Source: Bacteroidota bacterium
GTDB taxonomy: Bacteria; Bacteroidota; Bacteroidia; 2-12-FULL-35-15
DNA: 64,000 nucleotides
Assembly: GCA_025963775.1 (NCBI GenBank)
Contig: JAOQAD010000040.1
Span: forward strand, 248,001-312,000
Reading direction: 5' to 3'
Under the pieces are notes generated by a model. That model was given only the letters and a program-made list of their open reading frames with translations. It did not search any database and was not told where the DNA came from. Position 1 is the stretch's first letter. Every line of letters starts with the position of its first letter. Of the stretch, positions 1-64,000 are shown piece after piece. The position numbers and the translations under genes were made by a program.

Positions 1-438
1 GTTTGCAAATGTAACCGTGGGACTTCCGTAAACAGACGAGCTCAGCACAGCGCCGGAAGGGGATAATTTTACCAGGAAGAAGCTCTGGCTCCCAACAGGA
101 ATAAGTGCCTGTCCCTGTATGGCACATGCGGATGTAATGTTGCCGAGCAGCAGTACATTGTCAGCAGCATCAACCCTTACGGCAGTTACCATTGCGTCGC
201 CGGATATGGAGGCCGACCAAAGAATGGCACCTGTCACATCGAGCTTATCCATGGAAAAGCCGCCGATACTTGAAGTATTTACATGCCGGTAGGCATACAC
301 GCGATTGGAATGGTCCATCACGATCCCCTGATCAACTCCGGCTGTAACGAGCGTTCTCCATTCCCAGCCCTGTGAATAGGATAAATTAACAAATAAGCCT
401 GATAGCAATATGCAGATGGCAACGTATGTATTTTTCAT
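1..438 (-). CDS. Secreted SBBP-like beta-propeller protein, 5' part
   Basis: Open from an ATG at 438 down to the window edge, so only the first 146 residues are visible. Residues 1-23 form a signal peptide (MKNTYVAICILL start, cleavage near SYSQ). The rest alternates short beta strands with turns such as DHSNRVYA and DAADNVLLLGN, the pattern of SBBP/PQQ-like beta-propeller blades in secreted Bacteroidota proteins. Many family members end in a T9SS sorting domain, but the C-terminus lies outside the window. The globin gene at 506-877 lies 67 bases upstream on the same strand and could be co-transcribed. The substrate or partner cannot be inferred. Confidence 0.75.
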   Translation of the reverse strand, partial: MKNTYVAICILLSGLFVNLSYSQGWEWRTLVTAGVDQGIVMDHSNRVYAYRHVNTSSIGGFSMDKLDVTGAILWSASISGDAMVTAVRVDAADNVLLLGNITSACAIQGQALIPVGSQSFFLVKLSPSGAVLSSSVYGSPTVTFAN

Positions 439-505
439 GGTCTCTTTTTATAATGATGTAAAAAAGAGATGCCAGCACATCCGGGGAGCCCGGGAGGAGA
501 ACGTA

Positions 506-877
506 CTACAGTTTACGCATGTTCTCAATTTTAGTCTGAAAGATCGCCGCGATCTTTGCTGCCCTTGATTTTGCTTCTCCGGCTTTGGCGCCTTCAAATA
601 ATTCATCCACGGTTTCCCCGAAAAGCGCCAGCCAGCGGTCGAAATGCTCCTTATCAACCGGCAGATCCGCATGATGCGCAAAGGGATTCCCATGATACGT
701 TACTTTATCCAGCAAAAGTGATTCCCAGAAGCTGTACATTTTTTCGAGGTGAAGCGGCCAGTTATCTTTTATCCTGCTATTGAAGATCCCGGCAAGCAAG
801 CCGTCTTCCCGCACTTTCAGATAAAAGGCATCCACCAGCTGCTTTATGTCATCTTTATTTAAAATTTCTTTTGTCAT
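506..877 (-). CDS. Group III truncated haemoglobin
   Basis: 123 residues, the usual length of group III (P-type) truncated globins, cytoplasmic haem proteins that bind oxygen or nitric oxide. Visible landmarks are the Phe-Tyr of the B helix near residues 18-19, the WPLHLEKMYSFW stretch at 40-51, the YHGNPF motif at 61-66 and the proximal haem ligand His78 in the DKEHFDRW context. No signal peptide. In other bacteria the family is linked to NO or low-oxygen metabolism; nothing around the gene here narrows its role. The ATG at 877 gives the expected N-terminus. Confidence 0.9.
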   Translation of the reverse strand: MTKEILNKDDIKQLVDAFYLKVREDGLLAGIFNSRIKDNWPLHLEKMYSFWESLLLDKVTYHGNPFAHHADLPVDKEHFDRWLALFGETVDELFEGAKAGEAKSRAAKIAAIFQTKIENMRKL

Positions 878-1070
878 AGGATCAGAAACAATTCATCAGG
901 ATAAAAATTGAATTCACTAAAATATTGAGATAAAGTGATGCCAGCACACTTTGGTATTTGCCTGGCAATGACATGGCATTGGATCACACAGAGCGGTTAA
1001 AATAGAGTTAAAGCAGTTTGTCCTAAACGACAAAACCATCGTATTTACGATGGTTTCGAAGTATTAACTG

Positions 1071-1152
1071 TGCCCACGAGGAGACTCGAACTCCTAAGTC
1101 TAATGACAACGGCTTCTGAGACCGCAACGTTTACCAGTTTCGCCACGTGGGC
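1071..1152 (-). tRNA. tRNA-Leu (anticodon CAG)
   Basis: An 82-base cloverleaf on the minus strand. The 7-bp acceptor stem (GCCCACG with CGTGGGC), the D-arm GGCGAAACTGGTAAAC, an anticodon stem around loop CTCAGAA (anticodon CAG), an extended variable arm typical of tRNA-Leu and a TTCGAGT T-loop are all visible. CCA is not encoded. A GTG-initiated open frame runs through it on the other strand but is not coding there. Confidence 0.93.
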
Positions 1153-1434
1153 GGGTATTATGGCACAAAGATATTAATTCTTTCAGTATTTCTATCAAAA
1201 AATAAGCTTTTCTGTTTTGTGCTGAAAACCATTCTTATACCCGGAAACCCATCACCCAAACATCATCTACCTGTTCCATCTCTCCTCTCCATTCTTCAAA
1301 GCCTTTATCCAGCCATTCTTTTTGTTTCGCCATCGGCAGTCCGGCAGCGGATAAATATCATACTTCCTTTAAAATTCATCGGAACAGGCAGATTAAATTT
1401 TATATTAGCTGCGAAAACACTGCGCCTGCTCCCG

Positions 1435-2850
1435 ATGAACCCAAAAGCGATCTCCTCTTTACTCATAGCTGTACTCCTGATTTGCCACAATCTTTCATTT
1501 TCTCAAAAGAGCACTGCCGATTCGTTAATTGCATTGATCAGCTCCAAAGCGGATGATACCACCAGGGTGAAAGCATACAACAACCTGTTCCTTGAATATG
1601 AATTCTCGGATAATGCCAAAGCAAAAGAAGCGCTGGACAATGCATTGAAGCTTGCACAAAAAATAAAATTCAAAAAGGGTGAAGCGAAAACATACAAGCT
1701 GTTTGGCTTTTTTGCGGAAGATAAAGGTAATTATCCCGAAGCGCTGAAAAATTATTTCGCCTGCCTGAAGATCTACCAGGAGATGGGTGACAATCGTGGC
1801 CTTGGAGCTTCCTATAACGGCATCGGCACGATCTATTTTTTCCAGGATAATTTTCCGGAAGCACTCAAATATTACAATGAAGGCCTTAAGTATTACCTGG
1901 CAGCGAAAGACAAGTCCGGCATCGCCACCTCTTATAACAATCTTGGCAGCACCTACAGCAGCCAGCTAAATTATGCCGAAGCCAGAAAGAACCTGGTGGC
2001 CTCACTGAAGATCGACCAGGAGCTGGGCAACGAAAAAGGAGTTGCTTATTCTTACAACAACATCGGGAATCTGTGCGACAATGAAGCGGAAATACAAAGC
2101 ACTGAAAAATTACGCTATGAAATGCTGGACGAGGCGCTTAAAAATCATTTCGCCTCCCTTAAGCTGAAGGAAAAACTCGAGGACGAGGCGGGGGTTGCTT
2201 CTTCCTATGGCAACATCAGCCGGATCCTGATAAAGAAAAAAGAATATGCAAAAGCAAGGGAATGCCTCGACAAGGCTATAGCCCTCGCATTGAAAACAGG
2301 CTACAAATCCTGCCTGAAAAACTCCTACTTTGCATTATCCACGCTTGACAGTATAGAAAGGGATTACAAAGGGGCATTCAACCACTATAAGCTTTACATC
2401 ACGTACAGGGACAGCCTCGATAATGAGGAAACACGCAAAAAGACCATCCAGAACCAGCTCACTTATGATTTTGAAAAAAAGGCAGCTGTTGCCGATGCAG
2501 AGCATAAAAAAGAGATGGAGAACCAGCAAGTGCTGGCAGAGGAAAAAAGCAGGAAACAAAAGATCGTGCTCCTGTTTGTTGCGGCCAGCTTGTTGCTGGT
2601 GCTGTTCTTTGCAGCTTTCGTTTTCCGTTCGCTGCGCATAACCCGTAAACAAAAAAGCCTGATCGAAAAACAGAAAGACCTTGTTGAACGGCAGAAGCAG
2701 GAAGTGGAAAAACAGAAACAACTGGTGGAAGAACACCAGCGGGAGATCATCGACAGCTTTATGTATGCAAGGCGGATCCAGCGCTCACTCCTGCCCACAG
2801 ACAGCTACATTGAGCGTACTATGAACAGGTTGAAGAAAAAGAAGGGGTAA
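1435..2850 (+). CDS. Secreted/inner-membrane TPR protein with coiled coil, SpoIIE-type linker only
   Basis: 471 residues from ATG 1435; an open frame extends back into the tRNA but this ATG starts a signal peptide (MNPKAISSLLIAVLLICH, cleavage near SFSQ). Residues about 35-340 are TPR repeats, with motifs such as ALKYYNEGLKYY and SYNNIGN. A single membrane helix follows (KIVLLFVAASLLLVLFF), then a Glu/Lys/Gln-rich coiled coil and the segment IIDSFMYARRIQRSLLP. In Bacteroidota sensor proteins that segment normally links TPRs to a SpoIIE/PP2C phosphatase. Here the protein stops about 20 residues later in a basic tail (NRLKKKKG), so no output domain is present. It is either a natural short variant or a truncation. 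Likely topology is TPRs in the periplasm and coiled coil in the cytoplasm. Confidence 0.85.
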   Translation: MNPKAISSLLIAVLLICHNLSFSQKSTADSLIALISSKADDTTRVKAYNNLFLEYEFSDNAKAKEALDNALKLAQKIKFKKGEAKTYKLFGFFAEDKGNYPEALKNYFACLKIYQEMGDNRGLGASYNGIGTIYFFQDNFPEALKYYNEGLKYYLAAKDKSGIATSYNNLGSTYSSQLNYAEARKNLVASLKIDQELGNEKGVAYSYNNIGNLCDNEAEIQSTEKLRYEMLDEALKNHFASLKLKEKLEDEAGVASSYGNISRILIKKKEYAKARECLDKAIALALKTGYKSCLKNSYFALSTLDSIERDYKGAFNHYKLYITYRDSLDNEETRKKTIQNQLTYDFEKKAAVADAEHKKEMENQQVLAEEKSRKQKIVLLFVAASLLLVLFFAAFVFRSLRITRKQKSLIEKQKDLVERQKQEVEKQKQLVEEHQREIIDSFMYARRIQRSLLPTDSYIERTMNRLKKKKG

Positions 2851-2919
2851 TGGCTGCAGGGGATCTTTCGTTTTCCCGAAATATTAATTACCTTTCGGTA
2901 AACACTTAAAAAGCCCGTT

Positions 2920-4383
2920 ATGAAAATACTCTACTCTGCATTTTTGTTTTTTGCCTGTATAATTTCTAATGCGCAAATAACATGGTCTCCGGCCGTGAAT
3001 GTTGCCGGGAGCAGCTACGACAACCTTCATCCAAGAATAGTAACAGACCGGAGCGGCGATCCGCTTGTTATCTGGGGACGCGGTTCTGATGAATCCGTTT
3101 TTTTCTCAAAGTGGAACGGCATAGGATTTACCATGCCTGTGAAAGTAAACACAACGGGATTAACTGTTGCAACAGCTGCCTGGATGGGCCCTGATATCGC
3201 GTCAAAAGGCGATACGGTGTATGTGGTAATGAAGCAAACGCCTGAATCTGATTCCACCCAGCATATCTTTATTTCCCGTTCTGTTAACGGCGGATCAAGC
3301 TTTGCCACTCCTGTGCGCGTAGATTATATCAACGATAGCATTTCCCGTTTTCCCACTGTTACTACTGATGCCCTTGGAAATCCCCTTGTTGGATTCATGA
3401 AATTCGATCCTTCGTATGGCAGCGCAAGATGGGTGGTAAGCAAATCAACAGACTTTGGTAATTCTTTCTCCACGGACAGAAAAGCAAGCGGATGGTCAGG
3501 TATGGGAGCCTTAGTTTGCGATTGCTGCCCGGGATCATTGGTTTGCTCCGGCAATAAGGTGGCAATGCTTTACCGTGATAACCTCAGCAACCTTCGCGAT
3601 ATGTGGGGCGGGATCTCATCCAATACCGGGAGTACATTTACACAGGGCCTCGCTTATGACCAGGGAAACTGGATGCTGATGATGTGCCCCTCTTCCGGCC
3701 CTGACGGAACAATTATCGGGGATACCTTATATACTACTTACATGAGTGGCGCCACCGGGGATGAACTTGTTTATTTCAACAGGTCTTCTCTTTCAGCATT
3801 GGCTAATTCTTCCGGAATTCCAATGACCGGGCAGTTTACCGGGCTAACACAACAAAACTATCCCCGCATGGCCAGCGCGGGAAACGCTTTAGCAACTGTG
3901 TGGAGACAATCCGTAAGCGGCAGCAACTATCTGGTTTCGCGTTATACTGCCGATGTATCTACAGGCTTGTATGAGGATGACACCATTGCCGGCAATGATG
4001 TTATGAATGCCGATGTAGCAATGATTGACGGAAAGATCTTTGTAGTATGGCAGGATTATACTACAGGAACTGTAAAATACAGGATGGGCACGTACACACC
4101 AGTAACCGCCATTACAGGAAACATTCAACAAAATTTTTTCCGGGCTTATCCGAATCCTGCTACTGATATGGTGAACATAGCGCTTTCCCCGGATTTCCAG
4201 TCACAGGCGGTAAAGGTATGTGTGATCAATTCCCTGGGGAAAGAGGTTTTTAACAGCTGCATGCAATCAGCACCAGGCACTATTCTCTTAAATACAAAAG
4301 GTTTTTCCAATGGAGTGTATTTTATAACTCTCCAAACAGAACAGGGAATCTGCACCAGGAAAATTTTTGTCAGCAATAATTAA
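2920..4383 (+). CDS. Sialidase-like beta-propeller protein, T9SS type A cargo
   Basis: 487 residues. Signal peptide at 1-18 (cleavage near ISNAQ). The body has BNR/Asp-box-like blades (SRSVNGGSSF, STDFGNSF, SSNTGSTF) of the sialidase/neuraminidase-like fold. A cysteine cluster CDCCPGS followed by MMCPSSGPDG matches the CxCC...CPxxGP signature of a Bacteroidota sialidase-like family and could be a metal site. Residues about 405-487 are a T9SS type A sorting domain (AYPNPATD, then NGVYFITL and a basic RKIFV end). It is probably secreted and cell-surface anchored. Glycosidase activity is not established: the catalytic set of true sialidases is not evident. It is convergent with the copper operon. 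Confidence 0.85.
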   Translation: MKILYSAFLFFACIISNAQITWSPAVNVAGSSYDNLHPRIVTDRSGDPLVIWGRGSDESVFFSKWNGIGFTMPVKVNTTGLTVATAAWMGPDIASKGDTVYVVMKQTPESDSTQHIFISRSVNGGSSFATPVRVDYINDSISRFPTVTTDALGNPLVGFMKFDPSYGSARWVVSKSTDFGNSFSTDRKASGWSGMGALVCDCCPGSLVCSGNKVAMLYRDNLSNLRDMWGGISSNTGSTFTQGLAYDQGNWMLMMCPSSGPDGTIIGDTLYTTYMSGATGDELVYFNRSSLSALANSSGIPMTGQFTGLTQQNYPRMASAGNALATVWRQSVSGSNYLVSRYTADVSTGLYEDDTIAGNDVMNADVAMIDGKIFVVWQDYTTGTVKYRMGTYTPVTAITGNIQQNFFRAYPNPATDMVNIALSPDFQSQAVKVCVINSLGKEVFNSCMQSAPGTILLNTKGFSNGVYFITLQTEQGICTRKIFVSNN

Positions 4384-4396
4384 AGGTCAAAGAAAG

Positions 4397-4420
4397 GAAG
4401 TGGCAATCGCTACTTCTTTT
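4397..4420 (+). terminator. Putative intrinsic terminator after the sialidase-like gene
   Basis: An 8-bp stem (GAAGTGGC with GCTACTTC, one mismatch) and a 4-base loop are followed by TTTT. It sits 14 bases after the stop at 4383 and overlaps the last codons of the convergent lipoprotein gene. Confidence 0.5.
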
Positions 4421-4649
4421 CCTTCTTTTCCAGGTCCATTCCGCATTTTGGACAAGCCCCTACTTTATCAGAAACAACATCCGGATCCATTGAGCATTGA
4501 TAAAATGACTCACCGCTTTTCAACATAGTGGTATCCAGCTTAAAATTCTGCTCCGTACTTTCAGTTGTCTGTTCAGCCGGGTTTGTGGAATTACAAGAAC
4601 TGAACGTGAAAGCAACTACGGCAGCTGATAAAATAATTGTTTTTTTCAT
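4410..4649 (-). CDS. Heavy-metal-binding (HMBD) lipoprotein
   Basis: 79 residues. A lipoprotein signal peptide ends in a lipobox (FTFSSC, Cys at about 19). The mature part carries YQCSMDPDV followed by CPKCGMDLEKK, the Cys-Ser-Met / Cys-x-x-Cys-Gly-Met arrangement of the heavy-metal-binding domain found at the N-terminus of CusB-like and P-type ATPase proteins. Likely role: copper or silver binding in the periplasm or at the outer membrane. It is the last gene of the leftward copper operon, 20 bases after the multicopper oxidase. Confidence 0.88.
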   Translation of the reverse strand: MKKTIILSAAVVAFTFSSCNSTNPAEQTTESTEQNFKLDTTMLKSGESFYQCSMDPDVVSDKVGACPKCGMDLEKKEKK

Positions 4650-4669
4650 TTAGGATTTATTTATTCAGA

Positions 4670-6826
4670 TTAATATATAAAAGTTATGCCCGCGCCCCAT
4701 TTCATATCACTGTCATAATGCGTGGAAAGGGAAAAATATTTTGTTACAATGTACCGCGCACCAATCATGTATTCCATATCGGTGTTGACCATCGCTCCTA
4801 AGCGCAGCCGCTTTGTAACAGGGATATCTTCCCGCATCAGCTGGAAACGTACTTTACCGGTGTGATCCAAACGAAGGTCTGCAGTAATAAAAAGAGGTAA
4901 AATATACTGAACGCCAATGCAGGCCACCTGCCGGTAATCCAGAGAGCTTTTCTTCGCATCCACGGAGCTGCTCATACCATGATTCCGGAAGTCGGCACCA
5001 ATGTATGCATTCCAGAATTGCTGTTTTCCCAGGTACCTTGAAAAATGAGTTTCCGATTCGTAATCATTCATAACATCATAACCAAGCCGCCATTCTGTGC
5101 TGATCTTATTCCGCTTGTTTGACAACATAAGCTCTCCATCCATGCCATTGGTTTCAAAAGAAGCATGCAGCATCGGGTGCCAGCCGCGGTCATCCTGGTA
5201 CACTTTTCTTAATGCATACCCGGGATCTGGGATCTGGGGATTGGGAGGGGAATTTTCATATTCAAAGATCCTTCCCATCCCGCTCATCATGTGATACAGG
5301 ATATGACAGTGAAAGAACCAATCCCCGCTTTCTGTAGCGGCAAACTCAATGGTATCCGTTTCCATCGGCATGATATCCAGGGTGTTTTTTAATGGAGAAT
5401 AGTCGCCTGCTCCGTTCAGCACCCGGAAAAAATGGCCGTGAAGATGCATCGGGTGACGCATCATACTTGCATTTTCCAAAACGATCCGGATGTTCTCACC
5501 TTTTTTAATCAGGATCTTATCTGCTTCCGATATGGTTTTATTATCCAATGTCCACAAGTATCTGTTCATGTTGCCGGTCAGCTTGAAATGCAAAGTTTTC
5601 CATGTGCCTTCCCGAAGGGTTGTTTTTACAGGTGATTTAAGCATTGAATAGTTCAATGTGACAATATCCTCCGGAGCTTTATCTTTAACCCCTTGCTTTT
5701 TTTGCCGCCCGCTTAGCCCTGTGATCTCGGGGTACATTACCCTGTTCATATCCATTGCCTGGTTGCTCATCTGCATGCCCATATCATCCATGCTTCCGTC
5801 CATGTTCATCATGTTGTCCATCATTTTCAGCCCTTCAAAGTATTTCAGCTTCGGCATGGGCTGCACTAATTTCTTAATGCCTGAGCCCAGCCACAGCGAT
5901 GCCTGCTTCGTCCTGTCTTCGGGAGTTGCAGAAAATTCATAGCTTAAGCTATCAGGGATGGAAACAATAACATCATAGGTTTCAGCCACCGCAATGATCA
6001 TCCTGTCCACCTCCACGGGAACCACATCCATTCCATCATTGGCAATAACCGTTATTTTACCGCCGGCATACCTCAGCCAGAAATAAGTGGACGATGAACC
6101 ATTCACGATCCGCAGCCGTACTTTCGATCCAGGTTTGAACCCAGGCTCTTCCTTTTCCGCTGTACCATTAACAAAGAACTTATCATAATAAACATCACTC
6201 ACATCCATAGGCAGCATGCGTTTCCAGTCAGCTGTGATCCGGGATTTGAAAAACCCTTCCTTTATAGCTTCTCCATAGCTCTGTACAGCTCCTTTTTTAA
6301 TCGCATACCAGTCATTTGCATTATGAAGGGAGCGATGCACTTCACGGGGCCGTTCCTCCGTCCAGTCGCTTAATACCATCGTATATTCAGGCAATGTATC
6401 CTTTTGTTTTTTATAGATCACGAAGGCGCCATACAGCCCGCTCTGCTCCTGCAATTTGGTGTGCGAATGATACCAGTAAGTGCCGTTCTGCACAATAGGG
6501 AATTTATACAAATGAGTGGTTTTCCTTTTGATCGGGGCTGTAGTGAGATAAGGCACCCCATCCTGTTCATTGGGTAAGATGATACCATGCCAGTGAATCG
6601 AGCTTTCTTCGCTGAGCTGGTTATGCACATATATTTCAGCAGTATCACCTTCTGTAAAGTACAGAGTTGGCGCAGGAATTTGCCCGTTAATGGCAAAGCC
6701 ATGAGTTTTTTTACCGCTGTAATAAATAGTGGTATCTGTAATATACAGGTCATAACGGACCGTTCGCTGTGCAAACAGCAGCTTAACCGTAAAAAGAAAT
6801 ACAGAAATAAAAACGATCTTTTTCAT
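4670..6826 (-). CDS. Multicopper oxidase (CopA-like) with C-terminal outer-membrane-like domain
   Basis: 718 residues with an N-terminal signal peptide (cleavage near LLFAQ). Copper-ligand motifs of three-domain multicopper oxidases are intact: HWHG at 78-81, YHSH at 119-122, HPMHLHGH near 455 and HCHILYH near 508. A methionine-rich stretch around residues 335-365 (MMDNMMNMDGSMDDMGMQM) resembles copper-oxidase Met loops. After about residue 540, beyond the normal end of the family, about 175 residues of alternating aromatic/polar strands follow, ending in GAGITFIY, like a CopB-type outer-membrane beta-sheet domain. Predicted role: periplasmic oxidation of Cu(I) in copper resistance. It is the fifth gene of the operon, 20 bases after the HMA-MauE gene. 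Confidence 0.92.
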   Translation of the reverse strand: MKKIVFISVFLFTVKLLFAQRTVRYDLYITDTTIYYSGKKTHGFAINGQIPAPTLYFTEGDTAEIYVHNQLSEESSIHWHGIILPNEQDGVPYLTTAPIKRKTTHLYKFPIVQNGTYWYHSHTKLQEQSGLYGAFVIYKKQKDTLPEYTMVLSDWTEERPREVHRSLHNANDWYAIKKGAVQSYGEAIKEGFFKSRITADWKRMLPMDVSDVYYDKFFVNGTAEKEEPGFKPGSKVRLRIVNGSSSTYFWLRYAGGKITVIANDGMDVVPVEVDRMIIAVAETYDVIVSIPDSLSYEFSATPEDRTKQASLWLGSGIKKLVQPMPKLKYFEGLKMMDNMMNMDGSMDDMGMQMSNQAMDMNRVMYPEITGLSGRQKKQGVKDKAPEDIVTLNYSMLKSPVKTTLREGTWKTLHFKLTGNMNRYLWTLDNKTISEADKILIKKGENIRIVLENASMMRHPMHLHGHFFRVLNGAGDYSPLKNTLDIMPMETDTIEFAATESGDWFFHCHILYHMMSGMGRIFEYENSPPNPQIPDPGYALRKVYQDDRGWHPMLHASFETNGMDGELMLSNKRNKISTEWRLGYDVMNDYESETHFSRYLGKQQFWNAYIGADFRNHGMSSSVDAKKSSLDYRQVACIGVQYILPLFITADLRLDHTGKVRFQLMREDIPVTKRLRLGAMVNTDMEYMIGARYIVTKYFSLSTHYDSDMKWGAGITFIY

Positions 6827-6846
6827 AATTTGATTCCTTTGCTGTC

Positions 6847-7566
6847 TTACATGAGGATAAGCATCGTTGCCGACATCAGGATCATCAGCAGATCCTCAAT
6901 AATCGTAACAGTGCTCATCGGTAAATTAAAGACGGCGCCGAGGCAGGCACATTGGATCTTTTGCTTGTTGAATACACTTCTCAGGACGCCAATAATGCTG
7001 ATGCTCATCACTGCAAGTGTTGCAATATTTGTGAGGTATGGCTCAAAATTAGCCAGGTATGCCAGTCCAAGGGCGAGCTCGATGACCGCGTACACGTAGC
7101 CCCATTGCCTGAATTTCATTGCTACCACATCATACATTGCATAGCTTTCAGCAAAGCCCTGCAAATTGAGCATTTTGAAGAATGAAAACACCAGGAAGAA
7201 GCCTGCCATAAAATGCTGCATCCACTGCATCCCGCTAAAACGTTGATTTCCCAACTGGATCAATATGGTAGCTATCGTTATGTATGAAAAGATCAAAAGA
7301 ATGGGCTTGTATGTTTCAAGCCAGCTTTTTGTTTGTTCCAGTGTTTCATTATGCTTTGCCGCAGTAACCTGGTATTTGCTTCCCGGACCTCCGAGCGCCT
7401 CCTGCAAAGCCGGCAGTGAAATATGCTTTTCCATTGTGATGGTAGCCGTTCCGGTATCTTTAGAAACTTCTGCTGATAATACATCCGGCAGCTTTAACAA
7501 GCCGCTTTTTACTTTTGCTTCACAACCGGAACAGGTCATTCCCGATACGTTATAAGTGTGTGTCAT
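6847..7566 (-). CDS. HMA domain fused to MauE/DoxX-like membrane protein
   Basis: 239 residues from ATG 7566; a longer open frame exists upstream, but this start gives a complete HMA domain. Residues 1-70 are heavy-metal-associated (GMTCSGC, metal Cys12 and Cys15). Residues about 95-239 hold four or five membrane helices of the MauE/DoxX type, with a second cysteine pair (CACLG, Cys206/Cys208) at the membrane near the C-terminus. The arrangement suggests metal handover from the HMA domain to a membrane CxC, or redox work. It lies between the DUF3347 gene (76-base gap) and the oxidase (20-base gap) in the copper operon. Transport direction and metal are inferred, not shown. Confidence 0.85.
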   Translation of the reverse strand: MTHTYNVSGMTCSGCEAKVKSGLLKLPDVLSAEVSKDTGTATITMEKHISLPALQEALGGPGSKYQVTAAKHNETLEQTKSWLETYKPILLIFSYITIATILIQLGNQRFSGMQWMQHFMAGFFLVFSFFKMLNLQGFAESYAMYDVVAMKFRQWGYVYAVIELALGLAYLANFEPYLTNIATLAVMSISIIGVLRSVFNKQKIQCACLGAVFNLPMSTVTIIEDLLMILMSATMLILM

Positions 7567-7642
7567 GGTATATATAATTTGTTTATGCAAAGGTCCGCAC
7601 AGAACCTTTTTGACACTTACAGAATTGAAAGATAAACTTGCA

Positions 7643-8488
7643 TTATTTAATGATCTCAGTAGTTTTTCCGCAGGTGGACATTGAATTGCCATAATACGGA
7701 TTGCTGATCTTTTCATCCATGCTTAGCCAGTCAGCGCCTTTACCTCCATTCGCCATCGGGCAATGCTGGTAATACACCGGCTGGCTGGCTTTGAATACCC
7801 TGATCAGCTCGTACATGTTCTTTGACAAGGCCATAAAGTGCTCACGCTGGTGCTCTAATTCATTTGTACCTTTTATGTGTTCGGCATCATAGGAAAGCTT
7901 GTCCTTTAAGCTCATCCATGCTTTGTGTTGTTCGGCCGACATCTTATCCATCTTTACTTTATCGATCGCTTTGAACAATTCCTTTGCCTTCTCACTTGCG
8001 GCCTTCGCATCATCTTTTGTGAGCGCATCCTTCAAGCCAAAATAAGCTGTTTCTACCCCGGCAACGGAATTGACATCCTCAACCATTACAGATGCCTGCA
8101 CTGTTTCCGGCGATGCCGCTTCAATTGCAGCAACTGCACTCTTCCTTCTTTCATACTGGCAACATCCCGGCAAATCCGAATACGCTTCATCAGGCGCCAT
8201 GAATTTTTCATTGTCGTACCCTGCATATGCAACCTGTTTCAGTAACTGATCTGCAGTTGATTTTTTGCTGTCAAACGTTAAGGACAACATTTTAGAATCT
8301 GCGTTCCAATCGCCTTGGGCCACATTCTTTTTTGTAGCGGCGGCATCAATACGCTTTTTACACATTTCACAGTTGCCGGATACTTTCAGGCTTACTGTTT
8401 TTGCATTTTTAATCCCTGCAGCAGAATCAAATGAGGTGAGTGACAACATTGTTGTTACCAGCATCAGCAATTGTTTTATATTTTTCAT
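7643..8488 (-). CDS. HMA plus DUF3347 periplasmic copper-binding protein
   Basis: 281 residues with a signal peptide at about 1-24. An HMA-like module follows with CEMC (Cys40, Cys43). A short linker contains a Cys-Cys pair (PGCCQYER). DUF3347 covers residues about 120-281, ending in the family motif region YYQHCPMANGGKGADWLS and a Cys near the end (MSTCGK). DUF3347 is related to the metal-binding part of CusB-type efflux adaptors. Likely role: periplasmic copper buffering or delivery to the oxidase. It is 28 bases downstream of the regulator gene on the same strand. Confidence 0.88.
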   Translation of the reverse strand: MKNIKQLLMLVTTMLSLTSFDSAAGIKNAKTVSLKVSGNCEMCKKRIDAAATKKNVAQGDWNADSKMLSLTFDSKKSTADQLLKQVAYAGYDNEKFMAPDEAYSDLPGCCQYERRKSAVAAIEAASPETVQASVMVEDVNSVAGVETAYFGLKDALTKDDAKAASEKAKELFKAIDKVKMDKMSAEQHKAWMSLKDKLSYDAEHIKGTNELEHQREHFMALSKNMYELIRVFKASQPVYYQHCPMANGGKGADWLSMDEKISNPYYGNSMSTCGKTTEIIK

Positions 8489-8516
8489 ATTTAGTTTTTT
8501 TAGTATTTATGATCAA

Positions 8517-9083
8517 TTACAATTTATCCAAAGGCTTACGATTGATCGTATTGATCGATTTATAATGTGAGGGCGTAATCCCCGTTATACTTTTAAACTG
8601 GTTTGTTAGATGAGCCGGGCTGCTGTAACCTAATCTGAAAGAGATCTCGTTAAGGCTGTATTGCCCGTAATCGATCAGCTCCTTCACTTTTTCGATCTTC
8701 AGCTGAATAAAATATTTCTCAATAGTTGTGCCCTCCACCTCTGAAAACAGGTTGCTTAAATAATGGTATTCGTAGCCCAGCTTTTCAGCAAGATAGCTGC
8801 TTAACTTCAGCTTCAGGTCAAACGAATCCGATTCAAGCAATTCAATAAGCAGGGTTTTTACCTTCATTGCAATTTTGGCCCTGTTATCATGGATGAGCTC
8901 AAACCCGAACTGTTCCAGGCGTTCCCTTACCAATGGAAGCTCTTCCTCCGTCATCTCACGTTCGAGGATCACCTCTCCCAGCTGAACATCGGTGAGGGGG
9001 ATATTAAAATCTTTAAAAAGCTGCGTGACCACTAATTTGCAGCGGGTACACACCATGCTTTTTATGAATACCGAGTGTGGCAT
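8517..9083 (-). CDS. AraC-family regulator with N-terminal HMA-like metal-sensing domain
   Basis: 188 residues. Residues 1-65 look like a heavy-metal-associated fold (FIKSMVCTRCKLVV, Cys12 and Cys15 as CxxC). Residues about 90-185 are an AraC-type double helix-turn-helix ending in FRLGYSSPAHLTNQFKSITGITPSHYK. This looks like a one-component copper or heavy-metal sensor in the cytoplasm that controls the operon in which it sits. The architecture occurs beside copper genes in Bacteroidota. No signal peptide. Activator or repressor function is not decided by sequence. Confidence 0.88.
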   Translation of the reverse strand: MPHSVFIKSMVCTRCKLVVTQLFKDFNIPLTDVQLGEVILEREMTEEELPLVRERLEQFGFELIHDNRAKIAMKVKTLLIELLESDSFDLKLKLSSYLAEKLGYEYHYLSNLFSEVEGTTIEKYFIQLKIEKVKELIDYGQYSLNEISFRLGYSSPAHLTNQFKSITGITPSHYKSINTINRKPLDKL

Positions 9084-9161
9084 CTAAGTAGTGTTTTAGG
9101 TAAATAAAATGAAGGATCAAGCCTCCTAAGGCCGATCATGATCGAACGCAGTTGTTCCGGA

Positions 9162-9563
9162 TCAGATAAGAAGAATGCGGTTTTTCAGGAAAAGCGGGAT
9201 TCCCGGTATGGGTGGCGAATGAGATGGACTGTAAGCAATGTAATTTGTCTTTACAGGAAGGTACAGGACACGAATGATCGTAATATTTACCGGGGCAATG
9301 CAGTTTTCACATACTTCCATCGCTGCCTGTATCTTTGAATCCGAAGGCGCAGCTTTGATCCATTCCGTTCCGGACTTGCAGCAACTCTTCTTGTGTGCTG
9401 CCGGCAGTTCTTTATGCCTGCACTTGCAACCCTTTGTTTCAGTTACAGGAATTCCCCAGGCAGTGTAAGCAATTTTACTCCCGCACGAATGTTTTCCCAA
9501 AACAATCCCTACTGAGGACAGGAAAAAGTAAAAGGTGAATAGTATGATAAAACTTTTTTTCAC
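9162..9563 (-). CDS. HYC_CC_PP-type small exported protein
   Basis: 133 residues from a GTG start (VKKSFIILF); the initiator gives an uncleaved or signal helix at 3-24. Visible landmarks are HSCG (in place of HYC), CKC and KSCC, a later CENC, and a proline-rich tail SHSPPIPG. These are the features of the HYC_CC_PP family of small Bacteroidota proteins, often beside copper genes. Nine cysteines and several histidines suggest metal binding in the periplasm. It is the first gene of the leftward copper operon, 78 bases ahead of the regulator. Confidence 0.72.
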   Translation of the reverse strand: MKKSFIILFTFYFFLSSVGIVLGKHSCGSKIAYTAWGIPVTETKGCKCRHKELPAAHKKSCCKSGTEWIKAAPSDSKIQAAMEVCENCIAPVNITIIRVLYLPVKTNYIAYSPSHSPPIPGIPLFLKNRILLI

Positions 9564-9567
9564 ATTG

Positions 9568-9600
9568 CAAAATTATTAAAGAATTAGCGTTAAAGCTAAT
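9568..9600 (-). promoter_or_regulatory. Candidate promoter and operator of the copper operon
   Basis: Reading leftward, TAATTTTG at 9575-9568 matches the Bacteroidota -7 consensus TAnnTTTG. Just upstream lies the perfect palindrome ATTAGC-GTTAAA-GCTAAT at 9583-9600, covering the place of the -33 box, for which no TTTG is seen. This fits a promoter that depends on a bound regulator, plausibly the HMA-AraC protein. The -7 box is only 5 bases from the GTG at 9563, so the leader would be nearly absent or the true start lies further in. Confidence 0.4.
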
Positions 9601-9773
9601 AATCACTTCACTAATAACCGGCATCATAAAATTATGTAAGCAGCATGCAAGCGCTTTGCACACTTATTTGTTTTCAATAAGCTAAAGCGGGCTTAATAAA
9701 ACAGGTATGCAGCATTCGCCGCTTTATGCTGCCGCTTATACAAATCTGGCTCATTATTTATAGTTCCATCAGT

Positions 9774-10550
9774 ATGAAGATAGCAAGTTATAATGTAAAT
9801 GGAATAAACGGAAGACTGCCTGTCCTGATCAACTGGCTGAATGAAAGCAAACCCGATGTAGTATGCCTGCAGGAGCTGAAAGCTCCGGATGAAAAATTTC
9901 CCCTGCAGGCTATAGAAGATGCCGGGTACAATGCAGTTTGGCACGGACAAAAAAGCTGGAATGGTGTGGCCATCCTTGCAAAAAAGAAATACGCTATTGA
10001 AGCTGTCCGCCGCGGACTGGCCGGAAACAAAGAGGATGAGCAAAGCAGGTTCATACAGGCACAAATACAGGGAATACTGATCGTATGTATTTATCTCCCC
10101 AACGGCAACCCGGCTCCCGGCCCAAAATTCGATTATAAGCTGGCCTGGTTCAAAAGGCTCATCACAAAAGCAGGAAGCCTGGTCAAATTGAATTCACCGG
10201 TGATCATCATCGGCGACTTCAACGTGATCCCGGCTGATATAGATGCGTACAAGCCGGAGCGCTGGGTGAACGATGCGGTCTTCTTCCCCGAATCGCGTGC
10301 TGCTTTTCAAAAGCTGCTGAAGCAGGGATGGATCGATTCGATCCGCAAATTATATCCCAACCAGAAAATATTTACCTACTGGGATTATTTCAGGAATGCC
10401 TTTAACCGGGATGCCGGCATCCGGATGGATCATATACTGATCAGTCCCGGAATGGAAAAGCGCCTTAAAAAGGGCGGTGTTGACAGGCATGTGAGAGGCT
10501 GGGAAAAAACAAGCGACCATGCGCCGGTGTGGATCGAAATTACAGATTAA
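9774..10550 (+). CDS. xth: Exodeoxyribonuclease III (AP endonuclease)
   Basis: 258 residues from ATG 9774, which begins the conserved MKIASYNVNGIN. The exonuclease III/AP endonuclease motifs are present in order: DVVCLQELKAPDEKFP (metal-binding Glu), WNGVAIL, GDFNVIP, RMDHIL and the C-terminal SDHAPVW (catalytic Asp-His). It cuts 5' of abasic sites and degrades 3' ends in base-excision repair. Its stop overlaps that of the convergent DUF72 gene by 4 bases, next to LigD, making a small DNA-repair neighbourhood. Confidence 0.95.
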   Translation: MKIASYNVNGINGRLPVLINWLNESKPDVVCLQELKAPDEKFPLQAIEDAGYNAVWHGQKSWNGVAILAKKKYAIEAVRRGLAGNKEDEQSRFIQAQIQGILIVCIYLPNGNPAPGPKFDYKLAWFKRLITKAGSLVKLNSPVIIIGDFNVIPADIDAYKPERWVNDAVFFPESRAAFQKLLKQGWIDSIRKLYPNQKIFTYWDYFRNAFNRDAGIRMDHILISPGMEKRLKKGGVDRHVRGWEKTSDHAPVWIEITD

Positions 10551-11323
10551 GAATTCATATAAATTTGCAAAGCCTGCAGATTTTTGAAAGCATCACCCAT
10601 TGTATTATTGAAATAAGCATAAACGGTTTTCCCTTCGCTCAGCCATTCCTTCACATACGTTGCGTACTCCGCTAAAAAAGAATCGGAGTAGCTGTCGCGG
10701 TAATTGCCCGTAGGCCCGTGAAAGCGGATGTACATAAAGTCCGTTGAATGCTCCAGCATTGGTGTTGCCGATCTGGGAATATCCTGGACCACCATTGCGG
10801 CGCCATAAGCGTTCAGCAAGTCATATACATGTTCATTGTACCAGGACTTGTTACGAAACTCAAGGGCAATCTTCCATTCGTTAGTCGGGTTATTCTGTTT
10901 TACACAGCGCAGCAACGCATCGAGCTGCATCATGTGCGCATTGCCAAGGCTTGGGGGAAACTGGATCAGGACGCAGCCTTTTTTTCTTCCTGCAGCGGCA
11001 ATGACCTTAAAATATTTTTCAATATCCTCTTCTTTAAAATCCAATGCTTTCACATGGGTAATTTCTTTCCAGAGCTTGAAGGTGAACCTGAAAGCATCCG
11101 GCACTGTTGCTGCCCAGCCTGCAATTGTTTTTTCAAGTGGCAGCTTGTAAAAAGTGCTGTTCACTTCAATGCTGTTAAAAAAAGTGGAATAATACGCCAG
11201 GCGGCTGGAGTTCTGGTGCGGCTCAGGGAACAGGTATTTCGGGACAGGCAGCTGCAGGCCGCTCAGTCCGCCATAAAAACTCGCCCGCAGATCTTTTTTA
11301 CTTTTTTTCAACGCCGGCTTCAT
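10547..11323 (-). CDS. DUF72 (YecE-like) protein
   Basis: 258 residues, the normal length for DUF72. It shows the TIM-barrel-like family pattern: LAYYSTFFNSIEVNSTFYKLP near the N-terminal third, then FRFTFKLWKEITH, QFPPSL, ALEFRNKSW and the C-terminal VYAYFNNTMGDA. The biochemical role of the family is unresolved. Its start overlaps the stop of ligD by 4 bases, so the two genes are almost certainly translationally coupled. DUF72 genes are often found next to repair genes, but that is context only. Confidence 0.9.
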   Translation of the reverse strand: MKPALKKSKKDLRASFYGGLSGLQLPVPKYLFPEPHQNSSRLAYYSTFFNSIEVNSTFYKLPLEKTIAGWAATVPDAFRFTFKLWKEITHVKALDFKEEDIEKYFKVIAAAGRKKGCVLIQFPPSLGNAHMMQLDALLRCVKQNNPTNEWKIALEFRNKSWYNEHVYDLLNAYGAAMVVQDIPRSATPMLEHSTDFMYIRFHGPTGNYRDSYSDSFLAEYATYVKEWLSEGKTVYAYFNNTMGDAFKNLQALQIYMNS

Positions 11324-13407
11324 TTAGTATTAAATGTTTTGATCGCTTTCTCCAGGTTAATTCCTTTACCCAACACAGGCTTGAAAATATCGCCAACACT
11401 CCTGATGCGCTCAACAGCATTCCGGATCGTAAAATCGCTCATCTTCAATCCTTTTTTCACTTCATCCCAGTGCAGCGGCATGGATACGGTGGCGCCGGGT
11501 TTCGGACGAACGGAGTACGGAGCTGACACAGTTGCCTGCGGCCTGTTCTGTAAAAAGTCGATGTACATTTTTCCCCTGCGGTTCTTCACGGCTCGCTCAA
11601 TGCTTGTGAATTTGGGCAGCCGCTCGTGGATCAGTGTTGCGATCAAACGCGCAAACTCTTTGGATTGCTCATAAGTATATTTTGCAGCCAGCGGCATGTA
11701 AATGTGGATCCCGGTGGAGCCGCTGGTTTTGGGATAGCCCTCAACTCCCATCTCTCCAAGGATCTCTTTACAAACAAGTGCCGCTTCAATTACCTGGTTG
11801 AACGTGTTCTTCGCCGGATCAAGATCAATGATACACCAGTCGGGATTATTTTCGGATTGCACGCGGCTATGCCATGGATTCATCTCGATCGACCCGATGG
11901 AAGCCATGTACAGCAGGCTGGCCTCGTCCGTGGCAACAAGGTATTCCTTATCCTCTCCATCCCCTTCACTATGATAATCATAGGTTTTCAGCCAGCCAGG
12001 GCCTTTTCCTTTAATGTTCTTGTAATAAAAGCTGAAGCCTGTGATGCCATCGGGATGCCTGAGCATGGACTGGGGACGGTCTTTTAAATACGGAAGAATA
12101 AACGGGGCCACCTGGTAATAATAGTTCAAAAGATCCCGTTTGGTGATCTTCTCCTTTGGCCAGTAATATTTATCAAGGTTGCTGAATTTAATTTCCTTTC
12201 CGTTGATCTTTTTTACCTGGCTCGCTTCCGTCGGATTTAAAAGAGTTTTTCTTTCTTTTTTGCCTGTAGGCTGAATGAGCTTTGCAGCAGACCTTTTCAC
12301 CGCTTTATTTTTCACTGCAACTTCCCTTACAACATCTTTCGCGTTCTTATCAATCCGCATTCCCCCGAAAGAAGGATGGCGCATCACTCCATCCGGTGTC
12401 ATTTCTGCAAAGCTTACTTCACATACCAGCACCGGCTTTATCCAGGTAGCAGTGGCATGCGGAGGGTCGGGCCGGAAACGTGAAGGTTTATTGACATCCG
12501 GAACCTCAGTAAAAGGACACTTTTTGATGATCAAAGGCTTGAACTGTTTGAGCATCTCTTTTTGCGCCGCATTGTTAAAGCCTGTGCCTATTTTGCCGGT
12601 ATACACCAACTCCTCACCATCGAACACGCCCACAAGCAGTGAGCTGAAAGGCTTGCTTGAATCATCATTGCGTGTATATCCGCCGATCACCATCTCCTGC
12701 CGCTTGTTCGCTTTTATTTTCAGCCAGTTTTTGGTTCGCTCGCCGGAAATATATATGCTGTCTGCCTTTTTTGCAATGATGCCTTCCAATCCCATTTGCC
12801 TGGCGGTTTTAAAAAAATCTTCTGCCGGCTCTTTAAAATCCTTACTTAGCCGTATGATGCTGTTTTCCGGGATGATTGACCGGAGGATCTCCCTTCTTTC
12901 CGTTAGCGGCAGCACTTTCAAATCCCTGTTATTATACCACAGGATATCAAAAACGTAGAATATCAATTCACCATCCGCTTCGCTTCTCCAGTTCTGCAGA
13001 TTGCCAAAGTTCGACATGCCGCTGTCTTCAGCAACAATAATTTCCCCGTCAAGGATCGCATCAATGCCCCAGTCTTCAACCGCCTTTTTTACAGGGTAAA
13101 ATTTATCGTTAAAGAATTTGTCGTTCCGCGATTTCAGCTCTGCCTTCCCCTCTTTCGCAAATGCCAGCGCCCGGTAACCATCCCACTTCACTTCATAGAT
13201 CCAGCCCTCTTCATTCACCGGCTTGTCTACCAGGGTAGCCAGCATCGGCTTTAATTTACGCGGCATCGCTTGTGCCGGAGCTTTTTTAAGAAGAGCATCC
13301 GGGGAAGAAGCTTTTCCTGCAGGAGCCTTGCTTTTTTTCGGTTTTTTTGAGCGCGCCTTAGCAGGTGAAACACGTTTACCTGCCGCTTTAGTTGTTGAGC
13401 CAGCCAT
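11320..13407 (-). CDS. ligD: ATP-dependent DNA ligase LigD (ligase plus polymerase, no phosphoesterase)
   Basis: 695 residues. Residues 1-48 are a Lys/Ala-rich disordered tail. The ligase domain (about 50-370) has the nucleotidyl-lysine motif YEVKWDGYR (Lys74), DGEIIV, GLEGIIAKK and WLKIK. After a basic linker the LigD-type primase/polymerase domain (about 405-690) carries the metal-binding DLDP near 545, SGSTGIHIY and the basic AVKNRRGKMYIDF. The N-terminal 3'-phosphoesterase domain of many LigD proteins is absent. The protein family seals double-strand breaks in non-homologous end joining with Ku. No ku gene is in the window. It is coupled to DUF72. Confidence 0.94.
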   Translation of the reverse strand: MAGSTTKAAGKRVSPAKARSKKPKKSKAPAGKASSPDALLKKAPAQAMPRKLKPMLATLVDKPVNEEGWIYEVKWDGYRALAFAKEGKAELKSRNDKFFNDKFYPVKKAVEDWGIDAILDGEIIVAEDSGMSNFGNLQNWRSEADGELIFYVFDILWYNNRDLKVLPLTERREILRSIIPENSIIRLSKDFKEPAEDFFKTARQMGLEGIIAKKADSIYISGERTKNWLKIKANKRQEMVIGGYTRNDDSSKPFSSLLVGVFDGEELVYTGKIGTGFNNAAQKEMLKQFKPLIIKKCPFTEVPDVNKPSRFRPDPPHATATWIKPVLVCEVSFAEMTPDGVMRHPSFGGMRIDKNAKDVVREVAVKNKAVKRSAAKLIQPTGKKERKTLLNPTEASQVKKINGKEIKFSNLDKYYWPKEKITKRDLLNYYYQVAPFILPYLKDRPQSMLRHPDGITGFSFYYKNIKGKGPGWLKTYDYHSEGDGEDKEYLVATDEASLLYMASIGSIEMNPWHSRVQSENNPDWCIIDLDPAKNTFNQVIEAALVCKEILGEMGVEGYPKTSGSTGIHIYMPLAAKYTYEQSKEFARLIATLIHERLPKFTSIERAVKNRRGKMYIDFLQNRPQATVSAPYSVRPKPGATVSMPLHWDEVKKGLKMSDFTIRNAVERIRSVGDIFKPVLGKGINLEKAIKTFNTK

Positions 13408-13560
13408 ACGTTTTTTACATAATTTTCTGAAAGAATACTTAAAAATTATGTGCCTGCTCCAAATGATTTTAAATACCTCTAATAAAGATGCAGCAACCAG
13501 GGCGAAGGAGAAACGAGTGAGAAGAAGGCAGGACAGGCTTTTCGTGAATGTGCATAAATA

Positions 13561-13590
13561 AAAAAGGAGTTCTTTTCAGAACTCCTTTTT
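13561..13590 (-). terminator. Intrinsic terminator 3' of tRNA-Leu(UAG)
   Basis: A symmetric hairpin: AAAAAGGAGTTC, a TTTTCA loop, GAACTCCTTTTT. It begins 2 bases beyond the 3' end of the leftward tRNA and has a run of T in that direction. Confidence 0.85.
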
Positions 13591-13591
13591 G

Positions 13592-13673
13592 TGCGGATGA
13601 AGGGACTCGAACCCCCACGCCTCACGGCACCAGATCCTAAGTCTGGCGCGGCTGCCAATTACGCCACATCCGC
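13592..13673 (-). tRNA. tRNA-Leu (anticodon TAG)
   Basis: An 82-base cloverleaf on the minus strand. Acceptor GCGGATG pairs with CATCCGC, the D-arm contains GGCGTAATTGGCAG, the anticodon stem CCAGA/TCTGG encloses loop CTTAGGA (anticodon TAG), an extended variable arm follows and the T-loop is TTCGAGT. No encoded CCA. It is a second leucine tRNA in the window, differing from the one at 1071. Confidence 0.93.
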
Positions 13674-13818
13674 AAAATATCCCGTTTTTTTATCAACGGG
13701 CGACAAAGATAGGATTTTTATTACAATACCAGTCCGAAATTCATGCTTTTTTGATTTCCTTCAAACCTTGCTACGATCTGTAGAATGTAGATAAAATCCC
13801 CAAATCGTTGATAACATC

Positions 13819-13851
13819 TTGTAGAGCGGCATGAATAATCTTTTACTTTTG
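13819..13851 (+). promoter_or_regulatory. Bacteroidota-type promoter of the flavin reductase gene
   Basis: TACTTTTG at 13844-13851 fits the -7 consensus TAnnTTTG, with TTG at 13819-13821 about 22 bases upstream as a possible -33 element. A transcript would start about 10 bases before the ATG at 13869. Confidence 0.5.
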
Positions 13852-13868
13852 TGAGAGAATTGAAAAAT

Positions 13869-14747
13869 ATGCTTACAATCGATCCGAAAGAGGTTAAATC
13901 ACCCGTTTTACACGGGTATTTGCTGGGTGCCGTTGCACCACGCCCGATCGCTTTTGCAAGCACCATTGACAAGGATGGAAACCCAAACCTGGCACCGTTC
14001 AGCTTTTTCAATGTATTCAGTTCCAATCCGCCCATCGCCATTTTTTCACCGGCGCGCAGCGGCAGGACAGGCGCCACCAAGCACACGTTCGACAACATCA
14101 AAGAAGTGCCTGAAGTGGTGATCAACATGGTGAATTACAGCATGGTGAACCAGGTAAGCCTCGCCAGCACCGAATACCCGAAAGGCGTGAATGAGTTCGG
14201 CAAAGCAGGCTTAACACCCATTGCTTCCGAAAAGATCAGGCCTTTCCGCGTGAAAGAATCGCCTGCACAGCTGGAATGCATCGTGCGCGAAGTGATCGAG
14301 CTGGGAACCGGCGGAGGCGCAGGAAACCTCGTCATCTGCGAAGTGGTATTGATGCACGTCAGCGAAGATGTGCTCGATGAGCACAGGCAGATCGACCCGA
14401 ATAAAATTGACCTCGTGGCACGCCTTGGAGCCAACTGGTACAGCCGCACGAATGGCAGCGCCCTCTTCGAAGTGGCAAAGCCCTTACTGAACCTCGGCAT
14501 CGGCGTGGACCAGATCCCGGCCCCGATCAGGAACTCAAACGTACTGACGGGCAATAACCTCGGGCAACTGGGCAATATTGAAAAACTTCCTTCGAAAGAA
14601 GAAATAGTACTTTATAAAAATTCAGCAGCATACAGGGAAGCAACAGAAAAGTACGGCAAGGGCTCCAATGAACCGCACCGCGTGGCCAAAGGCCTGCTGG
14701 ACGATAACAAGCCCGAAGATGCATGGAAAGTGCTGCTCTCGGAATAA
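13869..14747 (+). CDS. Flavin reductase family protein
   Basis: 292 residues from ATG 13869; an in-frame GTG 18 bases earlier falls on the promoter box and is less likely. The N-terminal two thirds is a flavin reductase-like FMN-binding split barrel: APRPIAFAST, NLAPFSFFNVFSSNPP, TFDNIKEVPEVVINMV and a later VVLMHVSEDV. The C-terminal 80 residues (from about NVLTGNNLGQL) are an extension common in the Bacteroidota members. It likely reduces or binds FMN in the cytoplasm; the partner oxygenase or substrate is unknown. The DUF3127 gene follows 40 bases later. Confidence 0.88.
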   Translation: MLTIDPKEVKSPVLHGYLLGAVAPRPIAFASTIDKDGNPNLAPFSFFNVFSSNPPIAIFSPARSGRTGATKHTFDNIKEVPEVVINMVNYSMVNQVSLASTEYPKGVNEFGKAGLTPIASEKIRPFRVKESPAQLECIVREVIELGTGGGAGNLVICEVVLMHVSEDVLDEHRQIDPNKIDLVARLGANWYSRTNGSALFEVAKPLLNLGIGVDQIPAPIRNSNVLTGNNLGQLGNIEKLPSKEEIVLYKNSAAYREATEKYGKGSNEPHRVAKGLLDDNKPEDAWKVLLSE

Positions 14748-14787
14748 GCATCATACAAAATCAGTAAACAACTAAAAACAAAATAAA

Positions 14788-15153
14788 ATGGACATCACAG
14801 GAATCTTAAAATTAAAAACAGAAGCACAACAGGTATCTGATAAATTCAGAAAAAGGGAATTTGTACTGACAGACAATTCATCCCAATATCCACAGCACAT
14901 CTCTTTCCAGCTTACACAGGACAAATGCGGCCTGATCGACCAATACAATGTCGGCGATGAGATCAAAGTGCATTTCAACCTGCGCGGGCGTGAGTGGACT
15001 TCCCCAAAAGGAGAGATCAAATATTTCAACACCCTTGAAGCATGGAGAATTGAAGGCGGAAACGCAGCTTCTAAAAATACATCCTCCGCTTCCATGAATG
15101 ATGTAGCAGCTACATTCACTGCTGCTTCCCAGGAAGATGACCTGCCATTCTAA
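14788..15153 (+). CDS. DUF3127 protein, OB-fold-like
   Basis: 121 residues. It matches DUF3127, a Bacteroidota family with a single-strand-binding-protein-like OB fold: MDITGILKLKTEAQQVSDKF, a FVLTD strand, QLTQDKC, VHFNLRGREW and YFNTLEAWRIE. The tail is Ser/Ala-rich and ends in the acidic DDLPF, like the acidic tip of SSB. The strands suggest binding of nucleic acid, but activity is untested. A strong hairpin terminator follows 16 bases after the stop. Confidence 0.88.
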   Translation: MDITGILKLKTEAQQVSDKFRKREFVLTDNSSQYPQHISFQLTQDKCGLIDQYNVGDEIKVHFNLRGREWTSPKGEIKYFNTLEAWRIEGGNAASKNTSSASMNDVAATFTAASQEDDLPF

Positions 15154-15169
15154 ACGAGGTAATAAAAAC

Positions 15170-15213
15170 AAAAATGACGCGTTTTGCACTATGCAGAATG
15201 CGTCATTTTTTAT
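15170..15213 (+). terminator. Intrinsic terminator overlapping the next gene's start
   Basis: Perfect 11-bp arms AAAAATGACGC (15170-15180) and GCGTCATTTTT (15200-15210) enclose an inner TGCA-cta-TGCA stem and are followed by more T. It suits termination after DUF3127. The start codon at 15191 of the next gene lies inside the hairpin. Confidence 0.75.
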
Positions 15214-15739
15214 TTGCCTGTTCCTTTTCAGCATCTCTTCTGCGCTTTCACAGGAGAACAAAACAGTTCCCGATTCCATCCGCCTGGAGATCGTTTCCTC
15301 CAACCTCAGCGAAGACATGAGCACGCTCTCTTCCAATGATGATGAGCTTCTCCTGCTGATCTATGACTACACCGATTCCACCGTCACCGGGTCGCCTGCT
15401 TTTACAGGCTATTTCACGCTTCATAAAAAAGATCAGAAAGTAATTCTTCCTGCAGATCCGCTTGGTAATTTTATTCAGCATGATCTGCTGCTTTTTCTTA
15501 TCGAGATCGACTCGGACAAAAAACCGGGGGACATCGAAGCATCCGTAACCCATCATTACAAAGAGCTGATCGCAGCCTACAAGTTGCGCGATTATCTTGC
15601 CATTGAAAAAGTGATCGGCGATGAGGATGTGCTCGGGATAAAAGTTCTTCCCGCTTTTAAACCGGGTAAGGATAACGAAATTATATTTAGCGATATTTAC
15701 AAAATGGACCGCTTTTCCTATTCACTCATTTTCAGATAA
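15191..15739 (+). CDS. Hypothetical exported protein
   Basis: 182 residues from ATG 15191, which opens a signal peptide (FFICLFLFSISSALSQ). An upstream ATG at 15137 overlapping DUF3127 would put 18 polar residues before it and is less likely. The mature part is beta-rich, with acidic stretches (LSSNDDELLLLIYDYTDS) and no domain I recognise. The first codons are transcribed through a hairpin terminator, so expression probably depends on readthrough or a promoter within DUF3127. It lies 5 bases ahead of a GNAT gene and may be co-expressed with it. Confidence 0.65.
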   Translation: MQNASFFICLFLFSISSALSQENKTVPDSIRLEIVSSNLSEDMSTLSSNDDELLLLIYDYTDSTVTGSPAFTGYFTLHKKDQKVILPADPLGNFIQHDLLLFLIEIDSDKKPGDIEASVTHHYKELIAAYKLRDYLAIEKVIGDEDVLGIKVLPAFKPGKDNEIIFSDIYKMDRFSYSLIFR

Positions 15740-15744
15740 ACACG

Positions 15745-16299
15745 ATGCTTCAACTGCAGTTTCAACCCTTTCCCACGCTCACAACTTCAAGGCTCATCCT
15801 TCGCGAAGTCACATTTGATGATACAGAAGCAGTGTTCGATTTTCGCTCCAATGCAGAAGCCATGCGCTACATCGGCAAGCCGAAAGCTACTTCACTCGAA
15901 GATTCCCGTGAGCTGATCCAGCGCTTCATCGATGGCATCGCTGCAAACGATGGGATCACCTGGGGCATCACGCTCAAAGGTACTGATGCACTCATCGGCA
16001 CGATCGGTTTCTGGAGAATTCAAAAGGAACATTACCGTGCGGAGATCGGTTACATGCTGCATCCTGCCCACTGGAACAAAGGGATCATCACCGAAGCCAT
16101 AAAAGCCACAGCGGATCATGGATTCCGGCAATTGGGATTTCACAGCATTGAAGCACATCTCACACCGGAGAACATTGGCTCATCGCGTGTACTTGAAAAA
16201 TCAGGGTTTACAAAAGAGGCGCACCTCAGGGAAAGTTATTTTTATGATGGCGTATTTTCCGACACTGCCATCTATTCGAAATTAAACCCGGGAGCTTAG
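15745..16299 (+). CDS. GNAT acetyltransferase, RimJ/RimL type
   Basis: 184 residues. It shows the RimJ/RimL-like GNAT pattern: LTTSRLILREV at the N-terminus, then ITWGITLKGTDALIGTIGFW, the acetyl-CoA loop region AEIGYMLHPAHWNKGIITEA, SIEAHLTPENIGSSRVLEKSGF and ESYFYDGVFSDTAIYS at the end. The family acetylates the alpha-amine of ribosomal proteins or small amines using acetyl-CoA. Its substrate here is unknown. Its stop overlaps the stop of the convergent ABC permease by 4 bases. Confidence 0.92.
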   Translation: MLQLQFQPFPTLTTSRLILREVTFDDTEAVFDFRSNAEAMRYIGKPKATSLEDSRELIQRFIDGIAANDGITWGITLKGTDALIGTIGFWRIQKEHYRAEIGYMLHPAHWNKGIITEAIKATADHGFRQLGFHSIEAHLTPENIGSSRVLEKSGFTKEAHLRESYFYDGVFSDTAIYSKLNPGA

Positions 16300-17543
16300 A
16301 ACATCACCTGGTCCTCATCCACGGATTTCGAATCCAATGCATCTCGCAGGCCATTGCCAAGCAATACAAAAGCAAGCACCATCAGTACAATTGCCATTCC
16401 CGGTAAAAAGGCGAGGTAAGGAGCATCACCGATAATGTATCCCTGGTGCGCACTGATCATTGCTCCCCAGGAAGCTGTCGGAGGCTGAGCACCAAGCCCG
16501 AGAAAGCTTAAGCCCGCTTCCGTTAAAATTGCAGAAGCAAAATTAGCAGCCGAGATAATGATCACAGGCCCCATCACGTTCGGGATCACATGCCGCAGGA
16601 TGATGCGTGCATTGGTAAAGCCAAGCGCACGGCCGGCTTCCACAAATTCTTTTTCACGCAGGCTCAGGATCTGCCCGCGGATCACGCGCGCCACCTCTAC
16701 CCACATTGTTAATCCTACCGCTACAAACACCTGCCAGAAGCCTTTTCCCAATGCAAGCGTGATCGCGATCACCAGCAGCAATGTCGGGATCGACCATACA
16801 ACGTTTGTGAACCACACAATGAAATCATCCACCCGGCCGCGGTAAAACCCGGCCAGGGCGCCCATCAGGATCCCGATCACGATCGAAATAATAACAGAAA
16901 TGAAGCCTACCGAAAATGAAACACGCGTTCCCAGCATCAAACGGCTCAACAGGTCGCGGCCTGCAGGATCAGTACCCAAAAGGTATTTACGGGTGATGAT
17001 GTAATTCTTCTCCACCTCTTCACGTAATTCCTTCACTGTTTTTTTGATCTTCTGGTTGCTTCCGAATTCATAAAATTCGGTATAGCCTTTCTCTACGTTA
17101 TTCGCGATCGGCGTGTTGTAATCGATGGCATACACCACATCTGCAAGGTTGTATTTGATGTCGGTCCCGGTGCGCTTTTCATCGCCTGTGTATTCCCGCA
17201 CTACAATGTCGTTCCCGTCAAAATGATAATCCGAAAAAGGGATCGAGCGGAAATTGCTCACCTCGCCGAAAAGCATCTTGGAAAAAAAATTCACATGGTG
17301 CCCCGGCTCATTCTTGCGGGTCTGCAGCATTTTCACCGTGAACCCCGGGGGCTTCTTGGAAAGCTCAAGCAGCTGGTCGTTTGCATCGGGTGTGGAATCG
17401 GGAGTGATGAGGAAGCCAAGGACGGCAACCATCAGGCAAAGGAAGATCACGATCAGCCCAAACATGGAAAGTTTGTTTTTTTTCAGCCTTTGCCAGGCGA
17501 AATACGACAATGAATGGGAATAAGAATCGCTTTTTTTCGACAT
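16296..17543 (-). CDS. ABC transporter permease, OppC/DppC type
   Basis: 415 residues. TM1 is at about 24-46. A periplasmic insertion of about 140 residues follows (residues 50-190), then the conserved YLLGTDPAGRDLLSRLMLGTR and five helices with the EAA loop EFVEAGRALGFTNARIILRHV. It resembles OppC/DppC permeases for oligopeptides or nickel. No OppB, binding protein or ATPase gene is next to it, so its partners lie elsewhere. The insertion is longer than in the E. coli proteins. The neighbouring GT2 gene upstream ends 6 bases away on the same strand. Confidence 0.9.
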   Translation of the reverse strand: MSKKSDSYSHSLSYFAWQRLKKNKLSMFGLIVIFLCLMVAVLGFLITPDSTPDANDQLLELSKKPPGFTVKMLQTRKNEPGHHVNFFSKMLFGEVSNFRSIPFSDYHFDGNDIVVREYTGDEKRTGTDIKYNLADVVYAIDYNTPIANNVEKGYTEFYEFGSNQKIKKTVKELREEVEKNYIITRKYLLGTDPAGRDLLSRLMLGTRVSFSVGFISVIISIVIGILMGALAGFYRGRVDDFIVWFTNVVWSIPTLLLVIAITLALGKGFWQVFVAVGLTMWVEVARVIRGQILSLREKEFVEAGRALGFTNARIILRHVIPNVMGPVIIISAANFASAILTEAGLSFLGLGAQPPTASWGAMISAHQGYIIGDAPYLAFLPGMAIVLMVLAFVLLGNGLRDALDSKSVDEDQVMF

Positions 17544-17549
17544 TTTAAA

Positions 17550-18692
17550 TTAAAATTTCCGCCCTTTCCATTCAAATCTTCCCCTGTTCCCAAGCAATCC
17601 GGCTAACACCACATAAAAAACATACATGAATTGTTCGGGTAGAAAAAGATATAAATAGTGCTTCTTTCTGAAAAAAGAGGCTGCTAAAAATAACAACAAA
17701 AAGTCAAATACGCATTTAATTCCTGTAAGAATAAGACAAATTTGGAAAAAAGGCTGACAGACGGCTGATTTTACTGAGGTAAAGGCGCTTAAAAGAGCCA
17801 TTAAGAGTATAAAAAGGCAAAAGAGATACACAATAAGCGAAACCCATTTTGTTTCCCTGTTAAAGGCCCCGAAAGGCTTTGATGCCCAGCGCTTGCGCTG
17901 CTCCGAAAATTCTTTCAACGTGCGTTTTGCCGGCGTTTGCACGATGGCTTCCCGGTCTTTCAGGAATTTCACTCCGTCCCTGTAACGCCCGTTGATCTTG
18001 TACATCAGCAGCACATCATCTCCTGAAGCCTGCCGGTCGATGCCCGAAAAGCCCTTCACCTCATTGAATGCTTCCCGCCTGTAAGCAAGGTTCGCACCGT
18101 TGCAAAGGATCGCCTTATTGAAATGCAATGCGCCGCAGGTGCTGCCCATCAGCGCCATCAGCTCCAGGCTCTGCATTTTTTCAAAAATGCTTTTCTCGTT
18201 CACAAAGGCTACAGGCGCCACCACCATTGCCGCTCCGGAAGCTTCATAAAATGCAGCAATGCTTTCCGCCCAACCGCTTCCCATCACACAATCAGCATCG
18301 GTGGTGATGATCAGCTCTGCATCGCTGTTGCTTATTGCCAATGCGATGGCTGACTTCTTGCCCGTGCCTTCTGCCTTCAGCATACTGACCTGCGGATGTT
18401 TGTTGCAATATCCCCGCACAGCTTCTGCTGTATAGTCTTCCGAATGGTCATCCACTACAATGATGTTCATCTTTCCTTTGTACGACTGCGCCAGCAAGGC
18501 ATCCAGGCAGAAGCCGATGTTTCGTTCTTCATTCCGCGCGGCGATCACCACCGTAACAGAAACATTTCCGGAAGAAGAAACATTCGAATGCTTTGTCCTG
18601 AACCATCCATAGCTGAACAGGGCGATCATCACCGCGTACCCTATGCAGAGCAGGCAGGCTATAATGGTTATGGTCCAGTGCAGGTACAGCAT
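17550..18692 (-). CDS. Membrane glycosyltransferase family 2
   Basis: 380 residues. An N-terminal membrane helix is at about 5-28. The GT2 (GT-A) catalytic domain covers about 45-270: VTVVIAARNEERNIGFCL, IVVDDHSEDYT, the donor-metal site TTDADC (DxD), SGDDVLL as acceptor-base region and QRKRWASK (QxxRW). Two or three membrane helices follow. This is the layout of processive or lipid-linked GT2 enzymes. It is 1 base downstream of the flippase-like gene, so both should act on one glycolipid or polymer, which I cannot name. Confidence 0.92.
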   Translation of the reverse strand: MLYLHWTITIIACLLCIGYAVMIALFSYGWFRTKHSNVSSSGNVSVTVVIAARNEERNIGFCLDALLAQSYKGKMNIIVVDDHSEDYTAEAVRGYCNKHPQVSMLKAEGTGKKSAIALAISNSDAELIITTDADCVMGSGWAESIAAFYEASGAAMVVAPVAFVNEKSIFEKMQSLELMALMGSTCGALHFNKAILCNGANLAYRREAFNEVKGFSGIDRQASGDDVLLMYKINGRYRDGVKFLKDREAIVQTPAKRTLKEFSEQRKRWASKPFGAFNRETKWVSLIVYLFCLFILLMALLSAFTSVKSAVCQPFFQICLILTGIKCVFDFLLLFLAASFFRKKHYLYLFLPEQFMYVFYVVLAGLLGNRGRFEWKGRKF

Positions 18693-18693
18693 A

Positions 18694-19650
18694 TCAGGAG
18701 CGGAAAAATTTTAATTTCCAGGTAAAGGCCGAACCGATGATCGCCGGAGCAGCGAGGTTGATGATCCAGATCACGAGGGAAGCGGTAACCACCGCAGCTG
18801 TTTCTGTTGTATAAGCACTGAACAGGTACATCGCGGCAGCGCCCCGGGTGCTGATCTCCGTAAATGCAAAGCTGGGAACAAGCGAAGTCACTAAAAAGGT
18901 AACTGCGATCAGCTGAACGGAAAGCAGGGGATCCAGCCAGACGCCGAAAGCGCACAATACCAGCGCATACTGCAAAAGAAAAACGGCATAGCGCAATGCG
19001 GATAAGAACAGGACGGTCAGCAAGGTTTTTCGGTCGGTATCAAACACCACTTTAAAATAGGATTGTACTTTGGCTGAAAATTTTTCCCTGTAACGGTTGA
19101 GCACTACCGGGAGAACAAAGGCTGCTGCAAAAGCAACAAGAAGGAGCATTCCCCGGCTCTCTGAAATAACAGGCGATTGAAGCGAGCCTTCACGCATCAT
19201 CGGCACAAGCGCAAGAATCCCAACAATTAAGGTCATCGAAAGCTGCATAAAGCTGCCCAGGAAATTTTTAAGCGTAGCTTCCACCTTATCTGCTTTCTCC
19301 AGGAAAAAAATTCTTCCAGCAAACTCCCCTACCCTGTTCGGCATGAAAATACTTACCGTAACTCCTGCAAATACCGACTGCATGGCTGTTTTAAAAGATA
19401 TGTGCTCCAGTGGGGCAATGAGGATCTTCCATTTCAGCGCTTCAATTCCCCAGTTAAAAAACATCAGCAAACAGGTAAGAAATAACAGGCTGTAATTAAC
19501 CGTTATGTACTGCGAAGCGATGAAAAAATTTGAATCCGGATCTGCTGAAGTTAATTTGTGAAGAATATACCCGGTTGATAAAATTAAAATGGCGGCCTTT
19601 ATCAAAAGACTTGTAACTTTGTAAGCACGGTTAGTTGAGGTCACGCTCAT
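18694..19650 (-). CDS. LPG synthase TM-like (UPF0104/YbhN) membrane protein
   Basis: 318 residues from ATG 19650. A longer frame to 19686 exists, but it would overlap ruvC. Eight or so hydrophobic helices are visible. It carries UPF0104/YbhN features: ALKWKILIAP, FAGVTVSIFMPNRVGEFAGRIFFL and SALRYAVFLLQY, as in the membrane half of lysylphosphatidylglycerol synthase and lipid flippase-like proteins. No C-terminal synthase domain is present. Divergent from ruvC with a 29-base gap; co-transcribed with the GT2 gene (1-base gap). Likely part of envelope glycolipid assembly. Confidence 0.88.
   Translation of the reverse strand: MSVTSTNRAYKVTSLLIKAAILILSTGYILHKLTSADPDSNFFIASQYITVNYSLLFLTCLLMFFNWGIEALKWKILIAPLEHISFKTAMQSVFAGVTVSIFMPNRVGEFAGRIFFLEKADKVEATLKNFLGSFMQLSMTLIVGILALVPMMREGSLQSPVISESRGMLLLVAFAAAFVLPVVLNRYREKFSAKVQSYFKVVFDTDRKTLLTVLFLSALRYAVFLLQYALVLCAFGVWLDPLLSVQLIAVTFLVTSLVPSFAFTEISTRGAAAMYLFSAYTTETAAVVTASLVIWIINLAAPAIIGSAFTWKLKFFRS
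19614..19621 (+). promoter_or_regulatory. Possible -7 element for ruvC
   Basis: TAACTTTG at 19614-19621 matches TAnnTTTG and lies about 60 bases upstream of the ruvC ATG. No good -33 box was found. It falls within the divergent flippase-like coding region. Confidence 0.3.
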
Positions 19651-19679
19651 TTTCCACAATATTAGCAAAAAGACGCGGC

Positions 19680-20240
19680 ATGTCACTTATATCAACGGAT
19701 AAAATAGTATTGGGGATCGATCCGGGAACCAATGTTATGGGCTACGGGCTCATCCACATCAAAGGCACTAAAATGGAGCTGGTGGTGATGGGTGTGCTGC
19801 GCCTCGAAAAAATTGGTGACCATGCCCTGAAGCTGCAGCGGATCTTTGACCGCGTAGTGGCCCTGATCGATGAGTATAAGCCCGATGAGCTGGCGATCGA
19901 AGCGCCTTTCTTCGGTAAGAATGTGCAGTCGATGCTGAAGCTTGGACGTGCGCAGGGAGTTGCCATTGCAGGCGCCCTTTCACGCAACCTCAGCGTTTGC
20001 GAATACTCGCCGAAAAAAATAAAAATGTCGGTCACCGGCAACGGAAATGCCTCCAAAGAACAGGTGGCTGCCATGCTGAAGACCCTGCTGAATTTTAAAG
20101 AAACACCTGAATTCCTGGATGCTACCGATGGCCTTGCTGCTGCGGTATGTCATCATTTTCAGCGCCAGCCTGCCGGTGGCAAAAAAGCATACACCGGCTG
20201 GAAAGCCTTCCTGGCGGAGAATCCAAACAAAAAAGCCTAA
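19680..20240 (+). CDS. ruvC: Holliday junction endonuclease RuvC
   Basis: 186 residues from ATG 19680; an upstream extension (from 19635) does not look like RuvC and was dropped. Catalytic acidic residues fit the family: Asp14 in LGIDPGT, Glu74 in LAIEAPFFGK, and Asp147/Asp150 in LDATDGLAAA. KIKMSVTGNGNASKEQV is the conserved DNA-binding region. It resolves Holliday junctions with RuvAB in homologous recombination; ruvAB are not in the window. Divergent from the flippase-like gene and convergent with the HIT gene (5-base gap). Confidence 0.96.
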   Translation: MSLISTDKIVLGIDPGTNVMGYGLIHIKGTKMELVVMGVLRLEKIGDHALKLQRIFDRVVALIDEYKPDELAIEAPFFGKNVQSMLKLGRAQGVAIAGALSRNLSVCEYSPKKIKMSVTGNGNASKEQVAAMLKTLLNFKETPEFLDATDGLAAAVCHHFQRQPAGGKKAYTGWKAFLAENPNKKA

Positions 20241-20245
20241 GCTTT

Positions 20246-20638
20246 TTACAAGTTAGACTTTATCTTTTCAGCCATTTCCGAAAGCTCCTGTTGAGATGGT
20301 TTTATTTTTTCCCTTGTGAAATTAAGGTCGTTTGCCGTGTTCATAGGCACAAGGTGAATGTGCGCATGCGGCACTTCCAGCCCGATCACCGACATGCCGA
20401 TGCGCTTGCATGGCACTGCTTTCCGGATTGCCTTTGATACCTGCTTGGCGAAGATGATCATTTCGGAGAGCTCCGCATCTTCGATATCAAAAATGTAATC
20501 TGTTTCTTTTTTCGGCACTACCAGCACATGTCCCTGCACAAGCGGGAAAACATCGAGGAATGCAAGGAATTTGTCATTCTCGGCGATCTTGTGTGCAGGA
20601 ATTTCACCTGCAATTATTTTGGAAAAAATACTGGACAT
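20246..20638 (-). CDS. HIT family (Hint/PKCI-like) nucleotide hydrolase
   Basis: 130 residues, the usual size of Hint proteins. The histidine triad HAHIHLVP is at residues 91-98 and the N-terminal CxxC-like region of some members is replaced by MSSIFSKIIAGEIPAHKI, the Hint start. Substrates of the family are purine nucleoside phosphoramidates and adenylates. It follows greA by 3 bases on the same strand, so they form an operon. Confidence 0.95.
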   Translation of the reverse strand: MSSIFSKIIAGEIPAHKIAENDKFLAFLDVFPLVQGHVLVVPKKETDYIFDIEDAELSEMIIFAKQVSKAIRKAVPCKRIGMSVIGLEVPHAHIHLVPMNTANDLNFTREKIKPSQQELSEMAEKIKSNL

Positions 20639-20641
20639 AAA

Positions 20642-21115
20642 TTATCTTGTAATATCAACGATCTCGAACTGCATAACACCGGATGGCACTTTGATCTCAG
20701 CTTTGTCGCCCACTTTTTTACCAAGCAGCCCTTTCCCGATCGGGGAATCCACGGAGATCTTTCCTGATTTCAGGTCCGCTTCATTTTCAGCAACAAGTGT
20801 ATAGGTCATTGTTGCACCGTTCGCGGCATTCTTGATCTTTACCTTTGAGAGAATCAGCGCTTTCGACATATCCAATTGCGATTCATCGATCAGCCGTGCA
20901 TTGCTGAGCACCTCTTCCATTTTGGAGATCCGGAGCTCGAGCAAACCCTGGGCTTCCTTTGCCGCATCGTATTCTGCATTTTCCGACAGATCCCCTTTAT
21001 CGCGTGCTTCCGCGATCTGGCGTGAAATAGAAGGACGTTCCTGGGATTTTAAATGATGTAATTCATCCTTTAATCTTTTTAATCCTTCTTCCGTAAAATA
21101 AGAAATATGTGACAT
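20642..21115 (-). CDS. greA: Transcription elongation factor GreA
   Basis: 157 residues from ATG 21115 (an upstream ATG at 21151 is not conserved). The coiled-coil tip DLSENAEYDAAKEAQ carries the acidic residues that reach into RNA polymerase. The C-terminal FKBP-like part has SVDSPIGKGLLGKKVGD. It rescues backtracked RNA polymerase by stimulating transcript cleavage. Followed by the HIT gene at 3 bases. Confidence 0.96.
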   Translation of the reverse strand: MSHISYFTEEGLKRLKDELHHLKSQERPSISRQIAEARDKGDLSENAEYDAAKEAQGLLELRISKMEEVLSNARLIDESQLDMSKALILSKVKIKNAANGATMTYTLVAENEADLKSGKISVDSPIGKGLLGKKVGDKAEIKVPSGVMQFEIVDITR

Positions 21116-21152
21116 TTTTATTGTTTTTTGATATGGACTATTAAAACACAAA

Positions 21153-21176
21153 TCCGTCCCGCAGATGCGGGACGGA
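21153..21176 (-). terminator. Hairpin between the PorV-like gene and greA
   Basis: A perfect 10-bp GC-rich stem TCCGTCCCGC / GCGGGACGGA with a 4-base loop lies 30 bases beyond the stop of the PorV-like gene. T-runs are weak on both sides, so a terminator is likely but not certain. Confidence 0.6.
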
Positions 21177-21205
21177 CTTTATTCTATACAAATATATGAA
21201 AAATA

Positions 21206-22285
21206 TTATAAATTGATCCTCACTCCCAAAGAGTGTGTTCCCTGGAACGGATCTGTATCACGGTAAGAGTAATCAAGCCCGAAGGTAGATTTGTTCTTTC
21301 CAAATGGGATCTCTACGGTAAAGCCGGCGCTTGGGCCTGTAAATACAGTGGTCCTGTCTGCCTTTTTCGTGATGCCTTTTTCGTAAGTATAACCTACTCT
21401 CACCATTACAATGTTTTTCCATCCGTACTCCAGTCCAAGCTTAAACTCATCTTTAGAGAAAGAGTTGGAAGTGAATGTTCCCATTGCAGTGATGCGGTTG
21501 GTTTTCATTTTAGCGCTGTCCTTGCTCAGGTAAATGTCGTAACCTGCACCGATGTTCAGCAATGAAGGAAGCTCGAATGTAGCGGAGCGCTGCTCAACTG
21601 TCATCTGGCTGGATCCGTTTGTTGCGGAAGGAACAGGTGTTTTGAAGGAAAGTCCGTCACCCCTGAACTGCATACGCGGCCCTACGTTCTTCAACGCGAT
21701 ACCGAATTTCAGCTGGTCATATTTACCGGTAACATACTGGATCCCTGCATCCAGGGCAATGCCCCTTGCGCTTACGCTGGCTGTTTTTTCAGTGATCACC
21801 CTTAGGGTAAGTCCACCGTAGATGTTATCGGAAAAACCTTTTGCATACGACAGCCCGATGTTCAGGAACTGCGGAGAATAGGTTCCCAGTCCGCCTTCCG
21901 GCTGAGCTACGGTAGTGATAGGAATATCACCGAAATCCATTGCCATGATCGACAAGCCGATGGCTCCTGTTTCACCTACACCCTGCGTCAAACCGAATGA
22001 GTTGATGTTGATATCGGTTCCTTTCAGCCACTGTGTGCGGGCGAACATGATCTCTGTTTTCTTTGTGAATGCGGTACCGGCAACGTTCGAGAACATTGCC
22101 TCAAGGCCTTTAACGCCTGCCACATTTGAACCTGCCCATCCGCTGCTGCGGGCCCATGGGTTGATGAGTAACTCTGTAGCACCGGCCTGGCCAACGCGAT
22201 CAGGGTTACCTGCATAAGTGCCTGCCGGGATAGCAACTAAACCTGCCAATGCAACCGGAGCAAAAAACTTATAAAATTTTTTCAT
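21206..22285 (-). CDS. PorV/PorQ-family outer-membrane protein
   Basis: 359 residues with a signal peptide (cleavage near GTYAGNPD). GQAGATELLINPWARSSGWAGSN is the N-terminal FadL-like/UPF0164 start seen in PorV and PorQ. The rest is a 14-strand-like beta barrel alternating small and aromatic residues and ending in GTHSLGVRINL. PorV proteins deliver and anchor T9SS cargo. It is the last gene of an operon with a TonB receptor and a giant T9SS cargo (48-base gap), so it may be a cargo-specific PorV paralogue rather than the general one. Confidence 0.85.
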   Translation of the reverse strand: MKKFYKFFAPVALAGLVAIPAGTYAGNPDRVGQAGATELLINPWARSSGWAGSNVAGVKGLEAMFSNVAGTAFTKKTEIMFARTQWLKGTDININSFGLTQGVGETGAIGLSIMAMDFGDIPITTVAQPEGGLGTYSPQFLNIGLSYAKGFSDNIYGGLTLRVITEKTASVSARGIALDAGIQYVTGKYDQLKFGIALKNVGPRMQFRGDGLSFKTPVPSATNGSSQMTVEQRSATFELPSLLNIGAGYDIYLSKDSAKMKTNRITAMGTFTSNSFSKDEFKLGLEYGWKNIVMVRVGYTYEKGITKKADRTTVFTGPSAGFTVEIPFGKNKSTFGLDYSYRDTDPFQGTHSLGVRINL

Positions 22286-22332
22286 AATACTTATTTTAAA
22301 TTCTGAATAACCTTAATTGAACTAAAACAATC

Positions 22333-25300
22333 TTAATATGCCTCGATGTCGATCGGACGTAATACTCCGAACCATTTCAGGATCTTTTCTCCAACATCCG
22401 GCACTTCCACGTGGATGATGTACAATCCGCTGGCGATTGGAATGCGCGCCTCATTTTTCAGATCCCAGTCAAGCGATGTTTTTGCTTCCGCACCGGAATC
22501 ATCTTTTTTGTAGCGTCTTACCAGGTTACCATTCAGGGTGTAGATGGACACCGTGCATTTTGCAGGAAGATTCGTGATCTTCACTACCTGGTCAAGAGTT
22601 GTTTTTTCATACTCAGAGTATGCGTAGTATGGATTCGGAACGATGTTGATGAGATCCAGCGCGTCTTTTGCTGTTTCATTATCATTTGTATGCGTTTCGA
22701 TGTCCGCAGTGTTGAACTCATAGATCCCGTTCGCTTTGTTCACTGTAGATAATACAGAGTAGTTGTAAGCGATCGTTGAAGCAGAGATCGTATCTGTGAA
22801 GTTGGAATTTACCGCTGTAAAGCTTGTTCCGGTATTGTATGTGATCCCGTTGTGCTTGATCGGGCCTGCCTCTACAAAGTAGTGCTGTCCTGAGATCAGG
22901 CTGTTGAACGACTGTGCCGTGCCTGTTCCGTATTTGGCATACGCTTTTGTAACACGCAACCTTACTTTCACATCTGTTTCGAACAGCTGGTGACCAGGTG
23001 CAAGCAATGGAATGTTCACCCACATTGCATCGGAATACACTTCACGTTTGTAACCATCGGAAGATGAAGATGAGCTTGCTGTTTCAGAAGCATGATATAA
23101 TTTATACATCGCAAGTCCATTGTCGTAACGCGGGAGGTCCCTCAGCTGTCTTGCAAGCATCGGATCTGTCGGAGGATACAGCGAGCTTGTTGTTGCGCTG
23201 TAGTTGCGTCCGAATACATAGATATAATGCTTACCACCGAACAAAGGATCGAAGAACGGAGAATACGTGGTCGAGGTCGGGTTCCATTTCATATCCGCAC
23301 CGTTTTCAGATGGAAGGTATGAATCCTCACCGAATGCCATGTTCAGACGCTCGCCTGTTTCCAGGTTCACTGCATATCCCGGGAACCAGCCCATACCTGT
23401 TGGTGTTGGGATCTGAACTCCGGCGCTGTCAATAAAGCCGCCTTCTGTAGCATTGTAACCTGCATCACCCAGTTTTTTACCGTTTTTGTCAACCGATGGC
23501 GACTTACGCATGCTCATTTTCGGAGCTCCGCCGATTGCCAGGGCTACATCTTCCTGTAATTCGATAACCGGGCAGCGTGTCCATTTCGATTTATCGGCAG
23601 TGATCACCACGTCAACGCTTGCAAGGTTTTTAATAAAGTTCAGCGTCCTGTATTTATCCCATGCCGGGCCTCCTCTGGAAACGATCGGCAGACCTGCCCC
23701 CGGAATGGTGGAAGCTGCCGCCACACGGTATGGCGCCCATGTTCCGTTGATTATTTTTTCATAAGCCTGCTGGTCATCCGGGCCTGCATAATCATTGTAT
23801 TCAGGCTGTGTTGCATCTGTTGCAGTTCCGGAACGGATCCAGTTTGCATCCACAGTTCCTTCTTCATCAGGCAATCCTGTTAACCAGCGCTTGGTTACAT
23901 CGCCGAATGACATGGAGCTTGCTGAAGCGAGTGCACCATTGTCGGTTGCCAATGCATCCGAAGGACTGTAAGAATAAGTAATGTTCACCGAAAGGCCCAG
24001 TCTTGGGATCACTTCATTGGAACCGCTTGGCTGTCCGTTGATGATCTGCTCATTCGGGATAGCAATGCTTGCATCCGAATGGATCGTGTCGGAGTGTGCT
24101 CCGCCAGGCAATTTTACAAGTGTCCAGCGTGCAGCCGTTGTAATGTTATTTGTAGTTGCAGTAGTTGTTGTATCCCACAGGAAGATCCTGAAGCTTTCGT
24201 TCGGAACGTTCAAAGGGTCAACCACTTTGATGGTTATAGGAGCATGTCCGTTCTCATAAACCGGGTTCAGCGTGCGTCCCGTGCTTACAGCCTGCGCAAG
24301 TGATCCGCCGGTCATTTCCAGGGAATTTCCGCCGTTACCCTGTCCTTCGATACGTTTTACCTTTACGCCGGAACCGTAATCAGCATGTGCTTCTGTTCCG
24401 CTCAGCTCAGGAGAAACGATGTGAGGAATCCCTGAAGCTTTTGTCACATTTCCGCTACCGGAGATGTAAGGCTTGTAATCGTTATAGGAGAATAATCCCG
24501 GGTTGAATTCCTGTGTTGCGCTGTATCCGTAAGCAACCACTGTATAGTAGTATGTTTTATGGTTAACAAGCTTGTTGTCGCCGGAAGCGAAAAGATCGGT
24601 TTTTAAAGATACCGAGTGAGAAACTCCCACATCGCCACCATTCACCATTTCCATCGGAACGTTCGCAGTGATGTTCTGGTCAAATGTGTAATTCACAATT
24701 TGTTTGATACCGTCTTTTTTATCGCACTGGTAAACCAAACGTGCCCTGTCAACATTGTTGAGCTCCGTTGCAGAAACGGTTGCATCTTTCAGCTGGTACA
24801 CCTGGTAACCCTGGAAACGGTACAGGGAGTCGCCTCCAACTGCAAGATCCGGATCTTCACTGTATTTTTCCTGGTAGTTGTTTGAGCCTTTTGCATTGGT
24901 CCAGTATAAGATCAGCTCGTTATCAAGCTCCTGGATGGAAAGGTCAGGTGCATCCGGGCCTTCTAATTTTTTAAAGCAGTTGTTGAATAATTTCTGTGCT
25001 TTTTTATCTGCACCTTTTAATAAGGCAAGTGAAGCCATCGGCCCGCCCTGTGTTGCACGTGCCCATACCACACCGGTAGTGATCACGTTAACGGCGCCTG
25101 CTGTAAGTGTAAACGGCCCGGCCACCTGCATAAAGCGCCTGTCGACAAAGGGGTTGTTCTCCCTCCACTCGCTCCATGGAGCCTGTGTTACGAAGTTGGT
25201 TCCAAAGCCTGTAGGATCGGAGTCATCAGGAAATACGAATTTACAAGGAGTACCTGTACCAACAGCATCTCCGCCGTAGGTCATGATGCTACCATCCCTC

Positions 25301-26544
25301 CATTTTCCGGTAAGGTAGTTATAGAAGTTTGTGGAAGCTCCCGGGTTACCGTTTACAGGGTTCGAGTTATTGTTATAGTATATGAAACGCTCCATACCTA
25401 AACGCTCGTTATCTGCGATCGAATCGCCGTAACCGATACCGTTAATGGTACTGTCGGCAGGATTATCCATGCCATCCGCATCTTTGAAAGGCCCTTCGAA
25501 GAAATCGACACCCACAGCAGGAGGATTGGAACCGTAGCCCAGTACACCGCTCAAGCCTTCATCCACCGCATCACCATTGTACTGGTAACCGAATCCGTTG
25601 GAAACATCACAGCCTACAAAGTCATCATTATAACCTCCAAGATCCGAATCCACCCATACACCAAAATGTGTTTTGTTGATCTGGAAAGAGGATTTGTTAG
25701 CGATCTTGTATGTATAGAATGTCATGTCATTGATCTCGTCATTGGTTTTGAATCCGAATGCCTGTGCCTGGATCTCAAGTCCGATTGCAGCTCCGCCTGA
25801 CTCACCATGCACGTTTCCTTTATCATTGAACACCCACCAGATCGCCTGGTCGCCTTTTAATTTTGCAGTACAGGCCCTGTTGATCAGAGGGTTTGTGTTA
25901 TCACCTAAGTCGAAATCTGGATAATCTCCTGAAGCCGGGTCATAAATGTTATCCAGGTTGTAATCGAACCATGGAGCCAGTGGCTGTCCCTGTGGCCCAA
26001 CTGTCGGCCAGTCAAGAATGGTTTGCATCTCGGAGCTTCCGATAGGATTAGCTCCTACGGATCCGTTGATCACCCAGTTATGGTATGCCTTTACATCGTC
26101 CTTGTTTACTTTATAGAACTTATCGTATGCAAGGCAGGTGCTTGGATCGATACTCGCAGCTGCATCAAGCGGCCCCGGCCAGAAGTCATTACCTGTCTGG
26201 CGGTAGGTCATCGCAGCAACTTTCAGCTGGTTACCGGCATCCACACCACCGATCCACAAGGAACCTGCAAAGATCGATTTGATGCCGCTTCCTTTCGGAA
26301 TTTCATATTGGGCGCTGATAAGGTCCCACCACATATCGCCACCTGTTAATAAAGTAGCTCTTACGTTATTAATATCAATATCAACACGGGCGGTTGCAGG
26401 TGCACAACCCGACATTACCGAACGGTTCGGGTCAGAAACAGGAGGAGCAATTCCGGATATCCCGACATTTTCTCTTGCAATTGCGCTAAAGGAAAAAGCC
26501 ATTATAGATAAGGAGGCAATTAACTTGATACGATTCTTTTTCAT
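22333..26544 (-). CDS. Large T9SS-exported surface protein
   Basis: 1403 residues from ATG 26544 (a start at 26565 adds seven residues without a better signal). Signal peptide at 1-24 (cleavage near SAIAREN). The body is beta-rich with many Ser/Gly/Asn loops and motifs such as GGDMWWDLI and GSLWIGGVDAGN. C-terminal residues about 1315-1403 form a T9SS sorting domain: NIVPNPYYAYSEYE, VSIYTLNGNLVRRY and SGLYIIHVEV, ending near KWFGVLRPID. No enzyme domain is recognised. It sits between a TonB receptor and a PorV-like gene in one operon. Confidence 0.85.
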   Translation of the reverse strand: MKKNRIKLIASLSIMAFSFSAIARENVGISGIAPPVSDPNRSVMSGCAPATARVDIDINNVRATLLTGGDMWWDLISAQYEIPKGSGIKSIFAGSLWIGGVDAGNQLKVAAMTYRQTGNDFWPGPLDAAASIDPSTCLAYDKFYKVNKDDVKAYHNWVINGSVGANPIGSSEMQTILDWPTVGPQGQPLAPWFDYNLDNIYDPASGDYPDFDLGDNTNPLINRACTAKLKGDQAIWWVFNDKGNVHGESGGAAIGLEIQAQAFGFKTNDEINDMTFYTYKIANKSSFQINKTHFGVWVDSDLGGYNDDFVGCDVSNGFGYQYNGDAVDEGLSGVLGYGSNPPAVGVDFFEGPFKDADGMDNPADSTINGIGYGDSIADNERLGMERFIYYNNNSNPVNGNPGASTNFYNYLTGKWRDGSIMTYGGDAVGTGTPCKFVFPDDSDPTGFGTNFVTQAPWSEWRENNPFVDRRFMQVAGPFTLTAGAVNVITTGVVWARATQGGPMASLALLKGADKKAQKLFNNCFKKLEGPDAPDLSIQELDNELILYWTNAKGSNNYQEKYSEDPDLAVGGDSLYRFQGYQVYQLKDATVSATELNNVDRARLVYQCDKKDGIKQIVNYTFDQNITANVPMEMVNGGDVGVSHSVSLKTDLFASGDNKLVNHKTYYYTVVAYGYSATQEFNPGLFSYNDYKPYISGSGNVTKASGIPHIVSPELSGTEAHADYGSGVKVKRIEGQGNGGNSLEMTGGSLAQAVSTGRTLNPVYENGHAPITIKVVDPLNVPNESFRIFLWDTTTTATTNNITTAARWTLVKLPGGAHSDTIHSDASIAIPNEQIINGQPSGSNEVIPRLGLSVNITYSYSPSDALATDNGALASASSMSFGDVTKRWLTGLPDEEGTVDANWIRSGTATDATQPEYNDYAGPDDQQAYEKIINGTWAPYRVAAASTIPGAGLPIVSRGGPAWDKYRTLNFIKNLASVDVVITADKSKWTRCPVIELQEDVALAIGGAPKMSMRKSPSVDKNGKKLGDAGYNATEGGFIDSAGVQIPTPTGMGWFPGYAVNLETGERLNMAFGEDSYLPSENGADMKWNPTSTTYSPFFDPLFGGKHYIYVFGRNYSATTSSLYPPTDPMLARQLRDLPRYDNGLAMYKLYHASETASSSSSSDGYKREVYSDAMWVNIPLLAPGHQLFETDVKVRLRVTKAYAKYGTGTAQSFNSLISGQHYFVEAGPIKHNGITYNTGTSFTAVNSNFTDTISASTIAYNYSVLSTVNKANGIYEFNTADIETHTNDNETAKDALDLINIVPNPYYAYSEYEKTTLDQVVKITNLPAKCTVSIYTLNGNLVRRYKKDDSGAEAKTSLDWDLKNEARIPIASGLYIIHVEVPDVGEKILKWFGVLRPIDIEAY

Positions 26545-26605
26545 ATTATTTTTATTATGTAGCATTTCAATTTTTTTCGATGGTGTTCAATTCTTTAATG
26601 CGTGA

Positions 26606-29600
26606 TTAAAAATCAAGCAGGAGTCCGAGGCGGATAACACGCGGCCTCTGGTAGTTGCTTGGATTGTTAATGTTCACACGGTAAAGATCCTGGAACGCTT
26701 CAGGGTTTGTTTTAGAAGCGATATCGCTCTGGGCATCTGCAGAAGCAAGATAGCCGTCATCATCAGGGTTACCTGTTGCTTTGTAAACGCGGATGATGTT
26801 TTTCTGGTTGAATACGTTCAGCACCTGTAAGTAAACGTTCAGGTTAGCGTATTTTTTCTCTTCACCTTCTTTTTTACCACCCCATGATAATTCGATGTCT
26901 TTATCAACTCTCAGATCCACTTTGAAGTTCCATGGAAGGTTTGATCCGTTGATGTTACCTTCAAGTGAACGGCGCTGTGGAACGTCGAAATAACCATCAG
27001 CAGAGATGTTTGCCTGCTTGCTGTATGGAGTTCCTGAACCAGCCCTTAATACTACGTTTGCTCCAACGTTCTCAAGCAATTTAACTGATTTTTCAGTATC
27101 GCCTTTTTTACGTGTCCAAACCGGGCCGTTGTAATCTTTTCCAGCACCGAAACGGTAATCGATGTTCATTACGATGGTGTGACGCTGATCGAAATCCAGT
27201 GGGTGCAATACCCTTAAGTTCGGCTGGCCGGAAGAAGCAAGGTTGAATCCGTCAGATGCGCTGGATCCTGTACCATCGGCGAACTGCAATGTATAGCTTG
27301 CTGTTAACTGTACACCGCTTGCCATCCTGCGAAGGTCATACGCGATGGAGAAACCTTTTACTGTTCCAAAATCGATGTTGTCATAAGAAGTGTAGGTCTG
27401 GGGATAAGCTTTGGTTACGCTTACCACCTGGATCATGTCCCTTAATTCGCGGTAGAAAGCAGATAAGGTGATCGCAGAGTTTTTCTTTTCGTTCAATACC
27501 TGTGTGAATCCCAACTCGTAGTCAGTTGTCCTTTCAGGCTTCAGTCCCGGGTTGTTCAGTGTTGCTGCATTCCTGTATGCCAGCTGCAGGTAATCCGTAG
27601 GGTCTAACCTGTTAGCAGAAGGAGGACGCTGGGTCAATACATCGTAGTGTGCAAAGAAGTTAGCCACATCGGAGATCGGGAATGCGAATGCGATACGCGG
27701 CATCAGGTTGATCTGTGGTTTGTAATCTGTAAACACTGTTGATTTGATGTTTTTCTCAGAAGCATCAGCTGGGTTCAGTAAGGCAGGGTTGATACCACCA
27801 TCGGAACCGTTCAGGAGGCTTGGGTCAGAGATCTCGTTACCGGTAGCATCGTACCAGGTATCTCCGTCCCTGTATCCTTTGATCTCGGAGTTCGGGTTGT
27901 TAAGGTCATTCACATACACAACGAAATCATCACCGATATTGGACGGACGCTCAGGCTGGTTTGTGTAATTCATCTCACCTGCAGTTTTTGTTTCATACAA
28001 CAGGTATTTATCTTTCAATACTTTCTGGTTAGCATCGAAACGGTCGATACGTAAACCAACATTGAACTTAATGTCTTTAAAGTCGAAACGGTCCTGTAAG
28101 TAACCTGCAATGTAGATAGGCTTGTATGCGCCGATCTCCCTTGTATAGTTCCCTTTGTCGTCTTTCTTATTGTAGAAATCATCAAGGCTTGGGTTGCCGT
28201 TCAGTTTTTTACCGGTGTGGTCATAACCGTAATATGCTACCAATGCTCCGCCGCCGAGGTTTAAAAGGTCATCTGCGCTGAACATATCAATGCTGTAGGT
28301 TTCAGGATCGTAAGAGTCAACATCGATCCAGTTGGTGCTGTTCTCAGCATAACCAAGTTTTTCCCTTAAGCTGCGGTCAAACTGGCTTTGCTCGCCTGCA
28401 TTGTACAGCCTGTTGAAATCGTAGTAGTTGTAAACCGAAGGATCAAAGAACTCAAGGATCTGGTCGTTGGCAGGATCCGGGTTCGCATTGTAAATAGGAG
28501 TTGAGAAATCAAGCTGCGTGAGGTGCTTGTTTGCAAGCTGGCGCATTCTTGTCCATAAGCCGATAGGAGCCATTGAATAGAACCTTTCAGTCCTTTGCTC
28601 ATATTCGAAACCAACCTGGATCGCGTGGTTCTTGATATCTGCAGAGAAGTTCGCAAATACGCGGAACTGTGAGTTGTCGCCGTAGCTGTAGCCGTTGTAC
28701 TGGCGGCCTGTGTTGTACCATAAACCGTAGATACTTGCAGGGCGGTCGCCGTTCATCAGTCCAAGTCCTGCCTGAACATCGCTTGGATCCTGGATATCTG
28801 CAGCATCATTTAAAGAATAGAACTGTGTAGTATAAGGAGTGCCTGTTGGATTCTGCTCACCCGGAGCAAAAGTTAAGCTGGTATAACCGTGAGCGATCTG
28901 TGCAAGTCCGCCAAGGCTGTCTTCCCATGTATAAATAGGTTTGATCGTCTGGGTGAATTTACCGATATACCCGTAATCGAATATTTTATCCAGGTGATCG
29001 TCATCCTGTGTTTTTTGTTTTCTTTTTTCGTAGCCTGCCTGGATTGTGAAGTATGCATTCTTAATGTTAGAAGATGATTTTTCTTCTTCCTTAGAAGTTG
29101 CAGAGTTGAATTTCTGTGTCAGCTTTGCGTATACCCTCCAGGTTTTGTCAGTATTCAAAGGATTATTTACCGGGTTGTATAATGCGTATTCGTAAACAAA
29201 TCCGTGATTTTTATTGTAATCGATGGAACCACCGAGTGTGATACCCATGTTTGTTGTAGGCTGGTACTGGATCTTACCTGACAAACGCATTGATTTTGAT
29301 TCAACGTTGTTCCTTGCTTTGATCTTCTGAAGATCGCCTGCATTCACATATTCCGAATTCAGTACAAATCCTGAACCCTGCTCTGATGGACGCAATGGAG
29401 TTGAAGTGATCTCATTTAATTTATCCTGGTTGATCTGGTAGAATCCTACTGCTGACGGGTCAGGATCTTTTTCCGAAACCACCTCGCCGGAAACACTGAA
29501 ACCAAGTACAGATTTTTTAGCTCCGCTTGTAGAATCCTTAGATGTTAAGATAGGGCCGTTGATGGAGAAACCAAGGAAGTTATAACCGAATGCATCCAGT

Positions 29601-30337
29601 CCTTTTTTCTCTCCGAAGCCGGAAGAAACAACCTCGATGCCTCCTGTGTATTTACTTGCAGGGCCACGTGTTGTGATCGCGATGATACCACCTGTTGCAT
29701 CACCGTATTCTGCAGGTGTACCGCCTACGATGGTTGTGATCTGTTCAACGGATGATTGTGGAACATTGCTGCTGCCGATTACTTTTTGTCCATCCACATA
29801 ATATGCTGTACCGCTTGAACGTGCACCACGTACATTCAGTGATCCGCCTTCATCCTGCTGATATACACCTGCTGTAGTTGCTGCAACGGAATTGATATTC
29901 TTGGTTGCCATGTTCTGGTACTCTTCACGTGTAACCGTTCCACCCGATTTTGTATCCGGATCGATCAGCGGTTCTGAATATTCAATGATCTCCACAACAT
30001 CTAATAGCGTGCCGGCTGCCATCTCCATATTCAGGTAAACTGTTTTACCAACTGCAACATTGATGTTGTCAATTTCCACAGCCTGGTAACCAACATAGGT
30101 TGCCTTTACGTTATACTTACCGGGGTTCAGCGGCTTGATCGAAACTTCGCCATCAATGTTAGTGGTACCGATACCCGCCTGGATACCGCCCATTTCCACG
30201 ACAACGTTAGCAAACGGAATCGTTTCCTTTGTTGTTTTATCGATCAGCTTTACTTTAATGGAAGACTCGTTCTGTGCCAGCAACAGCCCTGCTGATGCAA
30301 CAACGATAGACAATGTTGAAAGTAATTTACGTAGCAT
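26606..30337 (-). CDS. TonB-dependent receptor with carboxypeptidase-regulatory-like N-terminus
   Basis: 1243 residues. Signal peptide (cleavage near LLLAQN). A carboxypeptidase-regulatory-like domain occupies about 25-110 (IKVKLIDKTTKETIPFANVVV). The plug domain is about 130-240 (YYVDGQKVIG, QITTIVGGTPAEYGDATGGIIAITTR). The barrel runs to the aromatic end RVIRLGLLLDF. The ligand is unknown: no SusD partner is adjacent, and no riboswitch is visible upstream. It is the first gene of an operon with a giant T9SS protein and a PorV-like protein, so it may serve display or assembly of that protein rather than nutrient uptake. Confidence 0.92.
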   Translation of the reverse strand: MLRKLLSTLSIVVASAGLLLAQNESSIKVKLIDKTTKETIPFANVVVEMGGIQAGIGTTNIDGEVSIKPLNPGKYNVKATYVGYQAVEIDNINVAVGKTVYLNMEMAAGTLLDVVEIIEYSEPLIDPDTKSGGTVTREEYQNMATKNINSVAATTAGVYQQDEGGSLNVRGARSSGTAYYVDGQKVIGSSNVPQSSVEQITTIVGGTPAEYGDATGGIIAITTRGPASKYTGGIEVVSSGFGEKKGLDAFGYNFLGFSINGPILTSKDSTSGAKKSVLGFSVSGEVVSEKDPDPSAVGFYQINQDKLNEITSTPLRPSEQGSGFVLNSEYVNAGDLQKIKARNNVESKSMRLSGKIQYQPTTNMGITLGGSIDYNKNHGFVYEYALYNPVNNPLNTDKTWRVYAKLTQKFNSATSKEEEKSSSNIKNAYFTIQAGYEKRKQKTQDDDHLDKIFDYGYIGKFTQTIKPIYTWEDSLGGLAQIAHGYTSLTFAPGEQNPTGTPYTTQFYSLNDAADIQDPSDVQAGLGLMNGDRPASIYGLWYNTGRQYNGYSYGDNSQFRVFANFSADIKNHAIQVGFEYEQRTERFYSMAPIGLWTRMRQLANKHLTQLDFSTPIYNANPDPANDQILEFFDPSVYNYYDFNRLYNAGEQSQFDRSLREKLGYAENSTNWIDVDSYDPETYSIDMFSADDLLNLGGGALVAYYGYDHTGKKLNGNPSLDDFYNKKDDKGNYTREIGAYKPIYIAGYLQDRFDFKDIKFNVGLRIDRFDANQKVLKDKYLLYETKTAGEMNYTNQPERPSNIGDDFVVYVNDLNNPNSEIKGYRDGDTWYDATGNEISDPSLLNGSDGGINPALLNPADASEKNIKSTVFTDYKPQINLMPRIAFAFPISDVANFFAHYDVLTQRPPSANRLDPTDYLQLAYRNAATLNNPGLKPERTTDYELGFTQVLNEKKNSAITLSAFYRELRDMIQVVSVTKAYPQTYTSYDNIDFGTVKGFSIAYDLRRMASGVQLTASYTLQFADGTGSSASDGFNLASSGQPNLRVLHPLDFDQRHTIVMNIDYRFGAGKDYNGPVWTRKKGDTEKSVKLLENVGANVVLRAGSGTPYSKQANISADGYFDVPQRRSLEGNINGSNLPWNFKVDLRVDKDIELSWGGKKEGEEKKYANLNVYLQVLNVFNQKNIIRVYKATGNPDDDGYLASADAQSDIASKTNPEAFQDLYRVNINNPSNYQRPRVIRLGLLLDF

Positions 30338-30663
30338 ATTTTTTGTTATTTGATAAATTCGTGCAAAATGAAGTGCGTAAATATAGGAATATTTAACATT
30401 TCTTTACAAAAATTTTTTCTCACAAAAATTTTCATAAAATGCGTTCCTAAACGAAGCACTTAAAAACCAATAAAATCAATTAAATCAAGCACTACAAGCG
30501 TTGATTCGTTAATTGGCAATGCACTAAAATCTTTTGGCTAAACACATAGTTTATGCAACTATGTTTAATGGGTGGGATGTTGTTCAAAAACTAATGATAT
30601 GCAATTATACAAATTAATTTTGAATATGTTGCATTTTTTATCAAAATATTTTTCTTTTTCTTT
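30338..30663. other. 326-base AT-rich intergenic region
   Basis: No gene is seen. It holds the candidate promoter of the TonB operon, poly-A/T tracts (two CAAAAATTTT-like blocks near 30405-30432) and a 7-bp inverted repeat ACATAGT-TTATGCA-ACTATGT at 30544-30564. Confidence 0.6.
30378..30410 (-). promoter_or_regulatory. Candidate promoter of the TonB receptor operon
   Basis: Leftward, TATATTTA at 30385-30378 is one base off TAnnTTTG and TTTG at 30410-30407 is a -33 box, with a 21-base spacer. Predicted 5' leader about 35 bases. Confidence 0.45.
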
Positions 30664-30972
30664 TCAATGCCTTTTGAACCAGCGAACGAGAAAGAATTCC
30701 CGTTTGTTTGCACGTAATTTTTCGCTTTTTCGCTTTTCCCTCTTCATGCGCTTCCTGGTTTCCTTGGTCTGGAGTCTCTTGTGATGCTGCTTTACAGCCT
30801 TTTTCTGGTCCATTTCCATTTTGCGCTGCTCCTTCCATTTCTTTTTAGCTGCTTTTCTCTGCACACGCGATGTGGCGGGGGCCTTATCTTTTGCAGGCGC
30901 TTCCTGTGCCGCCATACCAAGAGGAAGCAGGCAGATGAACAGGAGAATGAGTTTTCGGAAAAGGCTTTTCAT
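30664..30972 (-). CDS. Small, very basic exported protein
   Basis: 102 residues from ATG 30972 (an ATG at 30990 adds six residues). Signal peptide at 1-22 (LLPLGMAAQE). The mature part is almost entirely Lys/Arg/Gln helices, for example RKAAKKKWKEQRKMEMDQKK and ETRKRMKREKRKSEK, with an aromatic end FFLVRWFKRH. No known domain. Such composition could bind nucleic acid, lipopolysaccharide or peptidoglycan, but that is speculation. It is flanked by the TonB promoter region and a divergent lipoprotein gene. Confidence 0.65.
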   Translation of the reverse strand: MKSLFRKLILLFICLLPLGMAAQEAPAKDKAPATSRVQRKAAKKKWKEQRKMEMDQKKAVKQHHKRLQTKETRKRMKREKRKSEKLRANKREFFLVRWFKRH

Positions 30973-31074
30973 GATCGGGATCTTTACCATGCAAAATTAA
31001 AAAATAATGCCATTGCAGGGCTTACAATAATTCATTTAAAAATTTGTTTTAGCTTTGTTACAATTAACTGAACG

Positions 31075-31491
31075 ATGAAAAAGCTGTTTTATTTATTGCT
31101 GCTCGCCTTTCTTGCCAACAGCTGCCGTAAGGACAATAACAATTACATTGAAAGCGTACCGGTAGACATTTACCTGTACACCAATAATCCCAGCTTTGTA
31201 AATGTGAGCGTTGTGGGCGGCTGGGTTTATATTACCGGCGGTGTGAGAGGAATCCTGATTTACAGGAAGAGCAGCTCCGAATTTATGGCTTACGACCGCA
31301 ACTGCACCTATCAGTCGAGCGAGCCCTGCGCTACCGTAGTGGTCGATAACACCAATATTGTTGCAGTGGATACCTGCTGCCATTCCCGCTTTTCGATCTA
31401 CGACGGCTCTGTTTTCCAGGGGCCTGCTGCAGCGCCTTTAAAGGCGTATAACACTACATTTGATGGGAGTGTGCTGCACATCTACAACTAA
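31075..31491 (+). CDS. Rieske-like lipoprotein lacking the standard ligands
   Basis: 138 residues. Lipoprotein signal with lipobox LANSC (Cys17). The mature part reads like a small Rieske fold: YRKSSSEFMAYDRNCTYQ as box I and DTCCHSRFSIYDGSVFQGPA as box II. Box I has Cys77-Thr-Tyr79 where Rieske proteins have Cys-x-His. Box II has Cys101-Cys102-His103 where they have Cys-x-Cys-His. A [2Fe-2S] cluster with two His ligands is therefore unlikely. It may bind another metal or be structural. The fold assignment rests on motif spacing alone. Confidence 0.65.
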   Translation: MKKLFYLLLLAFLANSCRKDNNNYIESVPVDIYLYTNNPSFVNVSVVGGWVYITGGVRGILIYRKSSSEFMAYDRNCTYQSSEPCATVVVDNTNIVAVDTCCHSRFSIYDGSVFQGPAAAPLKAYNTTFDGSVLHIYN

Positions 31492-31585
31492 CACTGCGAA
31501 TTACGAATCTCCACTAATTTTACGAATTACGAATACCGCGCGAATCGTTTTGCGGATTTACGAATCTGTGTGTATACCGTGCGCT

Positions 31586-31676
31586 TGTCAGTTCGAGCGG
31601 AGTCGAGAACGCGGGTGGGCTTGGAATAAGATCCCCGGCAAGCCTTCCCACGTTCTCGACTCCGCTCGAACTGACA
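31586..31676. repeat. 91-base inverted-repeat element with perfect 26-bp arms
   Basis: Arms 31586-31611 and 31651-31676 are perfect reverse complements. The arm core (GTTCGAGCGGAGTCGAGAAC) is a sequence widely repeated between genes of Bacteroidota. The inner part (GGGTGGGCTTG and CAAGCCTTCCC) extends the stem imperfectly. It lies in a 286-base spacer and encodes nothing visible. Confidence 0.85.
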
Positions 31677-31730
31677 GCCCGCACACCGATCCGTCCTTTT
31701 CGTCCCGAACCGGGGATTTGACATAAAAAA

Positions 31731-31753
31731 AACGCGCTGTGTTGCAGCGCGTT
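31731..31753 (-). terminator. Intrinsic terminator of ahcY
   Basis: Stem AACGCGCTG / CAGCGCGTT with a short loop, followed leftward by eight T (read on the minus strand), 25 bases beyond the ahcY stop. A T-run on the other side also makes it usable rightward. Confidence 0.85.
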
Positions 31754-31777
31754 TTTTATTGAATTGAATGTTAAGAT

Positions 31778-33097
31778 TTAGTACCTGTACATATCCGATT
31801 TGAACGGGCCCTGTACATCCACACCGATGTAGGCAGCCTGCTCCGGGGTTAATGTATCCAGCTCACAGTTGATCTTTGCCAAATGTAAGCGGGCAACTTT
31901 CTCATCGAGGTGTTTTGGTAATGTGTATACTTTGTTCTCGTATTTATCGGCATTCAGCCAAAGCTCGAGCTGAGCAAGCGTTTGGTTGGTGAACGAGTTG
32001 CTCATTACGAATGAAGGATGGCCCGTTGCGCAGCCAAGGTTCACAAGGCGGCCTTCTGCAAGCACAAGAAGGTCTTTTTCACCGATCGTGTATTTGTCGA
32101 CCTGTGGCTTGATCACATCTTTTGAAGAACCATGGTTTTTGTTCAACCATGCCATGTCGATCTCGTTATCGAAGTGGCCGATGTTACAAACAACTGCATT
32201 GTGCTTCATTGCTTTGAAATGCTTCTCGGTGATGATGCTTTTGTTTCCTGTAGCGGTAACAATGATATCTGCTTCCTTGATAGCATTGTCCATTTTCATT
32301 ACCTGGTAACCGTCCATTGCAGCCTGTAAAGCGCAGATCGGATCGATCTCTGTAACGATCACACGAACGCCCTGTGATGACAATGACTCTGCCGAGCCTT
32401 TGCCCACATCGCCGTAACCTGCCACTACAGCCACTTTTCCGGCGAGCATTAAGTCGGTAGCCCTGCGGATCGCATCTACCAGTGATTCGCGGCAACCGTA
32501 TTTGTTATCGAATTTTGATTTTGTAACTGAATCGTTCACGTTGATCGCAGGGATGTGCAATGTTCCGTTCTTCATGCGCTCGTACAAGCGGTGAACGCCT
32601 GTTGTTGTTTCTTCAGAAAGCCCTTTGATGCCTTTGATGAGCTCAGGGAACCTGTCGAACACCATGTTGGTAAGATCTCCGCCGTCGTCGAGGATCATGT
32701 TCAATGGCTTGCGGTCTTCACCGAAGAACAATGTCTGTTCAATGCACCAGTCGAATTCCTCTTCGTTCATTCCTTTCCATGCGTACACCTGGATGCCTGC
32801 AGCAGCGATTGCAGCAGCAGCGTGATCCTGTGTTGAGAAAATATTGCAGGATGACCAGGTAACTTCAGCACCCAGCTCCACCAATGTTTCGATGAGTACA
32901 GCCGTTTGGATGGTCATGTGCAGGCAGCCTGCAATGCGCGCATCTTTCAATGGCTTCTGCTTGCCGTATTCAGCCCTTAATGCCATCAATCCAGGCATTT
33001 CAGCTTCAGCCAGCTTAATTTCTTTACGTCCCCATTCTGCGAGGGACATGTCTTTTACTTTGAATTTTACAAATTTTTCCACGGATGTATTTCCCAT
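31778..33097 (-). CDS. ahcY: Adenosylhomocysteinase
   Basis: 439 residues. It hydrolyses S-adenosylhomocysteine to adenosine and homocysteine in the methyl cycle. Conserved segments are present: [34 protein letters not shown], the NAD+-binding [32 protein letters not shown] and the C-terminal KSDMYRY, whose Lys and Tyr reach into the neighbouring subunit. Cytoplasmic tetramer in the family. Monocistronic, with its own terminator. Confidence 0.97.
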
Positions 33098-33185
33098 TGT
33101 TTTTGATTTTATTTAAAAAAGAAATACGAAATTAGCTGTTATTCAGATAACAAACAAATTTCGCATTGTGAATGTTTAAGGAATC

Positions 33186-34238
33186 CTACATGCCGGGACC
33201 GGCAGCGCTTGCTGTCCAGACAGCCTTCCCAGTTTTGTCGATGTAAGTAAAAACATTGTCGTAACGGACATATGCCAATCCTTTGTAGAAATCAGCGAAG
33301 AAGTCGGAACCTCTTGTGATCACGAGCTTTCCGTTCTTGTCGATGTACTGCCATTTTGCATCCTTCAGGCTTCCGTTCACCAGTGGCGATGTGCTTACGC
33401 AGGCAAGTCCGTCGCTGAAAAAGTAAGCTCCTGTGTATACCGGGTTGATCACGACCTTACCGGTTTTATCGATGTAGCCGAACTTGCCGGTTTTATAATC
33501 ACCTACGCGGATGCATGCAAGCCCGTCGGAAAAGGTGAATGCCTTATCGAACTGCGGCTCGATCACGATTTTCCCTGTTTTATCAATATAGCCCCATTTT
33601 CCTGTGGTTTCATTTCCAACGCGGACATTGGCCATGCCTTCAGAAAATTCGAATGCTTCATCGTATTTGAAATCAACAACCGCTTTCCCGGTTTTGTCCA
33701 CAAATCCCCATTTCCCGTTTTTCTTCACACGTGCGAGGCCTTCTTTAAAATCGAAGCCGCCATCGTATTCCGGCTTAATGGCTACATTTCCTGTTTTATC
33801 GATGTAGGCGAATTTCAATCCTACCTGCATGCGGGCCATTCCTTCGGAGAACTTGTATGCATGCTCGCATTTCGGCTCGAGGATGATTTTGCCGGTTTTG
33901 TCGATGTAAGTATATTTTGCTCCCTGCTTCACGCAGGCCAGCCCTTCAGAAAAGTATCCGTCGATCTTGGAATCATACTGTGCAGGGATCACCATTTTGC
34001 CTGTAGCGTCTATAAATCCCCTCTTTCCGCCCTGTTTTACCACTGCCATTCCTTCGTAAAATTTATCAGCAAACTCAAACTGCGCCGGGATCATTACTTT
34101 CCCGCTTTTGTTTATGTAGCCGTATTTTCCTTTGTCAGCAAAGGGATACAGGACATCCTGCGCTTCTGCTGAAAACTGGCAAATCAAACCAATAAAAATC
34201 AAGGAGAGTACTCTGATCTTAAATGTTAGTGATTTCAT
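33186..34238 (-). CDS. Secreted WG-repeat protein
   Basis: 350 residues. Signal peptide (cleavage near FSAEAQD). Seven or eight WG/KWG repeats of about 45 residues cover the rest, with recurring units such as GYINKSGKVMIP, YIDKTGKI and FSEGLA. WG repeats form beta-rich, probably propeller- or solenoid-like surfaces. Function of such proteins is unknown. No T9SS domain at the C-terminus, which ends SAAGPGM. Confidence 0.88.
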   Translation of the reverse strand: MKSLTFKIRVLSLIFIGLICQFSAEAQDVLYPFADKGKYGYINKSGKVMIPAQFEFADKFYEGMAVVKQGGKRGFIDATGKMVIPAQYDSKIDGYFSEGLACVKQGAKYTYIDKTGKIILEPKCEHAYKFSEGMARMQVGLKFAYIDKTGNVAIKPEYDGGFDFKEGLARVKKNGKWGFVDKTGKAVVDFKYDEAFEFSEGMANVRVGNETTGKWGYIDKTGKIVIEPQFDKAFTFSDGLACIRVGDYKTGKFGYIDKTGKVVINPVYTGAYFFSDGLACVSTSPLVNGSLKDAKWQYIDKNGKLVITRGSDFFADFYKGLAYVRYDNVFTYIDKTGKAVWTASAAGPGM

Positions 34239-34377
34239 ACTTTTTTGCTTAAATTTTTTGTAAATATCTAAAATAAATCGAATATAGAAAATTTTTAAAG
34301 CATAAATATTTCTGTTTGATAAAATTGCTGTTCAGCTCAAATGAATTAACTATTATTGCCATAGATATTTTGCCTGC

Positions 34378-35109
34378 ATGCACAACTTATATTCTTCCAT
34401 TTTAAAAGCAAAATCACGTGGCAAAAAACAGTTCGCTGTGCTGATCGACCCTGACAAATTCAGCCCCGATGAGCTGCTGAAGCTGGCGGAAGAATCGAAG
34501 GTGGACCTGCTCATGATCGGGGGAAGCATTCTGACCAACGGAAATTTTGAAAAGTGTGTTGAAACGATCAAGAAAAAATCGAAGATCCCGCTGCTTATTT
34601 TCCCGGGAAATAACCTGCAGATCAGCAGCAAGGCAGATGGCATCCTTTTGCTGTCGCTGATCTCGGGACGCAACCCGGAAATGCTGATCGGGAAGCATGT
34701 GATAGCAGCCCCGCTTTTAAAGGCCAGCAGGCTCGAGATCATACCTACGGGCTATATGCTGATCGAAAGCGGGAAACAGACTGCCGCGCTGTACATGAGC
34801 GGCACTGCACCTATCCCGTCGGACAAGGATGACATTGCGATGTGCACTGCCATGGCGGGAGAAATGCTGGGGCTGAAAATGATCTACATGGATGCCGGAA
34901 GCGGCGCAAAGAACTGCGTTCCGGGGCAGATGATAAAAAAAGTAAGTTCGGGGATACAGGTACCGCTGATCATTGGCGGAGGGATCAGCACCCCGGAAAA
35001 GGCCGTAAAAGCATGCAAAGCGGGAGCCGATATTATTGTGGTGGGAAATGCATTGGAAAAGGACAGGTCGCTCCTGAAAAAGATCGCAAATGCCATTCAT
35101 TCATTTTAA
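34378..35109 (+). CDS. Geranylgeranylglyceryl/heptaprenylglyceryl phosphate synthase family (GGGPS, bacterial group)
   Basis: 243 residues, a TIM barrel. Family motifs are clear: VLIDPDKFSPDEL, LLMIGGSILT, FPGNNLQIS, EIIPTGYMLIE, MIYMDAGSGAKN and LIIGGGISTPEKA (phosphate binding). GGGPS joins glycerol-1-phosphate to a polyprenyl diphosphate, the ether-lipid step of archaea; several Bacteroidota have the enzyme. Product chain length is unknown. First gene of a four-gene cluster (GGGPS, ThiE/TenI-like, PnuC/PnuT, NadR-type kinase) with 9- and 12-base gaps and one overlap. Confidence 0.92.
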   Translation: MHNLYSSILKAKSRGKKQFAVLIDPDKFSPDELLKLAEESKVDLLMIGGSILTNGNFEKCVETIKKKSKIPLLIFPGNNLQISSKADGILLLSLISGRNPEMLIGKHVIAAPLLKASRLEIIPTGYMLIESGKQTAALYMSGTAPIPSDKDDIAMCTAMAGEMLGLKMIYMDAGSGAKNCVPGQMIKKVSSGIQVPLIIGGGISTPEKAVKACKAGADIIVVGNALEKDRSLLKKIANAIHSF

Positions 35110-35118
35110 ACGAATTTC

Positions 35119-35754
35119 ATGAAACTGATTGTAATTTCCAGTTCGGGGCAGGTCGACAATGAGGTTGAGATTGTAACGCAGCTTTTTGAGGCGGGCCTTG
35201 AAACATTTCATATCCGCAAGCATAAGCTTTCCACAAGAAAAATGAAAGAGTTCATTGCTGCGATCCCCAAACATTTTCACAACCGCATCGTGATCCATTC
35301 ACATCACAAGCTTGCCCGGAAATTCAATTTAAAGGGAGTCCATCTTACAAAATCACACAAGAAAAAAAACTGGAGGACCTGGCTAACGCTGAAGCTGATC
35401 AGGCTGAAAAATTCAAACATCATCCTGACCACTTCGTACAGCACCATCGGGCAGGTACTTGCCACCAAACAGGATTACAATTACGATTATGTTTTTTTAA
35501 GCCCCATCTTCGACAACTTCAACAGCCGCTTCCAGGGCGGATTTACGGAGCACAGCCTGAAATCGGCATTGCAGAAAACCTCGCTGAAAATTGTAGCACG
35601 GGGCGGCGTGGATATTGTTTCCATTGAAAATGCCAAACGCATCGGCTTCGACGGAATGGCCTTCTACAGCTCGCTCTGGAAGAAAAAAGACCCAGTGGAC
35701 GAGTTCAACAAAGTGGTTGAAAAATTCCAGGAATTAAATATCCCGATCGAATAA
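35119..35754 (+). CDS. ThiE/TenI-like thiamine phosphate synthase family
   Basis: 211 residues of TIM-barrel type. It shows the ThiE/TenI pattern: TFHIRKHKLSTRKM, RIVIHSHHKLARKFNLKGVHL, TTSYSTI, YVFLSPIFDNFNSRFQGGF and VARGGVD near the end. ThiE couples thiazole phosphate to HMP pyrophosphate; TenI is the related thiazole tautomerase. The lysine- and arginine-rich middle (TKSHKKKNWRTW) replaces the usual sequence, and this member is closer to TenI-like proteins. The next genes (PnuC-type transporter, kinase) and a TPP riboswitch 1.2 kb downstream support a thiamine role. Confidence 0.8.
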   Translation: MKLIVISSSGQVDNEVEIVTQLFEAGLETFHIRKHKLSTRKMKEFIAAIPKHFHNRIVIHSHHKLARKFNLKGVHLTKSHKKKNWRTWLTLKLIRLKNSNIILTTSYSTIGQVLATKQDYNYDYVFLSPIFDNFNSRFQGGFTEHSLKSALQKTSLKIVARGGVDIVSIENAKRIGFDGMAFYSSLWKKKDPVDEFNKVVEKFQELNIPIE

Positions 35755-35766
35755 ACATCCCGGGGC

Positions 35767-36390
35767 ATGCACTTATCCGACATTTCAGCTTCCGTTATTT
35801 CAGCAGTAAAAGCGACCAGCATCACCGAATGGCTGATCTTTATCACTGCGCTTGCGTATGTGCTGCTGGCCGCGATCGAAAGCACGTGGTGCTGGCTGTT
35901 CGGGATCATCTCCAGCGCATTGTCGGTTTACCTGTGCTACTCCGGACAACTTTTTCTTGAAAGCGGGCTGAATATCTTTTATGTGATCATCGGCGCTTAT
36001 GGCTGGTACCAATGGCTTTACGGATCTGCATCAAAAACGGAGCTGCCGGTAGTTTCATCCTCACTGAAAAAAAATCTCTTCTTCATTTTCATTGGCCTCC
36101 TGATCTGGATCCCTTTCGGATACACTGCACACAGGTTCTCAACGCAGGCAATGCCCTACCTGGATGCATTCATCACTTCCTTCAGCATTGTGGCCACCTG
36201 GATGACGGCAAAAAAAATACTTGAGAACTGGCTCTACTGGATCGTGATCGATGCGCTTGCTGTTTTCCTGTATGGCTATCGTGAATTTTACCTGATCGCA
36301 TTACTTTACATTATTTATACGATCCTTGCCCTGGCGGGATATATTGCATGGCGCAAAAAGCTGAACACATCATCCGCATCGCACTTATAG
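35767..36390 (+). CDS. PnuC-family vitamin transporter (nicotinamide riboside or thiamine)
   Basis: 207 residues with seven or so membrane helices. PnuC features are present: ESTWCWLFGIISSALSVYLC, YVIIGAYGWYQWLYG (the WxxW segment) and a final TILALAGYIAWRK. The family facilitates diffusion of nicotinamide riboside (PnuC) or thiamine (PnuT). PnuT is common in Bacteroidota next to TPP riboswitches. Here a TPP riboswitch and ThiE-like gene suggest thiamine, while the overlapping NadR-type kinase suggests nicotinamide riboside. The C-terminal 43 bases overlap the kinase gene. Confidence 0.9.
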   Translation: MHLSDISASVISAVKATSITEWLIFITALAYVLLAAIESTWCWLFGIISSALSVYLCYSGQLFLESGLNIFYVIIGAYGWYQWLYGSASKTELPVVSSSLKKNLFFIFIGLLIWIPFGYTAHRFSTQAMPYLDAFITSFSIVATWMTAKKILENWLYWIVIDALAVFLYGYREFYLIALLYIIYTILALAGYIAWRKKLNTSSASHL

Positions 36391-36893
36391 GCCCGGAAAG
36401 CACCGCAAAAAGCACGCTTTCGGAGGCTCTTGCCAATCACTACAACACGGTGTGGGTGAACGAGCATTCGCGTGCCTACCTTGATAAGATCAGCAGGGAT
36501 TATACGCTGGATGATATCCTCGCGATCGCAAAACAGCAATTGCAAACTGAAAATGAGCTGCTGAAAAAAGCAAACAACTTACTTTTTGCAGATACGGAGC
36601 TCATCATTTCGAAAGTGTGGTGCGAAGATGTTTTTCAAACCTGTCCGCCCTGGATCAGCGAAAACATTCTTCCCTACAAATACGACCTCTATCTTCTCAC
36701 CTATCCCGACCTTGAATGGCAGGAAGACCCACTAAGGGAAAACCCGCACCGCAGGCCTTTTTTTTACGACTGGTATGAACGTGAATTAAAAAACATCGGC
36801 GCAGAATATGCCATCATAAAAGGCAGTGGTGATGAGCGTTTCAGGCATTCGCTGGAAGCTGTTGAAAATTTTCTGCAGAAAGCAAAAAAATAA
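36348..36893 (+). CDS. NadR-type AAA kinase (RNK domain)
   Basis: 181 residues. P-loop IGPESTAKSTLSEAL, then WVNEHSRAYLDK and IISKVWCEDVFQ, LLTYPDLEWQEDPLRENPHRR (lid). This is the ribosylnicotinamide kinase domain of NadR without the adenylyltransferase or DNA-binding parts. In the family, it makes NMN from nicotinamide riboside. It overlaps pnuC by 43 bases, so trapping of the transported vitamin by phosphorylation is likely. If the transporter takes thiamine, a thiamine kinase role is possible. About 20 bases later the TPP riboswitch begins. Confidence 0.87.
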   Translation: MAQKAEHIIRIALIGPESTAKSTLSEALANHYNTVWVNEHSRAYLDKISRDYTLDDILAIAKQQLQTENELLKKANNLLFADTELIISKVWCEDVFQTCPPWISENILPYKYDLYLLTYPDLEWQEDPLRENPHRRPFFYDWYERELKNIGAEYAIIKGSGDERFRHSLEAVENFLQKAKK

Positions 36894-36911
36894 TCTATAG
36901 TTTTGTCGCAT

Positions 36912-37092
36912 CAAAAAGGGGTGTCCGTTTCAAATGTTGAATTTTAGAATTGTTGAATTTTAGAATTAATTCTCCAACTCAAAAAATCTAAAATTAAAAA
37001 ATTGGAAAGGGCTGAGATTATACCCAATGTATCCGTTTCCAGAAAACGGCATACATGCACCTGATCAGGATCATGCCTGCGTAGGGAATAGG
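36912..37092 (+). ncRNA. TPP riboswitch (THI element) with two insertions
   Basis: GGGGTGTCCG at 36918-36927 (P2 strand), GCTGAGATTATACCC at 37011-37025, ACCTGATCAGGATCATGCC at 37059-37077 and GCGTAGGGAA at 37079-37088 match the TPP aptamer. Two stretches are unusual. The P3 arm carries about 85 AT-rich bases with a tandem 16-base duplication (36935-36950 and 36951-36966). Between the ACCC strand and ACCTGATC lies a 34-base hairpin (37026-37058, ATGTAT-CCGTTT paired with AAACGG-CATACAT). It precedes the TonB receptor at 37158, so it likely regulates that gene by thiamine pyrophosphate. It probably acts on translation or termination; no clear terminator hairpin is seen. Confidence 0.9.
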
Positions 37093-37157
37093 TATTGTTA
37101 AAAATAATAGTAGCTGCTTGCTCCTTTGCTGCTATATGTTTAACAAAAAAATAAATC

Positions 37158-39611
37158 ATGCATTACTTAAAAACAATTTTAACAGGCAGCCTGCTCGCCG
37201 CTTCTGCTATGGCATTTTCACAGCTCAGCATTTCAGGAAAAGTAATTTCAAAAAAGAGCGGGGAAAGCATTCCCGGCGCAACGGTGAGCATTGACCGTAC
37301 GTTCATTGCCACGCAAAGCAAAAGCGACGGAAGCTTTGAAGTAAAAAATTTAAGGCCGGGCGCGTATGTGCTGCATGTTTTTTTCATCGGCTACGAAACA
37401 TTTACCGACAGCATCCAGCTGAATGACAACAAAACAATGAATGTTGAACTGGAAGAAAGCACGGTGATGATGGATGAAGTGATCGTGTCGTCCACCCGCG
37501 CAGACCAGAAATCCGCGATGGCATACACAACGATCAGCAAACAACAAATTGCAGAACAGAACCTCGGACAGGACCTTCCCTACCTGCTGAACCAGCAGCC
37601 TTCGGTGGTGACGACTTCAGATGCAGGTGCGGGAGTTGGCTATACCGGCATCCGGATCCGCGGCATCGATGCAACGCGCGTGAATGTGACCATCAACGGC
37701 ATTCCTGTGAACGATGCAGAATCGCAGGGGACTTACTGGGTCGACCTCCCGGACATTGCTTCGAGCATCGACAACATCCAGCTGCAGCGCGGAGTGGGCA
37801 CTTCCACCAATGGCGCCGGTGCTTTCGGCGGAAGCCTGAACATACAGACCACGAAATTAAACCCGAAGGGATATGCCGAATGGAACAGCTCTTTCGGATC
37901 ATTCAATACGATGAAGAACACGGTGAATGTGGGCAGCGGGCTCATCAACGATAAGTTCGCGGTGGATGCGCGCTTGTCCAGGATAAGCTCCGATGGCTTT
38001 ATCGACCGCGCCAGCTCTGACCTCCGCTCCTATTATTTATCGGCAGGATATTACGGCAAAAAGAACATCATCAAGTTCATCACCTTTACAGGATATGAAG
38101 AAACGTACCAGGCCTGGTACGGAATTCCGCAGTCGAGGCTGAAGGGAGATGATGCAGGCATGAATGATTACATCTTCAACAATTACCTGGATGCGGAAGA
38201 AGCAAGCAACCTGCTGAATTCGGGCAGCCGGACTTATAATCCATACACCTACAGCAACCAGGTTGACCATTATGTGCAGAGCTATTACCAGCTGCATTTT
38301 TCGCATGAGTTCAACCGTAACTGGAACAGCAATGTTGCGCTGCATTACACCAAAGGAAAAGGCTATTACGAGGAATTTAAAAAGGGACAATCCTTCTCTG
38401 GCTACGGCTTGCCGGATGTGTACATCGGCACTGATACCATCACCGGCGGCAACCTTGTGCGCAGACGCTGGCTCGATAATGATTTTTACGGCGCTACTTT
38501 TTCATTGCAGTACAACAGCCTGAAAAAATCATCCGCTGTGCTCGGCGGCGCATGGAACAATTATAACGGACTGCATTACGGTGAGATCATTTGGGCGCAA
38601 TATGCCGTGAACAGCGACATCCATCAGCACTATTACAACGACACTGCAAACAAAAGTGATTTCAATATTTTTCTGAAAGCGAATTACGCGGTGACAAAAA
38701 AGCTCAGTGTTTTTGCAGACATCCAATACAGGATGGTGAACTATTCATTCCCTGGATTTGATGACAGCCTGCGGAATGTAACACAATCAGCAGCGCTTTC
38801 CTTCTTTAATCCAAAAGCGGGGATCAATTATGAGCTCAACGCGAATGCCAGTGTTTATGCATCGTACAGCGTTGGAAACAAAGAGCCGGGAAGGGATGAT
38901 TATACGCAGTCGACACCAACAAGCAGGCCGAAGCCGGAAACACTGAACGACCTGGAGATCGGCTACAGGCATTCAGGAAAAAAAGCAATGTGGACATTGA
39001 ATGCCTATTACATGGATTATAAGAACCAACTGGTCCTTACCGGGGAGATCAACGATGTGGGGGCTTACAACAGGACAAACGTGGCGAAGAGCTACCGCGA
39101 AGGAATTGAAGCGGAGCTCGGAGTAAAGATCTTAAAGTCATTGAGCTGGACTGCGAACATCACACTGAGCAAAAACAAGATCAAAGACTTTAAAGAATAC
39201 ATCGATAATTACGACAGCACGGCGCAGAGCGTGATTGTTTACAAAGAAAGCGATATCGCCTTTTCGCCCTCTGTTATCGCGGGAAGCACCATTACCTTTG
39301 AGCCTGTTAAGAATTTAAGATTCAGCTTCATCAGCAAATATGTGGGCAGGCAGTATCTTGATAATACTTCCAACGAAGAGCGCAGGCTGGATGCTTTTTT
39401 TGTGAACGACCTGCGGATCAATTACAGCATCAAAACGAAACTGATCCCGGAGATCGGCTTTACGCTGGCAATTAACAACCTGTTCGGGGAGCAATACGAA
39501 TCGAATGGCTATACCTGGGGCTATATTGCCGGAGGTAAGCATACCGTTGAAAATTTTTATTTCCCGCAGGCAGGAACAAACTATCTTGCAGGATTCACAT
39601 TAAAATTCTAA
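37158..39611 (+). CDS. TonB-dependent receptor, probable thiamine (precursor) importer
   Basis: 817 residues. Signal peptide (cleavage near AMAFSQ). A carboxypeptidase-regulatory-like domain covers about 23-105 (SISGKVISKKSGESIPGATVSI). The plug lies at about 115-230 (DEVIVSSTRADQKSAMAYTTIS, VTINGIPVNDAESQG, LPDIASSIDNIQLQRGVGTS). The barrel ends in FYFPQAGTNYLAGFTLKF. Predicted to import thiamine or a precursor because a TPP riboswitch lies directly upstream. Such receptors are known in Bacteroidota as OMR1-type thiamine receptors. Ends 6 bases before the Nudix gene, which may share its regulation. Confidence 0.9.
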   Translation: MHYLKTILTGSLLAASAMAFSQLSISGKVISKKSGESIPGATVSIDRTFIATQSKSDGSFEVKNLRPGAYVLHVFFIGYETFTDSIQLNDNKTMNVELEESTVMMDEVIVSSTRADQKSAMAYTTISKQQIAEQNLGQDLPYLLNQQPSVVTTSDAGAGVGYTGIRIRGIDATRVNVTINGIPVNDAESQGTYWVDLPDIASSIDNIQLQRGVGTSTNGAGAFGGSLNIQTTKLNPKGYAEWNSSFGSFNTMKNTVNVGSGLINDKFAVDARLSRISSDGFIDRASSDLRSYYLSAGYYGKKNIIKFITFTGYEETYQAWYGIPQSRLKGDDAGMNDYIFNNYLDAEEASNLLNSGSRTYNPYTYSNQVDHYVQSYYQLHFSHEFNRNWNSNVALHYTKGKGYYEEFKKGQSFSGYGLPDVYIGTDTITGGNLVRRRWLDNDFYGATFSLQYNSLKKSSAVLGGAWNNYNGLHYGEIIWAQYAVNSDIHQHYYNDTANKSDFNIFLKANYAVTKKLSVFADIQYRMVNYSFPGFDDSLRNVTQSAALSFFNPKAGINYELNANASVYASYSVGNKEPGRDDYTQSTPTSRPKPETLNDLEIGYRHSGKKAMWTLNAYYMDYKNQLVLTGEINDVGAYNRTNVAKSYREGIEAELGVKILKSLSWTANITLSKNKIKDFKEYIDNYDSTAQSVIVYKESDIAFSPSVIAGSTITFEPVKNLRFSFISKYVGRQYLDNTSNEERRLDAFFVNDLRINYSIKTKLIPEIGFTLAINNLFGEQYESNGYTWGYIAGGKHTVENFYFPQAGTNYLAGFTLKF

Positions 39612-39617
39612 GGCTTC

Positions 39618-40169
39618 ATGACAGAGATAAAAAAGTGGGAGCTGCTTTCGGAGGAAGAAATTTCACCGAGCAAGTGGTTCCCTTTATTCAGGCACACGGT
39701 AAAGCTACCGGGCGGACATATAATGGACGATTATTTTATTTCGAAGCTGGGTGATGTTTCGATGGTGGTGCCGGTAACGGAGAATGATGAATTTATTTTC
39801 GTGAGGCAGTACAAGCATGGCATCCGGGAGATCACGCTTGAGTTCCCTGCCGGGATCGTGGAAGAAGGCCAGACACCGCTCTGCGCCGCTTATGCAGAAC
39901 TGGAACAGGAAACAGGCGCCGCTGCAGATAACATTGTTTTGCTTGGTGAATTAAAAACGCTTCCTTCTAAAAATTTCTCCACGCTTTATGGATATGTGGC
40001 GAAGCGTGCAAAGATCATTAAACCACAAAAACCGGATGTTTCGGAAGAGATCGAAGTGGTGATGCTTACTGCGAAAGAAGTGGAAGAGAAGATCATCAGC
40101 GGGGAGATCAACTGTTCGGATACCATCGCACTGTACACTTTGTACAAATTGAAATCGAACCTTAAATAG
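39618..40169 (+). CDS. Nudix hydrolase, ADP-ribose pyrophosphatase-like
   Basis: 183 residues. Nudix box from LEFPAGIVEEGQ onward, with AAYAELEQETGA (Glu-rich metal site GxxxxxExxxxxxxREUxEE-like; here the Arg is replaced by Leu in AELEQETG). Upstream strands FISKLGDVSMVVPVTENDEF resemble ADP-ribose pyrophosphatases. Its exact substrate is open. It follows the receptor by 6 bases and may be on the TPP-controlled transcript; thiamine-linked Nudix activity is possible. Its stop overlaps that of the convergent GSCFA gene by 8 bases. Confidence 0.82.
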   Translation: MTEIKKWELLSEEEISPSKWFPLFRHTVKLPGGHIMDDYFISKLGDVSMVVPVTENDEFIFVRQYKHGIREITLEFPAGIVEEGQTPLCAAYAELEQETGAAADNIVLLGELKTLPSKNFSTLYGYVAKRAKIIKPQKPDVSEEIEVVMLTAKEVEEKIISGEINCSDTIALYTLYKLKSNLK

Positions 40170-41139
40170 CTTTGAAATGATCCAGCTCCGTTTTGAGATC
40201 TAAGAATGGATATCTTTTTTGCAGTTGAACACAGCGTGCTTCAAATGTGCTTTTGAACTTTTTATGCGCTTCCGAATTTTCATTGAAAGGGCGGTGCTTT
40301 GCGGCATCAAGCAGTTCGCGGATGCTTTTATATAACTCTTTCGCTTCATTATCAAACAACACTTCTTTCAGCTTTTCAAAAACATAGCTTACCGCCTGTT
40401 CGCTGGGATGCACGAGATCATCTTTGTAAAAACGGTAATCCCTGAGATCGTCGATCACCAGCTCGTAAGCGGGAAAATAAAAAACGTTGCCATGCTTTTC
40501 CACCAGCCTGTGCACCGACTGAAGAAGAATGGATTTACTTAAATTATTCTCCACCACTCCGTCGCGGATATAACGCACGGGACTTACCGTTAACACGATC
40601 TTCAACCCGGGATTCAGCTTTTTAAGCTCCTTAAATAATGTATCGTATGCTGCAATGATCTCATCTGTGCTCAGCAATGATTTTGTAAATTTCTTCTGCG
40701 GGACTTTATGGCAATTCCCGACCGCAATGCCGGATTCTTTGTGTTTGTAGGAGAATGCTGAACCGAAGGTAATGAACAGCCATCTTGCATCCTTCAGCTG
40801 TTCGTGCCCGGCGTTAAGGGATGTATTGGTCTGCTGCAAACATGCCTCTTTCCCGGCATCCGAGAAACGGCTGTGATGCTCCCAGGAATTCCAGCTTTCA
40901 TTTGCAAAGAACAATTCCTCTTCTTTTAAAGGATCATTGTACAGGTACCTGCTCACCGCTTTTCCAATCGCCAGGGGATTATACAACACGCCATGCGGAT
41001 TGATCAGTGTGCTAAGCTTTTGTTCGTTCATTTTTTCGCCGATGCTTTCAGCAAAACAGGAGCCAATGAACATGAGCTTATCGCTGTAGCTGAGCTGCTG
41101 AGGGAAAGGAGGAATGGGGAATTGAAGATGGAAGTGCAT
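40162..41139 (-). CDS. GSCFA-domain protein
   Basis: 325 residues from ATG 41139; a TTG start at 41145 adds two residues. The signature IGSCFAESIG is at about 27-36 of the protein, followed by INPHGVLYNPLAIG, VGNCHKVPQKKFTKSLLS and the C-terminal FYKDDLVHPSEQAVSYVFEKL. GSCFA is a Bacteroidota family of SGNH-hydrolase-like fold of unknown substrate; the DLVHPS segment resembles the Asp-His of SGNH esterases. Convergent with the Nudix gene. Confidence 0.9.
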   Translation of the reverse strand: MHFHLQFPIPPFPQQLSYSDKLMFIGSCFAESIGEKMNEQKLSTLINPHGVLYNPLAIGKAVSRYLYNDPLKEEELFFANESWNSWEHHSRFSDAGKEACLQQTNTSLNAGHEQLKDARWLFITFGSAFSYKHKESGIAVGNCHKVPQKKFTKSLLSTDEIIAAYDTLFKELKKLNPGLKIVLTVSPVRYIRDGVVENNLSKSILLQSVHRLVEKHGNVFYFPAYELVIDDLRDYRFYKDDLVHPSEQAVSYVFEKLKEVLFDNEAKELYKSIRELLDAAKHRPFNENSEAHKKFKSTFEARCVQLQKRYPFLDLKTELDHFKAI

Positions 41140-41517
41140 GCTCAAAGATAAGCATTTGCATAAATACCCCTGTCAGGGTTTGGAACCCTGACAGGGGTAT
41201 ACTTAGCAGAAGTATTTTAGCCAGATTCACAGATTTTTTCCGGATTTAAGTTGCGCAGGTAATCGCTCTCAAATTATTAAGTCATCCCGTGCCTGACACG
41301 GGATCTCACTATAATTATGAGTTGAGGGGAATCCTGCTAACCGGAACAGTACGTAGAGATGCCGTGTCGGAGCACGGCATGACGAAAACGAGTACGTTCT
41401 CGTTCTGGCTACTATGATCAAATAAGCCTCTGTCAGGGTTTTGAACCCTGTCAGGGTTTAGAAATTAAATCTTGTGCTGGAATAAGCTCCCCCGGGCAAG
41501 CTCGGGATAACAAGCAA
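41140..41517. repeat. 378-base intergenic block of inverted repeats
   Basis: No gene is seen. Elements: a perfect palindrome with 17-bp arms and a 3-base loop at 41164-41200; an imperfect inverted pair at 41281-41301 and 41362-41383 (GTCATCCCGTGCCTGACACGG and GCCGTGTCGGAGCACGGCATGAC); a second copy of the CAGGGTT-TTG-AACCCTG unit at 41431-41457. They resemble dispersed intergenic repeats of Bacteroidota and may be REP-like or miniature elements. The palindromes could form strong hairpins after the GSCFA and LRR genes. Confidence 0.75.
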
Positions 41518-42150
41518 CTATTGCTGGCATTTGCAATACGGGGAGAAATAGATCTTTGTTGAAGGCAGCAGCGACTGTACGCGCTCCTGTTCCGCATCAG
41601 GGATAAGGATCACGCGAAGGTCGAGCACGAGAAGTTTTTTTAAGTTCCTGATCTCGGATGGGAATTTATCCACGTTATTGCTCCAGAGATCCATGTTCTT
41701 TAAATTCACAAGTGAGCCGATCTGCGGTGGAAGGCTGCTGATCTCATTCTGGTTGACATTCAGGTACTGCAGCATTTTTAATTCGCCGATCTCTTTCGGG
41801 AGCGTTTCAATATCATTTTTGGAAAGGATGAGGATCTGCAGGCTTTTTAATTCACCGATCTCTGCGGGAATTTCAGAGATGCTGTTCTTGCTGAGATCGA
41901 GGTACTGGAGGTTCTTAAACTGAAAAATTTCTTTCGGAAACTCTTTGTAATGTTTCTTGCGCAGTTCCAGCTTGATCACTTTATCCGGATTTTTCATTGC
42001 CTCCGGAATGCTTGTATAGGCAGTAAGCGTATCGAGTGTGAGGGAATCGAGGAGCTGGGTTTGGGCTGATATTCTTGTACACAGGCCTGCTAATAAGAGC
42101 AGGATCATGCTAAAAGATTTCAATGCTTTATAATTTATTTTTTTTAACAC
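41518..42150 (-). CDS. Exported leucine-rich repeat protein
   Basis: 210 residues with a signal peptide (cleavage near RISAQT). Six leucine-rich repeats of 23 residues lie at about 60-180 (LQYLDLSKNSISEIP, LQILILSKNDIETLP, LQYLNVNQNEISSLP, LKNMDLWSNNVDKFP). The C-terminus ends in a Cys pair (YCKCQQ). LRRs give a protein-binding surface; ligand unknown. Monocistronic, 34 bases downstream of ribF on the same strand, so possibly co-transcribed with it. Confidence 0.9.
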   Translation of the reverse strand: MLKKINYKALKSFSMILLLLAGLCTRISAQTQLLDSLTLDTLTAYTSIPEAMKNPDKVIKLELRKKHYKEFPKEIFQFKNLQYLDLSKNSISEIPAEIGELKSLQILILSKNDIETLPKEIGELKMLQYLNVNQNEISSLPPQIGSLVNLKNMDLWSNNVDKFPSEIRNLKKLLVLDLRVILIPDAEQERVQSLLPSTKIYFSPYCKCQQ

Positions 42151-42184
42151 AGGGGAACGAGTTAAGGGAGTTTCACAGAGAGGT

Positions 42185-43117
42185 TCAGTTATCTGCTAAA
42201 ATTTTCAGGCTGTTTATCTTATCAATTGCCAGCTGTGCTTTCAGCGCTTCCAGCCCATCAAACTTCACTTCATCTCTTAGACGTTCAATAAAATAAATGG
42301 TTGCATCCTCTTCGTAAATGTCGCGGTTAAAATCAAAGATGTTCACTTCAATGGTTTTGTGCTTTCCGTTTACGGTGGGATTGTTGCCGATGTTGAGCAT
42401 GCCGCCGTACAAGCGATTATCATGCCGCACTTTCACAGCATACACGCCATCTGCAGGCACTATCTTGAATTTGTCATCCACAAAAATATTTGCTGTCGGG
42501 TAGCCGATCTCTCTTCCTATTTTCTTTCCATCCACCACTCTGCCGGTAAGGCTGAAATCGTGGCCGAGATAGCTGGCAGCGGTTTTCACATCGCCACTGA
42601 GCAAAGCGTTGCGGATCTTGGTGGAACTGACCTCTATGGAATCGATGTCCTTTGCCGGGATCTCCTCCACTTCAAAGCCATACAGCGGGCCGTATTCCTT
42701 CAGGTGCTCGAAGGAACCTTCGCGGTTACGCCCGAAATGATGATTGTAACCGATCACGAGTCGTTTTGTTTTGATGTGGTTCACAAGAATATTCCTCACG
42801 AACTCCACCGAGGTAAGGCGTGAAAACTCCTTGGTGAAGGGATAAATGATCAGGTGGTCGATGCCATATTGCTCCAGCAGCCCGATCTTTTCCTGTTGGG
42901 TATTGATCAGCTTGAGGTCGTTATCGTCAGGGAACAGCACCATGCGGGGGTGCGGATAGAAGGTAAGCAGCACGGTTTCGCCATTTTCCTCCCTGGCAGC
43001 CTCTTTCAGGCGGGAGATGATCTTCTGATGCCCCAGGTGCACACCGTCGAATGTACCGGTTGTGACCACAGGGTTCTTCACATTCTTAAAATCAATAATA
43101 TCTGTGTAAACTTTCAA
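42185..43117 (-). CDS. ribF: Bifunctional riboflavin kinase/FAD synthetase
   Basis: 310 residues. The N-terminal FAD synthetase (nucleotidyltransferase) part has TTGTFDGVHLGHQKII, YNHHFGRNREG and STKIRNALLSG. The C-terminal riboflavin kinase part has GREIGYPTANIFV, YAVKVR, YGGMLNIGNNPTV and VNIFDFNRDIY. It makes FMN then FAD from riboflavin and ATP. Full length for the family. Divergent from the LTA-synthase-like gene by 82 bases. Confidence 0.96.
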   Translation of the reverse strand: MKVYTDIIDFKNVKNPVVTTGTFDGVHLGHQKIISRLKEAAREENGETVLLTFYPHPRMVLFPDDNDLKLINTQQEKIGLLEQYGIDHLIIYPFTKEFSRLTSVEFVRNILVNHIKTKRLVIGYNHHFGRNREGSFEHLKEYGPLYGFEVEEIPAKDIDSIEVSSTKIRNALLSGDVKTAASYLGHDFSLTGRVVDGKKIGREIGYPTANIFVDDKFKIVPADGVYAVKVRHDNRLYGGMLNIGNNPTVNGKHKTIEVNIFDFNRDIYEEDATIYFIERLRDEVKFDGLEALKAQLAIDKINSLKILADN

Positions 43118-43199
43118 TTGTGCAAGGGAAATTTTGATACGAATTTACTTATTTTATTAATGTTTCATACCTTCGCAGCTCATTTTAATTTAATCCTCC

Positions 43200-45083
43200 T
43201 TGAAAGCAATTTTCCGTCAGGCCCTGTTCCTGCTTTTGTTCTGGTTCGGAATTTTCTTTTTAAACCGCATTATTTTTTATTGCTGTGTAGGGCCTTTGCT
43301 GGGCGATGTGTCCTTTTCACTGATGCTTCGCTCGCTGTACCATTCGCTGCGGCTGGACATGTCGACAGTGGGCTATCTTACCGTATTCCCGCTTACGCTC
43401 TATTTCATCTATTTCCTGATCCGGAAAAAAGTGGTGCTTCACGTCATCGACACGTTCAATTACCTGGTCATTGTTGTGTACAACCTGATCGCTTTCGGCG
43501 AGATCTGCCTGTACCGGGAATGGAAGGCCAAGCTCAGTATGCAGGCGCTCGAGCATTTCACGCACCCCGATGAAGTGTTCAAATCCGCTTCCATCGGGCT
43601 CACACTTTTGTTCTTTTCGCTGAGCATTGTTTTCAGCTGGATCTACATCCGTTTTTACATAAGGAAAATCTCCTTCAAACCGTTTCATCCGGCCCCGGCC
43701 CTGCGTGAGCCTGTAAAAGGCCTGGCCTTAAAAGGGTTTGGCCTGCTGGTGCTTGTTGTCGGCTTTGCCATCATCAGCATCCGCGGAGGCTTGCAGGCGA
43801 TCCCGATCCAGAGCAGCGATGCGTATTTCTGCACCACCCCGATCGTGAACGATGCAGCGGTAAATCCATTCTGGAACCTGGTTTACAGCATTATGCAATA
43901 TGAAGGTAACCTGAAGGAAAATCCGTACAAGGACTTTCCGCAGGAAAAGGCAGATGCCATCGTAAAAAGCATGTTTGCAGTGCCGAAAGACACCACTTCC
44001 CAATTCTTAACGACTGAGCGCCCGAACATTGTATTCATCCTGCTTGAAAGCTGGAGCGCTTACACCATCAAGTCGTTCGGGGGCGATGATTATGCGCCCT
44101 TCATGGACAGCATCAGCAGGCAGGGCATCCGTTTTACAAAGCTGTACCCGGCGGGATATGTTTCCGACCAGGGCATCCCGGCGGTACTGAGCGGTTATCC
44201 CTGCAACTCGCGGATCGCGATCATCAACGACAATTCCAAATCCGTTCCGCTGCCCTGCATTAACCAGGACCTTAAGAAATACGGCTACCAGAGCGGGTTC
44301 ATCTTTGGCGGCGACCTTAATTACGGAAACATCCGCAGTTACATTTACAACAAAAAATTCGATGTGATCAAAGAAGAACGGGATTTTGAAAGCAGCATCC
44401 CGAGGGGTAAGCTGGGCATCCAGGACAAGGAGATGGCTGCTGAATACATCCGGCTGCTGAATGAGGCTAAAGCCCCTTTTGTGTATTCCTGGTTCACGCT
44501 TAGCTCACACATGCCTTATGATTTCCCGGGGGAGAAGAAACAGCTGGTAAAAACGGAGAATGAGTATGTGAATTCGATCACGTATTCCGATGCGGCCTTA
44601 AAGCAATTTTTTATCGAAGCAAAAAAGCAGTCCTGGTACAAAAACACGCTGTTTGTGCTTGTAGCAGACCACAGCCATGCCAGCCACAGGGAATTCAATG
44701 TGTACGATGCCGAGTACCACCGGATCCCGCTGGTGCTTTTCGGCGAGGTGATCGACACGGCTTACCGCGGAAAAGTGATCGACCAGGTGTATTCGCAGCT
44801 GGACATCACGTATTCGATCCTGAAACAGATGAAACTGCAGGAAGAAAGCAGGCAATATGTATGGAGCAAGAACATCTTTAACCCCTACAGCAAACATTTC
44901 GCGTTCTACTGCAGCTACAGCGGGGCAGGCTTTATTGGCGACCAGGGATTTGTGGGCTTCCAGCACGGGCTTAACGAGCTTATCTTTAACACCTTAGAAG
45001 GCAACAAAGCGCTTTCCGACAGCCTGACCCTTTCCGGCAAGGCATTTCAGCAGTCGGTTTACGAGGATTATCGCCTCAAATAA
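43200..45083 (+). CDS. LTA synthase-like sulfatase-family membrane protein
   Basis: 627 residues from a TTG start (TCCTCC just upstream is not a strong SD; no ATG fits the first helix). Five membrane helices occupy residues 1-210. The extracytoplasmic sulfatase-like domain follows: IVFILLESWSAYTIKSFGG (catalytic Thr), GIPAVLSGYP, HMPYDFPGEK and VADHSHASHREFN (metal ligands). The family transfers phosphoglycerol or phosphoethanolamine-type groups to envelope glycans or lipids; LtaS acts in Gram-positives, but Bacteroidota homologues are common and their product is unknown. Confidence 0.9.
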   Translation: MKAIFRQALFLLLFWFGIFFLNRIIFYCCVGPLLGDVSFSLMLRSLYHSLRLDMSTVGYLTVFPLTLYFIYFLIRKKVVLHVIDTFNYLVIVVYNLIAFGEICLYREWKAKLSMQALEHFTHPDEVFKSASIGLTLLFFSLSIVFSWIYIRFYIRKISFKPFHPAPALREPVKGLALKGFGLLVLVVGFAIISIRGGLQAIPIQSSDAYFCTTPIVNDAAVNPFWNLVYSIMQYEGNLKENPYKDFPQEKADAIVKSMFAVPKDTTSQFLTTERPNIVFILLESWSAYTIKSFGGDDYAPFMDSISRQGIRFTKLYPAGYVSDQGIPAVLSGYPCNSRIAIINDNSKSVPLPCINQDLKKYGYQSGFIFGGDLNYGNIRSYIYNKKFDVIKEERDFESSIPRGKLGIQDKEMAAEYIRLLNEAKAPFVYSWFTLSSHMPYDFPGEKKQLVKTENEYVNSITYSDAALKQFFIEAKKQSWYKNTLFVLVADHSHASHREFNVYDAEYHRIPLVLFGEVIDTAYRGKVIDQVYSQLDITYSILKQMKLQEESRQYVWSKNIFNPYSKHFAFYCSYSGAGFIGDQGFVGFQHGLNELIFNTLEGNKALSDSLTLSGKAFQQSVYEDYRLK

Positions 45084-45154
45084 AGCCTTTGTCCTAATTT
45101 TTATCAGTTTTCAACAGAAGGCAAAATTCCCTTCTTTAATAAAGTTTTAATTAT

Positions 45155-45162
45155 TACTTTTG
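45155..45162 (+). promoter_or_regulatory. -7 element upstream of atpD
   Basis: TACTTTTG matches TAnnTTTG, 41 bases upstream of the atpD ATG. A convincing -33 box is not seen. Confidence 0.4.
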
Positions 45163-45184
45163 CACTCGATTTTAAAAGTACTAA

Positions 45185-46708
<1,524 letters not shown>

Positions 46709-46768
46709 TTTGGATTGCTGATGTGCGGATGAATTGTTGTCCGCGGATCAAAATTAAAAACTGATAAC

Positions 46769-47008
46769 ATGTATCTTGAGATAATAACTCCTGAAAAAAA
46801 AGTATACAGCGGTGATGTGGAAGCAGTAAAGCTTCCGGGTGCTGATGGCTCGTTCGGAATCCTGAACAACCACGCTCCTATCATCGCCACCTTAAAAAAA
46901 GGAACTGTGAAGGTTACGGACAAAGCCAGCAAAGTGGAGAACTTTGAAATCAACGGCGGTGTTGTGGAAGTGCTGAATAATAAGATCACCGTTTTGGCTG
47001 AGGCATAA
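46769..47008 (+). CDS. atpC: F-type ATP synthase epsilon subunit, short form
   Basis: 79 residues: MYLEIITPEKKVYSGDV, LPGADGSFGILNNHAPIIATL and a final ILAEA-type beta strand. It carries only the N-terminal beta sandwich and lacks the C-terminal two-helix domain that inhibits ATP hydrolysis in E. coli. Short forms are common in Bacteroidota. It lies 60 bases after atpD. Confidence 0.95.
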   Translation: MYLEIITPEKKVYSGDVEAVKLPGADGSFGILNNHAPIIATLKKGTVKVTDKASKVENFEINGGVVEVLNNKITVLAEA

Positions 47009-47057
47009 TACCTCATCCCCAACCCCTTCAAAGGAGAAGGGAGTAAAAAAAATAAAG

Positions 47058-47091
47058 ATCCCGTTCTGTTTTACAGGACGGGATTTTTTTT
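47058..47091 (+). terminator. Intrinsic terminator after atpDC
   Basis: Stem ATCCCGTTCTG / CAGGACGGGAT with a short TTTTA loop and one mismatch, followed by T8, 50 bases after the atpC stop. Confidence 0.88.
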
Positions 47092-47306
47092 GCCCTGTCA
47101 TTTTACCACAGATTACACGGATTTCACAGATTGGACCCGCTCCCGCCGATCGATTGATCCTGATAAAAGTGTTGCACTGCTATCAACTAAACGTCCTTTT
47201 CCATCCAACTAAATGTCACAGAACACGAAAAGTGTCCATGATATTTCCTTTTTTAAGCTGCACTTTTGTTTCAGCAGAAGAAACATTCAAAACAAATAAA
47301 AGAACT

Positions 47307-47372
47307 ATCCGTAAAATTACCCATCATCCCCAATGGGTATTTTTACCCATGATTTAGCGGGATTTTACGGAT
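47307..47372. repeat. Compound inverted repeat at island edge
   Basis: Outer arms ATCCGTAAAAT and ATTTTACGGAT (11 bp) enclose an inner hairpin ATGGGT / ACCCAT (47332-47350). About 66 bases in total. Confidence 0.65.
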
Positions 47373-47492
47373 GGTGCGGGTTGTTTTATTGGGATACATT
47401 TGGGGACAGAAAACAGGATAAAAATTTTATTAGTAATTTTTTAAAAGCTGCATTTCACAATCTTCTAACTACATAAAATAAAACATTATAAA

Positions 47493-47954
47493 ATGAAAAT
47501 AATACCAGACTCAATTTTAATTGGCTTTCTTGGACTCGGAGGGTCTGAGATAATAATGCTGTTGTTAATATTTCTGATCACCCCTTTAATTCTTTTTCTT
47601 ATCACCCTTCAAAACACATTTACTGAAATAAGCTCCGAGAACCGACAAATGCCTCCCGGGCAAGTCTGGCTTCTATTAATCCCTCTATTTGGACTTATAT
47701 GGCAATTCATTGTCGTCAACCGATTAGCGGATTCATTGAAAGCGGAGTTTACTAAAAGGAACATCAGGATTGAAGAAGACAGACCCGGAAGCACTATCGG
47801 GATCGCCTATTGCATTCTGAACTGCTGTAGTATCATTCCCTACCTGGGCCCTTTGGCAGGCTTAGCTGGATTAATCTGCTGGATCATCTACTGGACAAAA
47901 ATAAATGGATACAAAAAAGAATTAAAGCAAACGTTCAATCCCTATATAAATTAA
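47493..47954 (+). CDS. Small four-helix membrane protein of unknown function
   Basis: 153 residues. Hydrophobic helices at about 8-37, 55-78 and 105-135 (IAYCILNCCSIIPYLGPLAGLAGLICWIIYW in sections), separated by a basic cytoplasmic loop (LKAEFTKRNIRIEEDRP). A PPGQVWLLLIPLFGLIWQF segment resembles DUF4328-type proteins, but I do not claim membership. No catalytic motif. It opens the AT-rich block and ends 24 bases before the TPR-SHOCT gene on the same strand. Confidence 0.7.
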   Translation: MKIIPDSILIGFLGLGGSEIIMLLLIFLITPLILFLITLQNTFTEISSENRQMPPGQVWLLLIPLFGLIWQFIVVNRLADSLKAEFTKRNIRIEEDRPGSTIGIAYCILNCCSIIPYLGPLAGLAGLICWIIYWTKINGYKKELKQTFNPYIN

Positions 47955-47978
47955 TAAATCACATTAAATTTCACTATT

Positions 47979-48758
47979 ATGAAAAAGGCTTTTGGTATTA
48001 TCTTTTTACTTCTTGGACTTGGAATGATCGCACTTGGAATAGCAGCCATAACAAACGTAGAAACCCGGAGAAGCTCCGTAGAAGGGTATTTTGGCTCCGA
48101 GTTCAGTGACAGTTACCGACGACACAACACAGAACAACAGATAGTCGGAACCGGACTTACGGTCGGAGGATTAATTTTCTTCATCCTCGGCATTGTCATG
48201 GTTGCAACGAAATCAAGCTCTCAAAGGAAAAAGGAAGCAGAACTGAATTCAATAAAAAAATGGTCAGAACACAATCATCAAACAGATCATTCTACCGATG
48301 CAAATACAGATAACATGACCCGGCAGGCCATCAGCCTGTATAATCAAAAAGATTATTACTCTGCCATTGTTATCTTACAGCGTGTATTGGTATTGAGCCC
48401 AACAAGCTATCAGACATATTATAATTTAGCATCCCTCTACTCCATTACTCAAAACCCTGAAGCGTTTAATGCATTATCAAAGGCTGTGGAATATGGCTAT
48501 CTGAATTTTGAGAAAATAAAAACACATCCGGACTTTGAATGGATGAGAAAACAAGCCGAGTACGAAGGATTTGTAAAGCAGGGATATAAGCTTAAGATCA
48601 AAGCAACCGAAACCCAACCTCATGCAACGCCTAAAACGTCTGTAATCAATAATGACATTTATGTACAGTTGGAAAAGCTTTCTGATCTAAAACAACGAGG
48701 TATTATTACTGAGGTAGAATTTGCAGAGCAGAAAAAAAAGCTGCTGGCGGCAATATAA
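47979..48758 (+). CDS. Two-helix membrane protein with TPR and C-terminal SHOCT domain
   Basis: 259 residues. Membrane helices at about 4-27 and 57-80 enclose a polar loop (RRSSVEGYFGSEFSDSYRRH). The cytoplasmic part has a Lys/Glu segment, TPR-like repeats at about 113-165 (AISLYNQKDYYSAIVILQRV, YYNLASLYSIT) and a C-terminal SHOCT module (LEKLSDLKQRGIITEVEF) at 228-259. SHOCT is a short helical module at the ends of membrane and stress proteins. The TPR-SHOCT part is about 50 percent alike by eye to the protein at 49273. Its role is unknown. Confidence 0.8.
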   Translation: MKKAFGIIFLLLGLGMIALGIAAITNVETRRSSVEGYFGSEFSDSYRRHNTEQQIVGTGLTVGGLIFFILGIVMVATKSSSQRKKEAELNSIKKWSEHNHQTDHSTDANTDNMTRQAISLYNQKDYYSAIVILQRVLVLSPTSYQTYYNLASLYSITQNPEAFNALSKAVEYGYLNFEKIKTHPDFEWMRKQAEYEGFVKQGYKLKIKATETQPHATPKTSVINNDIYVQLEKLSDLKQRGIITEVEFAEQKKKLLAAI

Positions 48759-48808
48759 CATCTAATGATTTCAAATTAATATTCAAAAAATACTCCTAAT
48801 CAAAAAAC

Positions 48809-49225
48809 ATGAAACAGGTCTTTCTATTTTTAACACTCCTGATCGGAACATTCGCCTGCAACAACAATAATGGCAGCAGCACTCTTAATAGCAGTTACCA
48901 GGAAAAAGTACAGTCAGTTGAAGAAATCGAACGTTCTCAGCCTACCAGTTTTTTGACCGCAACAGGAACTTATAATCAAAACTTCTGGGGCACTAAAATT
49001 AAGGTTCATGGAATTATCAAAAACACTGCTACGGTTGCCACATATAAAGATGCAGTAGTTAAAGTCACCTATTACAGCAAAACAAATACAGTATTAGGCA
49101 ACAACAGCTATACGATCTATGATTTTTTCCCACCTCACTCCGAGAAAAATTTCGAATTAAAAATTGAAAACTATCAAAATGTAAGTACAATAGGATGGGA
49201 TGTAATGTCGGCGCTACCGAATTAA
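48809..49225 (+). CDS. Lipoprotein with FxLYD-like beta domain
   Basis: 138 residues. Lipobox GTFACN (Cys17). The mature part has a beta sandwich pattern: ATGTYNQNFWGTKIKVHGIIKN, YKDAVVKVTYYSKTN and SEKNFELKIENY. This resembles FxLYD-type domains that modulate envelope proteins, but the match is weak. It lies between the two TPR-SHOCT genes (50 and 47 bases), so likely co-transcribed and part of the same membrane system. Confidence 0.72.
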   Translation: MKQVFLFLTLLIGTFACNNNNGSSTLNSSYQEKVQSVEEIERSQPTSFLTATGTYNQNFWGTKIKVHGIIKNTATVATYKDAVVKVTYYSKTNTVLGNNSYTIYDFFPPHSEKNFELKIENYQNVSTIGWDVMSALPN

Positions 49226-49272
49226 GACATTATCGTAACTGCTGTACAAACAATTTAACAAATAACAAAACA

Positions 49273-49989
49273 ATGAAAAACAAAGGAACTTCTGCATTGC
49301 TTGCCTTCTTTTTAGGCGGGCTCGGCATTCATCAATTTTATTTAGGGCAAAGTACCAAAGGGATCTTTTATCTGCTTTTTTGCTGGACGTTTATTCCATC
49401 TTTTATTGCATTAATTGACTTTATTATACTTTTATCCATGAGTGATGATACTTTTAACCTGAGATATAACACTCCCGGAAACATTCAAATAAATGTAAAT
49501 ACGGGAAGCAATAACCAATACAGGAACTCAACGGTTAATAATACAGATGCTGTTATAGGCGAATTGACAAATAAAGCCATCGCTCTTTATAACACCCAGG
49601 ATTATGATGCTGCATTAACTTTACTTAAAAGGGCTGTTTCGTTACAGCCTTACAATGGCAAGCTCTATTTTAATCTTGCCTGCATATATAGTATAAAACG
49701 CGATCTTAACAATTGCCTAAGCAGCCTGCAATCAGCTATTGAAAATGGTTATTCTGATTTTAATAAAATAAACACTTATGTAAACCTCGCATGGATACGA
49801 AATCAGGAACAATATAAAACATTTGTAAAAAACGGTTACCACGTCGATCTAAACGAAACAATACAAAATAAAGCCTCTTCAAAATTAGATATAGATCAAT
49901 TGGAAAAGCTTTCTGACTTAAAGAAAAGAGGCATCATAACAGAGGAAGAATTCACTGAACAGAAAAAGAGGCTGTTGGCCTCAACATAA
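49273..49989 (+). CDS. TM2-domain membrane protein with TPR and C-terminal SHOCT domain
   Basis: 238 residues from ATG 49273; an upstream frame to 49195 overlaps the lipoprotein and was dropped. Residues about 6-55 are a TM2 domain (LLAFFLGGLGIHQFYLGQ, then ALIDFIILL). An Asn/Thr-rich linker follows. TPR-like repeats at about 93-150 (AIALYNTQDYDAALTLLKRA, YFNLACIYSI) and SHOCT at 207-238 (LEKLSDLKKRGIITEEEF) match the protein at 47979 closely. The two differ only in the membrane module. Confidence 0.82.
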   Translation: MKNKGTSALLAFFLGGLGIHQFYLGQSTKGIFYLLFCWTFIPSFIALIDFIILLSMSDDTFNLRYNTPGNIQINVNTGSNNQYRNSTVNNTDAVIGELTNKAIALYNTQDYDAALTLLKRAVSLQPYNGKLYFNLACIYSIKRDLNNCLSSLQSAIENGYSDFNKINTYVNLAWIRNQEQYKTFVKNGYHVDLNETIQNKASSKLDIDQLEKLSDLKKRGIITEEEFTEQKKRLLAST

Positions 49990-50012
49990 GCCTTAATTGA
50001 ATAAACACCACA

Positions 50013-50699
50013 ATGCCCCTGAAAACTTCTGAAACCAAACTTGGATACTTAAATATTCTTGTCCTTATTTTATCCATTTATGTTTTAGGTGCACTGCTCG
50101 TCGACAGTGTTTTTAAACTTCCTCCTGAGGTTTCCAAGGTTCTTAACCTCACTGACAATCTCATCTGCATTGTTTTCTTTATTGATTTTTGCGTTCGCCT
50201 TTTCCAGGCGGAAAACAAACTAAAATTCATGCGATGGGGATGGATCGATTTAATATCAAGCATTCCAACAGTTGATTTTTTAAGGGCGGGAAGAGCCTTA
50301 CGATTGATCCGTTTACTGCGTGTGATAAGAGCATTCCGTTCCACAAAAAATTTAATAAATCATATCTTCCGAAATAGGGCCGCAGGAGCTTTTACATCTG
50401 TTTCAATTATCGCTATATTACTTATTATTTTTTCCGCTATTGCAATTTTGCAGGTTGAAGATGATCCCAATAGCAATATAAAGACCGCGGAGGATGCGAT
50501 CTGGTGGGCTTATGTAACTATTACCACGGTTGGTTATGGCGACAAGTTTCCTGTAACTTCAGAAGGACGTTTGATTGCTGCTGTTCTCATGACTGCCGGT
50601 GTTGGACTCTTTGGAACATTCACCGGATTTGTGGCATCCTGGTTTGTTGCAGATAAAAGAGAAACCCAGGATAAGGGAATTGATGATATTGACCGTTAA
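50013..50699 (+). CDS. Voltage-sensor-type potassium channel
   Basis: 228 residues, six membrane helices. S4-like positive helix RAGRALRLIRLLRVIRAF (Arg about every third residue), pore with selectivity filter TTVGYGDKFP and a final helix before a short charged tail. It should conduct potassium and respond to voltage or a related stimulus. It has no cytoplasmic RCK domain. It starts 23 bases after the TM2-TPR-SHOCT gene, so the block may form a membrane system coupled to ion flow. Confidence 0.92.
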   Translation: MPLKTSETKLGYLNILVLILSIYVLGALLVDSVFKLPPEVSKVLNLTDNLICIVFFIDFCVRLFQAENKLKFMRWGWIDLISSIPTVDFLRAGRALRLIRLLRVIRAFRSTKNLINHIFRNRAAGAFTSVSIIAILLIIFSAIAILQVEDDPNSNIKTAEDAIWWAYVTITTVGYGDKFPVTSEGRLIAAVLMTAGVGLFGTFTGFVASWFVADKRETQDKGIDDIDR

Positions 50700-50756
50700 T
50701 GAAGCCGCAGTCTCTGGCAACATATTTTCATTCCTTCTTTTAACTAATTTTGTTAA

Positions 50757-51665
50757 ATGAAGAACAATTCCCACTTCGACATCATCATCATCGGCGGAAG
50801 CTATGCAGGGCTCTCTGCAGCAATGGCACTTGGCCGTGCTTCACGAAAGGTACTTGTGATCGACAGTGGCAACCCCTGTAATAAACGGGCACCGCGTGCG
50901 CATAATTTCCTCACATGGGATGGTATGCCTCCGGACGGGATCCGGAATAAAGCAAAAGAACAGGTAAAAAAATACAGCAGCGTTACTTTCCTTGATGGTA
51001 TTGCCAGCGATGCTTCAACAACAAAGGACGGCTTTGAAATAACAACAGAAAAAGGAGAACGGTTCAGTGCGAAAAAACTGCTCTTCGCTACCGGCATAGA
51101 AGACCTTCTGCCGGAAATCCCCGGATTGGCAGAATGCTGGGGAATCTCGATCCTGCATTGTCCGTATTGCCATGGTTATGAAGTAAAAGGGAAAACAACC
51201 GCAGTGCTTGCCAATGAGATCCAGGCGTATGACCTGTGCATGGTGCTTACACAGTGGACAAAAGAGATCATGCTGCTGACCAACGGAAGATCGGCATTGA
51301 CAGAAGAGCAGGTCAATAAATTCAAACAGCACAGGATCCACATCACTGAAACAGAAATAGAACGGGTGGAGCATCACAACGGACAGATGCAGGCCATTCA
51401 TTTTAAAGATGGCAGCAAACTGAACGTTTCCGTAATGTATGCAAAGCCAGGCTTCAGGCAACAATGCACACTCCCCGAAAAACTGGGTTGCAAAATGACA
51501 AAAGGAGGACACATTGAAGTGGATAAATGTAAAAAAACTTCCGTTCACGGAATTTATGCAGCGGGCGACAATTCAAGCCAGTCGAGGATCATCTCTATGT
51601 CGGTAGCGGCAGGCAGCGTTGCCGGCATGATGCTGAACGGGGAGCTGAGCTCCGAAAGCTTTTAG
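50757..51665 (+). CDS. Thioredoxin reductase-like FAD/NAD(P) oxidoreductase
   Basis: 302 residues. FAD-binding IIIIGGSYAGLSAAMALGRA, redox pair CPYC in ILHCPYCHGYEVKG (residues about 138-141), second nucleotide site (VLANEIQAYDLCM, degenerate GxGxxG) and AAGDNSSQSRI near the end. It matches the short TrxR-like group, which often lacks normal NADPH binding. The substrate is unknown. The second Rossmann motif is weak, so the NADPH use is not certain. Confidence 0.88.
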   Translation: MKNNSHFDIIIIGGSYAGLSAAMALGRASRKVLVIDSGNPCNKRAPRAHNFLTWDGMPPDGIRNKAKEQVKKYSSVTFLDGIASDASTTKDGFEITTEKGERFSAKKLLFATGIEDLLPEIPGLAECWGISILHCPYCHGYEVKGKTTAVLANEIQAYDLCMVLTQWTKEIMLLTNGRSALTEEQVNKFKQHRIHITETEIERVEHHNGQMQAIHFKDGSKLNVSVMYAKPGFRQQCTLPEKLGCKMTKGGHIEVDKCKKTSVHGIYAAGDNSSQSRIISMSVAAGSVAGMMLNGELSSESF

Positions 51666-51725
51666 CGTAGCTTACTTTGTCCTTTATCCTTATCTTAGCC
51701 CTCCTAAACACAGATAAGGCATTCC

Positions 51726-52451
51726 ATGAGATCCATTGCTGCAGCACTCCTGCTTTTAATCCCCTTCCTGCTTTCCGCACAGGAAACCATCACATTTCCT
51801 TCGAAGGACGGCCTCACGATCACTGCAGATGAATACATCACCAATGATACGCTTCCGTATATGATCCTCTGTCACCAGGCCGGGTACAGCCGCGGGGAAT
51901 ATATGAGCACAGCGGCCCGCTTTCAGAAATTCGGGTACAATTGCCTGGCCATTGATGCCCGCTCCGGGAAGGAAGTGAACGGGATAAAAAATGAAACGGC
52001 AGCGCTTGCTGAGAAAAAGAAAAAGGGAGTGGCTTATCTCGATGCGGAACAGGATATCCTTGCCGCGATCGATTACATTTATAAAAAGACAACTAAAAAA
52101 GTGATCCTTGTCGGAAGCTCCTACAGTGCTTCACTTGTATTGAAGATAGCTGCAGCGAATGATAAAGTAAAGGCTGTGATTGCATTCAGCCCGGGTGAAT
52201 ATTTCGGCGATAAGCTGAACCTGAAGCAGGTAATTAAAACGCTTGACAAGCCGGTGTTTGCCACCTCATCAAAAGCAGAAGCGGCAGACCTTGCAGCTTT
52301 AATGAAAGAAGTAAAGTCGCAGAACAAAACGCAGTTCACACCTTCTAATCCCGGCGACCATGGCTCAAAAGCGCTGTGGAAGGAAACAAACCCGAACTAT
52401 CATGAATACTGGATGGCGCTGCTGATGTTTATGAGAGGGATCAACTCATAA
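51726..52451 (+). CDS. Exported alpha/beta hydrolase
   Basis: 241 residues, signal peptide at 1-18 (FLLSAQE). Dienelactone-hydrolase-like: MILCHQAGYSRGEY (oxyanion side), nucleophile VGSSYSAS, and a C-terminal DHGSKALW with the catalytic His. It acts in the periplasm or outside; the substrate is unknown. Its own transcript; the next gene is convergent (5-base gap). Confidence 0.85.
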   Translation: MRSIAAALLLLIPFLLSAQETITFPSKDGLTITADEYITNDTLPYMILCHQAGYSRGEYMSTAARFQKFGYNCLAIDARSGKEVNGIKNETAALAEKKKKGVAYLDAEQDILAAIDYIYKKTTKKVILVGSSYSASLVLKIAAANDKVKAVIAFSPGEYFGDKLNLKQVIKTLDKPVFATSSKAEAADLAALMKEVKSQNKTQFTPSNPGDHGSKALWKETNPNYHEYWMALLMFMRGINS

Positions 52452-52456
52452 CATTC

Positions 52457-52792
52457 CTATTTCAACTTCTTATTTTCCTTATGCCGTTTGCTATCGCGCT
52501 TCGTTTTCTTTTCCATGTTCTTCTCAAAGGCTTTGCTAAGGTCAATCCCGGTTTGGTTCGCGAGGCAGATCACAACAAACATCACATCTGCCAGCTCATC
52601 CGATAATTCCTTGTCGCCTTCCTTCTTCTTAAATGATTGCTCTCCATACTGGCGCGAAATGATGCGTGCCACCTCTCCCACTTCTTCCGTAAGGATCGCC
52701 ATATTGGTGAGCTCGTTGAAATAGCGCACGCCGTGGGTGTTGATCCATTCATCGACCTGTGCCTGTGCCTGTTTTATAGTAAGCTGTTTCAT
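52457..52792 (-). CDS. MazG-like nucleotide pyrophosphohydrolase
   Basis: 111 residues from ATG 52792 (an upstream start at 52846 adds 18 poorly conserved residues). The EExxE...ExxD metal motif of the MazG fold is visible as TEEVGEVAR and ELSDELADVMFV. The family hydrolyses nucleotide triphosphates or related house-cleaning targets. Lys/Arg-rich tail MEKKTKRDSKRHKENKK. Convergent with the hydrolase gene. Confidence 0.9.
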   Translation of the reverse strand: MKQLTIKQAQAQVDEWINTHGVRYFNELTNMAILTEEVGEVARIISRQYGEQSFKKKEGDKELSDELADVMFVVICLANQTGIDLSKAFEKNMEKKTKRDSKRHKENKKLK

Positions 52793-52870
52793 AATAATGT
52801 GTTGTGTTTTATCAGCCCTGCCCCTCATGAAAGAGATGAAGTACAAAAGGCTAACGAATGTATGAAATAA

Positions 52871-52902
52871 AAAAAGCCCCGTAAAATGAATTACGGAGCT
52901 TT
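52871..52902 (-). terminator. Intrinsic terminator of the ribosomal operon
   Basis: Leftward, AGCTCCGTAATTCATTTTACGGGGCT folds into a stem-loop (one mismatch) followed by T7, 18 bases beyond the rplI stop. Confidence 0.8.
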
Positions 52903-52920
52903 CTTCAAACCTTATGCGAT

Positions 52921-53367
52921 TTATTCGGCAACTACTTCGAACGTAACGTTACCAACAACTTCTTTGTGGAAACGTACTTCAGCAGTGTAAGTACCGATGT
53001 TCTTGATACCTTCTTCGTTGATAGAGATGTTCTTTCTATCTACTTCATAGCCTAATTTTTTGATTGCGTCAGCTAACTGAACAGTAGTGATGGAACCGAA
53101 GATCTTTCCGGATTCACCTGCTTTAGCGCCCACTTTCACGACCATGTCCTTTAAAGCACCGGCTGTTTTTTCAGCTGCTGTTTTAATTTTCTGTTCTTTG
53201 AAAGCGCGTTGCTTCACTGTTTCAGCCTGCATCTTTTTTGTAGATGCTGTTGCCATAATAGCCAAACCTTTAGGAAGAAGGAAATTTCTTCCGTAACCAG
53301 GTTTTACATTTACTACGTCATCCTTGTATCCAAGGTTTTTAACGTCATTTTTTAAAATTACTTCCAT
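52921..53367 (-). CDS. rplI: Ribosomal protein L9
   Basis: 148 residues: MEVILKNDVKNLGYKDDVV, VKPGYGRNFLLPKGLA at the N-terminal domain, a central helix, then the C-terminal FGSITTVQLADAI. Large-subunit protein at the base of the L1 stalk. Last gene of rpsF-rpsR-rplI. Confidence 0.97.
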   Translation of the reverse strand: MEVILKNDVKNLGYKDDVVNVKPGYGRNFLLPKGLAIMATASTKKMQAETVKQRAFKEQKIKTAAEKTAGALKDMVVKVGAKAGESGKIFGSITTVQLADAIKKLGYEVDRKNISINEEGIKNIGTYTAEVRFHKEVVGNVTFEVVAE

Positions 53368-53426
53368 TTTAGTTTCTTTATTTTTAGTTGTGAATAGTTG
53401 ATTTGTTAAATATGTTTTAACAAAAA

Positions 53427-53696
53427 CTATTTTAGCATATCAGCAACATAAGGAAGAATTGCAAGGTGACGTGCACGCTTTACAGCCCTGGAAACTTTAC
53501 GTTGATACTTAACTGATGTACCTGTTAACCTGCGTGGCAAAAGTTTGCCCTGCTCGTTTACAAACTTCAATAAGAAGGTTGCGTCTTTATAGTCGATATA
53601 CTTAATTCCGCTTTTTTTGAAACGGCAGTATTTCTTTTTCTTAACATCCACCGTTGGCGGAGCAAGATACCTGATTTCTGAATTATCTGATGCCAT
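53427..53696 (-). CDS. rpsR: Ribosomal protein S18
   Basis: 89 residues with [39 protein letters not shown] and [10 protein letters not shown]. Pairs with S6 on the small-subunit platform. Lies 59 bases before rplI. Confidence 0.97.
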
Positions 53697-53756
53697 TGTT
53701 GTTTTCTTTTTTATCCGCTGAAGCCTTCGCCATAAGCGGGTTAGATTGATTAATGA

Positions 53757-54104
53757 TTAAGCTGTTGCTGCCGCTTTTGCCTTGTTTCTGCGTTTTTCGC
53801 TGTAAGCAATCGCATGCTTATCAAGCTTAACGGTTAAAAAGCGCAGCAGGCGCTCATCGCGCTTGTAAGCAAGCTCTAATTCTGCAACAAATGTGTTTGG
53901 CGCAGTGAATTCGATCAGGTGATAGAAACCTGTCGTTTTCTTTTGGATCGGATACTGTAATTTGCGAAGGCCCCAGGCATCTTCTGCAACGATTTTACAG
54001 CCACTGTCTGCAAGCATCTTTTTGTACTTGCTTACCGTCTCCTTTGCCTGTTCTTCAGACAAAACGGGAGTCATGATGAAGACGGTTTCGTAATGATTTG
54101 ACAT
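53757..54104 (-). CDS. rpsF: Ribosomal protein S6
   Basis: 115 residues from ATG 54104; the frame extends upstream to 54251 but the S6 start is MSNHYETVFIMTPVLSEEQ. It ends in an Ala/Lys tail. Small-subunit protein. First gene of the rpsF-rpsR-rplI operon, as in most Bacteroidota. Confidence 0.97.
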   Translation of the reverse strand: MSNHYETVFIMTPVLSEEQAKETVSKYKKMLADSGCKIVAEDAWGLRKLQYPIQKKTTGFYHLIEFTAPNTFVAELELAYKRDERLLRFLTVKLDKHAIAYSEKRRNKAKAAATA

Positions 54105-54400
54105 TTTTTTTACTGTTTTTTGGTTAATATTAAATTGTTCCTTTTCTTTAAAAGGGACGCGAAGATACAAATTTTTGACTTTTCCACAAAGAAAATTAAA
54201 GGGAAATTGGTTCAAAAGAGGATTTTGCCTGAAAACAACCGGCTTTGGCAATTATTCTGCCGGCAATCATACCGCGTAAGCGATGTGAATCTGCTAAAAT
54301 CGAAAATCTGCGGATCTGTGGCTGAAATTAAAGCCATTCGCTTCACCTGTTTAATTCTCCACAACTTTTGAACATCCCGGAATTTTGCCGTTTTAATACT

Positions 54401-54408
54401 TACTTTTG
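54401..54408 (+). promoter_or_regulatory. -7 element upstream of dnaX
   Basis: TACTTTTG at 54401-54408 matches TAnnTTTG, only 10 bases before the ATG at 54419, so the transcript would have a very short leader. Confidence 0.45.
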
Positions 54409-54418
54409 CATACTTCTT

Positions 54419-56173
54419 ATGGAAAATTTCATTGTTTCAGCACGTAAATACCGCCCTGCAAGGTTCAATACCGTTGTGGGACAAGCGCATATTACCAATA
54501 CGCTGAAAAATGCCATCAAGAACAACCACCTTGCCCAGGCTTTCCTGTTCTGTGGCCCGCGTGGGGTTGGAAAAACGACCTGTGCACGTATCCTGGCAAA
54601 GACCATCAACTGCACCAACAAGACTGCCGACACGGAAGCATGCGACCAGTGCGAATCCTGTCTTTCCTTTAACAGCGGGGCCTCCCTGAATGTTTACGAG
54701 CTGGATGCCGCTTCCAACAACTCGGTGGATGATATCCGGAACCTTGTTGACCAGGTTAGGTTTGCACCTCAGCTCGGAGAATTCAAAGTGTACATCATCG
54801 ATGAGGTCCACATGCTCTCCGCAAGCGCTTTCAACGCCTTCCTGAAAACCCTGGAAGAGCCGCCAAGGCACGCGATCTTCATCCTTGCCACCACCGAAAA
54901 GCACAAGATCATCCCGACCATCCTGTCGCGCTGCCAGATCTTTGACTTTAACCGGATCCAGATCGATGACATTGCCAATCACCTTGCCTTTATTGCCAAA
55001 AGCGAAAATGTTTCCGCTGAAACGGATGCATTGCACATCATTGCCCAGAAAGCGGACGGCGCTTTACGCGATGCATGCTCCATTTTCGACCAGATCGTAA
55101 GCTTTGCAGGGAACACGGTTACTTACAAGGCAGTGATCGAAAATCTCAATATCCTTGATTATGATTACTATTTCAAAGTAACGGATGCCATCCTTGCTGA
55201 AAATATATCCTCCTCGCTGCTCATCTTCAACGAGATCCTGAACCATGGCTTCGACGGGCATAACTTCGTTGCCGGGATCGCAGGGCATTTCCGGAACCTG
55301 CTCGTGAGCAAAGATCCGGAAACAGTGCAACTGCTCGAGGTCGGGAACAACATCCGCGACAAATACAAGCAGCAGGCAGGCAAATGCTCCCCCGGCTTTC
55401 TTGTAAGAGGCCTTACTATCCTGAACAAAGCGGACATTCAATACAAAGCAAGCAAAAACCAGCGGCTCCAGGTGGAGCTTGCGCTGATGCAGCTCTGTAC
55501 AATCAATGCCCCGGTCCCTGAGGCCGAAAAAAAAAATGACCTGAGCGAAAGCCCGGTTAAGGTCCAGGCTCCCGCCGTTCAGAATACCAGCTCAGCCCCG
55601 GCAGCACCTCAGCAAAAACAGGAACCAGCCATTGTGCAAACGCCCACTGTGCCTGCAAATCCTGAAAACGCAGGCACGCCGGTCGCCAAAAAGCCGGTTT
55701 TTATCAAAACGAGCACCCCTTCCATCAACAATATCAATCCTGCTACTAAAACAGATGTCAGCAGCAATGCCAATCCCGCTGTGGTCAACCCTTCCGCGCA
55801 GAAGGCCGAGCCTTTCAACCAGCAGAGCCTCGAAACAGCCTGGTTGAAATATGCGAACGACATGAAAACCCGGAAAGCCAACCTGGGAAATGCGCTTGCC
55901 GGCAAAATGCCCGTTCTGAAGGAAGGGTACAGGATTGAATTCACTATCACCAACAAAGCACTGGAAGAAGCCATCAACGAGGATAAAATGAATTTCCTGG
56001 GCTTTTTACGGAATGAGCTGAACAACTTCTCCCTGCAGTTGGAGCTGAAAATGGTGGAAGCCGAAGAAAAAGCCAACCTGTACACCGCCACCGACCGCTA
56101 CAAAAGGCTGGCAGAAAAAAATCCCGACATCCATAAATTCCGCCAGGCCTTTGACCTGGATATTGAATTTTAA
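54419..56173 (+). CDS. dnaX: DNA polymerase III subunit gamma/tau
   Basis: 584 residues from ATG 54419 (an upstream ATG at 54368 adds residues that are not family-like). Walker A GPRGVGKTTCARILAK, zinc-binding cysteines INC...CDQCESC, Walker B VYIIDEVHML, SRC motif (ILSRCQIF). A Pro/Ala/Gln-rich linker (about residues 375-475) precedes the tau-type C-terminal domain. It is the clamp-loader ATPase that holds polymerase III. I see no obvious slippery sequence for a gamma form. Confidence 0.96.
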   Translation: MENFIVSARKYRPARFNTVVGQAHITNTLKNAIKNNHLAQAFLFCGPRGVGKTTCARILAKTINCTNKTADTEACDQCESCLSFNSGASLNVYELDAASNNSVDDIRNLVDQVRFAPQLGEFKVYIIDEVHMLSASAFNAFLKTLEEPPRHAIFILATTEKHKIIPTILSRCQIFDFNRIQIDDIANHLAFIAKSENVSAETDALHIIAQKADGALRDACSIFDQIVSFAGNTVTYKAVIENLNILDYDYYFKVTDAILAENISSSLLIFNEILNHGFDGHNFVAGIAGHFRNLLVSKDPETVQLLEVGNNIRDKYKQQAGKCSPGFLVRGLTILNKADIQYKASKNQRLQVELALMQLCTINAPVPEAEKKNDLSESPVKVQAPAVQNTSSAPAAPQQKQEPAIVQTPTVPANPENAGTPVAKKPVFIKTSTPSINNINPATKTDVSSNANPAVVNPSAQKAEPFNQQSLETAWLKYANDMKTRKANLGNALAGKMPVLKEGYRIEFTITNKALEEAINEDKMNFLGFLRNELNNFSLQLELKMVEAEEKANLYTATDRYKRLAEKNPDIHKFRQAFDLDIEF

Positions 56174-56326
56174 TAATTATTCCCTATCTTCCAGCCAGCT
56201 TATTTTTGCAAAGACATGAGACCCAAAAATAAGTAAGCAGCAATGCAACCTTTTTTTGTAAACACTACTCTTGTAATTAATTACAAAAATTAATTACGCT
56301 CAGGCTTTGGCATAACAATAAAACAA

Positions 56327-59300
56327 ATGAAGAAACTACTCACTCTCTTAACGGCTTTAGCATTGGGATTCACTGGCTCCCAGGCACAAATTGTAATCTC
56401 CCCGGGAGGCGGCGCAGCGAGCGTAATTTCAGCCATCGGAGGAGCCGGGCTTACACTTTCAAACGTGACCATCAATTGTACAGGTACCGCTTACGGCACT
56501 TATAGCAATGCTGCTGCCAGCGGTTTCGGCGCATCCATGACCAACGGATTGCTGCTTACAACGGGTTCTGCTTCCGGAGTAGCAGGTTCAGGCAATCTGA
56601 ATGATGATTACAGCACCTGCGTAGGTACAAGCTCTACAGATGCCCAGCTGGTTAGCGTAATCGGGGGCGCTACTATCAATGATGCCTGTATCATTGAGTT
56701 TGATGTTGTGCCGCAATGTAATAACTTACAGATCCGCTTTGTGTTCGGTTCGGATGAATACACCAACTGGGTGAGCGCCGGGTTTAATGACGGGTTCGGG
56801 TTCTTTGTTTCGGGCCCTAATCCTGCCGGGGGAAATTATACGAATTACAACCTTGCACAGCTGCCCAGCGGCACCCTTGTAAGTATCGATAACGTGAACA
56901 CTACTACCAATCCCGCCTATTTTATCAATAACAATGCGGGTACTTACGCGAATCACTTCGATGGTTTCACCACAGTCTTAAATCCTACCATGAACGTTAC
57001 ACCCTGCCAGAGCTATCATTTTAAGCTGGCAATCGGCGATGCGGCAGATTGTGCAATGGATTCCGGCGTAATGATCGACCTGATCCAGTGCACATCTCCA
57101 TGGACCGTTGCAACAAGCTCAACACCTACAGGTTGCGGTGCACCTTCCGGAACTGCCACTGCAACAGTTTCAGGCGGAATAGGGCCATTCACCTATTCAT
57201 GGGCACCAACAGGCGGAACCGGGCCCACAGCAAGCGGACTTGCTGCAGGCAGCTATACTGTGACCATTAATGACGGACTTACCTGTACACCTTTAGCACA
57301 AACATATACGGTTACTGTAGGAACAACAGGAACACCAAATACAGTAACTGTACCCGCAAGCAACTCCTATTGCAGCGGCGCGACTGTACCGGCAAGCACA
57401 TACACAAGCACTCCTGCAGGTGGTACATTCACATGGACCAACTCAAATACAGCGATCGGGCTTGGAGCAAGCGGAGCTGGAAATCAGCCATCCTTTACCG
57501 CAACCAACCCGGGAACAACTGCAATAAGCGGAACCATCACGGTTACACCCACTGTTGGCGGTTGCCCGGGAACACCTAATACATATACAATTACCGTTAA
57601 ACCGATTCCAAATGTTACCCCGCCTGCAAACATCACCGTTTGTGCGGGAAGCACCGTTGCTGCATCAGCATTCACAAGTAATGTGGCGGGAGCAACGTTT
57701 GCATGGACCAATTCTAATCCTGCAATAGGGCTTGGAGCCAGCGGGGCAGGAAATACGCCTTCGTTTACAGCAACCAATGCAACGGCCTCCAACATCACAG
57801 CAACTATTACGGTTACACCAACTGCCACCGGCTGTCCCGGCACCCCGGTAACATACACCATCACGGTGAAGCCGGTACCAACAGTTACTGTTCCTGCAAG
57901 CTCTACCGTTTGTAACGGAACGCCAATTGCTGCTTCAGCATTTACCAGTGGCGTAGCAGGTACAACTTATGCCTGGACCAACTCGAATGCTGCAATCGGG
58001 CTGGGTGCAAGCGGCGCAGGAAACACACCGGCATTCACAGCTACAAATGCAGGTGCTGCAGCTATTTCCGGCACTATTACGGTAACACCTACGGCAAATG
58101 CCTGCCCGGGAACACCTGTTACCTACACCATCACTGTTAATCCAACACCAACAGTTACCGTACCCGCAAACATAACTGTGTGTGCCGGTATAAATGTTCC
58201 TGCTTCGGCCTTCACAAGTAATGTTGCAGGTGCAACGTTTGCCTGGACCAACTCCAATGCAGCGATCGGACTGCCTGCCAGCGGAGCCGGAAACACTCCT
58301 GCATTTACTGCCACGAATGCTACGGGTTCTCCTATCACATCTACAATTACAGTTACCCCTACAGCCAACACCTGTCCGGGAACCCCTGTAACATATACTA
58401 TTACAGTAAATCCAATGCCTGTTGTTACAGTGAACTCGCCTTCGATCTGCCCCGGCGGAACCGCTACGCTCACAGCAACAGGCGGAACAACTTATTCATG
58501 GTCATCAGGGCCGGTAACCAACCCGATCACTGTATCTCCTGCATCAACAACTTCCTATACGGTTACAGGAACCAGTTCAGGCTGCTCTAACTCAGCGGTT
58601 GCTACTGTTACTGTAGGCGCTTCAATGACCATTACGGTGAATTCACCGGGAATATGCACAGGCCAGACAGCCAATCTGATAGCTACAGGCGCAACCTCTT
58701 ATACATGGTCGGCAGGTGCCACTTCAACAGGTGCCGGTACTGCCGATGCTTCTCCGGCAGCAACCACTTCCTATACAGTTACGGGAACCACCGGAGGCTG
58801 TACCGGAACTGCTGTAGCAACCGTAACAGTAACATCCACCCCTGTTGTGACGGTGACATCGCCTACTATTTGTGATGGCCAAACCGCAACAATGACAGCA
58901 GGCGGTGCAGCAACCTACACCTGGTCGGCAGGAGCTACAACAGCTGCAGCGAACACTGCAACAGCTGCTCCATCCACCACTACAACGTACACTGTTACCG
59001 GCTCGAACGGCGGGTGCTCCGGCACAGCTGTTTCAACTGTGACTGTGAACCCGATCCCGACAGTGACGGTTAACTCTCCGACCATTTGCGCAGGACAAAC
59101 CGCTAACTTAACTGCCGGCGGTGCTACAGGCTATACATGGTCTGCGGGTGCCACTTTTACCGGTGCCAACACTGCAGATGCGAGCCCTGCTTCAACAACT
59201 ACCTATACTGTTACCGGAACTTCTGCAGGCTGCAGCAATACCGCAGTATCTACTGTAACTGTTGCCCCTTCGCTGAATGTGACGGTAAACTCACCGACCA

Positions 59301-61924
59301 TCTGTGCGGGACAAACTGCTAACTTAACTGCTGCAGGCGCTACAACGTATGTTTGGACAGCAGGCGCTACTTCCACAGGTGCGAGCACCGCAGATGCAAC
59401 ACCAGCCGCAACCACTACCTATACCGTAACAGGAACAACATCCGGATGTACGGGATCAGCCATTTCAACTGTAACGGTAACACCTTTGCCGGCGGTGACT
59501 GTTAACTCGCCTACCGTTTGTAACGGCGTTACTGCCAACCTTACTGCAGGCGGTGCAAGCACATACGCATGGAGCGCAGGCGCCACTTCAACCGGGGCAA
59601 ACACTGCGGATGCTGCACCTTCCACAACCACGACGTATACTGTAACCGGTACTACCAGCGGATGTTCGAACACGGCTGTATCCACAGTAACTGTTAACCC
59701 GATCCCTAATGTGACTGTCAATTCTCCTTCGATCTGTCCCGGCTCCACAGCCATGCTGACAGCCGGCGGAGCAACAAGCTACACATGGAGCGCAGGAGCA
59801 ACATCAACAGGAGCAAACACTGCCACTGCAACACCTGCTGCAACTACTACATATACGGTAACAGGGACATCCCTGGGCTGCTCCAACACAGCAGTTTCAA
59901 CAGTAACTGTAAATACAGTATTGTCTGTTGATGCAGGAGTGGACGACAGCATCTGCTTTGGCGGAAGCGCTACTTTAACGGTGATCCCGAACGGTGTTGG
60001 ATATGTTTACACATGGACACCGGCGGCAAGCCTGAGCAATGCAACCATCTATAACCCGGTTGCTTCTCCGGCCGCAACAACAACATATACTGTGAACGTA
60101 ACAGATGCGAACGGATGCACGGGAAGCGACAACGTAACCATTTTTGCTGATCCGCAGATCACACTTGCACTGGCCGGGCTACCTGTTAATTGCAACGGTG
60201 GCAGCGATGGACAAACCATTGTGATCCCTGCCGGAGGCTCCGGATCATATACTTATAACTGGCTTGCGGGAGGCTGTACTACTGCTGCCTGCAATGTAGC
60301 CGCAGGAACATATACCGTAACGGTGACCGATACATGGGGCTGTACTGCAACGGGTACATCCACTGTTACCGAGCCGACTGCTGTAACTGCCACTTCCACA
60401 CAGGTGAATGTGACCTGCTTCGGGGCATGCAACGGAACAGCTACTGCTACCGGTGCAGGAGGAACTCCAACTGCTTCAGGAGGGTATAACTATTCATGGA
60501 ACACTGTGCCTGTGCAGAACACACAAACAGCTACGGGATTATGTTCAGGAACCTACACCTGCACAGTTACCGACGCAAACGGATGCTCCACAACTGTTGT
60601 GGTGACCATCACAGAGCCGACAGTACTTGCCGTTGCTCCTATTCTGAACGTGACCATTTGCAACAGCGGAAGCACAACCCTTAACGCAAACGTTACCGGA
60701 GGTACGGGCGCATACACGTATTCATGGAGCCCTGCCACAGGACTGAGCAGCGCTTCGGTTGCAAATCCTACCGCTTCACCTGCCGGCACCACAAGTTATA
60801 CCGTTACTGCAACGGATGCCAACGGATGTACAGCAACAGCTTCTGTAACTGTGACCGTTAATCCGCCATTATCAGTTGTAACAGCAGGAACAGCTTCGGT
60901 TTGCCCTGGTTTCTCCACCCCGATCTCTGCCATTGCAGCGAACGGCGCAGGAAGCGGCTATACCTATTCATGGTCGCCTGCTGCAGGATTAAGCGATCCG
61001 GCTATTGACATGCCGACCGCAACACCGGCTGTTACTACAACTTATACTGTTACTGTGAATGACGGATGTTCGCCTGCTGTTACTGCAACGGTAACTGTTA
61101 CAGCGCTTCCGAAGCCGGTACCTGTGATCACATCCAATGTTACATCAGGCTGTGCACCACTGTGCGTGAGCTTTACGGATGCCTCTACTATTTCTTCCGG
61201 CTCTGTTGCAGGATGGGACTGGAATTTCGGGGATAACGGGCCGGATTCGATCAGCCAGAACCCTTCACATTGCTTTATGACGGCAGGAAGCTACACGATC
61301 ACGCTGACCGACACATCCGCTGCAGGCTGTATCACAACGAGCACAATACCGTATGTGATCACAGTGAACCCGATCCCTGTGGCTGCTGCAAGCGCACCAA
61401 CGTCTACGAGCATCTTTACACCTACTGTTCAATACATTGATCAGTCTACGATTTCATTCGGATCCATCGTTAGCTGGGACTGGTCATTCGGGGATAACCT
61501 CTCCACTCCTGCCAACGACAGCAGCAGCCTGCAGAATCCTTCGCACCTGTTCTCCGAAATAGGAAGCTATTGTGGTGACCTGGTAGTTACAAGTAATGCA
61601 GGATGCAGGGACACAACAAGCATCTGTATCATCATTGATCCCGAGTTCACGTTCTTCATCCCGAATGCCTTCTCACCAAATGATGATGGCATCAACGATG
61701 AGTTTTACGGAAAAGGCGAGTACATCAAAAAATACGAGATGTACATCTACGACCGTTGGGGAAATATGATCTTTGCTGCTGATGACATCAACAAGCACTG
61801 GGATGGAAAAGCGAACCACGGCGCAGAAATTGCACAGGAAGATGTGTATGTATATGTGGTGAAGCTGACAGACAACCACGATAAGAACCATAAATACATC
61901 GGAACGGTGACCATTGTAAAATAG
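56327..61924 (+). CDS. Giant repetitive adhesin with T9SS type B sorting domain
   Basis: 1865 residues. Signal peptide at 1-20 (FTGSQAQ). Residues about 25-250 are a choice-of-anchor L-type domain (NLQIRFVFGSDEYTNWV). Four PKD-like repeats of 90 residues lie at 57335-58417 in DNA. Seven repeats of about 72 residues follow at 58418-59929 (units like ICAGQTANLTAGG and TTTYTVTGT). Next come Ig-like modules and two SprB-type repeats (NCNGGSDG, CFGACNGT), then two PKD domains (WDWNFGDNG, WDWSFGDNL). The C-terminal 90 residues form a gliding-type (type B) sorting domain (IPNAFSPNDDGINDEF, YDRWGNMIF, DVYVYVVKL). It is a secreted, surface-attached adhesin or gliding protein. Confidence 0.94.
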   Translation: MKKLLTLLTALALGFTGSQAQIVISPGGGAASVISAIGGAGLTLSNVTINCTGTAYGTYSNAAASGFGASMTNGLLLTTGSASGVAGSGNLNDDYSTCVGTSSTDAQLVSVIGGATINDACIIEFDVVPQCNNLQIRFVFGSDEYTNWVSAGFNDGFGFFVSGPNPAGGNYTNYNLAQLPSGTLVSIDNVNTTTNPAYFINNNAGTYANHFDGFTTVLNPTMNVTPCQSYHFKLAIGDAADCAMDSGVMIDLIQCTSPWTVATSSTPTGCGAPSGTATATVSGGIGPFTYSWAPTGGTGPTASGLAAGSYTVTINDGLTCTPLAQTYTVTVGTTGTPNTVTVPASNSYCSGATVPASTYTSTPAGGTFTWTNSNTAIGLGASGAGNQPSFTATNPGTTAISGTITVTPTVGGCPGTPNTYTITVKPIPNVTPPANITVCAGSTVAASAFTSNVAGATFAWTNSNPAIGLGASGAGNTPSFTATNATASNITATITVTPTATGCPGTPVTYTITVKPVPTVTVPASSTVCNGTPIAASAFTSGVAGTTYAWTNSNAAIGLGASGAGNTPAFTATNAGAAAISGTITVTPTANACPGTPVTYTITVNPTPTVTVPANITVCAGINVPASAFTSNVAGATFAWTNSNAAIGLPASGAGNTPAFTATNATGSPITSTITVTPTANTCPGTPVTYTITVNPMPVVTVNSPSICPGGTATLTATGGTTYSWSSGPVTNPITVSPASTTSYTVTGTSSGCSNSAVATVTVGASMTITVNSPGICTGQTANLIATGATSYTWSAGATSTGAGTADASPAATTSYTVTGTTGGCTGTAVATVTVTSTPVVTVTSPTICDGQTATMTAGGAATYTWSAGATTAAANTATAAPSTTTTYTVTGSNGGCSGTAVSTVTVNPIPTVTVNSPTICAGQTANLTAGGATGYTWSAGATFTGANTADASPASTTTYTVTGTSAGCSNTAVSTVTVAPSLNVTVNSPTICAGQTANLTAAGATTYVWTAGATSTGASTADATPAATTTYTVTGTTSGCTGSAISTVTVTPLPAVTVNSPTVCNGVTANLTAGGASTYAWSAGATSTGANTADAAPSTTTTYTVTGTTSGCSNTAVSTVTVNPIPNVTVNSPSICPGSTAMLTAGGATSYTWSAGATSTGANTATATPAATTTYTVTGTSLGCSNTAVSTVTVNTVLSVDAGVDDSICFGGSATLTVIPNGVGYVYTWTPAASLSNATIYNPVASPAATTTYTVNVTDANGCTGSDNVTIFADPQITLALAGLPVNCNGGSDGQTIVIPAGGSGSYTYNWLAGGCTTAACNVAAGTYTVTVTDTWGCTATGTSTVTEPTAVTATSTQVNVTCFGACNGTATATGAGGTPTASGGYNYSWNTVPVQNTQTATGLCSGTYTCTVTDANGCSTTVVVTITEPTVLAVAPILNVTICNSGSTTLNANVTGGTGAYTYSWSPATGLSSASVANPTASPAGTTSYTVTATDANGCTATASVTVTVNPPLSVVTAGTASVCPGFSTPISAIAANGAGSGYTYSWSPAAGLSDPAIDMPTATPAVTTTYTVTVNDGCSPAVTATVTVTALPKPVPVITSNVTSGCAPLCVSFTDASTISSGSVAGWDWNFGDNGPDSISQNPSHCFMTAGSYTITLTDTSAAGCITTSTIPYVITVNPIPVAAASAPTSTSIFTPTVQYIDQSTISFGSIVSWDWSFGDNLSTPANDSSSLQNPSHLFSEIGSYCGDLVVTSNAGCRDTTSICIIIDPEFTFFIPNAFSPNDDGINDEFYGKGEYIKKYEMYIYDRWGNMIFAADDINKHWDGKANHGAEIAQEDVYVYVVKLTDNHDKNHKYIGTVTIVK
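57335..58417 (+). repeat. Four tandem 270-bp PKD-like units
   Basis: Units begin at about 57335, 57608, 57878 and 58148. Each encodes 90 residues with the core AFTSNVAGATFAWTNSN and a CPGTP...TYTITV end. The DNA differs at many third positions, so the copies are not recent. Confidence 0.9.
58418..59929 (+). repeat. Seven tandem ~216-bp adhesin units
   Basis: Each encodes about 72 residues with the core TVNSPTICAGQTANLTAGG, a YTWSAGAT strand and TTYTVTGT. They vary in sequence, more conserved in protein than in DNA. Confidence 0.9.
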
Positions 61925-61950
61925 TCCGCCGCCGGTGTAGCATAAAAAGA

Positions 61951-61985
61951 AGAGCGCCCTCCCGCAACATGCAGGAGGGCGCTCT
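61951..61985. terminator. Bidirectional terminator between adhesin and pdhB
   Basis: Perfect 12-bp stem AGAGCGCCCTCC / GGAGGGCGCTCT with an 11-base loop lies between convergent genes, followed by TTTATTTT rightward and preceded by AAAAAGA (T-rich leftward). Confidence 0.88.
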
Positions 61986-62007
61986 TTATTTTACTGGTTA
62001 GAACTCT

Positions 62008-62991
62008 TTATTTTTTTACATACATCACTTCTTTCACGGCCTTTACAACACGTGCTGCATTCGGCAGGGAAGCTTCGATCAATGTTGGTGCATAAGGTAA
62101 CGGAACATCTGCAGATGTTACACGCAGGATAGGCGCATCGAGGTAATCGAATGCATCTTTCTGCACTTTGAAGGTGATCTCGGAAGAGATGGAAGCCAAA
62201 GGCCATGCCTCTTCAACGATCACCAAACGGTTGGTCTTCTTAACGGAATTAACAATTGCATTATAATCGATCGGGCGAACGCTTCTCAGGTCGATCACTT
62301 CAGCGCTGATGCCTTCTTTTTCCAGTTCAGCTGCTGCTGCCATTGCCTGTTTCAGGATCTTTCCGAAAGAAACAATGGTTACGTCTTTTCCTTCTTTCTT
62401 AATGTCTGCAACACCGATAGGGATTATGTATTCGCCTTCAGGCACTTCGCCTTTGTCTCCGTACATCTGTTCACTTTCCATGAAGATCACTGGATCATTG
62501 TCGCGGATCGCTGATTTTAAAAGCCCTTTTGCATCGTATGGATTGGAAGGTACAACCACTTTCAGGCCCGGACAGTTGGCATACCAGTTCTCAAAAGCCT
62601 GGGAGTGCTGTGAGCTGAGCATTCCGGCAGAAGCCGTAGGCCCGCGGAATACCATGGGGCAGGAAAATTGTCCGCCGCTCATGCTTTTCATTTTTGCAGC
62701 GGAGTTGATGATCTGATCGATCGCCACCAGTGAAAAGTTGAAGGTCATAAATTCTACGATCGGGCGCAGGCCGTTTGTGGCTGCACCTACCGCGATCCCT
62801 GCAAAGCCAAGCTCTGCGATCGGGGTGTCGATGATCCGTTTCGGGCCGAATTCAGCGAGCATTCCTTTGCTGACTTTGTATGCACCGTTGTATTCGGCAA
62901 CTTCTTCGCCCATCAAAAATATTTTCTCATCTCTGCGCATTTCCTCGTTCATTGCTTCACGAAGCGCTTCACGGAATTCAATTGTTCTCAT
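62008..62991 (-). CDS. pdhB: Pyruvate dehydrogenase E1 component, beta subunit
   Basis: 327 residues. Typical transketolase-like central region: REALREAMNEEMRRDEKIFLMGEEVAEYNGAYK in sections, GIAVGAATNGLRPIVEF, PIAELGFAG and SSEITFKVQKDAFDYLDAP. With the alpha subunit it forms the thiamine pyrophosphate-dependent E1 that decarboxylates pyruvate. The alpha gene is not in the window. Start ATG 62991 fits the family MRTIEFREAL. Confidence 0.95.
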   Translation of the reverse strand: MRTIEFREALREAMNEEMRRDEKIFLMGEEVAEYNGAYKVSKGMLAEFGPKRIIDTPIAELGFAGIAVGAATNGLRPIVEFMTFNFSLVAIDQIINSAAKMKSMSGGQFSCPMVFRGPTASAGMLSSQHSQAFENWYANCPGLKVVVPSNPYDAKGLLKSAIRDNDPVIFMESEQMYGDKGEVPEGEYIIPIGVADIKKEGKDVTIVSFGKILKQAMAAAAELEKEGISAEVIDLRSVRPIDYNAIVNSVKKTNRLVIVEEAWPLASISSEITFKVQKDAFDYLDAPILRVTSADVPLPYAPTLIEASLPNAARVVKAVKEVMYVKK

Positions 62992-63088
62992 TTGCCTTGT
63001 TTTTATTGAATCACAAATTTAAGGATTTTATTCTACAGGCAACCAATTTCAGTGAATTTGCAAGGCTGGGCGGTCTTTTTTCAGCAAT

Positions 63089-63499
63089 TCACGGATCCGG
63101 TCTGAATGCGATAGCTTCGATCTCCACTAAATAATCAGGGTTTGCCAAACCGGCAACAATGACGCCTGTAATAACAGGCGGATGGCTTAATTTTTTCAAA
63201 AAATCCTGCGCTCCTTCAAATCCTTTCCGTACGTCCTGCCCCTGCACGATATAGATCGTCAGTTTAAACAAATCGTCCAGCCTGGCATCACAGAAATTCA
63301 AAGCAATTTCTATGTTCTTTAAAATATAGCCTGTTTGCTTCTTAATATCGCCTTTCCCGATTATTTCGAGGTCTTTCGTAATGGCATTTTGCCCCCCGAT
63401 GTAAATTGTATTTCCATTTCCTTTTGTAATGGCAATCTGAGAAAAAGCAGGATTTTTCAGTAATTCATCCGGGTTCATGAAATTTATTCGGTTGTTCAT
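63089..63499 (-). CDS. RidA/YjgF-family deaminase
   Basis: 136 residues: TIYIGGQNAITKDLEIIGKGDIKKQT, IEIALNFCDARLDDLFKLTIYI, ITGVIVAGLANPDYLVEIEAIA, the usual RidA core. The canonical catalytic Arg seen in RidA (in the VRKGFEG/PARS region) is not clearly placed, so enamine deamination is uncertain. An ATG at 63478 (MNPDELL) would shorten it by seven residues. No neighbouring operon partner. Confidence 0.88.
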   Translation of the reverse strand: MNNRINFMNPDELLKNPAFSQIAITKGNGNTIYIGGQNAITKDLEIIGKGDIKKQTGYILKNIEIALNFCDARLDDLFKLTIYIVQGQDVRKGFEGAQDFLKKLSHPPVITGVIVAGLANPDYLVEIEAIAFRPDP

Positions 63500-63609
63500 T
63501 GGCTTGAGTTTATGTTATACGGTAAACGCAGAAAAAAAAGTGCCACTGAAATGACCGTTTAGTAAAAGTCAATTCACCTGTCGGAGCTTTAAGGTGAGCA
63601 TCCCGGGAA

Positions 63610-64000
63610 TTAATTAATAATCTCTCCCGTGTTGTTGGCCAGCCTTTCACGCCATTTCCGGATTTCCTCAGGCGTTTGCCTCAGCCATTCTGTCACTACA
63701 CCAACTATTTTCAATGGTGCCAGGGAACGATAGGAGCGCGTCGGATTGCCCGGGAATTTTTTGTCGGTAACATTCGGATCATTCTCAAAACTCCCGGTCG
63801 GTTCAACAATATAAACACGTTCAGGCGCATCACCTTTGGCTAATGCAGCAGCAAGCCCCGCCCCATTCACCATGCCTGTGAAATAAATGTGATTCATTTT
63901 GAGTTCAGCCTTGTAATTAGAACTGCCTCCCGGCGTCAGCAAATCGCCAACCTGCAAATCGGCTTTCGTTCCATGGTAAAAAGGGCCTTTGTCAGATGGC
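63610..64000 (-). CDS. arr: NAD(+)-rifampin ADP-ribosyltransferase, 5' end outside window
   Basis: Open to the window edge, about 130 residues visible. Near the edge it reads GPFYHGTKADLQVGDLL, then NHIYFTG, RVYIVEPTGSFENDPN and KKFPGNPTRSYRS, and VVTEWLRQTPEE. The His, Tyr and Asp positions match the ADP-ribosyltransferase triad of Arr. It transfers ADP-ribose from NAD+ to rifampin; chromosomal copies in environmental bacteria are common and need not give clinical resistance. Only a few N-terminal residues are missing. Confidence 0.92.
   Translation of the reverse strand, partial: PSDKGPFYHGTKADLQVGDLLTPGGSSNYKAELKMNHIYFTGMVNGAGLAAALAKGDAPERVYIVEPTGSFENDPNVTDKKFPGNPTRSYRSLAPLKIVGVVTEWLRQTPEEIRKWRERLANNTGEIIN

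Follow-up and report, generated by a model that had tools for sequence, protein, structure and literature searches.

Why would a genome hold, a few hundred base pairs apart, two related proteins that carry the same C-terminal body on different membrane heads? The question is raised by a locus in the window, i.e. the whole stretch of 64,000 nucleotides analysed here. The proteins P0002 and P0004 are built in the same order from an N-terminal head, a TPR region with its TPR-end domain, and SHOCT at the C-terminus. Both TM2 and SHOCT occur widely, and to our knowledge neither domain has been assigned a function. The earlier note had placed two open reading frames at this locus with a TPR region and a near-identical SHOCT tail in common, and this description is borne out by the Pfam and NCBIfam profiles and by BLASTP (Table 1). 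P0002 and P0004 are the only two SHOCT matches in the whole assembly, which is 65% complete.

Table 1. Position and evidence of the features of the locus, numbered along the window.
Feature	Position	Strand	Description
Low-GC accessory island	47092..50776	.	Five genes, about 3.7 kb, between atpC and a reductase gene
P0001	47493..47954	+	153 aa, about four TM helices
P0002	47979..48758	+	259 aa, two-helix head + TPR + TPR-end + SHOCT
P0002 two-helix head	47979..48218	+	Two helices (about residues 5-25 and 57-78) joined by a loop of about 30 residues (hydropathy)
P0002 TPR + TPR-end-of-group region	48312..48593	+	NF047558 36.7 bits (cut-off 32)
P0002 SHOCT	48666..48746	+	PF09851 33.0 bits, E=4.7e-8 (above cut-off 27)
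P0003	48809..49225	+	138 aa, probable lipoprotein; signal peptide + Cys17
P0004	49273..49989	+	238 aa, TM2 head + TPR + TPR-end + SHOCT
P0004 TM2 domain	49276..49425	+	PF05154 58.4 bits, E=8e-16 (above cut-off 27.9)
P0004 TPR + TPR-end-of-group region	49564..49827	+	TPR_2 29.9 bits; NF047558 48.2 bits
P0004 SHOCT	49894..49977	+	PF09851 37.0 bits, E=2.6e-9 (above cut-off 27)
P0005	50013..50699	+	228 aa, voltage-gated K+-channel-like; PF00520 E=1e-24, PF07885 E=1e-15

From the TPR region to the C-terminus, the two proteins are 43% identical over 164 aa (BLASTP, E=8e-42). The NCBIfam model 'TPR end-of-group' scores above its cut-off in both. TPR_2 and TPR_1 exceed the Pfam cut-off in P0004, and the single TPRs of P0002 lie under it. 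The AF2 models, built from three-sequence alignments, reached a mean pLDDT of 71 for P0002 and 67 for P0004 (83-92 in the TPR part of the latter) and displayed the expected helices, the TPR fold and a SHOCT domain of two helices in both proteins. Only TPR scaffolds, LapB and MamA included, were returned by a fold search. The most plausible start of P0004 is at 49273. A start at the in-frame ATG further upstream (49195) would make the gene overlap that of the lipoprotein P0003.

The heads are of different kinds, as had been proposed. Hydropathy reveals a two-helix hairpin in P0002, which has no TM2 (PF05154) match, and Pfam identifies a TM2 domain in P0004. No similarity between the two heads was detectable by BLASTP, and the P0002 head has no match elsewhere in 149 genomes of the class at E<=0.01. 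With a paralogous stretch from the TPR region to the end and unrelated heads, the earlier idea of domain shuffling, one body placed onto two membrane heads, holds. According to the positive-inside rule, both heads should be N-in/C-in, with the TPR-SHOCT half of each protein in the cytosol. TM2, the commoner of the two, is probably the ancestral head and the hairpin the derived one.

Identity is unevenly distributed along the shared body. Between P0002 and P0004, 24 of 30 SHOCT residues are identical (80%) as against 38% in the TPR part. In SHOCT, P0002 is less similar to its ortholog in a congener (genome G013; 59%) than to P0004, and in the TPR part it is more similar to the ortholog (54%); synonymous divergence is found throughout these comparisons. 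Recent gene conversion as the source of the near-identical tails is unsupported, 14 of the 24 identical SHOCT residues being encoded by differing codons. That identical residues often have different codons points to an old duplication and not to fresh copying. The pattern in the window is suggestive of selection for matching tails, and the 30 residues compared give a hint that both tails may share one partner.

The two genes lie on an accessory island. Homology to the sister genome G014 ends at about 47089 and restarts at 50777, and the AtpC protein of that genome is identical to the one of the window. In another congener (G007) the reductase gene directly follows atpC. The GC content of the block is 34-40%, compared with 44-50% in the flanking genes. 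The break of the match, the direct junction in G007 and the low GC identify the block as an accessory island whose cargo differs among relatives. The atpC-reductase slot looks like a small integration hotspot, filled by two other genes in G014 and by none in G007. All five genes of the island are on the same strand with gaps of 23-50 bp and are therefore likely co-transcribed; a search for the Bacteroidota promoter pattern gave no site within the island.

The other proteins of the island have histories of their own. P0001, which has no Pfam family above cut-off, belongs to a family widespread in Bacteroidota. It was considered as a conserved partner and set aside, the family occurring in many contexts without nearby TPR-SHOCT genes. 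In one bacterial family (f37), its relatives are arranged in tandem, carry tails rich in proline or glutamine and are often found close to RNase H-like genes (L086, L090, L092). Homologues of P0003, which bear clear lipoboxes, were found in 13 of 198 class genomes, that of the window not counted, and in the loci read no TPR-SHOCT gene is close to any of them. The lipoprotein was thus rejected as a conserved partner and does not belong to the layout as the earlier note had it: it is absent beside the relatives of the pair, and the P0003 homologue of G013 (58%) is on another contig. In one locus (L268, 4397-5149), a P0003-like domain follows a cytoplasmic segment and a single TM helix in one fusion protein, an arrangement in favour of an extracytoplasmic location of this domain. 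The last gene of the island encodes P0005, a compact protein with S4-like arginines (RALRLIRLLRVIRAFR) and a TVGYGD filter.

Is the pair conserved? The earlier note had made its proposal dependent on conserved pairing in a neighbourhood search, and the outcome is divided. Within the genus the pairing fails. Only one of 35 congeners, G013 (record JAOQAG010000046, uncultured Bacteroidetes bacterium), has a relative, a hairpin-TPR-SHOCT ortholog of P0002 with 52% identity over its length. A genome-wide scan with the alignment of P0002 and this ortholog retrieved the G013 record only. The gene of this ortholog lies in a low-GC patch of its own and directly follows a P0001 ortholog (69%); the locus has neither TM2 partner nor lipoprotein. 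The neighbour pair conserved in the genus is thus P0001-P0002 and not P0002-P0004. No counterpart of the window's gene layout was found in 395 class genomes. In the same 395 genomes, full-length TM2-TPR-SHOCT proteins were found outside the window in one other family only, f63, and here the mixed pairing recurs.

Family f63, which we take to be probably Saprospiraceae, was sampled with one genome per species across 80 genera, and 70 primary loci were read using mechanical ORF calls and profiles built in this analysis. The TM2-TPR-SHOCT body is present in 73 of the 80 genera. The typical gene order is a SpoIIE-type phosphatase, the TPR-SHOCT gene(s), a CBS protein (219 residues), POTRA/Omp85 and NAD kinase, the neighbour domains being assigned by Pfam and NAD kinase by our own reading. 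The phosphatase and/or the CBS gene flanks the TPR-SHOCT slot in 61 of 70 loci. This locus (e.g. L032, L033, L034, L154, L155) is a candidate for an undescribed signalling locus. An OppC-like permease gene is often found upstream of it.

The heads in f63 are TM2 only in 59 of 70 loci, hairpin only in four and a tandem pair in seven, hairpins being called by hydropathy and the absence of a TM2 match. All seven tandem pairs, from seven genera, are mixed (TM2 + short hairpin), with both genes on the same strand 10-301 bp apart and in either order. When related genomes are treated as independent, the probability that all pairs are mixed by chance is 3e-6 with random heads and 0.04 if the 14 paired genes are assumed from the outset to include seven hairpin copies. 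With about 35-40 hydrophobic residues, the f63 hairpin heads are short, unlike the P0002 head with its long loop. The likeness of the SHOCT tails seen in the window is weak in f63, where the seven pairs rank between 7 and 44 of 81. In two genomes with mixed pairs (L156, 2849-4018; L159, 3939-5108), Lgt-like genes replace the phosphatase upstream and are duplicated in the latter.

Trees and an alignment were built from the TPR-end-SHOCT half. In the trees, P0002, P0004 and the G013 protein are grouped in a single clade (100/100) that falls outside f63, and this split between the window pair and the f63 pairs is firm. A single origin of all hairpin forms was rejected by the AU test (p = 1e-8), as was a single origin of the f63 hairpin forms (p = 0.001). 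Mixed pairing was thus reached separately by at least two lineages. Support for many inner branches of the tree is weak, and within f63 the appearance of repeated head swaps could also result from gene conversion between tandem copies.

The interpretation preferred here, to which a probability of about 0.5 is assigned, is that P0002 and P0004 are two cytoplasmic TPR adaptors, tethered to the membrane, which are retained together as a heterotypic pair. They would go back to a tandem duplication of a TM2-TPR-SHOCT protein, after which a plain hairpin replaced the TM2 head of one duplicate. Each adaptor would be anchored in the inner membrane by an N-terminal hairpin of two helices whose ends both face the cytosol, and would present to the cytoplasm one short TPR groove, the TPR-end domain and the SHOCT at its C-terminus. 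The groove would bind a client, the head would provide a membrane address and the SHOCT tail would anchor or assemble. Through the two anchors, the same cytosolic client could be bound at one platform with different partners in the membrane. In the window, this platform may involve the products of the presumably co-transcribed neighbours, the four-TM protein and the K+-channel-like protein; in f63, the likely client would be the neighbouring SpoIIE-type phosphatase or CBS protein. The differently headed bodies lie side by side and are never same-headed in the loci read, which argues for heterotypic use. The minority of paired loci in f63, the existence of hairpin-only loci and the lone hairpin protein of G013 indicate that the pair is not obligatory. 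A fuller version is put forward only tentatively and is rather unlikely: TM2-headed and hairpin-headed TPR-SHOCT proteins would form a heterotypic platform recruiting a cytosolic client, in f63 the SpoIIE-type phosphatase, and the pairing would have been rebuilt several times by head swaps.

The SHOCT tail is a doubtful candidate for the glue of such a pair. A contact between the two SHOCT domains had been envisaged earlier, but in the only published test found, a SHOCT fusion stayed monomeric without multimerisation (Eberhardt et al. 2013, PMC3581485). SHOCT-like domains recur in phage shock protein (PSP) neighbourhoods, where they were proposed to be inner-leaflet anchors (2024 PSP study, PMC11237479). 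This recurrence is also what speaks for an envelope-stress module related to the PSP system, a very improbable explanation: Pfam and NCBIfam searches recovered no PSP, Toastrack, sigma or anti-sigma gene in the island, and there is no PspA, PspC, LiaF or two-component gene among its five proteins. The envelope-stress label of the earlier note is thus unsupported.

A simpler history would be that a marginal gene was duplicated in tandem and that its head then drifted, the head being a mere tether and the pairing functionless. We consider it somewhat unlikely. It would account for the sporadic pairing in f63 and for its loss or original absence in G013, and it agrees with the fact that one copy suffices in many genomes and with the N-in/C-in tethers that TM2 and hairpin should both yield. 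It does not explain why all tandem pairs are mixed and none same-headed in two families with separate origins, nor why the bodies of both copies remain constrained. The island could also be a mobile defence-like or stress cassette with the membrane and K+-channel-like proteins as effector and the TPR-SHOCT pair as sensor. The low GC, the slot holding other genes in the sister genome, the patchy occurrence in the genus and the position of the G013 copy, in its low-GC patch by a gene that in our reading looks similar to one for a type I restriction subunit, would fit such a cassette. It is nevertheless improbable, as PADLOC returned only weak TPR-like matches of P0002 to Csx1/CARF models and the island encodes no nuclease, toxin or nucleotide cyclase. 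Full-length proteins were found on no plasmid or phage either: P0002 had no plasmid match, and the plasmid and phage matches of P0004 span at most about half of the protein, centred on TM2.

Among known proteins, the closest to the window pair are the f63 TM2-TPR-TPR_end-SHOCT proteins, which match it in domain order and in mixed pairing. Alignment and tree place the window proteins with them as homologous TPR_end-SHOCT bodies bearing a membrane head. They differ in a body at most 43% identical, in the Arg-rich linkers of f63, in the separate origin of the hairpin and in their neighbours, since the window genes lie between atpC and a reductase gene and not between a SpoIIE phosphatase and a CBS gene. 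LapB/YciM is a TPR adaptor that is anchored in the inner membrane, faces the cytoplasm and ends in a small C-terminal module. P0002 and P0004 have weak fold matches to it (4zlh, 9up5), but they lack its rubredoxin-type Cys motif and have far fewer TPRs, SHOCT standing in the place of the motif. The TPR scaffold MamA likewise gives weak sequence and fold matches; it is soluble, without TM head or SHOCT, and the match is far under the NCBIfam cut-off. The SHOCT proteins (PF09851) of Eberhardt et al. (2013) share a C-terminal SHOCT, and membrane or oligomeric partners are common among them. The architectures given there include TM2-SHOCT-HhH and none with TPR, the words 'TPR' and 'tetratricopeptide' being absent from the main text.

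A search of a literature library found no paper describing a layout in which TPR-SHOCT proteins are paired on unlike anchors. New findings are the recurrence of the mixed pairing and, in f63, the neighbourhood with phosphatase and CBS genes. The repeated natural swap of heads on a constant body comes close to a ready-made experiment in which the role of the head is separable from that of the body, and the family-wide SpoIIE-phosphatase/CBS neighbourhood points to a definite candidate for the client of a TM2-SHOCT protein.

Elsewhere in the class, TM2 is joined straight to SHOCT in proteins of 110-122 residues without TPR (L273, L275, L277, L278). Neighbouring pairs of separate SHOCT genes were found, among 247 class genomes, in the window and in one other genome only (G120). 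In the latter (L279, 4253-4711 and 5111-5767), SHOCT is N-terminal in both proteins, their membrane parts are different, and a gene for a small membrane protein lies in between.
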